Positions 1 through 36,277 of a stretch of 36,277 bases of DNA are shown one piece after another (position 1 is the stretch's first letter; the number at the start of each line of letters is the position of its first letter). The notes beneath the pieces are model-generated. The model was given only the letters and a program-made list of their open reading frames with translations, was not told where the DNA came from and did not search any database. The stretch spans positions 1 to 36,277 of the IMG/VR virus record IMGVR_UViG_3300021407_000029, one strand, 5' to 3'. The translations under genes were made by a program, and so were the position numbers. This DNA is from a virus.

Positions 1-150
1 TTACTAAAGCAGTTGCATTATCTTCGCCAAAAGGAGTAACTTCTGGGAAAGAACTTGGCTGCTGAGCAATTGTTGGATAAGTAAACGCGGTGTAAGCGCT
101 AGTATCTATATTGATAGTGAAGTTGTAATCATCAACAATACTAACTACGA
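1..150. repeat. Terminal overlap, left copy (contig circularises)
   Basis: These 150 bases recur at 36128-36277 with two mismatches, at 18 (T here, G at the right end) and 144 (A here, T at the right end). Both copies lie inside the same minus-strand reading frame, and the frame is preserved across the join. The simplest reading is an assembly overlap of a circular or circularly permuted genome. A real terminal repeat in the middle of a structural gene would be unusual. Confidence 0.9.
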
Positions 151-982
151 TTGCAGCTACGCTTGAACCAGTAGGATAGTAGTTGTTCTGAGAACTAGGA
201 TTCAATTGAATCATTCCAGATACAGCAGGAATATTAAAACGAACTTCTTGTCCACAGGTTAATCCATGAGCAATAGAAGTACTTACTTGAGCATTAACTG
301 CTTGAGTAATGTTTGTAATAACTCTACGGCGTGGATAGAAGAGCGCTCTATTGCCATTGTTCACGATTCTATAGAAGCCAGCACCACCGATAGCACCAGG
401 TACGTTAGCCAATGCGTTAGAAGCTGTCATAAGCGTAAAGCTTGTGTTAGCAGTAACTGCACCAACAACAAAATCAACACCATTGATATCTGATTGAGCT
501 GTATTGCTCATACGAACAATAGTACCTACAGAAATACCTGCTGTATTAGCAGTACTTACCACAGGACGCGTTGCGTTAGTAGAAGCTGTAGTAGCTACTG
601 GTGCACCCAATAATGGTTGTGCGCCGTTTGTTTGTCCAGATGGATCATATAAAGTGAATCCACCAGAAACCATAGAGTCTACAGAAACAACTGCACTTGC
701 AGATGCTTTGTAACTCACAAGTCCTGTTCCGGCAGCCATTCCGCGTTGCCAGTAAAATTCAAATCCAACATCAGCGTTTGCTGTTCCGTTGAAATATGCT
801 CCACCAGCTGCACCAACAGTACCATATTGGGTGTAGTTTCTTACTGATACCCAATCAGCGCCGCTAGGAATTGCGATAATAGTTGAATTGGAATTACTAA
901 TAGAAGCAACACCTGTATTTGGGTTAACCAAACCAGTGAAGTTTGCTACAAAGGTTCCTTGTCCGAGTATAGTTCCGTCCAT
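1..982 (-). CDS. Virion-associated protein with FCCH-like domain, N-terminal 327 residues (gene wraps the contig ends)
   Basis: The ATG at 982 is preceded by AAGGAG six bases upstream. The frame stays open to base 1 and, through the 150-bp overlap, continues at 36128 down to a TAA at 35883, giving about 408 residues. The sequence is rich in Gly, Ala, Thr and Val, as in virion surface proteins. Around residues 215-305 it resembles the beta-rich FCCH-like modules of many phage structural proteins: ITNIT, a run ending in AHGL, then CGQEVRF and GMIQLN. It starts 11 bases after the capsid stop and should be co-transcribed with it. A head decoration, head-fibre or neck role fits the position, but no family is certain. 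The two mismatches in the overlap would change Asn to Thr and Val to Asp. Confidence 0.8.
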   Translation of the reverse strand, partial: MDGTILGQGTFVANFTGLVNPNTGVASISNSNSTIIAIPSGADWVSVRNYTQYGTVGAAGGAYFNGTANADVGFEFYWQRGMAAGTGLVSYKASASAVVSVDSMVSGGFTLYDPSGQTNGAQPLLGAPVATTASTNATRPVVSTANTAGISVGTIVRMSNTAQSDINGVDFVVGAVTANTSFTLMTASNALANVPGAIGGAGFYRIVNNGNRALFYPRRRVITNITQAVNAQVSTSIAHGLTCGQEVRFNIPAVSGMIQLNPSSQNNYYPTGSSVAAIVVSIVDDYNFTINIDTSAYTAFTYPTIAQQPSSFPEVTPFGEDNATALV

Positions 983-992
983 ATCATTCTCC

Positions 993-1660
993 TTAAGCTA
1001 ATGTTGCGCGAAGATTTAAGACCCACAGATCATTAGTGATACGTGGAACTTCAGCGAATTTGTAACCTACAGACGCATTAAGAGCTAATGGGCCGTCATA
1101 GATCGGTGGACGATAAATAAAGCTGGCTGAATAACCATCTTGCTCAATACAAGCATAAGCTTCCATACCAACACAGAAGATGTTATACACATCTGCGCCT
1201 AATGAAGAAGCATTAGCTGAAACAGAACCGATAGAGCTCACCAAGAAACGTAAGTTTCCGATTGAACCCCATTCTGATCGAAGAGCATTCATAGGAGCTG
1301 GGTAGTTATTTTTATGAATAAAACCAGCAACGTTATCTAAGTTACCTGTAAGCTGTGTTGAACATAATGCAAAGTATGCATCACGAACTGGAGCTGTACC
1401 GAATTTATCTTCACCTTCGATGTTATCCATAATTGTGTATGCGTTGTTATTTAACAATGCACGAACAATAGTATCAACATCAGAACGTGTGATTTCTGTA
1501 GGAACATCACCATTAACACCACCTGTACAGTTGATGAATGAAGCTGTTGAAGCCAACATATCACGAGTTAATTGATCTTCTGTTTGACGAAGAGAAACTC
1601 CAAGACGTGCAGCACATTCATTAAGTACTGGATCTTGGTTTTGTAAGGTACAATCTGTTA
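993..1660 (-). CDS. Major capsid protein (N4-gp56 family), exon 2
   Basis: This is the C-terminal part (about 221 residues) of the main shell protein. It opens with TDCTLQNQDPVLNE and continues with LRQTEDQLTRDMLA, RDAYFALC and a GSIGNLRFLVSS-like segment, the usual block order of N4-gp56 capsid proteins. It ends LRATLA with TAA at 993. It lacks the N-terminal third, which lies at 2443-2722 in another exon. An ATG at 1712 keeps the frame open upstream, but the codons between it and about 1660 belong to intron structure (P9 hairpins) and do not match the family. Joining exon 1 (ending in AVTV) to TDCTLQ gives a continuous capsid sequence of about 315 residues. The exact junction is uncertain by a few bases because GTAACAG occurs on both sides. 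Confidence 0.85.
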
Positions 1661-2442
1661 CTTTTGTGACCACTTTCGTGGCGGGAAAACCTCTTCGGAT
1701 TCTCCTCTCCATGTCTCCATGGAGGTCAGACTTTCGCTTTACGATTTCTCGTATCTACCCGCTTAAGTCGTTTACGCCGGCTTTAATTTACGATAAACTA
1801 ATAAATGGCTATTAATCGTAAAGGATATTAAATGATTAGCACATATATTAAAAAAGACTATACAGTTGCCCAGTTGGCTTATTTGGCTGGAACCATCGAT
1901 GGAGAGGGTTGCTTTCTTATTGGCTGTTATTCCTTCAGCAAGAAGACTGGCGTACCCCATTTTCATACCATGATTCAAGTTACAAGCACCGATAGAATAC
2001 TCATTGAATGGCTTGTAGAAAACTTTGGAGGAAAGGTTTCCGAATATACGAAAAAACAAATTCCCGAAAATTCTCGAAGGACTCCATATCGATGGGTTAT
2101 TCATGCTGATCGTCTTAAACATCTTTGTGAACTCATGATGCCCTATCTTGTCATTAAAAAAGAACAAGCAGAGATAATGATCGAAATGCGAGCTACATTT
2201 GAAAAAACAAGAATGCGCAAAGGACAACAAGGAACTCAACCTATTGAAAAGGAAGTCCTTGATACTCGTTACGCGTTGTTTCATAAACTTAAAGCTTTGC
2301 ATATTCGCTAATCCTATAATTCAATTGTCTTGCGCAGTGTCACGCTCGCCTTTACGTTAGCGCTTCCACCTCTATTAGGGCTGATTTAAAGCAGGCTACT
2401 CTTAACCTGCTCGTTTATTGTAACGTAGGTCTCAACAATAAA
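1661..2442 (-). mobile_element. Group I intron interrupting the major capsid gene
   Basis: This ~780-bp insert separates two halves of the capsid gene. Read on the minus strand, its 3' part has a group I catalytic core layout: an R-like ACGACTT whose GACTT (1769-1765) pairs with AAGTC (1733-1729) as P7. A P8-like hairpin TACGA-GAAA-TCGTA lies between them (1753-1740). It is followed by P9 CTCCATG-GAGA-CATGGAG (1724-1707) and CCAC-GAAA-GTGG (1681-1670). Three GNRA tetraloops in about 85 bases is strong evidence. At the 5' end GTTTATTG (2443-2436) pairs with CAATAAAC (2420-2413) as P1, and GCAGG/CCTGC (2391-2410) forms P2. GTTAC (2424-2420) can pair with the 3' exon as P10. A G at 1661 could be the terminal omega-G. 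The expected U-G wobble at the 5' splice site is not evident, so the boundaries are approximate. Confidence 0.82.
1832..2311 (+). CDS. LAGLIDADG homing endonuclease, encoded antisense inside the capsid intron
   Basis: This 159-residue protein carries one LAGLIDADG motif, LAYLAGTIDGEGCF (residues 15-28). The acidic residue E25 sits where the metal-binding catalytic residue lies. A single motif and this length fit the homodimeric class. AAAGGATATTAA before the ATG gives a Shine-Dalgarno at good spacing. Such enzymes cut intronless alleles so that the intron is copied in by repair. The gene runs opposite to the capsid gene and to the intron's functional strand, so it cannot be translated from the capsid pre-mRNA and needs its own plus-strand promoter. 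A weak candidate is TTTACG-N17-TATTAA just upstream. The frame looks intact. LAGLIDADG enzymes are less common in phage introns than HNH or GIY-YIG types. Confidence 0.88.
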   Translation: MISTYIKKDYTVAQLAYLAGTIDGEGCFLIGCYSFSKKTGVPHFHTMIQVTSTDRILIEWLVENFGGKVSEYTKKQIPENSRRTPYRWVIHADRLKHLCELMMPYLVIKKEQAEIMIEMRATFEKTRMRKGQQGTQPIEKEVLDTRYALFHKLKALHIR

Positions 2443-2722
2443 CTGTTACGGCACCTTTACCGTAAAAACTAATCTTCGCATCAATGTCTACCGCAGTTAA
2501 GTTCTGTGGTGGGGGAGTGACGCCGCTATTACCAAGTGGAACCATAGCAGTATTGAGAGGATTATAACGTCTCATTCTCAATGTTGTACCGCCATTTCTA
2601 GGCATCTGCTTTTTCATGGCCGGTATTTTGTGAATCATATTTGGGACTGGAACGGACAAAAGCTTGTAACTAAAGCTTTGTTGAACCGGCGCCGGTAGGG
2701 ATGATGTCGTTGTGATTGACAT
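2443..2722 (-). CDS. Major capsid protein (N4-gp56 family), exon 1
   Basis: The first ~94 residues of the capsid protein start at ATG 2722, with AAGGAG eight bases upstream. The segment includes GGTTLRMRRYNPL (residues 44-56) and KISFYGKGAVTV (83-94), the beta-strand region that in N4-gp56 proteins precedes the NQDPVLNE block found in exon 2. Unspliced translation would add only two residues (Y, C) and stop at a UGA inside the intron. The unspliced message would therefore give a ~96-residue dead-end peptide, and splicing is essential for capsid production. The spliced protein of ~315 residues is short for the family. Confidence 0.85.
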
Positions 2723-2730
2723 AAGATCTC

Positions 2731-2757
2731 CTTGAAGTTGTTAATATATACTTCAAG
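2731..2757 (-). promoter_or_regulatory. Hairpin abutting the capsid ribosome binding site
   Basis: On the minus strand CTTGAAGT and ACTTCAAG form a perfect 8-bp stem with an 11-base loop. The last bases of the 3' arm are the first bases of the AAGGAG Shine-Dalgarno of the capsid start at 2722. Folding would partly mask the site or stabilise the message 5' end. Which of these happens is inference. Confidence 0.5.
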
Positions 2758-2851
2758 CTGACGAAGCTTACATTGCGTCATCGGTGGACGAGTTCCGATT
2801 TGCGTCCAGATTTTGGGTTTGAAAGATGCGAACCTTTCTTTGCGCACTGGT

Positions 2852-2880
2852 ATTATACTATTTCGCCGCAGTAAAGTGAA
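2852..2880 (-). promoter_or_regulatory. Sigma70-type promoter for the capsid gene
   Basis: On the minus strand, TTCACT (2880-2875) and a perfect TATAAT (2857-2852) are separated by 17 bases. The element lies at the 3' end of the preceding 134-residue gene and would give a leader of about 120 nt before the capsid ATG. A dedicated promoter would suit the most abundant virion protein. Confidence 0.55.
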
Positions 2881-3262
2881 CGAGTAATGTGACAGTCGCC
2901 CCAAGAACTGCTGTTGCAAGATTACTCAATATCAAAGTCTTATTATTGGATATAGTTTTAGTTAAAGGATTTGTATTAGGTATTTGTTGAGGATGGTTTG
3001 CATTGGGTTGAGGAACTTGCGATTCAATATCTCCGAGTCTACGTTGATTATTACGATCATGAGCTGCTTGAATTGAGCGATGAAATGCTTCCTCTTCTTC
3101 TGGAGTTACATTTATTATACGAATATCTTCTGTTGCGTAGTGAGATTCAAATACTGCTGGAGAAAATGATCGTAAAGCAGGGGTGTTTGGAACTGAATTT
3201 GGTTGGGAATCAGACATGCCAAGCAAAGACATGAATACGAATGTAAATAATATTATTTTCAT
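2858..3262 (-). CDS. Small exported protein with signal peptide and C-terminal membrane anchor
   Basis: This 134-residue protein starts at 3262 after a GGAGG-type ribosome site. Residues 1-19 look like a secretion signal (K at 3, hydrophobic stretch, then SDSQ). The middle is polar, with a charged PEEEEAF segment and Pro/Asn-rich linkers. Residues ~108-131 form one hydrophobic helix ending HFTAAK. The predicted product is a periplasmic or outer-face domain tethered by its tail. It lies between the endolysin and capsid genes, so a role in lysis (spanin- or holin-like) is possible, but no lipobox or known family is visible. It could also be a host-surface or superinfection factor. I do not recognise it. 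Confidence 0.65.
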   Translation of the reverse strand: MKIILFTFVFMSLLGMSDSQPNSVPNTPALRSFSPAVFESHYATEDIRIINVTPEEEEAFHRSIQAAHDRNNQRRLGDIESQVPQPNANHPQQIPNTNPLTKTISNNKTLILSNLATAVLGATVTLLVHFTAAK

Positions 3263-3306
3263 ATAACACCTCCAAAGTTATTTTAAGCATAACTTGGCGA
3301 TAATAG

Positions 3307-3348
3307 AAACGCTAGATAATAAAGGAGTAACGAAATTATCTAGCGTTT
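3307..3348. terminator. 14-bp perfect inverted repeat downstream of the endolysin gene
   Basis: AAACGCTAGATAAT (3307-3320) and its exact complement (3335-3348) flank a 14-base loop. This is a strong intergenic hairpin between the endolysin stop (3373) and the next start (3262). No U-run follows on either strand, so it is either a poor intrinsic terminator or an RNA-processing or stability element. Confidence 0.5.
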
Positions 3349-3372
3349 AGTAAATAGTAGGATTGTCAGCTA

Positions 3373-3732
3373 CTATAAATCTTGCATCTCAAAATGATTG
3401 GAATCAACAAGTCGCACGAAATCCCCTCCCCATCTATGAAGAGAGTTCAATGTCTTCCAGTATTGGCCAAATTGCTTATATTCATTATATTCAGTGATAT
3501 AATCGCCTTGGTCGTTGAATAAATTTAGATCGATAGCGAGTCTCTTGCAATGTAAGCTATCAGAAATACCTTTACCCTCTTTAGCATAAATGGCTGCTTG
3601 TTCGGGGGTTCTATATGCTTCACCAAAAGTAACGCCATACCCATTCTTTATTATCTCTTGGATGAGATGCGCTATATTCTCAGCAAAAAGTCTTTGTTTT
3701 TCGGATAAGATCATTAGGGCCCTATTCATCAT
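3373..3732 (-). CDS. Endolysin, M15-family zinc D,D- or L,D-peptidase
   Basis: This 119-residue single-domain enzyme is predicted to cut peptidoglycan peptide cross-links or stems at lysis. It shows the M15 (VanY/CwlK-like) signature: AYRTPEQ (39-45, conserved R41), SLHCKRLAIDLNL with zinc ligands H61 and D68, and SNHFEM with H113 as third ligand and E115 nearby. No signal peptide or membrane segment is seen, so it would need a holin or other export route. The start overlaps the upstream gene's stop by 11 bases and lacks a clear Shine-Dalgarno, which suggests translational coupling. An internal ATG at 3714 is an alternative start. An intrinsic-looking hairpin follows the gene. Confidence 0.88.
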   Translation of the reverse strand: MMNRALMILSEKQRLFAENIAHLIQEIIKNGYGVTFGEAYRTPEQAAIYAKEGKGISDSLHCKRLAIDLNLFNDQGDYITEYNEYKQFGQYWKTLNSLHRWGGDFVRLVDSNHFEMQDL

Positions 3733-3964
3733 TTAAATGTGATTTGTTACATCTTTTTGATCCGGCATCACATCCACATTCACACGCAAGCGGCATTCCA
3801 CCATAACATTTTTTAAGAGGACAATATGATGGCATTTTCTTCATGATATCCATAATCCATGATTCTATATATATTTCTAAATCTATTTGATGATGTGCAT
3901 AGTAATAAGATTGTGCACATTGTAGAATATCTAATTCTTTTATAGAGCATCTTTTATGATTCAT
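3722..3964 (-). CDS. Small Cys-rich protein of unknown function
   Basis: This 80-residue protein has an N-terminal helical half (ELDILQCAQSYYYAH, amphipathic) and a Cys-rich second half with CPLKKC and ACECGCDAG plus a further Cys. The pattern suggests a small metal-binding or disulfide fold. It lies six bases below the scaffold-like gene and overlaps the endolysin start, so it belongs to the same late operon. I recognise no family, and an accessory head or lysis role cannot be decided from sequence. Confidence 0.6.
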   Translation of the reverse strand: MNHKRCSIKELDILQCAQSYYYAHHQIDLEIYIESWIMDIMKKMPSYCPLKKCYGGMPLACECGCDAGSKRCNKSHLNDE

Positions 3965-3970
3965 AATAAA

Positions 3971-4876
3971 TTAGTGTCCTTTACGGATATCGTTCATTTC
4001 TTTTAACAATTGTGCTTGTAGTTGCGGCGTTAATCCTTGTGCATACTCGTTTGCTTTAGATAGAGGTGAAGAACTTTGCTGAGTAGATCCTGAAGCTGGT
4101 GATAAACGTGGCTTTGCAGCATTATCTTGAACGCGTTGTTTTTCTGCAATATAAGAATCGTTCTTATAAATGCCTTTTTCTTTAATAGCTAAATAAGCGC
4201 TTACTGCGGTAGCATAAGGATTTGCTTTAAAGTTAAGTCCGCTTGAAAACTCAGGGTCCATATACTGCAACATTGAAACCGTATCAGGAGTTACCACTTT
4301 ATCAAAATCAGGGTATTGTGATCTGAGTTTGTTTTCAACAGCTTGAGCTTGAGCCGCGGCACGTTGTTCTTGAAGTAATGCACGCTCTTGAGCCAGTTGT
4401 TGTTTTATCTTCCTTACTTCTTGAACGATAGTTTTACCATGTTTTCCTTCAAGAAGATCATCATCTGAAACACCAAGATCGAAGTCTGGTTCCTCAACTA
4501 AATCAGTTATCTTTTGTTGTTTTTGTTGCGCATGCTGATTGTAACTTTCACGCTCAGATAGCTTACGCATAAGTTCATCACGTTCACGTTCAGCACGTTC
4601 TTTAGCATCACGTAGTTCTTTGAAGCTATTTTCGGGAGTACGCTTATAAACTTGTTTAGGAACTTCTTGAATTATTTCTTCTTGAGTTACTTGTTCTTCT
4701 ACAGTCGTCGATTCTTGTTGTGGTAAATCAACTGCAACCAAAAGTTCTTCAGGAGCGTTATATACAGGTTGTTGAATTTCTTGAACAGGAGCCTCTGCAG
4801 CTTTTTCTAATTGTTGCTTGAGTGATGCATCGCGTATAACTTCACCATCTCTATTATATTTTATTTCAAATGACAT
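3971..4876 (-). CDS. Scaffolding-like protein
   Basis: This 301-residue protein is rich in Gln, Glu, Lys and Ala, with a long central coiled coil (residues ~85-190: NSFKELRDAKERAERERDEL, then repeated QQ/KQQL runs). It has an acidic, Pro/Gln-rich N terminus and a short basic C terminus (NDIRKGH), the layout of phage scaffolds whose C-terminal helix contacts the coat. It lies between the portal/chaperonin genes and the capsid gene, where podovirus scaffolds usually sit. The start ATG at 4876 has AAGGAGC upstream. No protease gene is visible, so the scaffold would leave intact or be degraded by the host. Confidence 0.75.
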   Translation of the reverse strand: MSFEIKYNRDGEVIRDASLKQQLEKAAEAPVQEIQQPVYNAPEELLVAVDLPQQESTTVEEQVTQEEIIQEVPKQVYKRTPENSFKELRDAKERAERERDELMRKLSERESYNQHAQQKQQKITDLVEEPDFDLGVSDDDLLEGKHGKTIVQEVRKIKQQLAQERALLQEQRAAAQAQAVENKLRSQYPDFDKVVTPDTVSMLQYMDPEFSSGLNFKANPYATAVSAYLAIKEKGIYKNDSYIAEKQRVQDNAAKPRLSPASGSTQQSSSPLSKANEYAQGLTPQLQAQLLKEMNDIRKGH

Positions 4877-4885
4877 AGTGCTCCT

Positions 4886-5362
4886 TTAAGCAAGTGCTGG
4901 CGAATCAGATAGCTCACCATTAAGTTTTTTCATTAATTTGAATAATTCTCCTGAAGCGAATAAAACACAGAACTCAGTCAATTGTCGTTCCGATTTATCA
5001 ACGATAGCTTGATTCTCAACAAGGTGATGTGTTGCGTCACGAGAAGGTATAGTCCAGATATATTCTACTTGTTCTTTTTGGCGATTATATTTAAATACGC
5101 TTTGATCATAGTTAGGCGTAGGGCAACTACTGCGGTCAACAAAATAATTACGGAATACATTTGGCATTAATTTTTCATTTTTAGTTATAACTTCAACATA
5201 AAAATCTGCTGAATATTTGGCATATCCAGCATCAATAGTATCAAGAAGATGCTTCATGTAATCCTGCTGCATCGCCTCTTGCTGTTCAATAGCACTAATA
5301 ACATCGGATGTTTTCTGGCTAGCTTCTAAAGATGCTTGGCCAACGGTTTTCTTTTTATTCAA
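4886..5362 (-). CDS. Conserved-type head-module protein, unknown function (TTG start)
   Basis: I prefer the TTG at 5362 as start because GGAG lies six bases upstream; a TTG at 5374 has none. The product has ~158 residues and is helical at both ends, with a Lys-rich N terminus (NKKKTVGQASLEASQK) and a central Tyr/Arg-rich part ending in a YIWTIPSRDATHH segment. It is encoded between groEL and the scaffold, inside the head-assembly cluster. I recognise no family. A head-assembly accessory or a second scaffold partner is possible from position alone. Confidence 0.65.
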   Translation of the reverse strand: MNKKKTVGQASLEASQKTSDVISAIEQQEAMQQDYMKHLLDTIDAGYAKYSADFYVEVITKNEKLMPNVFRNYFVDRSSCPTPNYDQSVFKYNRQKEQVEYIWTIPSRDATHHLVENQAIVDKSERQLTEFCVLFASGELFKLMKKLNGELSDSPALA

Positions 5363-5379
5363 AACTATCTCCAAGATAG

Positions 5380-5450
5380 GCGACGGGATGTGTAATTTTT
5401 TTTAATCACATAAAATCCATTAAGGAACTTCTTAGATCACATCCCGTCGC
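5380..5450. promoter_or_regulatory. 13-bp perfect inverted repeat with long loop between groEL and the next gene
   Basis: GCGACGGGATGTG (5380-5392) is exactly complementary to 5438-5450 across a 45-base AT-rich loop. On the minus strand it follows the groEL stop at 5471 and ends just upstream of the TTG start and its GGAG. It could insulate groEL from the next gene, stabilise the groEL message 3' end, or act as a weak terminator. The U-run lies in the loop on the plus strand only. Confidence 0.5.
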
Positions 5451-5470
5451 GGTTATTATAGCAATTCTAA

Positions 5471-7096
5471 TTAATACATGCCAGGCATTTGTGGCGAACC
5501 ATGAGCTGAAACTTCTTTCTTATCTTCTGGTATTTCCACAATAACCGATTCAGTCGTTAATAATAATCCCGAAATAGATGCTGCATTCTGTAAAGCTGTT
5601 CGTACGACTTTAGCCGGATCAATAATACCAGCTTTAATCATATCAACATATTCTCCGCTGCGAGCATTAAATCCATTATTACCTGATTCTTCACGAACTT
5701 GATTAACAATAACTGAAGATTCAAATCCTGCATTTGAACTTATAATGCGAATCGGTTCTTCAAGAGCACGCATTATAATTTGAGCTCCAAGAAGTTCATC
5801 GCCTTCTAAATTTAGATCTTTAACGCATGATTGTGATCTGAGAAGTGTAACTCCACCACCAGCTACAATTCCTTCTTCTATTGCCGCTCTTGTTGCATGC
5901 AGTGCGTCATCAATTCGGTCTTTCTTCTCTTTCATTTCAACTTCTGTAGACGCTCCCACTTTAATGATGGCAACACCACCAGAAAGTTTAGCTAAACGTT
6001 CCTGTAATTTATCTTTATCATATTCTGAACTGATATTTTCCATTTGAGCTTTGATATTAATTACTCTGGCATGAATATCTGCGATCAACCCAGCACCTTC
6101 AACGATAGTAATATTGTCTTTTGTGACGATTACTTTCTTAGCGCGGCCCAGATCAACTATAGTAGTTGTCTCGAGTTTTAGTCCTAGATCTTCAGTAATA
6201 AGTTTACCTCCAGTTAAAATGGCAATATCTTCGAGCATAGATTTGCGACGGTCGCCAAAACCTGGGGATTTAACTGCGACTACTGAAAGAATCCCACGCA
6301 TTTTATTAACAACAAGAGTAGCAAGAGCTTCGCCCTCTACATCTTCTGCAATAATAAGTAATGGTCTGCTATTCTTTGCAGCTACTTCTAAAGTAGGAAG
6401 AAGCGCTTTCATACTTGAAACTTTGCTATCTACAATGAGAATGAGAACATCGTTAAGTATTGTCTGCATCTTTTCAGAATCAGTTACAAAATAAGGAGAT
6501 AAATATCCACGATCAAATTGCATACCCTCAACAACCGTAAGTTCGCTTTCAATTCCCTTAGCCTCTTCAACAGTTATCACACCATCCCGACCTACTTTAT
6601 CCATTGCATGTGCGATTTGTTCGCCAATAAAAGTATCAGAGTTCGCCGAAATAGAAGCTATCTGCTCTATCTCTTTTTTGGAAATTACTTTTGTTGCTTG
6701 TGATTTTATATAATCAACGACAGCTGTCACTGCTTTATCTATACCACGCTTTAGTTCCATAGGATTAGCACCAGCAGTAACATACTTATTACCTTCGCGG
6801 AATATAGCTTGAGCCAGAACTGTAGCAGTCGTAGTACCATCACCGGCAATATCAGCAGTTTTACTTGCAACTTCACGCACCATTTGAGCGCCCATATTTT
6901 CAATAGGGTCAGCTAGTTCAACTTCTTTGGCTACGCTTACTCCGTCTTTAGTAACAATAGGCGAACCATAAGCACGCTGAAAAGCAACGTTACGACCTTT
7001 GGGTCCTAATGTAACCTTAACTACATTTGCCAACGTATCTACGCCTACGCCTAGTTTTGAGCGCGCTTCAATGCTAAATAATATTTTCTTAGCCAT
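5471..7096 (-). CDS. groL: Chaperonin GroEL (Hsp60), full length
   Basis: This 541-residue protein covers the whole GroEL fold. It has the ATP site GDGTTT (85-90), the KDGVSVAKE loop with D51 (E. coli D52) and catalytic D397 in [14 protein letters not shown] (E. coli D398). The apical substrate/GroES-binding region ([26 protein letters not shown]) is also conserved. The C-terminal Gly-Met tail is reduced to a single MPGMY. No key residue is missing, so it should be an active ATP-driven folding ring. It follows groES by one base and lies within the head-assembly genes, which suggests it folds the capsid or another virion protein. Phage GroELs are known but uncommon, and having GroES alongside is rarer. 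Capture from a bacterial host is likely. Confidence 0.97.
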
Positions 7097-7097
7097 A

Positions 7098-7373
7098 TTA
7101 TAAAACCCCTATAATTTCTGGTTCATGCACAACAACTATGTCTTTTTCTATTTCAAGACCAGTATATTTACCAATGAGAACTTTATCCCCTAAAATAACA
7201 GTTAGTGGTTTTTCTTTACCTGGACCAACTGCTATAACTTCAGCCATTTGAATTTTTTCATCAATAGCACTATCCGGGATTATAATAACCACATTTCCTA
7301 GTGGCTTTTCTGTTTGTGTTTTTAGTTTACGGAGAATTACCCTATCTGAAAGAGGGCGAAGTGATTCATACAT
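7098..7373 (-). CDS. groS: Co-chaperonin GroES (Hsp10)
   Basis: This 91-residue lid subunit is the partner of the adjacent GroEL. I place the start at the ATG at 7373 ([17 protein letters not shown]) because AAGGA lies six bases upstream and the protein then aligns with standard GroES. The in-frame ATG at 7406 would add 11 unrelated residues. The mobile loop that inserts into GroEL is present in variant form ([11 protein letters not shown] instead of a GGIVL core), and the core [14 protein letters not shown] is well conserved. The one-base gap to groEL indicates a bicistronic message. A terminator immediately upstream isolates the pair, so a promoter must lie in the AT-rich 7375-7430 stretch. 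No CIRCE operator is visible. Confidence 0.95.
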
Positions 7374-7430
7374 ACATGTTCCTTGTTTGAATTTCGGATT
7401 CACCATTAAAATAGCATAAATATGTATAAC

Positions 7431-7465
7431 AAAAAACCCACGGGATTCACAGTATCGCGTGGGTT
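7431..7465 (-). terminator. Rho-independent terminator upstream of groES
   Basis: On the minus strand AACCCACG pairs with CGTGGGTT across a 15-base loop, followed directly by TTTT and G. It lies after the stop of the 66-residue gene (7497) and before groES, ending transcripts from the portal/basic-protein block. Confidence 0.8.
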
Positions 7466-7496
7466 CAAAAGAGGAGAAAAACTTACAAGCAGTATA

Positions 7497-7697
7497 CTAT
7501 TTTTTATTTTTCTTGGCTTTAGACTTCTTGCTTTCGCCTGATTCGCTTAAAGAAATCGCAATTGCTTGAGATCTATCCGTAACAACGGGTCCCTTTTTAG
7601 AACCGCTATGAAGCTTGCCTTCAGAGAATTTAGTCATCTCTTCTTTCATGCGTTTCTTTTTATCCTTTTTAGGAGCTGATTTAGTTAGAATTGGCAT
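7497..7697 (-). CDS. Basic small protein, DUF6496-like
   Basis: This 66-residue, strongly Lys-rich protein has flanking poly-Lys segments around a central block, MTKFSEGKLHSGSKKGP then VTDRSQAIAISLSESG. The block matches what I know as DUF6496, common in phage genomes and small bacterial proteins. Lys-rich tails suggest nucleic-acid binding, or packaging with DNA in the head. It shares its TAA/ATG junction with the upstream 62-residue gene and is last in the block before the terminator at 7431-7465. Its molecular function is unknown. Confidence 0.75.
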   Translation of the reverse strand: MPILTKSAPKKDKKKRMKEEMTKFSEGKLHSGSKKGPVVTDRSQAIAISLSESGESKKSKAKKNKK

Positions 7698-7885
7698 TAT
7701 TTGCCTTTCTTTTTTCTAAGTTTACCCAAAGTCTCTGCTAAACGAGCTCGCTGACCTTCTTTCCCAGGCTTCTTCTCAGCTTTTTCTAGTTCTTTTTTAG
7801 GTATTTTCTTACCCTTAGGAACCTTGAGTTCTTTTCTAAGAGCACCGGGCTTTTTAATCGCGTCTTGTATCCATTTTTCTGCCAT
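7697..7885 (-). CDS. Basic small protein with WIQ..IK.PGALRKEL motif
   Basis: This 62-residue protein has an N-terminal WIQDAIKKPGALRKELKVPKG (residues 5-25) and a Lys/Arg-rich helical tail ending RKKKGK. Short proteins with this opening often sit beside DUF6496-type genes in metagenomic phages, and I recognise the motif from that context without a named function. Its extreme positive charge suggests DNA contact or a condensing role in the capsid. It overlaps the following gene by one base and is translationally coupled to it. Confidence 0.7.
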   Translation of the reverse strand: MAEKWIQDAIKKPGALRKELKVPKGKKIPKKELEKAEKKPGKEGQRARLAETLGKLRKKKGK

Positions 7886-7895
7886 GATATTCCTA

Positions 7896-8012
7896 TTACT
7901 TACAAGGACAATCTTTTTTCATAGGCATTTTGCCTTTTTTATCTTTCTTGTATTTCTTCATAGGAGATTTAGGCATTTTAGCTTTATCTTCTTTTTTCAT
8001 TGGCATTTTCAT
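7896..8012 (-). CDS. 38-residue Lys/Met/Pro repeat micro-protein
   Basis: This short frame starts at ATG 8012 and stops at 7896. It encodes three copies of an MPMKK/SPMKK-type repeat in a Lys-rich chain and ends with CPCK. It overlaps neither neighbour: the upstream stop is at 8016-8018 and the next start is at 7885. It thus fits an unbroken row of small basic genes. Codon phase and repeat content support translation, but a protein this small is hard to prove. Confidence 0.6.
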   Translation of the reverse strand: MKMPMKKEDKAKMPKSPMKKYKKDKKGKMPMKKDCPCK

Positions 8013-8015
8013 AAT

Positions 8016-8243
8016 TTACTTCCAATCACTATTTAATTTTTTACCAGTATTTTGATTATACATTGCAAGACGCTCAGGGTATCTCCATGCATTAAATTCC
8101 CTATTTATAACTTTTGTCGAACAATTTGCCATAGCATTATGATCTTCTTGGATCATACGAGCATCTATAAGCTCTTGCTTTCTGCGTGGATCTACATTAT
8201 CAATAGGGTCGATGTAGTTACCTGCATATACTTTGAATTCCAT
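8016..8243 (-). CDS. 75-residue protein sharing an EDH.A.AN motif with its neighbour
   Basis: This 75-residue protein has a central IDARMIQEDHNAMANC segment (residues ~26-41) and a basic, aromatic C terminus (NAWRYPERLAMYNQ). The 132-residue protein two genes upstream (8443-8841) has a matching LEDGGMIHEDHSAIANL segment, so the two appear to be distant paralogues. The ATG at 8243 has AAGGAG upstream, immediately after a hairpin at 8261-8283. It lies between portal and chaperonins with other small basic proteins. I know no function; a minor virion protein is a reasonable guess. Confidence 0.7.
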   Translation of the reverse strand: MEFKVYAGNYIDPIDNVDPRRKQELIDARMIQEDHNAMANCSTKVINREFNAWRYPERLAMYNQNTGKKLNSDWK

Positions 8244-8260
8244 TGTATTCTCCTTAAAAG

Positions 8261-8283
8261 AGAGGAGCGTTTTAAGCTCCTCT
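8261..8283 (-). terminator. GC-rich hairpin between two small genes
   Basis: AGAGGAGC and GCTCCTCT form a perfect 8-bp stem with a 7-base loop. On the minus strand it is followed by CTTTT and then the AAGGAG of the next gene. The U-tract is short, so it may be a weak terminator, an attenuator, or an RNA stability element. Confidence 0.5.
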
Positions 8284-8287
8284 TTCC

Positions 8288-8440
8288 TTAACGAACCAGA
8301 CGGGTGTCTTCGTACGCTAAACGTTTTTCGATCTCAAATTCTTTTCGGGATTCCTGATCTTGCATATTCTGAGGTTTCCCTAGAATTTTGAATGCAACTT
8401 TAGTTCCCTTGTTCTTTGGATCTCTTACCATTGCTGGCAT
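8288..8440 (-). CDS. 50-residue basic protein of unknown function
   Basis: This frame begins with ATG at 8440, three bases past the TAG of the 132-residue gene, and stops at 8288. The product starts MPAMVRDPKNKGTKVAF and carries a helical, charged C-terminal half (RKEFEIEKRLAYEDTRLVR). It is collinear and tightly spaced with its neighbours, and a strong hairpin follows its stop. No family is recognised. Like the others in this run it may be a minor head component. Confidence 0.6.
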   Translation of the reverse strand: MPAMVRDPKNKGTKVAFKILGKPQNMQDQESRKEFEIEKRLAYEDTRLVR

Positions 8441-8442
8441 GA

Positions 8443-8841
8443 CTACACTTTCTTTGGGAAGAAGTGACGACGACGTTGTGAATCATCAAAATCCATTTGA
8501 CGATCTACGCCTTCGATTCTGTCATCCAAATCTTCTGGCATGTAAGGACCAGTTTTAGGATAAGCTTTCATCATTACATTTTGTGGAAGGTTAGCAATTG
8601 CTGAGTGATCTTCGTGGATCATGCCGCCATCTTCTAATTCCATACGACGACGTGCGCCTCCGCCAGCATAGAATTCTTCACCAAGCGGTTTGCGTGGATC
8701 CATTCTCATGCCGTCTTTGTCGTTTCTGCGTTCGTCATTAAATTGATCTCTTGCATGTGAAACGCGTGAACCTTCGTATTTACCTTCTCCATATGCCTCA
8801 TCTTTACGATCGCGTACTGATTGGTGGTATCTTTTTGCCAT
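8443..8841 (-). CDS. Arg/Asp-rich 132-residue protein, paralogue of the 75-residue protein
   Basis: This highly charged protein has an N-terminal half rich in Arg, Asp and Lys (SVRDRKDEAYGEGKY, then DERRNDKDGMRMDPRKPLGEEF). It then carries the LEDGGMIHEDHSAIANL motif shared with the 8016-8243 gene, and a C terminus with RQMDFDDSQRRRHFF. No membrane segment or enzyme motif is visible. A likely ribosome site (AGAAAGG) lies before ATG 8841. It follows the 73-residue gene after a 105-bp gap. A role in the virion is plausible from its position between portal and scaffold. Confidence 0.7.
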   Translation of the reverse strand: MAKRYHQSVRDRKDEAYGEGKYEGSRVSHARDQFNDERRNDKDGMRMDPRKPLGEEFYAGGGARRRMELEDGGMIHEDHSAIANLPQNVMMKAYPKTGPYMPEDLDDRIEGVDRQMDFDDSQRRRHFFPKKV

Positions 8842-8872
8842 AATAGGCCTTTCTTAGTAACTGCATGCCAAC

Positions 8873-8891
8873 TGTCGACAAATTGTCGACA
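8873..8891. repeat. Twin TGTCGACA palindromes, 3 bp apart
   Basis: The 8-base palindrome TGTCGACA occurs at 8873-8880 and 8884-8891, separated by AAT. It lies in the 105-bp gap upstream of the 132-residue gene. The spacing (11 bp centre to centre, one helical turn) would place both sites on the same DNA face and could form a protein-binding site. No partner is identified. Confidence 0.4.
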
Positions 8892-8946
8892 ACTGATGCA
8901 AGGGTTATGCCTCTAACTATGCCCACTATGGACACGATAGAATTTT

Positions 8947-9168
8947 TTAACTGTTCGCAGCGGTTCCTGGGAACGCACTTGGTGCCAAAACAGATGCAAT
9001 TACCTTTGATGCGGGTTGTGCTGCAACTGCTGGCTTTACTACCGATTCAATTTCACTTACCAGAGATTCTCCAATTCCCACTAGATTTTCAGTGAGTTGT
9101 ACAAACTCTGAAATATTAGATGCATTAATGTTAGATGCAATAGCACCAAGTAATGAAATAAATGACAT
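8947..9168 (-). CDS. Small Ala/Ser/Val-rich helical protein downstream of portal
   Basis: This 73-residue protein starts three bases past the portal stop, with a likely ribosome site overlapping the portal end. Residues 1-45 form an amphipathic helical stretch (MSFISLLGAIASNINASNIS and then TENLVGIGESLVSEIESV). The C terminus is Ala/Pro-rich. It is not clearly transmembrane. I do not recognise it; a small virion or portal-associated protein is possible. Confidence 0.6.
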   Translation of the reverse strand: MSFISLLGAIASNINASNISEFVQLTENLVGIGESLVSEIESVVKPAVAAQPASKVIASVLAPSAFPGTAANS

Positions 9169-9171
9169 AAG

Positions 9172-11283
9172 TTATCCTAGGGTTTGAGGTTGTTTAGACA
9201 CTTGTATTGGAGCGCCAGCAGCACTACTTTGCACGGAAGAAGCTGCTGGCTGAGTAGAGTTCTGTAATGGTTCAGGTGATTGAATGCTCGATTGTTCTGC
9301 AATCTTGAGTGCGTTGGCCATAGCAATAAGTTTCTCGATATGGCTCAGATCCATCATTTCTAATTCTTTTAAGATCTTAACTTTTTCAAGTAATGCTTGT
9401 TCATCGTTCTTATTAGCTTCAGATAGTTTCTGAATAGCAAGAGCACGGTCTGAAACTGAACGCGCATCACGTTCACCACCAAGACTTATATCAGCAACTG
9501 AACGCGCGTGAGCCAGTTCTGCTTGAGCTTGTTGTAATTGCATTTGAGATTGCATTTGTTGTTGCTGCACTTGAGCCTCAGCCTGCTCTGCTTTCTGAAT
9601 AGATTCGATAAGTTGTTTCTTGTTCTGTAAAGTACACGCTTCAAGCAATTGGTCATTAGGTACAGGAACACCAACTTCTTTAAGTTGTAGAAGCTGAGCA
9701 AATTGCATCTGTTTCTGTGTAGTAGTATTGAATCCTTCTTCAACAGCAGCGCCATATTTACCGAAAGCTTTATTATAAAACTGCGCAGTTGGTTCAGCAC
9801 CCTCGAGAATCTTCTTAATCTTACCAGGCATATAGTTTGCTTGGATAATATCGATCATAATTCCACCTAATAGCTTCTGCGCATAGTCTAGGTTGTCGAA
9901 TAATATCTGCAGAGTGGTAAGACCAGCACCTTGACGTAACATGCTGAGTATGCCAGCCTTATCATCCACAGCAGCACCCAGAAGTTCTTCATTAACGCCA
10001 CTAATTTTTTGAATTTCATCAGCTAAGATTTTTGAAAGTTCAATCATCGATGGTGGAATTTGCGGAGCGATGATCTGCTCAACATCAGTCATGAGCGCTT
10101 CTTCTTTAAGTGCTAAACCGCGCCCTTGCCCTGTTAAGAAAATATCTTTCGGGTTAACGAGGGCGTTTTCCTTGTACTTAAATCCTGAGTTTATTTGAGA
10201 CTCGAGGATATCGAGCTCGATAGCTTTTCTTCTATTATATAAATATTGTGCATCTCTCAATCCACGAACAACACCTGCTACTCTGTAAGGCATATAAGGC
10301 ATTTGTGGATTATAGTAACTGAAAACTGGTACGAATGGATATTTATCTATACCGAGCGGATTTGGTCCATGGTAGAATACTCTATTCTCAACTACAATAG
10401 CGAGTCTTACAGTAGGTATTTCTTGTTTAACTACAGTTACACTTGGGTATGTTTGTAAGTAAAGTTTAAGAGCATCCTCGTCTTTTCCTGTCCACTCCAT
10501 AGACTCGCCAGTTTCAGAATCAACGAGCATCCGCTGCTCTCTGAAGTCTTGGTACCAGAATTCGTCATAAGTAAGTAAGTTATTTACAGACCAAGAATAT
10601 GACTCGGGCATGAATTGGAATTTACCATCACGCCCAGAACCAGAGTCATGTGTCATAAGGCCAAGGATCTCGTCAGCATATTGTGGCAGGATAGAGATGA
10701 TTTGTCGTTTGTTCATGAACTGGCGACGCAAGATCCCACGGCAATCTGATAGATCCGTTTTGCGGAAGTACGGATCAATAAGAAAACTGTTATAAGAACA
10801 GTTATCAACTTTTATATTACCTGAAACAGGATCGGACCGAAGATCATTCCATACGTAGAGCAAGTTCATCCCAGTAACTAACGACCCATGAAATGAATCA
10901 GATATAGTTTCTAGTACGCCTTGCGTTCTGTCGATATGCATGATGACCTTGGTAAATTGATCCGCGGTCTCTGCATCGCCATTTTCTATCGGGGTGACAA
11001 TGGTCGACTTACGGTTACGTCTTTGGTAACCAGAAATCATGTTAATAACAGGCTTTATTCTATTGAAGTTAAATTGGCGTCTTCTGTTAGCGGGTAGGTT
11101 CCCATAAAGATCATTAAAGAAGCTCTGATCGCCTGCCTCATAACGAGTATCAGTGTCAGCTTCCTGCCAAAAGGCTTGGTTAATTGTTACAGATTCAGCA
11201 TAAAAGGTTTGTATACGGGCAAGAATACCGCGATCATCGGGAGATGAGCCTAAATATTCAGGTCCAAGCTGTGGGAAAATAAT
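9172..11283 (-). CDS. Portal protein (P22-type), probable AUU start
   Basis: The dodecameric portal forms the DNA entry vertex. An ATG at 11040 opens a 622-residue frame, but the same frame runs back to a TAG at 11296-11298. The upstream part is clearly portal-like: EYLGSSPDDRGILARIQ, FWQEADTDTRYEAGDQ, NLPANRRRQFNFNRI, leading into MISGYQRRNRKSTIVTP. That region has no ATG, GTG or TTG. AAAGG lies seven bases before an ATT at 11283, which I take as the likely start, giving ~703 residues, close to P22 portal size. The core includes SFLIDPYFRKTDLSDCRG, NPLGIDKYPFVPVF and KAGILSMLRQGAGLTTLQ. The C-terminal ~150 residues are a Gln-rich coiled coil. An unmarked splice or sequence error is the alternative. 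Confidence 0.88.
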   Translation of the reverse strand: MIFPQLGPEYLGSSPDDRGILARIQTFYAESVTINQAFWQEADTDTRYEAGDQSFFNDLYGNLPANRRRQFNFNRIKPVINMISGYQRRNRKSTIVTPIENGDAETADQFTKVIMHIDRTQGVLETISDSFHGSLVTGMNLLYVWNDLRSDPVSGNIKVDNCSYNSFLIDPYFRKTDLSDCRGILRRQFMNKRQIISILPQYADEILGLMTHDSGSGRDGKFQFMPESYSWSVNNLLTYDEFWYQDFREQRMLVDSETGESMEWTGKDEDALKLYLQTYPSVTVVKQEIPTVRLAIVVENRVFYHGPNPLGIDKYPFVPVFSYYNPQMPYMPYRVAGVVRGLRDAQYLYNRRKAIELDILESQINSGFKYKENALVNPKDIFLTGQGRGLALKEEALMTDVEQIIAPQIPPSMIELSKILADEIQKISGVNEELLGAAVDDKAGILSMLRQGAGLTTLQILFDNLDYAQKLLGGIMIDIIQANYMPGKIKKILEGAEPTAQFYNKAFGKYGAAVEEGFNTTTQKQMQFAQLLQLKEVGVPVPNDQLLEACTLQNKKQLIESIQKAEQAEAQVQQQQMQSQMQLQQAQAELAHARSVADISLGGERDARSVSDRALAIQKLSEANKNDEQALLEKVKILKELEMMDLSHIEKLIAMANALKIAEQSSIQSPEPLQNSTQPAASSVQSSAAGAPIQVSKQPQTLG

Positions 11284-11601
11284 GATAAACCCTTTCTACT
11301 ACGAGTAAATTCCTAATTTTTTTAGAATAGATGATGGAAAATAGGGTATAGGGGGACAAAACCACCATCTATTCATTTGGCATAGTGTAGAATTATGGGG
11401 ATACGGAATCAAGTATTTTATATATAATAATATTTAGGGTCTTTATAAAGAAGCTGTTCGCTGATCTCGAATAGCACCCATAGTTGGTAGCAGAAAATTA
11501 GTTATGCAGCCCCCGTTAAGGATGGGTCGTGGTGTTATATATGGAAAGCACCTCAATGGGCGATTGGCCGCTCTCAGCTATGGGTAGAATATATTTCATT
11601 A
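11284..11601 (-). ncRNA. Non-coding, probably structured leader upstream of portal
   Basis: About 318 bases contain no convincing gene. The longest start-to-stop frame is a 27-residue one beginning at the TAATAATG just past the previous stop. On the minus strand ACCCATAGCTG (near 11584) pairs 10 of 11 bases with CAACTATGGGT (near 11477), enclosing ~90 bases with smaller stems such as GGTG/CACC. Further down are CTTTATAAAG and an AT-rich stretch. It could be a cis-acting RNA controlling portal translation, a packaging-related RNA, or intron remnants. I could not match a known RNA family, and no tRNA fold is evident. Confidence 0.4.
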
Positions 11602-11760
11602 TTATTTAGCTTGGGGAAACTTCCATTCATCAATAAGTCTTAAGAGTTCAGTATTACCAACATAAAATATATCGCGTGGCTCTACTCTATTGACCAGATA
11701 TTGTCCTAGTCGTTGATAATCATGGTCAGTATCTATATTCAATTTTTCAGGGAATTCCAT
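11602..11760 (-). CDS. 52-residue acidic protein of unknown function
   Basis: ATG at 11760 overlaps the TGA of the preceding gene (TGATG), a classic coupling arrangement, and the frame stops at 11602. The product (starting MEFPEKLNIDTDHDYQRLGQ, ending RLIDEWKFPQAK) looks like a small soluble helical protein. It is the last gene before the 318-bp leader of the portal gene. No family is recognised. Confidence 0.6.
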   Translation of the reverse strand: MEFPEKLNIDTDHDYQRLGQYLVNRVEPRDIFYVGNTELLRLIDEWKFPQAK

Positions 11761-12191
11761 CAACAGTCTTTCTCTTTTAATTTTATCTTTGGCGCAATAA
11801 CAAATGAATCACTCATAAAGTCTTTGTCTGCGACTTTCTTACGCTTCTTACTTAACTTACGGCAACAAGTAGCCCACTCGACCGATTCCGAATCACAGGT
11901 ACTTTTATGTTTCACAATTTCATCTGGTTCGAATTCCCAACAAGGATTGCTGAAGCATAAAAAGCTATCGATACAGTTAGGGTTATGTGCTTTAGACGCG
12001 CGTGCTTGCATTGCTTCATGCTGTTCAGTGAATATGCGTTTTACATATTCACGCGCTTTCTGTACTGCTTCATCTTCTTGGGTAGTATCTTCTAACTTTT
12101 GTGGCGCAATATGATCTGCGCGTTGCGGAGTAAACGACGCCTTAATTTTAATATTCTTAAGGTTTGTTCTTAAAAATTCAAAGACTTTCAT
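11760..12191 (-). CDS. Hypothetical protein, Cys- and Lys-rich
   Basis: This 143-residue protein has a basic N terminus, a helical middle (EDEAVQKAREYVKRIFTEQHEAMQARASKAHN), then five or six Cys in a stretch from CIDSFLCFSNPCWEF to ATCCRKLSKKRKK. The Cys spacing could bind metal, but no canonical zinc finger is clear. It overlaps the upstream gene by four bases (ATGA) and the downstream 52-residue gene by one base. It is part of a run of small accessory genes between TerL and portal. I do not recognise it. Confidence 0.65.
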   Translation of the reverse strand: MKVFEFLRTNLKNIKIKASFTPQRADHIAPQKLEDTTQEDEAVQKAREYVKRIFTEQHEAMQARASKAHNPNCIDSFLCFSNPCWEFEPDEIVKHKSTCDSESVEWATCCRKLSKKRKKVADKDFMSDSFVIAPKIKLKEKDC

Positions 12192-12508
12192 CGTTGAGTC
12201 TCTCTCGTCTCTATATTCATACCTAAGGGTATCTTCTTATAATTTTTTTTAGTATGTACAATAATTTTACCAGGAGGATATGGTTCGCAATTAGTAGATA
12301 CTAATTCTTCCAGTTCCTGAGCATTTTTTGATGCAAGAAATTTATCCATATCACTTTCTGCTTGTTTTCTTAATTTATCGTCGAATTCACGGTTCTTACG
12401 ATCGATAATGGCAGCGCGACGATCTCTCTCGGAAAACAATATAGGATTTGGAACGTAATAGATAAGAAATCTCAGGATCTTAAATAAGTAAAATTTAAAT
12501 AAATTCAT
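12188..12508 (-). CDS. Hypothetical protein with N-terminal hydrophobic helix
   Basis: This 106-residue protein opens with an aromatic, hydrophobic segment (residues 1-20, FKFYLFKILRFLIYYV) that could be a membrane anchor. A highly charged helical domain (RDRRAAIIDRKNREFDDKLRKQAES) and a C-terminal basic tail follow. It overlaps the genes on both sides by four bases. Topology (N-in, with the charged domain in the cytoplasm or periplasm) cannot be assigned securely. No family is recognised. Confidence 0.6.
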   Translation of the reverse strand: MNLFKFYLFKILRFLIYYVPNPILFSERDRRAAIIDRKNREFDDKLRKQAESDMDKFLASKNAQELEELVSTNCEPYPPGKIIVHTKKNYKKIPLGMNIETRETQR

Positions 12509-12732
12509 TCTGGGTACTCCGGTATTTCACACCAATATTTTATAATATTCATTGATGATAAATAGTAATCTTTATCTAAGCCTTTTTGACCAAACGGAAA
12601 ATCTCCCAAATAGACCTCGGTCCATCCTTTTTCATTTTCCCAAGTTCCTATGCCAAAAAATCCATACCCAGCCACGAGATATGAATTATAGTTTTTATCA
12701 GGCTTTATCGCTTCAAATGATAACCAATTCAT
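12505..12732 (-). CDS. DUF551-like small protein
   Basis: This 75-residue protein starts MNWLSFEAIKPDKNYNSYLV and ends with a YWCEIPEYPE segment. Opening Trp, central tandem aromatics with Gly, and closing W-x-x-(I/M)-P-x-x-P match the pattern of DUF551-type proteins common in phages. A second, clearer member lies at 15208-15495. It overlaps both neighbours by four bases. Its function in phage biology is unknown. Confidence 0.6.
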   Translation of the reverse strand: MNWLSFEAIKPDKNYNSYLVAGYGFFGIGTWENEKGWTEVYLGDFPFGQKGLDKDYYLSSMNIIKYWCEIPEYPE

Positions 12733-12914
12733 TCTAATTCTTTCATAATTAGTTTATCAGTGAACTCTTTAGTTTCTCCGATATTTACTCCAAGATTTGC
12801 TTGCCGCAGCAGATCTTTAAAGTATTCAGTGGGCATAATAGAAATGCTTTTGATTCTATTTTCTTTTATTGCTTGGATCTGTTCTAGAGTTTTGGCGTGC
12901 ATGAAGATTCTCAT
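12729..12914 (-). CDS. Small protein, tandem paralogue of the next gene upstream
   Basis: This 61-residue protein is MRIFMHAKTLEQIQAIKENR at the start and ends LIMKELE. The 92-residue protein immediately upstream begins MRIFISGSTIEQIEDIKNNN and ends LIIKEIE, and both share a KS(I/V)(S/T)IM.TE core. This copy is shorter, lacking ~30 residues between core and tail, as if the pair arose by duplication followed by an internal deletion. Function unknown. Confidence 0.65.
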   Translation of the reverse strand: MRIFMHAKTLEQIQAIKENRIKSISIMPTEYFKDLLRQANLGVNIGETKEFTDKLIMKELE

Positions 12915-12916
12915 AA

Positions 12917-13195
12917 TTATTCAATTTCTTTTATAATCAATTCATGATTCATAAAAACAGTCATTTGGCCAAGATCTTGGCAATATTGTTTAGAATATTC
13001 ATCAAGTTCTCCTGATGACATGGATTTTAAATATTCTAGGTGCGCCTCTTTATCAAAATTTTCGGGAAGTGCAGCATCTCCCTTTGCTAGTAACTTCTCA
13101 TAATCTTCTGTGGCCATGATAGTTACACTTTTGACATTGTTGTTCTTAATGTCTTCAATTTGTTCAATGGTTGAACCACTAATAAATATTCTCAT
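12917..13195 (-). CDS. Small protein, tandem paralogue of the next gene downstream
   Basis: This 92-residue protein begins MRIFISGSTIEQIEDIKNNN, has the VKSVTIMATEDYEKLL core shared with the 61-residue gene below it, then a longer acidic helical region (EAHLEYLKSMSSGELDEYSK). It starts two bases after the TerL stop. The alternating hydrophobic N terminus suggests a beta strand followed by helices. No family is recognised. Confidence 0.65.
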   Translation of the reverse strand: MRIFISGSTIEQIEDIKNNNVKSVTIMATEDYEKLLAKGDAALPENFDKEAHLEYLKSMSSGELDEYSKQYCQDLGQMTVFMNHELIIKEIE

Positions 13196-13197
13196 AA

Positions 13198-14559
13198 TTA
13201 ATACTCCGGTAAATCGGTCCTAAAAAACGGCGCCTGACTTGTTTGGTCGCCATATACAGCTTCTCTATAATTTCTTTCTAATCTCTCTTTAGATAACCCA
13301 TCTTTTGTTTTTGGCAAACTAGCACATAAGTACCTAAAAGCGTCTGCTCCGTGGCTTGTATGATCATGGAGCGGGCGCCCCTTATATACTTTGCGCTTGT
13401 CGTCATACTCTTCGCGATAGTTTTCTAAAGATTTAATAAGTTTCTTACAATTTTGTTCATCTATCCAGACTTTGTTGAAGGTTCTACGGCATAGTTCTAT
13501 ACCATCTTCAATGCCAATCATAACTGGCTCAGTAAATTTAATACCAAGCTCGCGGTACATTTCTCTACGCGATAATCCGCGCGACAATTCACGCACCATA
13601 ATGTCATGTGGGGGAAAATGAGAGCCGTAAACATATTGTTTATTCAAAACTATATTCGCGAAATGATCCATACCCTTGTCACTTTGTTCATGATAATCGA
13701 TAATACGAACAGTCTCTCCAATAACCTGAAAGAAAATAATAACTGTGGCATCTTTAATCCCAAGATCCCAAGCAGTATGCACTTTATGATACGGTTCCCA
13801 AGGTACATGCCCAATCCTCGATTGTAGACGCATCTTGTCTATATATTTGGCGTAATAAGAACCCTCTTGGCCGCGTTCCCATGAGCAATAATATTCTTGC
13901 ATCGCTAAGTCTTCAGATATCTCGCCCGATTCTATCTCTTTGCGCACTTCATGAGCTGATATATGCCCAGTATCTTCAATAGTTAGAAACTGAGTAAACC
14001 AATCTTCTGAGTTCCTTGCTATCTGATAGAGCTCGTACATATGATTTTTTCCCCGAGGGGTTGAAATTAAGGCAACGATGCCGTCATTAGCACGAAGAAT
14101 CGGCATAGCAGCAAGTTTATAAGCATTCTCATCGCATAAGGCATACTCTGAAAAAACTATCATTCTGGGGTTACTACCGATTATAGACGTGTTATAACTA
14201 TCGCTACCCACAAGCCTAATGAGAGAGCCATTAGCAAGATTAATAGACATAGTATCATTACGGATTTTAGTAATAAGTGCTTTAGGTATTTCATCGATGA
14301 AATTTTCTCCTTTGTTGGTTTTACCTTCCCAGATAACTGAACGAGCTTGAGAAAAAGTGGGCAAACAATAAAGATATAATCCAGGTATTCGAATAGCCTC
14401 TCTAATCATTAACGCCCACCATTCATAATCTTTACCTGACCTTCTGGGATTGACTATGAGAAACTTTTTGTACTTTTTATTTTCAAATGCCTGACAAACC
14501 GGTAATTGATATTGGCGAGGCGAAAATTTATTAAGATGTATTACTGATTCAATGTTCAC
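13198..14559 (-). CDS. terL: Terminase large subunit
   Basis: This 453-residue packaging motor and nuclease pumps DNA into the prohead through the portal. The ATPase domain shows a Walker A-like NPRRSGKD (37-44), Walker B RMIVFSEYA with E138, and the LISTPRG coupling motif (164-170). The RNase H-like nuclease domain has AWDLGIKDAT (D265) and HTSHGADAFRY (D406). It is near the usual length. Seven small genes separate it from the TerS candidate upstream, an unusual gap for a terminase pair. Its first 11 bases overlap the end of a homing-endonuclease-like gene, which may be a parasite of the packaging locus. Confidence 0.95.
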   Translation of the reverse strand: MNIESVIHLNKFSPRQYQLPVCQAFENKKYKKFLIVNPRRSGKDYEWWALMIREAIRIPGLYLYCLPTFSQARSVIWEGKTNKGENFIDEIPKALITKIRNDTMSINLANGSLIRLVGSDSYNTSIIGSNPRMIVFSEYALCDENAYKLAAMPILRANDGIVALISTPRGKNHMYELYQIARNSEDWFTQFLTIEDTGHISAHEVRKEIESGEISEDLAMQEYYCSWERGQEGSYYAKYIDKMRLQSRIGHVPWEPYHKVHTAWDLGIKDATVIIFFQVIGETVRIIDYHEQSDKGMDHFANIVLNKQYVYGSHFPPHDIMVRELSRGLSRREMYRELGIKFTEPVMIGIEDGIELCRRTFNKVWIDEQNCKKLIKSLENYREEYDDKRKVYKGRPLHDHTSHGADAFRYLCASLPKTKDGLSKERLERNYREAVYGDQTSQAPFFRTDLPEY

Positions 14560-15205
14560 GCGGCCTCTTATTGTTATTATTTTCTTTAGAGGTTATCCAT
14601 CTACAATTTTCTTTAAAATATCCCTTATCATTATCTATGCGATCTAATTGAAGATTTGCTGGACGATCCCCCATATCAGCATAAAAACTAACAAAAGTAT
14701 GCCATTCTTTACATACTTTAATACCACGTCCGCCATAATTTTTATAAGCTTTATTCTTTGGATTATTGCATCGAGCCAACATGCCCATCCAGATTATCCA
14801 TATAGAAGTATTTTTCATTCCATGGGTTTTACATGAATTATTTTTACATTCATGACACTGCTTTACTTGCCCACGCCTTAAAGCGCTTCCGTTACAAATG
14901 CGCTCATTCCCGCAATCACAGATGCATTTATAATATTTATTATTACCATCAGAGTGTGTTAATTCTTTAATGGTAAGTCGATTGAACTTTCTACTAATCA
15001 TATCACCCGACATTTCATCTAGATAACATTTTTGGCACTGATTTGATCTCTTAATATTTCCTTGATAAAGCAATTGTATTAAACCACATTTACATTGAGC
15101 TTTATAGAATATTAATTTTTTTCCGAGTCTTTCGTCCACTACTGTTTCAAGCACAGTCCATTGACCAAAAACTTCTCCAGTTCTATCTGTTATTTCTTTT
15201 GTCAT
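14549..15205 (-). CDS. HNH-type homing-endonuclease-like protein with two zinc ribbons
   Basis: This 218-residue protein has two N-terminal Cys clusters (C38/C40...C57/C60 and C94/C96/C98...C117/C120), each like a small zinc ribbon. A C-terminal phage domain follows with NYGGRGIKVCKEW (156-168), LDRIDN (187-192) and NCRW (200-203). That domain is common in free-standing phage proteins usually annotated as HNH or homing-type endonucleases. No strict HNH motif is visible, so the nuclease assignment follows from family resemblance. It sits directly against terL, overlapping its start by 11 bases. The first ribbon is related to the 87-residue protein at 15928-16191. Confidence 0.75.
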   Translation of the reverse strand: MTKEITDRTGEVFGQWTVLETVVDERLGKKLIFYKAQCKCGLIQLLYQGNIKRSNQCQKCYLDEMSGDMISRKFNRLTIKELTHSDGNNKYYKCICDCGNERICNGSALRRGQVKQCHECKNNSCKTHGMKNTSIWIIWMGMLARCNNPKNKAYKNYGGRGIKVCKEWHTFVSFYADMGDRPANLQLDRIDNDKGYFKENCRWITSKENNNNKRPREH

Positions 15206-15207
15206 AA

Positions 15208-15495
15208 TTATTCACTAGGATATTCGATATCAAGTTTGAAAGGTGCCGTAAATTTTTCGTAATTCACCGATCTATTCTCTTTAAACCAAGGATTTTCTGG
15301 GACAGGCATCCAATGAGTAACCTCTAAAGGAACAGACTTGATATCTCTCTCGGGTGACCACATGAAAACGCTTCTGTCATATTCATAATAAGCTATCCAA
15401 ATGTGGAAACTATGTTTCGAATTAGTAACTAAAACTTGACTATATGCTTCAGGAAGTTGATCAGAAACTTTAATCCATTGTGGTTCATATATCAT
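15208..15495 (-). CDS. DUF551 protein
   Basis: This 95-residue protein matches the DUF551 layout well: WIKVSDQLPE (residues 7-16), a QVLVTNSK strand, an IAYYEYD strand, and VTHWMPVPENPW near residue 60-72. Such proteins are frequent in phages, often among small accessory genes, and lack an established function. It overlaps the upstream gene by four bases. A more divergent relative is at 12505-12732. Confidence 0.85.
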   Translation of the reverse strand: MIYEPQWIKVSDQLPEAYSQVLVTNSKHSFHIWIAYYEYDRSVFMWSPERDIKSVPLEVTHWMPVPENPWFKENRSVNYEKFTAPFKLDIEYPSE

Positions 15496-15746
15496 GGTAA
15501 TTTATGGCAAATTTGGCATGGGTTTATACAGAACGCACAGAGCTTTTCACTTATAAGAGCATCGATGCAAATACCCGTTATATCTTTATAAGCTTCTTTT
15601 ATCTTGATTAGAGCTTTTGAAAGCTTCTCTTCTTCTATGCCGGTCAGAAGGGATTGAAATTGTTTTTCAATATAATACGTTATGCATCGCTCTTCACCAC
15701 AAGTTGGTTTGTTAGTGGTAAGATCCAATATTTTTTCTGATTCCAT
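15492..15746 (-). CDS. Hypothetical protein with C-terminal double CxxC
   Basis: This 84-residue protein has a helical middle (EKLSKALIKIKEAYKDI) and ends with CAFCINPCQICHKLP, where two CxxC pairs could bind a metal ion; two more Cys lie near residues 16 and 21. It overlaps its neighbours (ATGA with the DUF551 gene, one base with the gene above). I do not recognise it; small zinc-binding regulator is one possibility. Confidence 0.6.
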   Translation of the reverse strand: MESEKILDLTTNKPTCGEERCITYYIEKQFQSLLTGIEEEKLSKALIKIKEAYKDITGICIDALISEKLCAFCINPCQICHKLP

Positions 15747-15931
15747 TAATTATCCTCGCCTATGAAGAACATACTTTTCTTTTTAGATTTAAACTTACGC
15801 GGAATTATACACTTCGGGGATGCTATTTCTATTTTATCTTCTACTACTATCAACTGTGGCTTATCACACTTTAATCTGCCATCAAGTGAAAGAGCTAAAA
15901 GAACAATATGTAATGGAATCTCGCCTATCAT
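15746..15931 (-). CDS. 61-residue hypothetical protein
   Basis: The start at 15931 overlaps the upstream stop (ATGA). The product begins MIGEIPLHIVLLALSLDGRL and continues with a strand-rich segment (QLIVVEDKIEIASPKCIIP) and a basic KFKSKKKS tail. The hydrophobic N terminus is too short and interrupted for a sure membrane helix. Coupled position in the minus operon supports expression. No function is evident. Confidence 0.55.
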   Translation of the reverse strand: MIGEIPLHIVLLALSLDGRLKCDKPQLIVVEDKIEIASPKCIIPRKFKSKKKSMFFIGEDN

Positions 15932-16191
15932 ACCTGATCCAAGAATATTTTTGATTTATTAAAGCTGCCATTCTGACGAACATTGCACAATCTTTTGAAT
16001 AGAGGAACGTCATGGTTCTTTTTTATACTGCAGCTCTTACACATCTTAGTTCCTGTATTTCTGAACTGACTCTTGGTCATTTCTCTTTCGGTACCGCAGT
16101 CACATTTTAAAAGGACCATGGTTCCTTTGCCTAATTTCTTCCATTCCTTGAGAACAGTCCAGTTGCCGTATTTTTCTGGGATATCTGTCAT
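15928..16191 (-). CDS. Solo zinc-ribbon protein related to the neighbouring endonuclease-like gene
   Basis: This 87-residue protein has the same ribbon module as the start of the 218-residue protein: GNWTVL here (9-14), GQWTVL there, then C30-D-C32 and C51-K-S-C54. The module ends near residue 58 and the rest (HDVPLFKRLCNVRQNGSF) is unrelated. It may be a remnant of a second homing-type gene or a ribbon-only DNA-binding protein. It lies between the TerS candidate and the small genes before terL. Confidence 0.65.
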   Translation of the reverse strand: MTDIPEKYGNWTVLKEWKKLGKGTMVLLKCDCGTEREMTKSQFRNTGTKMCKSCSIKKNHDVPLFKRLCNVRQNGSFNKSKIFLDQV

Positions 16192-16193
16192 GT

Positions 16194-16724
16194 CTACTCT
16201 TTCGGAAATTCAGGGATAACGACATATTGAATTGCAGGTTTCTCGGATTCTTTATTAAGTGCTGCAATACGCTTCTCATTCTCAATCCATTCAGGATCAT
16301 AAAGAGGCATAGAAAGGCGTATAAAGTTCTCGTTGAGACGTATGTATTCTTTGTCTTCATCAAAGTCTTTAAGACCAGCTCCTGTTTCGCGCTTGAGACC
16401 TATTATGTCTTTACGCTGCTCATAGAGCCTTTTGAACTTCTCTGATCGCTCTGACCATCTCTTTATAGAATCTGATCCATAACCGAGTCTTAAGAAGAAA
16501 CCCATAGCTTTGATATCATTTTTCTTATTGAGCGCGGATTGAACTGACTGACGTGCTAAATCTTCAATAAATTCTTCGCTTATGAGTTTTTTATCACCAG
16601 TTATACCATCAATAATCTCTTCAAACACTTTTTTTGACCCATTGGGAACTTTAAGGCTAATATGAGAAGTTTTGGTTACAGAAGTATTACTTTGAAGTAG
16701 TTTCTTCATTTGAGCTTTCTTCAT
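16194..16724 (-). CDS. Terminase small subunit candidate
   Basis: This 176-residue, mostly helical, charged protein has a central segment (KNDIKAMGFFLRLGYGSDSI then KRWSERSEKFKRLYEQRKDI) that resembles the helix-turn-helix and coiled-coil core of phage small terminases, where a G-x-S-x-x-T/S-x-x-R-W pattern is common. It lies upstream of terL on the same strand, in keeping with the role of TerS in recognising phage DNA and loading TerL. No other TerS candidate is present. Seven small genes intervene, so identity is likely but not certain. The start overlaps the upstream gene's end by 38 bases; an ATG at 16709 is an alternative. Confidence 0.6.
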   Translation of the reverse strand: MKKAQMKKLLQSNTSVTKTSHISLKVPNGSKKVFEEIIDGITGDKKLISEEFIEDLARQSVQSALNKKNDIKAMGFFLRLGYGSDSIKRWSERSEKFKRLYEQRKDIIGLKRETGAGLKDFDEDKEYIRLNENFIRLSMPLYDPEWIENEKRIAALNKESEKPAIQYVVIPEFPKE

Positions 16725-16914
16725 CGCAAAAAACTAGTTCTTCTTCAGGGAATAATTTATCTAAGCAATCTTCACACATGTTCTTAAAACAATCTTCGCA
16801 GCAGAAATCAAAGTCATTTACTTCTCTTACTTCTGCGTAGGTCACTAAAGGTTCAATGGCAATATCACCAAAGTCATTGATAGCGAATGCCGCTATAGCT
16901 AAAAATATCTTCAT
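16687..16914 (-). CDS. Acidic Cys-rich small protein
   Basis: This 75-residue protein has a hydrophobic N terminus (MKIFLAIAAFAINDFGDIAI), a Cys cluster FCCEDCFKNMCEDC (residues 37-50) that could bind zinc, and an acidic, Ser/Thr-rich tail. Its ATG overlaps the rusA stop (ATGA), so it is coupled to resolvase expression. Its 3' end overlaps the TerS candidate by 38 bases in another frame. No family is recognised. Confidence 0.6.
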   Translation of the reverse strand: MKIFLAIAAFAINDFGDIAIEPLVTYAEVREVNDFDFCCEDCFKNMCEDCLDKLFPEEELVFCDEESSNEETTSK

Positions 16915-17333
16915 TTAAGTTCACTCAAGGTAAATACAGTTCGGGGTTCTAAATCATAAATTTTCTTAGCATTAATAGAAGAGACTATACAGTCATCATG
17001 CATAAGAACGCCATCTACATCATCAAAGTCTTTCATAGAGGCAACATCTAATATCATCTTAATTAAGTTATCTAAATCTGGCTTATATACATGGTACTGG
17101 CCAACTTTTTCTTTCATCTTGATAAGAGATAACTTAGGGATCTTGAGATAAAAAGTAACATCAAGATGTAACGCCCCAGAAAGAAGTGGAGTATCACCGC
17201 GTTGTTTAAGAAGCTGATGGATAAGACTATGCTTTAATAATTTTTGTGAATCATAAACGATACGTGAAGGCCCTGACATTCTTGGTCTAGCTAAAGGTAT
17301 CGGATCACCGAGAATGATATACGAAGAATTCAT
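16911..17333 (-). CDS. rusA: RusA-type Holliday junction resolvase
   Basis: I choose the ATG at 17333 because GGGAG lies five bases upstream; the ATG at 17345 has none. The 140-residue product fits RusA: the opening LGDPIPLARPRM (8-19), the metal-binding PDLDNLIKMILD (85-96, D86 and D88) and MHDDCIV (111-117). RusA dimers cut four-way junctions formed during recombination or replication restart, freeing DNA for packaging. It pairs functionally with the ERF annealing protein encoded on the other strand at 19479-20234. Confidence 0.92.
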   Translation of the reverse strand: MNSSYIILGDPIPLARPRMSGPSRIVYDSQKLLKHSLIHQLLKQRGDTPLLSGALHLDVTFYLKIPKLSLIKMKEKVGQYHVYKPDLDNLIKMILDVASMKDFDDVDGVLMHDDCIVSSINAKKIYDLEPRTVFTLSELK

Positions 17334-17392
17334 TACTACTCCCATATTTTTAAATTGATCTAGCTTAGATTAAATTCATAAAAAGAGCTATA

Positions 17393-17701
17393 TCACTTAT
17401 TATTAATAAATTGCTCTTCACGCGCCATTATTTCAGCGATTTCAGTGAAGACATCGGTAGTTATTTGTAATCTACTTCCAACTTCAGACATTAAATCGAA
17501 AAGATACCACTTAACTCTGTCTATAATTTTATCAATTTTATTTAGCTCTTCAGAGGTGTGTTCTTTAGATATAATAAAATTCCTTAAAAAATAAAGAAGT
17601 TGAAGTTCATTATAAAATCCATCACGGAGGGATGTAATTTCTTCATCTGGTAAATATTTGGTGAGTCGCGAAGACTTTAATTGGTCCATTCTTAATCCCA
17701 T
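17393..17701 (-). CDS. Helical hypothetical protein
   Basis: This 102-residue, almost wholly helical protein (IDKIIDRVKWYLFDLMSEVG in the middle) begins MGLRMDQLKSSRLTKYL. No Cys or enzyme motif is visible. It lies between the replication initiator and rusA with an 11-bp gap to the former. A replication accessory or DNA-binding helper is possible from location only. Confidence 0.6.
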   Translation of the reverse strand: MGLRMDQLKSSRLTKYLPDEEITSLRDGFYNELQLLYFLRNFIISKEHTSEELNKIDKIIDRVKWYLFDLMSEVGSRLQITTDVFTEIAEIMAREEQFINNK

Positions 17702-17712
17702 AGTTTATTTTT

Positions 17713-18600
17713 TTAAATACGACTAACCAATTTTATATGATCTAATGTCTTCTGTCGACGTAACCGAGCAGCAGCCATACTAGCTTGTATCTGCTCCTCA
17801 GTCCGTTCAGACTTAGCCCATGGTTTGTATTGAGAAGTTTGAGATTGTGACGGTTTATTATCAGAAACCATCTTATGTTTATAACTATATTTCTCTGGAT
17901 TCTGGGCTTTTAATGTCTCGTTTTTACAGATCCCCAGAAAGAATGCCTGTCGATCTCTAATATTGGGCGTTGATTCGAATAGTTTCTCAGCTAATTCCAA
18001 AATCTTATCGGGATATTTCGAAACTTCGGTAAGAATATAGTCATCGAATTTTATTTTATCACATAGTCGTTGAATTATGGGGTTTACTACTCTCTCCATT
18101 TTTCCCTTTATGAAATTAATATTACTTAATCTACTAATATTAGTAGTGTTTGTTTTATAAATAAAACTGTTCTTGATATCGTGTGAAGTGATCCCGTTTA
18201 TACCTGTAGAAAAGATGATTGCTACCCATCCCAAAGATGAGAATAATGGTTTAAGTGTTTCTCGTACCCATGATTTATTGAAGAACGAGGATACCCTATA
18301 AAGGCATGAATGATTTGCTCGGTATACTTTGTTGAGTAAACCCATAGAACAGAGCTCTCCGATTGTTTTTGATGTCCACTCGCGCGAAAGACCAGCATGC
18401 TTAGCTATGGTTTTCTGTTCTGGGTATATATCTGGAGAACGCGAAGATATAAAAAGAAGATAGTTTAAAACTAATCGTTGTTTTTCAGATAGGTTCTTTG
18501 AGAGATATTTAAAAGGATTAAGTTGAATATCTTTAACAGGATACACATCTTTTACTTGAGAACTGTTGACAAGTCTGGGGAATCGTTTAATATTAAACAT
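17713..18600 (-). CDS. Replication initiator-like protein with winged helix (HTH_36 type)
   Basis: This 295-residue protein has an N-terminal winged HTH (residues ~36-105: LSEKQRLVLNYLLFIS, TIAKHAGLSREWTSKTIGEL, then a wing ending SCLYRVSSFF). It is typical of the HTH_36 domain in phage and plasmid replication initiators. The C-terminal half (FLGICKNETLKAQNPEKY) resembles the tails of such proteins and is followed by a Gln/Arg-rich region. It would bind an origin and recruit host helicase. No helicase or polymerase is encoded here, so the phage likely uses host replication. First gene of the long minus-strand operon. Confidence 0.72.
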   Translation of the reverse strand: MFNIKRFPRLVNSSQVKDVYPVKDIQLNPFKYLSKNLSEKQRLVLNYLLFISSRSPDIYPEQKTIAKHAGLSREWTSKTIGELCSMGLLNKVYRANHSCLYRVSSFFNKSWVRETLKPLFSSLGWVAIIFSTGINGITSHDIKNSFIYKTNTTNISRLSNINFIKGKMERVVNPIIQRLCDKIKFDDYILTEVSKYPDKILELAEKLFESTPNIRDRQAFFLGICKNETLKAQNPEKYSYKHKMVSDNKPSQSQTSQYKPWAKSERTEEQIQASMAAARLRRQKTLDHIKLVSRI

Positions 18601-18841
18601 ACATTGATCTCGTTTGTTGAGTTCTTTGTTGAAATATCATGATAATTTCCCTAAGTTATTCATGTTGTTTTGTCCTTTCTTCGATCGCCCGATTCAAGTT
18701 TGATAGAAGTAAAAAATTTGAGCTCAGTGTAAAAACTGGGCTTTTATTTTAGTGATAGTTCGGTTACAAGTTACTCATGTAGCTTGCCATTCTGCTGTGC
18801 ACATCGCACAAACAAATCTACCTATTATGGATTATATTTAT
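18601..18841. other. Gene-free 241-bp interval between replication initiator and HTH regulator
   Basis: No reading frame worth calling is present. It holds a bidirectional-looking hairpin terminator (18721-18750) and should contain the minus-strand promoter of the replication initiator between 18601 and 18720. No iteron array is evident by eye. Confidence 0.6.
18721..18750. terminator. Probable terminator below the HTH regulator gene
   Basis: AGCTCAGT (18721-18728) and ACTGGGCT (18735-18742) form an 8-bp stem with one G-T pair and a 6-base loop. On the plus strand it is followed by TTTTATTTT, on the minus strand by CAAATTTTTT. It would stop HTH-gene transcripts before the replication operon. 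Confidence 0.65.
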
Positions 18842-19021
18842 TCATTCGGCAATTTTTTCTTTAAACTTTTTAAGATCTTCTATTCTATAATAGCGATAGC
18901 CACCAAACATCTTTAAGGGCCTAAGCTTTCCTAGCTTGTCCCATCTATAGAGAGTTTGTTTGCATACCCCTAAGAATCTCGCCGCACTTATAGTTGTCAT
19001 TAACTCATTATTAATTATCAT
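18842..19021 (-). CDS. MerR/excisionase-like HTH regulator
   Basis: A TTG at 19081 opens a longer frame, but it lies inside the promoter/operator, so I take the ATG at 19021 (59 residues) or 19000 (52 residues). The product has a compact HTH_17-type fold: TISAARFLGVCKQTLYRWDKLGKLRPLKMFGGYRYYR, the pattern of Xis/MerR-like DNA-binding proteins. No integrase is encoded, so it is more likely a transcription regulator of the adjacent divergent promoters than an excisionase. It probably binds the palindrome at 19046-19065 and controls both itself and the early operon. Confidence 0.82.
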   Translation of the reverse strand: MIINNELMTTISAARFLGVCKQTLYRWDKLGKLRPLKMFGGYRYYRIEDLKKFKEKIAE

Positions 19022-19038
19022 ATTTAACCATCTAGATA

Positions 19039-19066
19039 TTGAAATGTATATAGTATAGTATATACT
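19039..19066 (+). promoter_or_regulatory. Early operon promoter (plus strand)
   Basis: TTGAAA (19039-19044) and TATACT (19061-19066) are separated by 16 bases. The spacer and -10 box contain the palindrome at 19046-19065. It would start transcription of the ERF operon from about 19073. Confidence 0.62.
19046..19065. promoter_or_regulatory. Palindromic operator in the divergent control region
   Basis: GTATATA and TATATAC flank a 6-base centre (GTATAG), forming a 20-bp operator. It lies inside both divergent promoters, so binding there could silence both strands. The adjacent HTH protein is the natural candidate ligand. Confidence 0.6.
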
Positions 19067-19085
19067 TATAAATAGGTGCAATCAA
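19057..19085 (-). promoter_or_regulatory. Promoter of the HTH regulator (minus strand)
   Basis: On the minus strand TTGATT (19085-19080) and TATACT (19062-19057) are 17 bases apart. The -10 box overlaps the operator. Transcription would start near 19050, which rules out the TTG at 19081 as the translational start of the HTH gene. Confidence 0.6.
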
Positions 19086-19103
19086 TAAATTAGTGGAGAA
19101 ATA

Positions 19104-19178
19104 ATGTGTAAATGTACTCAAGATAAAAAATGCATTGCTTGTTTGTTATATCCTGAAAAAATAGATTGGTTAACTTAA
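19104..19178 (+). CDS. 24-residue Cys-rich micro-protein, first in early operon
   Basis: GGAG lies five bases upstream of ATG 19104. The product MCKC...KKCIACLLYPEKI has CxC and CxxC pairs that could bind zinc. Its TAA overlaps the next start (TAATG). It is the first frame after the early promoter and its coupling supports translation, but size limits confidence. Confidence 0.5.
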   Translation: MCKCTQDKKCIACLLYPEKIDWLT

Positions 19179-19306
19179 TGGATAAGAACTTATTATATAT
19201 AGCCAACGTATTATTTGGCATGGCTGCTTATGGTATAAGTGGTAGTCCGCTTTATATGTTTGTGGCAATCCAGGTAAACATATTTGCAATGATTATGGAG
19301 AGATAA
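19178..19306 (+). CDS. 42-residue hydrophobic micro-protein
   Basis: ATG 19178 overlaps the upstream stop and its own TAA overlaps the next ATG (TAATG at both ends). Most of the chain is hydrophobic (LLYIANVLFGMAAYGIS, then PLYMFVAIQVNIFAMI) and could form one or two membrane helices. Early-operon membrane peptides of phages often modify host envelope functions, but no specific role is visible. Confidence 0.55.
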   Translation: MDKNLLYIANVLFGMAAYGISGSPLYMFVAIQVNIFAMIMER

Positions 19307-19488
19307 TGGAAATAGATAAAATACCAGTCATGAAATTGCCTCGCAAGATTCAGAAAAAATATGAAGAACGTTATGAGCATTACAAAAGCATTAGCGGATT
19401 AACTGATGACCTTCAAGGTGCTGCTGATGATGATGATAATGAAATAATAAAATTACTAAAGAAAAATATTGGACAGCAATGGAAATAG
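19306..19488 (+). CDS. 60-residue charged protein with an ERF-like N terminus
   Basis: The protein starts MEIDKIPVMKLPRKIQKKYEER and ends with an acidic DDDDNE stretch and a Lys-rich tail. The ERF protein just downstream starts MEIDKILEFVGKIQKEKEE. The first 17 bases of both genes are identical, and the KIQK(K/E) segment also matches. This gene may be a partial duplication of the ERF N terminus. It overlaps the ERF start by 10 bases. Confidence 0.6.
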   Translation: MEIDKIPVMKLPRKIQKKYEERYEHYKSISGLTDDLQGAADDDDNEIIKLLKKNIGQQWK

Positions 19489-20234
19489 ATAAAATATTAG
19501 AATTCGTTGGTAAGATTCAAAAAGAAAAAGAAGAATGCTTACGTGCCGAATGGACAGCTCAAGAAGTTGCACTCAGAAAACCAAAGCATAGATCTGAAGA
19601 AATTAATGAATTATCCACAGCATTAGCAAAAGCTCAAAGTGAAATGCCTACCGCTGGTCTTAATAGTGAGAATCCATATTTTAAATCTTCTTATGCGGAT
19701 TTATCTGAAATAGTACGCGTATCACGCCCGAGTTTAACCAAGAATGGATTGAGCGTAACGCAGCAGATTATTACTGATGATAATGGCGCAACAATGATAC
19801 ATACGGTATTGATGCATTCTAGTGGTCAATGGATAGAAACTAACATGCGCGTTCTTCCGCCTAAAAATGATGTGCAAGCTCTCGGATCGTATCTGACATA
19901 CCTTCGCAGATATTCATATGGAGCCCTTGTGGGAGTCGTCGTAACAGATGATTCAGATGATGATGATGGCGAACGCGCAGTTGCCACATCAAGGGAAACA
20001 TTCGCAAAAGGGACAGCGTTGAATGCGAAATATGATCCAAAAAAGCAATCTTCAGAGGTTATTACTAAAGAGCAGCTTGAAGAATTGGAATATGAGCTAT
20101 CAGAATATCCAGATATTGCTGAACAAATATTAGAAGGATTCAAATTATTATCTGTAGCAGATCTTCCTAAAGAAAAATACAGTGCCTCTATTCGTAAAGT
20201 AAGAGAAATAAAATTGCTTAGAAATGGTAAATAA
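19479..20234 (+). CDS. erf: ERF-family single-strand annealing protein
   Basis: This 251-residue recombination protein anneals complementary single strands, typically for genome circularisation or concatemer formation. The ERF domain (~41-160) shows ALAKAQSEM (48-56), NPYFKSSYADLSEI (65-78), a SLTKNGLSV turn (85-93) and the signature LGSYLTYLRRYSYGALVGV (135-153), followed by an acidic DDSDDDDGE linker. The C-terminal ~70 residues form a charged helical tail. It is the central gene of the early plus-strand operon. No partner exonuclease is recognisable; RusA on the opposite strand could resolve the products. Confidence 0.93.
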   Translation: MEIDKILEFVGKIQKEKEECLRAEWTAQEVALRKPKHRSEEINELSTALAKAQSEMPTAGLNSENPYFKSSYADLSEIVRVSRPSLTKNGLSVTQQIITDDNGATMIHTVLMHSSGQWIETNMRVLPPKNDVQALGSYLTYLRRYSYGALVGVVVTDDSDDDDGERAVATSRETFAKGTALNAKYDPKKQSSEVITKEQLEELEYELSEYPDIAEQILEGFKLLSVADLPKEKYSASIRKVREIKLLRNGK

Positions 20235-20326
20235 TGATTTCATATGAATTATTTTTAGGTTTAAGCGCATGCCTTATATCCATAATGTTTTTTCATAAAT
20301 TGATAAAAGTAGTACTTGGTAAATAA
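20234..20326 (+). CDS. 30-residue single-helix membrane peptide
   Basis: ATG overlaps the ERF stop (TAATG). The chain MISYELFLGLSACLISIMFF plus a basic tail (HKLIKVVLGK) reads as one membrane helix with a positive C-terminal end. It continues the early operon. Function unknown. Confidence 0.5.
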   Translation: MISYELFLGLSACLISIMFFHKLIKVVLGK

Positions 20327-20336
20327 AGGATAAGTA

Positions 20337-20489
20337 ATGAAGATTATAATACGCCATGCACCTCCATCTATTCTAGACGAGGCTGACAAAGGTACATATT
20401 GTCATGTAATTAATGTAATGAATATGGTCGTCGAAGAATATATCCAGCGCAGCGATGATCCCGAAAAACCAAGATGGGAAAAGATATGA
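20337..20489 (+). CDS. 50-residue protein ending in PRWEKI
   Basis: AAAGGA lies before ATG 20337. The product is small and soluble-looking (helix NVMNMVVEEYIQRSDDP) and ends PRWEKI. Its last ~20 bases recur at the end of the 27-residue frame at 21395-21478, and in both places the ending overlaps the next ATG as ATGA. This suggests duplication of a gene junction. Confidence 0.6.
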   Translation: MKIIIRHAPPSILDEADKGTYCHVINVMNMVVEEYIQRSDDPEKPRWEKI

Positions 20490-20947
20490 TTGAATTATTC
20501 AAGAAAATAGTATGGCGAATATATATATCGGAATGTAAGTCTTATTTAATGTTTTTTGATGGGTATCGTGACGGATTCCTCTATGAAACCGAGGGTGATT
20601 GCTGCTCAAGTTGTTACTTTGAAGATATTTTAAATATAGAAAATTTATTAGGTGAAGAAGTTATAGGTATCGAGAAAAAATATTTCACAAAAGAAGAATC
20701 GCATAATTTCGAATCCAAATACCGGGATGCAGAGTCTATAGATCTATATGGCTATCTATTAAAAACAAAAAAGGGCTATGTCGATATCATTTATAGAAAT
20801 GAGAGCAATGGTTACTATGGCGGATGGCATAATTATATTAAAGAAAATGATTATTCGTTTAAAGATAATATAACCAATGGAGATTATGTAATTCTCTTAT
20901 ATAGAAGTAGGGAAATAAAGCTCAATAAATGCTTACCAAATGGATGA
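20486..20947 (+). CDS. DUF7448-like protein
   Basis: I choose ATG 20486, which overlaps the upstream stop (ATGA), over the ATG at 20474 inside the previous gene, giving 153 residues. The segment DGYRDGFLYETEGDCCSSCYFEDILNIENLLGEEVIGIE has the layout I associate with DUF7448: a beta hairpin, then the Cys pair DCC before a (Y/W)(F/I)EDI segment and a GEE.(I/V) turn. These proteins are common in phage early regions and have no known function. The C-terminal half is Tyr/Asn-rich. Confidence 0.65.
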   Translation: MIELFKKIVWRIYISECKSYLMFFDGYRDGFLYETEGDCCSSCYFEDILNIENLLGEEVIGIEKKYFTKEESHNFESKYRDAESIDLYGYLLKTKKGYVDIIYRNESNGYYGGWHNYIKENDYSFKDNITNGDYVILLYRSREIKLNKCLPNG

Positions 20948-20980
20948 ATTATATAATGATATGAAAGGTTACTTAAACTA

Positions 20981-21385
20981 ATGGGAACCTATACCGAATT
21001 AGTCCTTAAATGCACGTTAAAGAAAGAATCATCTATACCGCCTGATGTTCTTAATATATTAAAATACTTATTTAGGGATAGAGTTGAGATTAAAGATACC
21101 GCTATTCCTAATCACCCGTTTTTCTCCTGTCCTCATTGGCGAGCAATTGGATATATGAATAGTGTGTATCATATCCCTGAAACTTTTAATTTCTTTGAAG
21201 GAAATAAAATATTTTCGAGAAGTGATACCAAGAATTATGATAGCGAAATCGAACTGTTTATAGATTGGTTACTACCATATTTAGATCATCAAACCGGAGA
21301 CTGCATCGGCTGGGTTTGGCATGAAGAGCTCCTGAAACCTAAACTCATAAAATATATAAAAAGTGGAATGAAGATAAAAAACTGA
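20981..21385 (+). CDS. Hypothetical early protein
   Basis: This 134-residue protein opens MGTYTELVLKCTLKKESSIP and has aromatic, Trp-containing segments (PHWRAIGYMNSVYH, WVWHEELLKP). Phage proteins with this MGTYTEL opening recur in many genomes as uncharacterised early products. It starts at TAATG, directly after a possible 13-residue frame, and continues the plus-strand operon. No catalytic motif is seen. Confidence 0.65.
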   Translation: MGTYTELVLKCTLKKESSIPPDVLNILKYLFRDRVEIKDTAIPNHPFFSCPHWRAIGYMNSVYHIPETFNFFEGNKIFSRSDTKNYDSEIELFIDWLLPYLDHQTGDCIGWVWHEELLKPKLIKYIKSGMKIKN

Positions 21386-21394
21386 AAAACCTAG

Positions 21395-21478
21395 ATGAGC
21401 ACGGATATGAACAAGTATGCTAATAATATAATCATTGCAAAAAGAATACCTCAAGAACCTAGATGGGAAAAGATATGA
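21395..21478 (+). CDS. 27-residue micro-protein ending in PRWEKI
   Basis: This short frame ends with the same PRWEKI and nearly the same DNA as the 50-residue gene at 20337-20489, and overlaps the next ATG as ATGA. It looks like the surviving end of a duplicated gene that now serves as a coupling leader. Whether the peptide has a function is unclear. Confidence 0.4.
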   Translation: MSTDMNKYANNIIIAKRIPQEPRWEKI

Positions 21479-21591
21479 AAGAAATTTATAAAACATTAAT
21501 AATTATTATATCATTGCCGTTATTTTTATATATCTCATGGAAAAGTAATATATTTTATTACGAAAAAATGGGTTTCATTCGACGAGAATAA
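21475..21591 (+). CDS. 38-residue single-helix membrane peptide, last early gene
   Basis: ATG 21475 overlaps the upstream TGA. Residues 3-22 (EIYKTLIIIISLPLFLYISW) form a clear hydrophobic helix, followed by a basic end (MGFIRRE). It is the final gene before the terminator at 21664. Function unknown; small early inner-membrane peptides occur in many phages. Confidence 0.5.
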   Translation: MKEIYKTLIIIISLPLFLYISWKSNIFYYEKMGFIRRE

Positions 21592-21663
21592 ATTTAAGCT
21601 CATGTATCAAGGATATTAATAAGCCAAGAGATAGAGATATATTTTGTAACACGACGCTTAATT

Positions 21664-21708
21664 AAAAAGCCATATGTAAAGACTCCTTTTACATATGGCT
21701 TTTTTTTA
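21664..21708. terminator. Bidirectional rho-independent terminator
   Basis: A 17-bp perfect stem (AAAAAGCCATATGTAAA at 21664-21680 with 21688-21704) and a 7-base loop are flanked by A-run and T-run. It ends the plus-strand early operon and the minus-strand fibre operon, which converge here. Confidence 0.93.
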
Positions 21709-21743
21709 CACGGAGAGTGTGATTTAAAGATCAATATATTATA

Positions 21744-23327
21744 CTAATTCTTCTCCAGAATTGCGATTCTGTCTTGCAGATCAGCGATTAACTTAGATTG
21801 CTTTTGGAGCTCATTTAATAGTAGAACTGGTAGATCATGGTATTTAACAGAAAATATTTCACCTTCGTTATCATGAGCTACAAGATTGGGCATTACTTTA
21901 TCAACTTCTTCTGCTACAAGACCAACTTGGATTTCATTAGCGGAACGCTCTTTGTAATTGAATGTAACTGGACGTAGAAACATTATTGGCGAGCTTATTT
22001 CGCCCATATCGTTAACATTCTCTTTGAAGCGAATAGAAGATGAAACAGTTCCTAATTGTCCCGCGGAATCTATGAGAACTGCGACTGCGTTATTATTCGT
22101 GGTTGTAGTGCCACGAATGCCTGCTATTTTAGTTTTATTCGACTCGCCCGCAACCGCGATACCTGTTCCATTATCAATGATAATGTTATTCGATTCAGCA
22201 CCAATATATGATCCGCCAGCGCCATGACCGATCGCAATATTAGTTGATCCAGTCAATAATTGTGTTAACGAGCTATCTCCTATTGCAACATTAGATGATC
22301 CCGTGGTTAATGCCTGAAGGGAAACATATCCCATCCCAAGATTATTGCTTCCAGTAGTACAACTTTGCAATACGGCATTCCCAAAGGCATTATTCCCTGG
22401 ACCGGTCGTAAGTGATTGAAGTACTTGAGGACCAACTCCGACGTTAAAAATACCTACACCCACAGTTAATGTAGTATTACCTGCAGTTTCTCCAATGAAA
22501 ACGTTATTATCAAAGAATAGAATTCTGTTGTTGAAACTCGTCCAACGGATCATCTGAATGGTACTAGGAGATGTTATAGATCCGCTAAATACTAGATCAC
22601 CTGTTGTCATCGTTATTCCCGGACTTCCTGCCGCGATCGGGGTAAGATCTCCCAGGGTAATAGCATTTTTAAGATCAACATGAATAGTATTTCCAGAACC
22701 GGACGTATTTATATCCCTTCCAGAAGTTCCACCTAACACATTAAGAACGCCTGCTATTGGGAGTGCTGTTCCTGAATCTGTGGGAAAACTTTGCGCAGCT
22801 TGTCCGCCACCAACAAGAGAAGCAGTCAAAGTATGAGTTCCTGGATTTCCTGTTATTGTAATGCCCACTGTATCGCCAATAACATTTATATTTCCAGCCG
22901 TGGGACTTACAGCTCCTCCAGAATTTCCCGTCAAGGTCGAAACTGTTCCTGTATTAACTGCTGAAATAGTAAGTGTATGAGTTGCTGGATTACCAACCAC
23001 GGTTATGGTCGTTCCATCACCGACGACATTTATATTTCCCGCTAATGGTAAAATTGGACCTCCAGAGTTTCCAGTAAGTTCTATTACTGTTCCTGAAGCA
23101 CCTGTGGATATCATTACCCAAGTTGCAACTTGCGCAGATTTACTTACCAGCATCCATATGGCTTCACTTGTAGTATTAAGCCATATTGTTCCTAAGATAA
23201 AGTTGGCATAGTCCGTGGATGTTGGGTCCATCGGACGTGAATAAAATGGTACAGGTGTACGGGGATTAACACCCATATAACTGAGAGGGTTGAGACCATT
23301 AAGTCTGAAATCACTATTATTTGACAT
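21744..23327 (-). CDS. Tail fibre/spike with C-terminal S74 chaperone domain (second of two)
   Basis: I choose the ATG at 23327, with GAGGAG eight bases upstream, giving 527 residues. The N terminus carries a virion-attachment-like motif (TPVPFYSRPMDPTS then LGTIWLNTTSEAIWML), also present in the 212-residue protein at 26678. The middle is a repetitive Gly/Thr/Asn beta-rich shaft. The last ~95 residues are a Peptidase_S74 intramolecular chaperone: SSIRFKENVNDMG, LRPVTFNYKE, QVGLVAEEVDKVMPNLV, VKYHDLPVLLLNEL, then a coiled coil. S74 domains trimerise the fibre and usually cleave themselves off. It overlaps the preceding fibre gene by 11 bases. Confidence 0.9.
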   Translation of the reverse strand: MSNNSDFRLNGLNPLSYMGVNPRTPVPFYSRPMDPTSTDYANFILGTIWLNTTSEAIWMLVSKSAQVATWVMISTGASGTVIELTGNSGGPILPLAGNINVVGDGTTITVVGNPATHTLTISAVNTGTVSTLTGNSGGAVSPTAGNINVIGDTVGITITGNPGTHTLTASLVGGGQAAQSFPTDSGTALPIAGVLNVLGGTSGRDINTSGSGNTIHVDLKNAITLGDLTPIAAGSPGITMTTGDLVFSGSITSPSTIQMIRWTSFNNRILFFDNNVFIGETAGNTTLTVGVGIFNVGVGPQVLQSLTTGPGNNAFGNAVLQSCTTGSNNLGMGYVSLQALTTGSSNVAIGDSSLTQLLTGSTNIAIGHGAGGSYIGAESNNIIIDNGTGIAVAGESNKTKIAGIRGTTTTNNNAVAVLIDSAGQLGTVSSSIRFKENVNDMGEISSPIMFLRPVTFNYKERSANEIQVGLVAEEVDKVMPNLVAHDNEGEIFSVKYHDLPVLLLNELQKQSKLIADLQDRIAILEKN

Positions 23328-25608
23328 TGAGTTTCTCCTCAAGAATTTCTATGCGTTTTAAAGATTTTTTGAGTTCATTGAGAATCAATACAGGAAGGTC
23401 GTGATATTTAACGGCCTGAACTTCACCATCTTTATCGAACGCTACAAGTGATGGCATGATTTCATGAACTTCTTCAGCAATAAGGCCAGTTTGTTGTGAA
23501 TGATCATCGCCAACTGTATAGTTGAATGATACGGGCCTCAAATCTAGAATAGATGATGAAACATCTCCGAGATCTTCGATATTTTCTTTATACTTTTTTG
23601 AAGAAACTGCGATACCCAATTGGTTTCCACTTGACACCAGGACGGCTGTCCCCGTGACGGTTATACCCGTTATTCCCGATATAAAAGCTTTATTTAATTG
23701 ACCAGTACCAGTACCAGTACCGTTACCAATAGTTAATATATGATTGTCTCCAGCAGTTCCCGGAGCTTCTCCAATGGTAATATTATTGCTTTCTGATCCG
23801 GTCCAATTTATCCCGCCTTCATATGAAGTTAAAATAACATTATGTGTTCCCGTCAATAATGATGGTGCAGCAAAAAATCCAATCATGGTATTGTTAGCGC
23901 CATCTACACTTGATCCGGCCGAATAGCCGATATAGGTACTGAAATTGGTTAATACTGTTCCATTACCAGCTCCAGATCCTATTCCAATATTACCGGCACC
24001 CGATGTACATAAATTGAGGCAATTATATCCAAGCGCATAGTTATTACTTCCTGTAGTCAAAGCACCAAGACTTTGAAATCCGATTCCTGCATTCTGTTGT
24101 CCAGACATAGCAGCCTTACCTACTGTTTTTCCAATTGTAGTATTACCATTGGCATCCGTAACATTAAAAGACATAGCTGTTCCAGATCCTGAAAACAATA
24201 CAGTTTGTCCAGATCCAGAGACACCATTTCCCTTAATAGAAACTGTTGATCCAGTTACAGACCCAGAATCACCATTTATAGTGGTTATTCCACCTGAAGC
24301 AGCCGCTTGAAATGTAGGCGCTACGCCTGCACCATTAGACGTTAAAACTTGAGTGGCTGATCCGACAGCTGTAGTGACTAATCTTGTACCATCGTAATAA
24401 ACAACACCATCGGTTGTTGCAAATGAAGTTGCATTAGTGCCACCATTAGCAACAGCCAATGTTCCGCTGAGAGTTTCTGTGGTTCCTGAACCGCCAAAAC
24501 TAAGTCCTGTAGTTCCACCACTAAATGTAAATGCATTACCAGTTAGTGCTCCTCCGGTATTACCTGTAATAGATATTGAGGATGCGGCCGGCGAAGCAAA
24601 TACTGGAGCACCTGAAGTCACACCGGTTAATACTTGTCCGGTTGTACCAGCGCTCGTAGCAATTAACCTAGTTCCGTCATAATAGATTACACCATCGGTA
24701 TGGGCGAAACTTGTAGCATCAGTACCACCATTCGCTATTGCAAGGGTTCCACTAAGTGTTTCAGTAGTCACTGATCCAGAAAAAGTGAGACCGGTTGTGC
24801 CACCCGTGAATGTGAAAGCATTTGATGGCCCAAGGGCTCCTCCGCTATCACCCGTTATGGTAATTGCTGAAGCAGCTGGGCTAGCAAATACCGGATCTGA
24901 ACCAGTAACCCCTGTGAGTACTTGCCCTGTAGTTCCTACGGCTAGTGATGTAAGTGATCCAGTTGCGTTACCAATTTGTACTGCATGGGTTGTTGTTCCA
25001 GATACGTTAACCGTTGGGTTTATAGTAGCGGTTCCAGTTATAGTAATATTATTACCACCTGAAACGCTCGTTACCGTACCGCTGGTTGCCGGAGCTGTCC
25101 ATATGGGATCGGCGCCTGTTTGAGCAGTAAGAATTTGTCCTGTAGTTCCATTAGTTAGTGAATTAAGTGATCCAGTAGAGTTACCAAGTTGAACCGTATG
25201 ATTTGTAGTTCCAGATAATCTATAAGAAACAGTCGATCCTGCGGCAGCTGAAGTTATATTTGAACCACCTAAGAAGTTAATTACATTGGCAGCTGGCGTT
25301 GCACTCCCTGAATCAGCATCAAATGTAAGTGTGGTTCCAGGAGCTGCCATGTATATAGGTGGTAGACCAGCGCCCTGGCTTGTGAGAACTTCCCCAGCTG
25401 TTCCAGTAGCCGTGGTATTTAATAACTGTGTTCCAGTATCCCAGTAAACAGTACCATCTAATACGGTTAGATTTGTTTGATCTATAGTTGCCGTGCCGGT
25501 AGTTGTAACTGGATCCGGCGTAGATGTTAACCCACCATTGAATATAATGCTTTTTACCGTTCCGGAGCCTGGACCTGACGATATTAGAAAGCGTGATAAT
25601 TGTGACAT
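23317..25608 (-). CDS. Tail fibre/spike with repeats and C-terminal S74 chaperone domain (first of two)
   Basis: This 763-residue fibre has an N-terminal virion-attachment region followed by internal repeats of roughly 90 residues (GTTGQVLTGVTSG and LAIANGGTDATSFA versus LAVANGGTNATSFA units), forming a beta-rich shaft. The C terminus is an S74 domain: SSKKYKENIEDLG, LRPVSFNY, QTGLIAEEVHEIMPSLV, VKYHDLPVLILNEL. The conserved Ser just before KYKEN is where related fibres self-cleave. Together with the next fibre it probably determines host range. It starts one base into the stop of the 115-residue gene. Confidence 0.9.
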   Translation of the reverse strand: MSQLSRFLISSGPGSGTVKSIIFNGGLTSTPDPVTTTGTATIDQTNLTVLDGTVYWDTGTQLLNTTATGTAGEVLTSQGAGLPPIYMAAPGTTLTFDADSGSATPAANVINFLGGSNITSAAAGSTVSYRLSGTTNHTVQLGNSTGSLNSLTNGTTGQILTAQTGADPIWTAPATSGTVTSVSGGNNITITGTATINPTVNVSGTTTHAVQIGNATGSLTSLAVGTTGQVLTGVTGSDPVFASPAASAITITGDSGGALGPSNAFTFTGGTTGLTFSGSVTTETLSGTLAIANGGTDATSFAHTDGVIYYDGTRLIATSAGTTGQVLTGVTSGAPVFASPAASSISITGNTGGALTGNAFTFSGGTTGLSFGGSGTTETLSGTLAVANGGTNATSFATTDGVVYYDGTRLVTTAVGSATQVLTSNGAGVAPTFQAAASGGITTINGDSGSVTGSTVSIKGNGVSGSGQTVLFSGSGTAMSFNVTDANGNTTIGKTVGKAAMSGQQNAGIGFQSLGALTTGSNNYALGYNCLNLCTSGAGNIGIGSGAGNGTVLTNFSTYIGYSAGSSVDGANNTMIGFFAAPSLLTGTHNVILTSYEGGINWTGSESNNITIGEAPGTAGDNHILTIGNGTGTGTGQLNKAFISGITGITVTGTAVLVSSGNQLGIAVSSKKYKENIEDLGDVSSSILDLRPVSFNYTVGDDHSQQTGLIAEEVHEIMPSLVAFDKDGEVQAVKYHDLPVLILNELKKSLKRIEILEEKLNVK

Positions 25609-25955
25609 TAGAGGGCTCCACTTCCGTAAAATGTGGAAAGATATACTGCTCCTAGAGTAGGAGCTCCTTCAACATATATTCTTTGTCCTGCAGCAATATT
25701 TAGAGCTCCACCAGTAAGAGTCATATTGCTTGTGATATCTATCAAGATATAAGATCCAGATGGTATAACAAAATGTGGATTGATACCATCAAAACTAAAA
25801 GTTAAAAGTACATCGGTAGTATTAACTATGTATAATATGCGTGATGGATTAAGTAATGGTGTACCAATTCCTGCATATGTTCCCGAAATAGACCCAAAAG
25901 CAAGAGTTCTTAATACTTCTGGATAGAGTCTAACGGCTAAATTTGCTGAAGACAT
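25608..25955 (-). CDS. Small tail-appendage protein, paralogue of the next gene upstream
   Basis: This 115-residue beta-rich protein has LAFGSISGTYAGIGTPL (~18-34) then RILYIVNTTDVLLTFSFDG and a PSG turn, and ends in an AAGQRIYVEGAPTLGAVYLSTFYG segment. The 114-residue protein at 25964-26308 has the same order (LAFGSISGTYALLG, RIINTTDEAVQISYNG, VPSG, AAGTQVWVGGATGTEGAVYLCGYY). The two look like duplicated small trimeric appendage or fibre-adaptor proteins. They directly precede the fibre genes. Confidence 0.72.
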   Translation of the reverse strand: MSSANLAVRLYPEVLRTLAFGSISGTYAGIGTPLLNPSRILYIVNTTDVLLTFSFDGINPHFVIPSGSYILIDITSNMTLTGGALNIAAGQRIYVEGAPTLGAVYLSTFYGSGAL

Positions 25956-25963
25956 AATAACTC

Positions 25964-26308
25964 CTATTTGCTTGCTGCTTGTGGACTATAATACCCACAA
26001 AGATATACTGCGCCTTCTGTTCCTGTAGCTCCACCAACCCATACTTGAGTTCCAGCTGCCATGTTTGCAATAGAAGTATTAGGCTGTGAATTGGTTTGGA
26101 AATTTAATTCGGCTACCTTTCCAGAAGGAACTACATCATTAAGCGTTGATCCATTGTATGAAATCTGAACAGCTTCATCGGTAGTATTAATAATTCTTAT
26201 CATGAAGCATGCATTAGATAGGGTTCCCAAAAGAGCGTAGGTTCCTGATATGGAACCAAACGCTAATTGAGAAGCTGCTAATGCTGCAACGCTATTTTTT
26301 ACTGCCAT
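25964..26308 (-). CDS. Small tail-appendage protein, paralogue of the next gene downstream
   Basis: I choose the ATG at 26308 (MAVKNSVAALAASQLAFGSI) because GGAG lies seven bases upstream and the earlier ATG at 26389 lies inside the upstream gene. The product has 114 residues, beta-rich, with the same motif order as the 115-residue neighbour. It probably forms part of the short tail or fibre base. No named family recognised. Confidence 0.72.
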   Translation of the reverse strand: MAVKNSVAALAASQLAFGSISGTYALLGTLSNACFMIRIINTTDEAVQISYNGSTLNDVVPSGKVAELNFQTNSQPNTSIANMAAGTQVWVGGATGTEGAVYLCGYYSPQAASK

Positions 26309-26312
26309 AGGT

Positions 26313-26546
26313 TTACTCCGTAAGTTCTGGACTAATAACTTCTGTAATTTCAGGTTGAACTTCAGAAACCTTCTTATCAGAAAGTTCACAACGAGCTATT
26401 TCAGCAGCCATATCTTCCTGCAATTTAACAATAAATTCTTGGCATGCTTCGATTGCAGCTTCGTAAGAAGTTCCTGCAAGAATCGAGAGGCGATAAATAG
26501 ATTTTTCTGATTGTTTTTCGAGATTGAAAAAGATAATTTTGTTCAT
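26313..26546 (-). CDS. Small helical acidic protein in the fibre module
   Basis: This 77-residue protein starts at ATG 26546 after AGGAG. The first 50 residues are helical (EKQSEKSIYRLSILAGTSYE, then AIEACQEFIVKLQEDMAAEI) and the C terminus is acidic with Pro (EITEVISPELTE). Its stop lies just inside the following gene's ribosome site. It may be a fibre-assembly chaperone judging from position and composition, but this is inference. Confidence 0.65.
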   Translation of the reverse strand: MNKIIFFNLEKQSEKSIYRLSILAGTSYEAAIEACQEFIVKLQEDMAAEIARCELSDKKVSEVQPEITEVISPELTE

Positions 26547-26592
26547 AACGAACTCCTAAAGTGTGGGGTGAAAAAGAAATTTATTAAGTATA

Positions 26593-26638
26593 GCTCATCG
26601 GTAGAAAAGAAGCCTCATACCTTTCCCTACCGATGAGC
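26593..26638. terminator. 12-bp perfect inverted repeat between appendage genes
   Basis: GCTCATCGGTAG (26593-26604) is exactly complementary to 26627-26638 across a 22-base loop. It separates the 212-residue appendage gene from the fibre genes downstream. There is no U-run immediately after it on the minus strand, so terminator function is uncertain; transcript processing is an alternative. Confidence 0.5.
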
Positions 26639-26677
26639 CGCTAAGACAACAGAAGTCGTCTCAGTTCACCCGAAACT

Positions 26678-27316
26678 CTAAGCTGTTGTTGTGTAATAAG
26701 GAACAAACACAGCAGTAGTGCCTACATACATTTTGAGGAATCCAGCATTAGTAGCTGCGCCTGATGTAGTAGCAGATGTTATTGTAAATGCACCTGTACC
26801 GCCAGCAACGGGAACACTCACGTTAGTTAAGGTTGTTTCAGCAGCAGTACCGCCAAGATCACCTGTAGCAATAACAGCAGCGCCAATTACACCAGCACTT
26901 GCTTGAACGTTACCTGCAGATGCGGAGATATTTCCTGTAGTTGCCGTTATACCTGTACCTGCTACTACCGTCGTACCAGCAACCACTCCTGTACCAGCGG
27001 TAACAGTTGTTCCAGCAGAAACAGATCCGACTGTAGCTGAAATGTTACCCCCTGTAGAAGTTATGTTCCCAGACGCTGTCACAGTTGTGAATACACCTGA
27101 GCCTCCTGATACTTCCAGAAGAAGCCAGTTGGCTGCATTACTAACGACAGATGTAAGGATATAGGCTGCATTTGACGACTTGAAAATCCAGATCGAAGCT
27201 AACGGATACCCTATATCATTTGAAGTAGGCGCGCGATTAGCAATAATAGGTGTTGGTGGTTCTTGAATAAGACCTTGGCTAAGACCATAAGCAACTTGAT
27301 TGTAATATTTTGGCAT
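26678..27316 (-). CDS. Fibre-like protein with Gly/Thr/Ala repeats
   Basis: This 212-residue protein has an N-terminal segment (TPIIANRAPTSNDIGYPLAS then IWIFKSSNAAYILTSVVSNAANW) close to the N terminus of the 527-residue fibre (TP...RPMDPTSTDY, TIWLNTTSEAIWML, AQVATW), which suggests a shared virion-docking module. The rest is a low-complexity beta repeat (TAGTGVVAG, TVVAGTGITA, SASAGNVQASAG). ATG 27316 follows AAGGAG. It is a likely short fibre or a tail-tip appendage. No S74 domain is present. Confidence 0.78.
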   Translation of the reverse strand: MPKYYNQVAYGLSQGLIQEPPTPIIANRAPTSNDIGYPLASIWIFKSSNAAYILTSVVSNAANWLLLEVSGGSGVFTTVTASGNITSTGGNISATVGSVSAGTTVTAGTGVVAGTTVVAGTGITATTGNISASAGNVQASAGVIGAAVIATGDLGGTAAETTLTNVSVPVAGGTGAFTITSATTSGAATNAGFLKMYVGTTAVFVPYYTTTA

Positions 27317-27383
27317 AGTAATCTCCTTGAAAGAATAAATTTACATATTAATCACATCATGCCGAGATTAGAAACACAAGGGA

Positions 27384-27412
27384 TTGACTAGTCATTTAAA
27401 TTAATGTAATAT
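27384..27412 (+). promoter_or_regulatory. Consensus promoter of the plus-strand cassette in the tail region
   Basis: TTGACT (27384-27389) and TAATAT (27407-27412) are 17 bases apart, close to the sigma70 consensus. It lies in the gap upstream of ATG 27444 and points away from the tail genes. It would express the Arc-like genes independently of the late operon. Confidence 0.72.
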
Positions 27413-27443
27413 TATAAATATAAGTTATAAATAAAGGCTTTTA

Positions 27444-27611
27444 ATGACAAGAAATAGAGTTGGACTTAAGCAAATTTGCTTTGATATACCAATAGAAGTT
27501 CATAAAGAATGGAAAAAGAGGGCTGCCGATCAATACATAAGTCTTAAAGATTGGTTAATTGTAGCAGCAATAGAGAAGATTAAGGTTGAAAAAGAGTTGG
27601 GATGGAAATGA
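27444..27611 (+). CDS. Arc/RHH-like DNA-binding protein A
   Basis: This 55-residue protein begins MTRNRVGLKQICFDIPIEVH and continues KEWKKRAADQYISLKDWLIV. A short N-terminal strand followed by two helices, with a Trp near the end of the turn, is the pattern of Arc/MetJ-type ribbon-helix-helix repressors (KQICFDIP as strand). It lies on the strand opposite to all surrounding genes, with its own promoter, and overlaps a related gene by four bases. It may be a repressor or an antirepressor. Size and architecture rather than a database match support the call. Confidence 0.65.
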   Translation: MTRNRVGLKQICFDIPIEVHKEWKKRAADQYISLKDWLIVAAIEKIKVEKELGWK

Positions 27612-27751
27612 AGAACGGTAAACAATTATTCTTTACGGTTGATGATGAAATGCATGAACAGGTTAAGAGAGCCGCTGATGAAGAATATATGCGCCTTGGT
27701 GAATGGTGCACGATGGTTATTGAAGATAAACTAAGAGAAATAAAGGATTAA
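27608..27751 (+). CDS. Arc/RHH-like DNA-binding protein B
   Basis: This 47-residue protein (MKNGKQLFFTVDDEMHEQVK then RAADEEYMRLGEWCTMVIED) matches gene A in order: a strand with F..(D/P), a (H)(E)...K(R)AAD.(Q/E)Y..L..W core and a helical end. The two are evidently paralogues that could form homo- or heterodimers. The start overlaps gene A's stop (ATGA). Function unproven, but DNA binding is the parsimonious reading. Confidence 0.65.
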   Translation: MKNGKQLFFTVDDEMHEQVKRAADEEYMRLGEWCTMVIEDKLREIKD

Positions 27752-27752
27752 G

Positions 27753-27860
27753 ATGATGAGAAGAGTTACAAAACTAGTAAGAGCATTTTTTATATTGATG
27801 CTCTTACCATATTATTTAATGTACGCAGTTTTTAAAGTATGTATGAGAGAAGCAGAATAA
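27753..27860 (+). CDS. 35-residue single-helix membrane peptide
   Basis: Starts at ATG 27753, one base after gene B's stop, and ends at 27860, immediately before the stop of the convergent ejection-like gene at 27861. Residues 10-28 (RAFFILMLLPYYLMYAVFKV) make one hydrophobic helix with Arg/Lys at both flanks. It completes the cassette. Its role is unknown. Confidence 0.5.
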   Translation: MMRRVTKLVRAFFILMLLPYYLMYAVFKVCMREAE

Positions 27861-29165
27861 TTATCTCTTATATCCTTCAACGAATATTTTAGATACTTCA
27901 TCTATTCTGGGCTTCATGCGTTTATGAACTTCTAATTCCAAATTCTTTGGACGCTCTCCATTGTTTTCTGATATTATTTCTTCCATGACTTTATATTCAT
28001 CATGAGCTAGATCAAGAAAAGCGCGCAAATTATTTATCATTTTTAACTTGCCATAATCAGTTTGTGCCAAAGTGGGAATGGTACGCATGAAAGCTGTCAA
28101 ATCTGCGTCCGTCAAGCGGGAACCAAAATATTTTTTCGCATCTTTTGCAAAATCAGCACTTAATTTTTCGAATTCCTCGACATCTTTGTGTAATAATTTC
28201 TGAGTTGTCTCACCAACACCGCCAAATAATTTTATTGGAATATCAGCAAGATGGCCTATAAAAGGCAATGTCCCACCAACTTTACTGTCTGCGGCATATT
28301 TAAACAATTTATAAAATGCAGATGTAGGAAGATCTCCTTTCTTAACGAGGTTTTCCATCCTATCTAATCTCAAGTCCCCACCTATAGCAGCTTTTTCTGC
28401 TTCAAGATTAGCATCGTAGTATTTCTGAGTTTGCTTATCGACTTTAAATTGATCTGATCGCTCTTCTTTATTCATCTGCGCTAATTGTTTCTTTCTATCG
28501 TTCTCAGATCTTTTTTCTGCAATTCTTTGAGCTATAGTTTTTTCTTTTTCAGCAACTTTAGCTAAGTGCGATTCTATTTTTTGTTCCTTGCTTAACTGAA
28601 TGGGACTTTCTATAACTTCTTCTGGTTTTTTTTGCGTAGCATATTCGAAAATATTTCTTTTTTTTGGGGGCTGCTGAATTTGTTGTTGTATATTTTGCCC
28701 TAAAAGAAATTCTAGTCCTTGCGAAGGTTCATTCCCCAGACCTTGTGGAGCGGGTTGCTGAGCCTCTTGTGAGGGTAAATTCGCCAAATAATTCTTATAA
28801 AAGTCGGCCTGAATAGCGGGAGTTAAAGTAGCTATATGAGAAGCTTCTTGTTCAGTTAATTCTGGAATCAGCGCTCTTAAACCGTTAGCACTTGTCTGCT
28901 TTGCATGTTTTTGATTCACGGCACCTTTAACATATTCTCTTAAAAGTGCGGGTTCTAATTCTGCTAACGCATCTGCGGTTTCTTGGCTGATTTGATTATC
29001 GCCCTCGGTCAATGCACGTAATCCTGCTGAAGTTCTTTTTAATCCTGCTTGATGATGCATTTGGTTGATCTTATTTTCTGCAAGAGCTTTAAGACCTGTG
29101 CTCAAACCTGTAGCAAATTTTTCTAGACCGGTTGGAGCTTGTTTAATTGTTTGTATTAATGCCAT
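27861..29165 (-). CDS. Internal virion / DNA ejection-like protein
   Basis: This 434-residue helical, charged protein has a Gln/Pro-rich linker (residues ~135-175) and a Lys/Glu-rich coiled coil (~190-260). A C-terminal helical domain carries a Gly-rich hydrophobic patch (GGTLPFIGHLADIPIKLFGGVG). The order and composition match podovirus ejection proteins that leave the head to form a conduit. It overlaps the upstream ejection-like gene by one base. No lytic transglycosylase motif is visible. Confidence 0.6.
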   Translation of the reverse strand: MALIQTIKQAPTGLEKFATGLSTGLKALAENKINQMHHQAGLKRTSAGLRALTEGDNQISQETADALAELEPALLREYVKGAVNQKHAKQTSANGLRALIPELTEQEASHIATLTPAIQADFYKNYLANLPSQEAQQPAPQGLGNEPSQGLEFLLGQNIQQQIQQPPKKRNIFEYATQKKPEEVIESPIQLSKEQKIESHLAKVAEKEKTIAQRIAEKRSENDRKKQLAQMNKEERSDQFKVDKQTQKYYDANLEAEKAAIGGDLRLDRMENLVKKGDLPTSAFYKLFKYAADSKVGGTLPFIGHLADIPIKLFGGVGETTQKLLHKDVEEFEKLSADFAKDAKKYFGSRLTDADLTAFMRTIPTLAQTDYGKLKMINNLRAFLDLAHDEYKVMEEIISENNGERPKNLELEVHKRMKPRIDEVSKIFVEGYKR

Positions 29166-29965
29166 TACGCCGGCCTCCCACCAAGGTTATACTGGTATCC
29201 TGGCATTCCAGGTTGATTTTGAACTTGTTTTCTATATAAATTAGAGAGAATAGAATCGAGATCATATTTCTGCTGGTTATTCTCTAAATTATTCAGATCG
29301 AACCCAGGCTCTCCAGCCTCTTCTTCACTAGGTTGGTTTCTGTATTGATTAAACGCATCTAGAAGTTTAGGTAGCCATTCACCAATATCTCCTGCGATAT
29401 CACTATAAGCTCCCGATCCTTCAAAATTAACGTTATTAAAGCTTGGTTGAAGTCCGGTTTTAAGCAATGTTCCGAGTTCTTTCTGACCATATTGAGCTTG
29501 CAATGCTGCCAATGCTCTCTCTAGACCAGATCCTGCTCCAGCTATTTGTCCAGTTAAGGCGCTTGAACCACGTTCATTTCCTTTACCGCCAAATCTTTCA
29601 GCAAGTGAGGGAACCGTTTGTGAAGCAAAATTAGCACGCGCTTCGTTAGCTATCGGTTGGAAAGTCTGGGATTTGCCACCTTGTAGTAGAGCAAGTGCCT
29701 GTTTAATAGTTTCGTCGTGAAGTTGTTGTTGTGGTCCACCAGTAAATTTGGATAATTGAGTTAAACCATTTGGACCTTGAACTGCTTGCGCCGCATTCAT
29801 TGATCCATAAGGGGCTTTTTTTGTTGCAGTATCTATGCCCTTCAAGCTCGCATTCACACCTTGTCCTACAATAGGTGCTAATGTTGGGCCAACGCCTGGA
29901 ATAAAAGCGGTTCCAACTCCTGCTGCGGTTCCTAATAGGGGACCAGCCCAATCTGACCATGCCAT
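29165..29965 (-). CDS. DNA transfer/ejection-like protein
   Basis: This 266-residue protein has an N-terminal Gly/Ala-rich segment (GPLLGTAAGVGTAFIPGVGPTLAPI) that could insert in membranes. A conserved-looking middle (FASQTVPSLAERFGGKG and SSALTGQIAGAGSGLERALAALQ) follows, a pattern I associate with virion internal or DNA-transfer proteins of short-tailed phages. It lies directly upstream of the 434-residue ejection-like gene. A structural role in the neck cannot be excluded. Confidence 0.62.
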   Translation of the reverse strand: MAWSDWAGPLLGTAAGVGTAFIPGVGPTLAPIVGQGVNASLKGIDTATKKAPYGSMNAAQAVQGPNGLTQLSKFTGGPQQQLHDETIKQALALLQGGKSQTFQPIANEARANFASQTVPSLAERFGGKGNERGSSALTGQIAGAGSGLERALAALQAQYGQKELGTLLKTGLQPSFNNVNFEGSGAYSDIAGDIGEWLPKLLDAFNQYRNQPSEEEAGEPGFDLNNLENNQQKYDLDSILSNLYRKQVQNQPGMPGYQYNLGGRPA

Positions 29966-30033
29966 AATTATCTCCTAAATTTTTTGTATCATATTTTCAA
30001 CTAATTCTACTACCATGACAATAGAAACAAAAA

Positions 30034-30582
30034 TCATGTTTTTAGGTACTCGATTACTATGACAGTAGTAGTAAAAGCACTCATATTGCTAGTTGTTTGA
30101 ACATTAATATTTGTATTATCAGGCCAGCAATTTATAGGTTTAGTTATATCACTCGGATCAAAACTTGGCAGAATAACTCCCGCAACTCCAGGGTTTGTTG
30201 AGGCTCCATAGACCCTAGTAAATGTTGTTCCGGAATTAACTGCAATATTATGCGGCACTGATTTTATACTTGAATTAGGTAGCGCACCAAAATTAACGAC
30301 CATTCTATAATCGGGTCGAGGGATAGGCTGGACATTGGTGGAAGAATTATAAGAAGGATTACTAAAAAACCGTTGTCCGTTAACAAACTCTGTAAGTTGA
30401 TAGATACCTGTGTCTTTTGTATTGAGAACGGTGGCCATCTTTCCAAGATTTTGGTAAAGACGAACAAGTAATTCTTTAAACTCAGGTGTTATTTCATCGA
30501 GTTGCTGTACTTGCTGAACATCCCATATAAAATTCGTTTCAACAAACGCACCAACCTGGGTGAAATTAATTTGACCTGCCAT
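30034..30582 (-). CDS. Structural protein, tail-module, family not recognised
   Basis: This 182-residue protein begins MAGQINFTQVGAFVETNFIWDVQQV with a mixed alpha start, and continues with beta-rich, Asn/Thr-rich strands that end TTVIVIEYLK. It follows the 817-residue hub protein with no gap. A tail appendage or needle/plug is possible given its trimer-like composition. The family is not certain. Confidence 0.65.
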   Translation of the reverse strand: MAGQINFTQVGAFVETNFIWDVQQVQQLDEITPEFKELLVRLYQNLGKMATVLNTKDTGIYQLTEFVNGQRFFSNPSYNSSTNVQPIPRPDYRMVVNFGALPNSSIKSVPHNIAVNSGTTFTRVYGASTNPGVAGVILPSFDPSDITKPINCWPDNTNINVQTTSNMSAFTTTVIVIEYLKT

Positions 30583-33036
30583 TTATTGCATCCTTCCAGC
30601 GCGCATAGTATACAACGTTATAGCTTCCATCTCAAAATCATTGAGAGATATTCCCGGATTAATCATTTGGTTAGAAGAGAGACTCATGACAAGTTCAACG
30701 TTCTCAGTTACCGCTTGAAAGAATACAGGGTGCCATAGTAAGGATTGATATTGTTCCATCGGGTAAAGTGCTGGGTCATATGCAGTCGTTTCTAAAATAG
30801 AATTACCCATAATAGATGTTGTTTCATTACCTGCTTCTATCATCGATATTTGAGAATCATTTGGATAATAGTCAACAGTTATTTGACCACCAGAGAACGG
30901 TATTTTTTTCCCATTGGTATCAACAGATAAATCAGTTTTCTGTACCGCAAAATCAACCCTACCCAGGAATACGTTAGTATCCTCTTTATCGTAAGGATTA
31001 AACTGCTTGGTGTTTATAAATATATTAGAGACACGAGCAATTGTTCCTCCTCCAAGATATGTTCCCGAAATTAATGGTGGAATTTGTGTGCCATTTATTA
31101 TTCGGTCAGCAGTATTAATGGCTATTGTATTTCCATCTGCACTAACCGATGCGACAGCGTATATGGAGCCATTCAGGTAAGTAGATGTTGCAGGATCAGC
31201 AGTGACTATATTCTCAAGCAAAATAAAGTCTCCATCTGCTGGAAATTCCATAGTATTCTGCGCTAGATTATTATGGTAGATAACCATAGTTATAATACCA
31301 GTCGCTGCAATAGTTAAGGTTGTAATTTGTGCTGATGCCGCATTTCTTGAGGACTCTGGATTAAGCAATAAGACAAACCCTTCGGGGGTTCCTGATGCTA
31401 TTTGGCGGACGTTTGCTGCGCTCACTCCTGCAATCCAATCTCCATTTGATACTTCCCATGTAGCAGGAACTGATGATGCCCAAGTGGTATCCGATTGTTG
31501 CTCAAAATATCCAAACGCCGTAAAGCAATCATCATTAAAAGCCCATGTTCCCAAAGCATAATTATAAACCATTATCTGATCAGGAAAGGTGATAGTTCCA
31601 GATGCTTGACCTTCTTGTGAAACAAATGCCCAATATACTAATTCTTTTTGATAGTCTCGTATACCTTGTGTTCTAATAACACTTGTCGGCTCAGAAGAGA
31701 AGTCTTCAAATATTTCGTCTGGTATTTTGTTATCTATACGCTGAACGTTGGATCCATTACAAGCATGTATGCCCGTATTACCAACTGTTAATATATCTTT
31801 ATCAAATGCTACTGTTGAGAAAGTGGATTGAGAACCTAATTCAGTATTAAGCTTATTCCACTCAAACGGTTTAACTTGGTTTCCCGTATAAGCTATTTCC
31901 CATGAACTGCGCTCGAAATAGACAATAAGTCTGTCTTTAACAAATTCAGCTGATATTATCTGCTCTTCAGTTGAAGCATCAAGATATCCTGCGCCTGCAT
32001 ATATATAGTTATTACCTACAGCTCCAGCAGCGTTATCTTGTTGGTTTTCTTCGTACCATGCATTTCGAGCTAATGGATTACCAAAAAAGCTGTAACGACA
32101 CCGTTGAGGGTAAGCAGTTGCGGTTCCAGTTCCAGTAGTAGAACTATTATCATTCTCTATGGTATTAAGTAAAAGTAAATGTCCCTTAAAGGGTACTATG
32201 ATTCGAGCAGTTTGGACAAATGGTCCCGTGAACGGTGCTAATGGGGTGCCAGCTGGTGAAGGTAGAAAGAAAATTCCATTGGCTGTGCTCCCTAACATTG
32301 GAACCCATGTAGCAGCAGCTGTTCCAGCGTTAGCTGAATACCATATTGGATCATCAGTTGCTCCAGGAGAAGAACCACCAACTTGAGCATTAAAATTAGT
32401 AACGTATATAACGGTCGTTCCCGGCAGACCTTGCCAATTAGTTGACCAGTAATAGTCAGTATTATTACCATGCCATAATGCATTTCCTGACCGCTGCCAT
32501 CCTGAACCAGGAATGAATATATACGCAAATTCGGTATCAAAAGCTAATGTGGGATGATTATTTATAGTTCCTGATTCATATTGAGTAATGCCCATTACTG
32601 GTAAAGATGGATACCAATATACGGTTGATAAAGCTCCACCGGTAAAAGTTACTGTATTAGGACTTGTGGTGCTATCTATAACTGCGCTCACACCCGGGTT
32701 AGTAGATAAAGTTGCTACTCCTGCACCCAATTGGTAAACATTAAATAGATCTGATCCCAGTGAAAATGTCTGTCCTAATACTAACTGTGGCGTGTGACCC
32801 GATACGTTCGCTGGCAGACTTATTGATGTGTTAGCATTAGTACCCAAACTCACTCGCAACCTAGACAATAGTGGAGTTATTCCCATAAGAGTTGAGCCAA
32901 ATCGTTTCCTTACTCGGCCACGATAAACATAAGCATTTTCAAGTTCAGTAAAAGCATCGTCTAATACCATCCACTTACGTGTATCAGTTTGAAGACCTGT
33001 CTTAAAAGGCGATATAAGAAATTTATCGAATGGCAT
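30583..33036 (-). CDS. Large tail hub / stabilisation protein (P22 gp10-like by position)
   Basis: This 817-residue beta-rich structural protein has residues 33-48 reading ENAYVYRGRVRKRFGS. This is typical of large tail-hub and DNA-stabilisation proteins of short-tailed phages, in which an N..(V/I)...G..(R/K)KR.G signature recurs. Downstream segments such as YWAFVSQEGQ and DQIMVYNYALGTWAF resemble beta-propeller blades. It lies after the connector genes and before the ejection-like proteins, the normal order in P22-like phages. It is the largest gene in the window. Confidence 0.72.
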   Translation of the reverse strand: MPFDKFLISPFKTGLQTDTRKWMVLDDAFTELENAYVYRGRVRKRFGSTLMGITPLLSRLRVSLGTNANTSISLPANVSGHTPQLVLGQTFSLGSDLFNVYQLGAGVATLSTNPGVSAVIDSTTSPNTVTFTGGALSTVYWYPSLPVMGITQYESGTINNHPTLAFDTEFAYIFIPGSGWQRSGNALWHGNNTDYYWSTNWQGLPGTTVIYVTNFNAQVGGSSPGATDDPIWYSANAGTAAATWVPMLGSTANGIFFLPSPAGTPLAPFTGPFVQTARIIVPFKGHLLLLNTIENDNSSTTGTGTATAYPQRCRYSFFGNPLARNAWYEENQQDNAAGAVGNNYIYAGAGYLDASTEEQIISAEFVKDRLIVYFERSSWEIAYTGNQVKPFEWNKLNTELGSQSTFSTVAFDKDILTVGNTGIHACNGSNVQRIDNKIPDEIFEDFSSEPTSVIRTQGIRDYQKELVYWAFVSQEGQASGTITFPDQIMVYNYALGTWAFNDDCFTAFGYFEQQSDTTWASSVPATWEVSNGDWIAGVSAANVRQIASGTPEGFVLLLNPESSRNAASAQITTLTIAATGIITMVIYHNNLAQNTMEFPADGDFILLENIVTADPATSTYLNGSIYAVASVSADGNTIAINTADRIINGTQIPPLISGTYLGGGTIARVSNIFINTKQFNPYDKEDTNVFLGRVDFAVQKTDLSVDTNGKKIPFSGGQITVDYYPNDSQISMIEAGNETTSIMGNSILETTAYDPALYPMEQYQSLLWHPVFFQAVTENVELVMSLSSNQMINPGISLNDFEMEAITLYTMRAGRMQ

Positions 33037-33045
33037 GCTATCCCC

Positions 33046-33708
33046 TTAATAAGATGTTGGTATACCAATAATTGAATAGAAGAACTGCGTAAAGTTAGTA
33101 GGATTACCTGATGTAGTTCTGCTTGATTGGTAGACAGTGATATTTTGTCCACCTGTCAGTGCTGCTTGAGCATTGAACGATGATTTTGGATCGCTACTGC
33201 CATTAGCTATGGGAGTTAACTGAATATTAAACACCTGAGAAAATGCAGGGAATCCGCCAGGAAGAGGGATAACATATGATCCAGCGGCAACATTACCTGT
33301 ATTACCTCTTCCCCACATCCATAAAATGCCTCCGCCAAGATATGCCCAACCATTTGAGTTGTTTCCTGGCGCTGAAGTTACACTTAAAATTGATCCTGTG
33401 ATGGGGATTTGCATAACGGTAGTTTGGTTAGTTTTGTTCACATATAATTCATTCTGCCCTGTAACAGGATCAGTTGCTGAATAAATGCCGACGTTGCCAG
33501 CAGCAAAAGAAGCGCCTGATGGTGGGATAGATCCAGCTTGCGTAGGTAGATATATCCAATTAAATCCTGAATTAGCATTGATACTTGCCGATGAAGGATT
33601 AGTATTGCCTGCAATAGCACCAAGAATAGTAAAGTTATTGAGAATATTCCCTTGCGATACCGAAAGTTGATCAGTAGGTTGTGGAATGTTTGGTAAAAAT
33701 ACTGGCAT
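33046..33708 (-). CDS. Structural protein, beta-rich
   Basis: This 220-residue Gly/Asn/Ser/Thr-rich protein begins MPVFLPNIPQPTDQLSVSQG and ends in an aromatic segment (FTQFFYSIIGIPTSY). Its centre includes GSDPKSSFNAQ. Such composition is typical of tail-hub or fibre-like virion proteins. It lies between connector and hub genes, so a role in the head-tail junction or tail tip is likely. No named family recognised. Confidence 0.65.
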   Translation of the reverse strand: MPVFLPNIPQPTDQLSVSQGNILNNFTILGAIAGNTNPSSASINANSGFNWIYLPTQAGSIPPSGASFAAGNVGIYSATDPVTGQNELYVNKTNQTTVMQIPITGSILSVTSAPGNNSNGWAYLGGGILWMWGRGNTGNVAAGSYVIPLPGGFPAFSQVFNIQLTPIANGSSDPKSSFNAQAALTGGQNITVYQSSRTTSGNPTNFTQFFYSIIGIPTSY

Positions 33709-33710
33709 AG

Positions 33711-33794
33711 TTAATCTTCTTTCTTCATATACATATCAAATAAATATAGTGCACCGAGACTTAAAACAACACAGAAAATAAGTAACTTTACCAT
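33711..33794 (-). CDS. 27-residue membrane micro-protein between connector and tail genes
   Basis: ATG at 33794 overlaps the end of the connector gene (ATGGTAA) and the frame ends two bases before the start of the 220-residue gene. The chain MVKLLIFCVVLSLGALYLF forms one hydrophobic helix followed by a basic end (DMYMKKED). Its neat fit between genes suggests that it is translated. Role unknown; a holin-like or assembly-associated helix is speculative. Confidence 0.45.
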   Translation of the reverse strand: MVKLLIFCVVLSLGALYLFDMYMKKED

Positions 33795-34960
33795 TGTCCA
33801 AATCCCCATCCGCCGCCTGAATTATTACCACCACCCATACCACCAGCGCTTTCAACGTAGATAGTATAACTACGTTCATTGGTGAGTTGGACAACAGTTC
33901 TACGATTACATAGGTTTTCTTGTTTTCTGTATTCAGGCAATATCATTTGCACCGATTCAAGATCCATTCTGTCTTCAAATATCTTCTTGCTACAGCCATA
34001 AGCAATATATTGCCACCATTCCTCTAATTCAGGAACAGAAGATGTTTGTAATAATTGCGCTGGTCGTGCGTACACTTCAAAGTTAATTTGATATGGTTGA
34101 TCTGGTACCGGCCTCAATATGAAATTATTATCAAAAAAACACATTGCCTGAGGCATAGAAACAGGTTTTGGAACTGTCTGGCTATTAATCTGTTGGCCAC
34201 TTCTAGGAGCAAACGGAAAAGTGATAACAAATTGGCCAGTTGTGTAATTTATATAGTTGTTAGCGAGTATACCGCCGCTCCCTGGAGCGTAGGGAGGTGC
34301 CGCTAACGGCTGATTCGGTGGAACGGGTTGAGTTCCTGGAGTATATAAATTTCCCCATATTGTGGGGTTACCAGTTGTCGCATCCAGAACAGGAACATCT
34401 ATTAATGATAAACCATTACCATTAAGATCAACTGATTCGAATAGAACATTATTTTTAACAAGGCATATTTGTTGTTGTAAATTCTGTGGAATAATTGCGA
34501 ATTGTTGCAATGGAATAAATCCAGTAAACGTAGTAGTTATACCATCACCAACTTGGTTTAATAGAACTCTACTGGTTATATTTGGATATAAGTTAAAAAA
34601 TTCTTGTCGTGATTGCGTATAAAATGATTGATACCCAGCGACATATAAAGGCGGATGAACCGTAAGATATAGATTCTGAAAGTTATAAAGAGGTTGTTGA
34701 GTTGCATCGGAAGCGTTACCAAAACCAATTATTGAAGTTGGATAAACATCTTGATACGGATTACACCAGAACTTAAATACCTGTCGTAGATTAAATGTTC
34801 TGAGATGTTCTGGAAAATCATACATCACAAAAGTATTAATATAATTATTAAGATCATCAGTTGTAAGCTGCGCTTCACTCGGGGATCGAGTAATTCGACG
34901 AACTTTTTGTTGTATTGCCGCAAGTGTCATACCGGGGGCATTTGTTGGATAAGTTGCCAA
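33788..34960 (-). CDS. Head-to-tail connector / tail adaptor protein
   Basis: This 390-residue protein opens MATYPTNAPGMTLAAIQQKV with a helical LTTDDLNNYINTFVMYDFPEHL that fits adaptor proteins bound beneath the portal. The C-terminal half has YARPAQLLQTSSVPELEEWW followed by a helical KKIFEDRMDLESVQMILPEY segment, a pattern I associate with gp4/gp8-like connectors. The Gly/Asn tail is unusual. It lies directly after the 121-residue gene and before the hub. Confidence 0.68.
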   Translation of the reverse strand: MATYPTNAPGMTLAAIQQKVRRITRSPSEAQLTTDDLNNYINTFVMYDFPEHLRTFNLRQVFKFWCNPYQDVYPTSIIGFGNASDATQQPLYNFQNLYLTVHPPLYVAGYQSFYTQSRQEFFNLYPNITSRVLLNQVGDGITTTFTGFIPLQQFAIIPQNLQQQICLVKNNVLFESVDLNGNGLSLIDVPVLDATTGNPTIWGNLYTPGTQPVPPNQPLAAPPYAPGSGGILANNYINYTTGQFVITFPFAPRSGQQINSQTVPKPVSMPQAMCFFDNNFILRPVPDQPYQINFEVYARPAQLLQTSSVPELEEWWQYIAYGCSKKIFEDRMDLESVQMILPEYRKQENLCNRRTVVQLTNERSYTIYVESAGGMGGGNNSGGGWGFGQW

Positions 34961-34968
34961 GAGAACTC

Positions 34969-35334
34969 CTAACTTGCTGAGTGAGGCAGGGTATTCTGTA
35001 CCGCTGCGGTTAATATATCGTTGTTTTCTGCAAAAGCATTACATTGCGGGTACTGAGATGTTAATGGATATTTTGTTGGTGTAATAAAAGGATCATAGAA
35101 CGTTGTATCAATCGTGATATCAAAAGTTGTAGGCGAGGTAACAACTATAGGTCCAAACTGCTGATTTGCTTGTCCCATTCCATATCCGAGGGGTATATCT
35201 AAACGGACAATCGTGCCTGAAATATATAAATGGGCGAATGTAGTGGTCACTGAAGCAGGATTGGCATTAGTTATTCCAGCAATAATTCGCATTGCTGGCT
35301 GAAAAATAGGATTGGGGTATGCAAGTTGGGTCAT
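34969..35334 (-). CDS. Small FCCH-like virion protein
   Basis: This 121-residue protein has an ITNANPASVTTTFAHLYISG segment (~20-39) followed by a (V)RLDIPLGYGMG strand and SPTTFDITIDTTFYDPF, the layout of an FCCH-like module. The 408-residue protein encoded next to the capsid has the same type of module. It starts 18 bases after the 136-residue gene and precedes the connector. A minor head-tail joining or decoration protein is probable. Confidence 0.65.
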   Translation of the reverse strand: MTQLAYPNPIFQPAMRIIAGITNANPASVTTTFAHLYISGTIVRLDIPLGYGMGQANQQFGPIVVTSPTTFDITIDTTFYDPFITPTKYPLTSQYPQCNAFAENNDILTAAVQNTLPHSAS

Positions 35335-35351
35335 AGGTTACCTCTTTAAAA

Positions 35352-35762
35352 CTACAGGTTTTCTACTTGGATAATCTGTTTATCGGAAGTTAACTCTTCA
35401 ATATCCATAAATTCTAATGATTGGAATGAACAGCGTCTCACTCTCTGGCTAACTTTAGAAAGCGGTTTGTTATTTTCATCCATCATGAATGAATGAACAG
35501 GGTAAGAACACTCTTTATTAAGATGCCTTGCTACACCTAAAGGTAATGAGTAAATTTCACCGTCTACCAATTTGTAGTTCTCAACTTTATCTTCTTTCCA
35601 TTTCTTAAAACAAAATTCCATCTGACCACCAGGTACTTCATGGAATCTGAAAACACCTTTTACCATCTCACGGTCTTTATCGCGTAGATATTTGTAGTTA
35701 GGTTTTATTGCAGGTGCTACTGATGCACTCGCGCTCGATGATACTAATGCTTCTTTTGCCAT
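35352..35762 (-). CDS. Conserved-type head-module protein, 136 residues
   Basis: This protein has an Ala/Ser-rich start, then a compact alpha/beta core (KYLRDKDREMVKGVFRFHEV, GGQMEFCFKKWKEDKVENY, LVDGEIYSLPLGVARHLNKE). Lengths and segments like these recur next to capsid and connector genes in short-tailed phages. A head-completion or head-lining protein is possible. It starts ~120 bases after the 408-residue gene, separated by hairpins. I know no named family. Confidence 0.62.
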   Translation of the reverse strand: MAKEALVSSSASASVAPAIKPNYKYLRDKDREMVKGVFRFHEVPGGQMEFCFKKWKEDKVENYKLVDGEIYSLPLGVARHLNKECSYPVHSFMMDENNKPLSKVSQRVRRCSFQSLEFMDIEELTSDKQIIQVENL

Positions 35763-35786
35763 ACTTTTCTCTTTTCGTTTTAAACG

Positions 35787-35841
35787 CCGTCGCTTTAAAG
35801 CTATGACGGTTTTAAATGGAGAGGGTTTTTATACCCCCTCC
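35787..35841. terminator. Two adjacent hairpins between virion genes
   Basis: CCGTC/GACGG (35787-35809, around a GCTTTAAAGC palindrome) and an imperfect 8-bp GGAGAGGG/CCCCCTCC hairpin (35818-35841) fill the 120-bp gap after the 408-residue gene. Without a U-tract they are weak terminators or regulatory structures. Confidence 0.4.
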
Positions 35842-35882
35842 ACTAGTATCTGAATATAACTAGATGCTAGTTACTCTATTAC

Positions 35883-36277
35883 TTATAACCCACCGTAGGT
35901 AGATTTACCAGCTAACCAATACATGGTATCGCCAGTTGCAACGTTACCTGAAGACCAAGCTACAGAACCAGAAGGTCCTAAGATTGGTGTGGTTAACTCA
36001 AGGCCATTACCACCTGTTCCTAGAATCATTCCGAGGAATCCTGTGTTAACAGTAGAGTCAGCGAGAATACCTGTATTTGTATTGAAGATCTGTTGACCAG
36101 CAATTTCAGGTACCACTAATCCAAGTGTTACTAAAGCAGTTGCAGTATCTTCGCCAAAAGGAGTAACTTCTGGGAAAGAACTTGGCTGCTGAGCAATTGT
36201 TGGATAAGTAAACGCGGTGTAAGCGCTAGTATCTATATTGATAGTGAAGTTGTAATCATCAACAATACTATCTACGA
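35883..36277 (-). CDS. Virion-associated protein with FCCH-like domain, C-terminal part (same gene as 1-982)
   Basis: This is the right-hand part of the 408-residue gene, read through the terminal overlap. The segment unique to this end encodes the last 81 residues, ending GDTMYWLAGKSTYGGL with TAA at 35883. It includes a Gly/Thr-rich beta segment (GFLGMILGTGGNGLELTTPI). An ATG at 36116 opens a shorter frame but is not the true start. See the entry at 1-982 for the domain description. Confidence 0.8.
   Translation of the reverse strand, partial: VDSIVDDYNFTINIDTSAYTAFTYPTIAQQPSSFPEVTPFGEDTATALVTLGLVVPEIAGQQIFNTNTGILADSTVNTGFLGMILGTGGNGLELTTPILGPSGSVAWSSGNVATGDTMYWLAGKSTYGGL
36128..36277. repeat. 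Terminal overlap, right copy
   Basis: This copy is identical to bases 1-150 except at 36145 and 36271. It joins the contig ends in frame within the 408-residue virion gene. Confidence 0.9.

Follow-up and report, generated by a model that had tools for sequence, protein, structure and literature searches.

Group I introns have been described in the capsid genes of mycobacteriophage LittleE, where an HNH gene lies inside the intron, and of the lactococcal phage Tuc2009, which is cited in the LittleE paper (PMC3706429). Between introns 2 and 3 of Twort orf142 and between two Coxiella 23S introns, an exon of 23 or 34 nt separates full ribozymes; the splice sites of one intron are usable with the core of the other, and exon skipping occurs (PMC10136302). 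Engineered tandem Tetrahymena introns show that, when a transcript contains two introns, a group I core is able to use distal splice sites (PMC10136302). Group I introns in capsid genes have precedents, as do endonuclease genes in antisense orientation and short exons flanked by two full group I introns.

Euglenid group III introns are abbreviated group II introns; they are short, have kept their splice signals, have lost the core and depend on outside help. The gene 60 bypass of phage T4 involves a short gap that breaks the frame and is accompanied by a stop and hairpins. No description of core-less or mini group I introns served by a neighbour was found in the open-licence literature.

The locus described here lies in viral DNA of 36,277 nucleotides (IMG/VR record IMGVR_UViG_3300021407_000029, positions 1 to 36,277), which was analysed as a whole and is called the window below. 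A preliminary description made from the sequence had placed one group I intron in its major capsid gene, at 1661–2442. A group I intron is supported there, but two inserts are present, A and B, and one of them (A) lacks a catalytic core. As in LittleE, the interrupted gene is the major capsid gene, the exon ends in U, the intron ends in G and the endonuclease gene is oriented opposite to the capsid gene (PMC3706429); unlike LittleE, with its one intron and HNH gene, this locus has a LAGLIDADG gene, an intron family that occupies about 25 positions across the capsid genes of relatives, and a core-less mini-intron upstream. The very short exon between two introns resembles those of Twort orf142 and Coxiella 23S, whereas here the first intron is without a core and skipping of the micro-exon would shift the frame. 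The Tetrahymena tandem differs from A and B in being artificial and in consisting of two complete or two complementary half ribozymes, with no dependent mini-intron. Euglenid group III introns use group II chemistry, are organellar and are helped in trans, whereas A carries group I signals and has a core next door. The features of the locus, in the direction of the capsid message, are as follows.

2459–2722, minus strand: capsid exon 1, codons 1–88, ending ...FYG (TTTTACGGT), placed by alignment to intronless relatives.
2431–2458, minus strand: mini-intron A, 28 nt, with no catalytic core and an in-frame stop; its flanks are continuous in intronless relatives, the exon ends in U and the insert in G.
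2446–2465, minus strand: predicted P1 of A, exon UUACGGU (2465–2459) with guide GCCGUAA (2452–2446), U·G at the splice site; invariant in relatives, and the RNA folds so.
2427–2456, minus strand: predicted P10 of A, AGGU (2456–2453) with the first micro-exon bases ACCU (2430–2427), from covariation.
2413–2443, minus strand: predicted tail hairpin, GUUUAUUGU (2443–2435) in A with ACAAUAAAC (2421–2413) in the micro-exon, directly adjoining the exon strand of P1 of B; from covariation and folding.
2405–2430, minus strand: micro-exon, 26 nt, TYVTINEQ plus the first two bases of V, the equivalent of TYVQLNEQV in intronless relatives.
2390–2411, minus strand: predicted P1 of B, exon AGCAGGU (2411–2405) with guide GCCUGCU (2396–2390), U·G at the splice site; from sequence and folding.
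1651–2404, minus strand: predicted group I intron B, 754 nt, from the match to covariance model R1 and the family alignment.
1832–2311, plus strand: predicted LAGLIDADG homing endonuclease ORF, 159 aa, antisense to the intron, in the P6 loop between the P6 strands.
1729–1769, minus strand: predicted P7 (GACUU 1769–1765 with AAGUC 1733–1729) with P8 (1753–1740) inside it, from the family-model alignment.
1670–1724, minus strand: predicted P9 (1724–1707), P9.1 (about 1705–1684) and P9.2 (1681–1670), from the family-model alignment and covariation.
993–1650, minus strand: capsid exon 3, TLQNQDPVL... to the stop, placed by alignment to intronless relatives.

In the ORF reading of the window, the minus-strand frame opening at 2722 encodes 96 residues and stops at 2432, and the remaining capsid frame continues to 993. 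That the capsid frame is split, as had been proposed, was borne out by the alignment to intronless relatives, a check suggested at the same time, which fixed the junctions of both A and B. In these relatives FYG, TYVQLNEQV and TLQNQDPVL are unbroken; in the window the order is FYG, A (28 nt), TYVTINEQ(V) (26 nt), B (754 nt) and TLQNQDPVL. The group I intron is therefore bounded by 2404 and 1651 and not, as described before, by 2442 and 1661, a version that would lose nine conserved residues: what had been taken for the 5′ part of the intron is a separate 28 nt insert (2458–2431) followed by the 26 nt micro-exon (2430–2405) with its conserved capsid residues. The dead end of about 96 residues expected of the unspliced message is real as far as the stop is concerned, but the stop lies inside A (2431–2458), not in the group I intron.

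Once both A and B are taken out, the encoded protein has 315 residues and is 91–94% identical, without gaps, to seven intronless relatives. Early stops result when only A is removed (102 residues), when only B is removed (96) or when the micro-exon is skipped (97). Differences in the micro-exon among relatives average 1.4, 0.4 and 3.2 per pair at codon positions 1, 2 and 3, respectively; this mostly third-position variation is as expected of translated sequence. The protein of an intronless relative was identified as an N4-gp56 family major capsid protein (TIGR04387, E = 9.5e-42, 143 bits, cut-off 60) and also matches PHROG 1357, major head protein, with E = 1.1e-31; the joined exons of the window are 94% identical to this relative, and the N4-gp56 assignment of the preliminary description holds by this route. 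Taken singly, the capsid exons of the window gave no Pfam match. Spliced cDNA was sought among contigs without A; their exons reach at most 92% identity to those of a gene with A, and none of them is a credible spliced copy. From the anatomy and reading frames, the capsid pre-mRNA is predicted to contain two introns flanking a 26 nt micro-exon.

Intron B was analysed with covariance model R1, which covers P7 to the 3′ end and was built from 29 family members with the window left out. R1 gave a single match in the window (1773–1651, minus strand, 102.4 bits, E = 7e-23), the end of which coincides with the predicted 3′ splice site, and the scan of the whole record found only this one family core. 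The splice signals of B are AGCAGGU^ facing GCCUGCU, with U·G in P1, and an intron end ...GAUUG^. An alignment of 18 compact introns of about 195–250 nt from the capsid genes of relatives yielded P1, P3, P4, P5, P6, P8, P9, P9.1 and P9.2; with P7 included, changes on both sides were found in 41 of 52 pairs, compared with 27.8 in shuffles, over these 18 compact homologues. P7 is paired in all 18 with compensatory changes, and P1 covaries across family introns located at different sites. Of the structural elements named earlier, the P7 pairing was recovered at 1769–1765 with 1733–1729, and the hairpins at 1753–1740, 1724–1707 and 1681–1670 correspond to P8, P9 and P9.2 of the group I core; the P1-like stem had been assigned wrongly.

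The Rfam group I search that had been recommended as a check was negative: RF00028 did not match the window at the gathering score, nor at E ≤ 10. Two family members are matched by RF00028 (27.6 bits, E = 0.0043; 26.3 bits, E = 0.0005), both below the gathering score of 50, which is a detection threshold and not a structural requirement. Since the window has no Rfam match, a decision by Rfam alone would have wrongly discarded the intron. The covarying compact family, the strong R1 match and the gap-free joined exons support the view that B is a group I intron interrupting the major capsid gene.

The ORF at 1832–2311 (plus strand), which the preliminary description had missed, matches PF00961 (LAGLIDADG_1) with E = 2.7e-5, above the cut-off, and contains the motif LAGTIDGEG. 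It also matches LAGLIDADG endonuclease chains in the PDB by sequence, and in viral contigs its nearest relatives occupy the same intron at the identical site, likewise in antisense orientation; it is a predicted LAGLIDADG homing endonuclease. Elsewhere in the window, an HNH-like ORF (14549–15205, minus strand) directly upstream of the large terminase gene is probably a free-standing homing endonuclease. A complete GroEL (5471–7096, minus strand; TIGR02348, 796 bits) adjoins a GroES-like ORF (7098–7406, minus strand). Positions 1–160 and about 36120–36277 encode a nearly identical peptide (SIVDDYNF...FGED), an indication that the genome is circular or terminally redundant; comparison of the record ends gave no exact end repeat.

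The capsid gene had been presented as an unusual place for a phage intron; group I precedents exist (PMC3706429), and the location is less surprising than claimed. The capsid gene family is unusually intron-rich for phage. Four or five introns of one group I family plus the mini-intron occur in one capsid gene in L117, L085, L095, L064 and L102, the L117 gene having five family introns plus the mini-intron. In L198 the family model matches at 10441–10576 (minus strand), on the contig of the capsid gene but about 9 kb from it; this distance places the intron family in another gene as well. The contigs of capsid relatives L239 and L240 were binned with MAGs of Simkaniaceae and Parachlamydiaceae; the binning, taken by itself, is a weak hint that phages with these capsids infect environmental chlamydiae.

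Mini-intron A carries group I splice signals, namely a P1 with U·G, a P10 and a terminal G. It is 28 nt long in the window and at most 55 nt in relatives, which in no case leaves room for a core; without a P3–P8 core of its own, A does not qualify as an autonomous group I intron and has only the splice signals of one. When folded, the RNA of the window forms P1 of A, the tail hairpin and P1 of B (z = −5.3). Nothing above chance came out of a search for promoters across the insert. Scanning viral contigs and capsid relatives for the pattern of A yielded 41 distinct versions of A, including that of the window, with lengths of 28–55 nt (36 nt in L026). In the first 30 versions, position 3 of P10 is a Watson–Crick pair in every case, with four pair types, and none of 100,000 shuffles equalled this; in a separate covariation analysis the types numbered 13 GC, 6 AU, 5 CG and 4 UA. 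On the best capsid-exon tree, a quick one with many weak forks, at least 18 changes of the pair label are counted, and P10 has one mismatch among the 41 versions (L260). An independent-pairs test on the capsid tree gave five supported pairs, all in agreement and too few for significance. Taken together, P1, P10 and the tail hairpin have 97.5% of cells paired; sliding lowers this to 43% or less. Their covariation score is 0.278, compared with 0.096 for shuffles. P1 of A never varies and thus gives no covariation; the exon 1 end TACGGT is present in 42 of 42 genes with A and in 9 of 97 without.

The presence of A goes together with that of a group I intron downstream. Where enough sequence was available, distinct loci with A have such an intron at codons 89–117 in 37 of 37 cases, versus 13 of 100 for those without A, in a sample partly fetched by the sequence of A itself; among 80 capsid loci fetched regardless of A, it is present in all 18 loci with A, 16 of them distinct. 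Over the 41 distinct sequences A is always 15–90 nt upstream of a group I intron and was never seen alone, and B occurs at the same site without A in L081–L088 and L265. The catalytic 3′ module is present in those partner introns that were scanned; the partner in L185 is truncated by the end of its contig. In many partner introns at codon 97 (L007, L018, L044, L102 and others) the P1 loop is enlarged and includes, within the first 50 nt of the intron, a conserved stretch similar to TTCTTTGAAATTTCTTGGTTTTG.

In most relatives the tail of A pairs with the exon just before P1 of the partner intron, and the target of the tail hairpin shifts with the partner site (codons 97, 104, 105 and 117). The pairing is GUUUAUUGU/ACAAUAAAC at codon 97 in the window and CUGAUUCUGUAA/UUACAGAAUCAG at codon 105 in L036; those at codon 104 (GUUUUGGAG/CUCCAAAAC in L202) and codon 117 (L153 and L185) were read by eye. 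An exception is L270, with its partner at codon 93, in which the micro-exon is too short and there is no exon hairpin.

From the observed anatomy, covariation, co-occurrence and reading frames of A and B, we consider it likely that A represents an intron of the group I type stripped down to splice signals and that the ribozyme of B would remove both introns in cis, A first, with B locked in as a consequence. The only family core in the record is that of B and the tail of A is tied to the exon beside B, so that splicing of A by B, followed by splicing of B itself, is the simplest reading. P1 of A would dock first in the B ribozyme, guanosine would cut after GGU at codon 88 and P10 of A would align ligation to the micro-exon, while the tail of A, paired to the exon directly upstream of P1 of B, would hold the splice sites of A against the B ribozyme. 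P1 of B would dock next and B would remove itself. This order is proposed because B, if it left first, would take the linked core away from A. Precise loss of B would leave an unspliceable A in the capsid gene, and A would in this way lock B in.

Alternatively, A might be the group I substrate of a core acting in trans, supplied by excised B, by another intron of the gene or by a ribozyme elsewhere in the phage or host. The splice signals of A would suit any family core, many relatives have several family introns in one gene, and the action of the B core on A is deduced from position and pairing. A core acting in trans would, however, need neither the position of A 15–90 nt upstream of a family intron nor the pairing of its tail beside that intron, and the window has only one family core; we regard this explanation as unlikely.

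Two further explanations dispense with splicing of A, and we give very little credence to either. In one, ribosomes would skip A as in T4 gene 60; the gap is short (28–55 nt), has an in-frame stop and has hairpins near it. Bypassing was rejected because take-off and landing codons are unmatched, with GGU before the gap and GAG (window) or AAG, ATG, CTG or CCG (relatives) at its end. In place of matched codons, A has a group I P1, a P10 that covaries and a terminal G, and bypassing would leave the strict coupling to a downstream group I intron unexplained. In the other, only B would be real and capsid genes with A would be dead copies or assembly artefacts. A is known from metagenomic contigs and from no isolate, yet its 41 distinct sequences come from contigs of many samples, the exons are intact and highly conserved, the micro-exon varies mainly at third codon positions and both introns show compensatory changes. 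Least credible is a single larger intron spanning codon 88 to 1651, with boundaries near those of the preliminary description, with an intronic micro-exon and a mature capsid short of nine residues: P1 at the codon 88 splice site is good and the 3′ site is shared, but this candidate was rejected since its product shifts frame and stops after 97 residues, the micro-exon stretch encodes exactly the missing conserved residues and P10 of A pairs at the start of the micro-exon.

The preferred reading, removal of A by the ribozyme of B, is accompanied by a candidate origin for A. Full-length family introns of 706–749 nt are found exactly at the site of A in three lineages (L261/L366, L349/L378 and L351), where they have the same P1 as A and where there is no intron at codons 89–117. 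In L351 the 5′ part of the intron is GCCGUA-GUAAAACC and the 3′ end is AAAGUAACAGAUUAUUG; when the two are fused at GUA, the product is nearly the A of the window (GCCGUAACAGUUUAUUGUUGAG). On this resemblance, A probably arose by deletion of the core from a full-length intron at the same site, and the core would have been lost while a downstream intron could serve.

With slightly less assurance, we think it probable that elements such as A form a non-autonomous class of group I introns: 28–55 nt long, consisting only of splice signals, removed in cis and in sequence by the ribozyme belonging to the intron that follows, and equipped with a re-targetable docking hairpin, so that loss of that following intron would be lethal to the capsid gene and a mobile element would be fixed in position. 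If the mechanism holds, A is new as a dependent group I variant without a core. One natural group I ribozyme would then serve two introns, one of them bare splice signals, and A-type elements would be the smallest group I-type introns known to us. The pair would be a group I example of self-splicing introns coming to depend on a shared catalytic machine, and it would offer a simple route by which a selfish intron may become indispensable.
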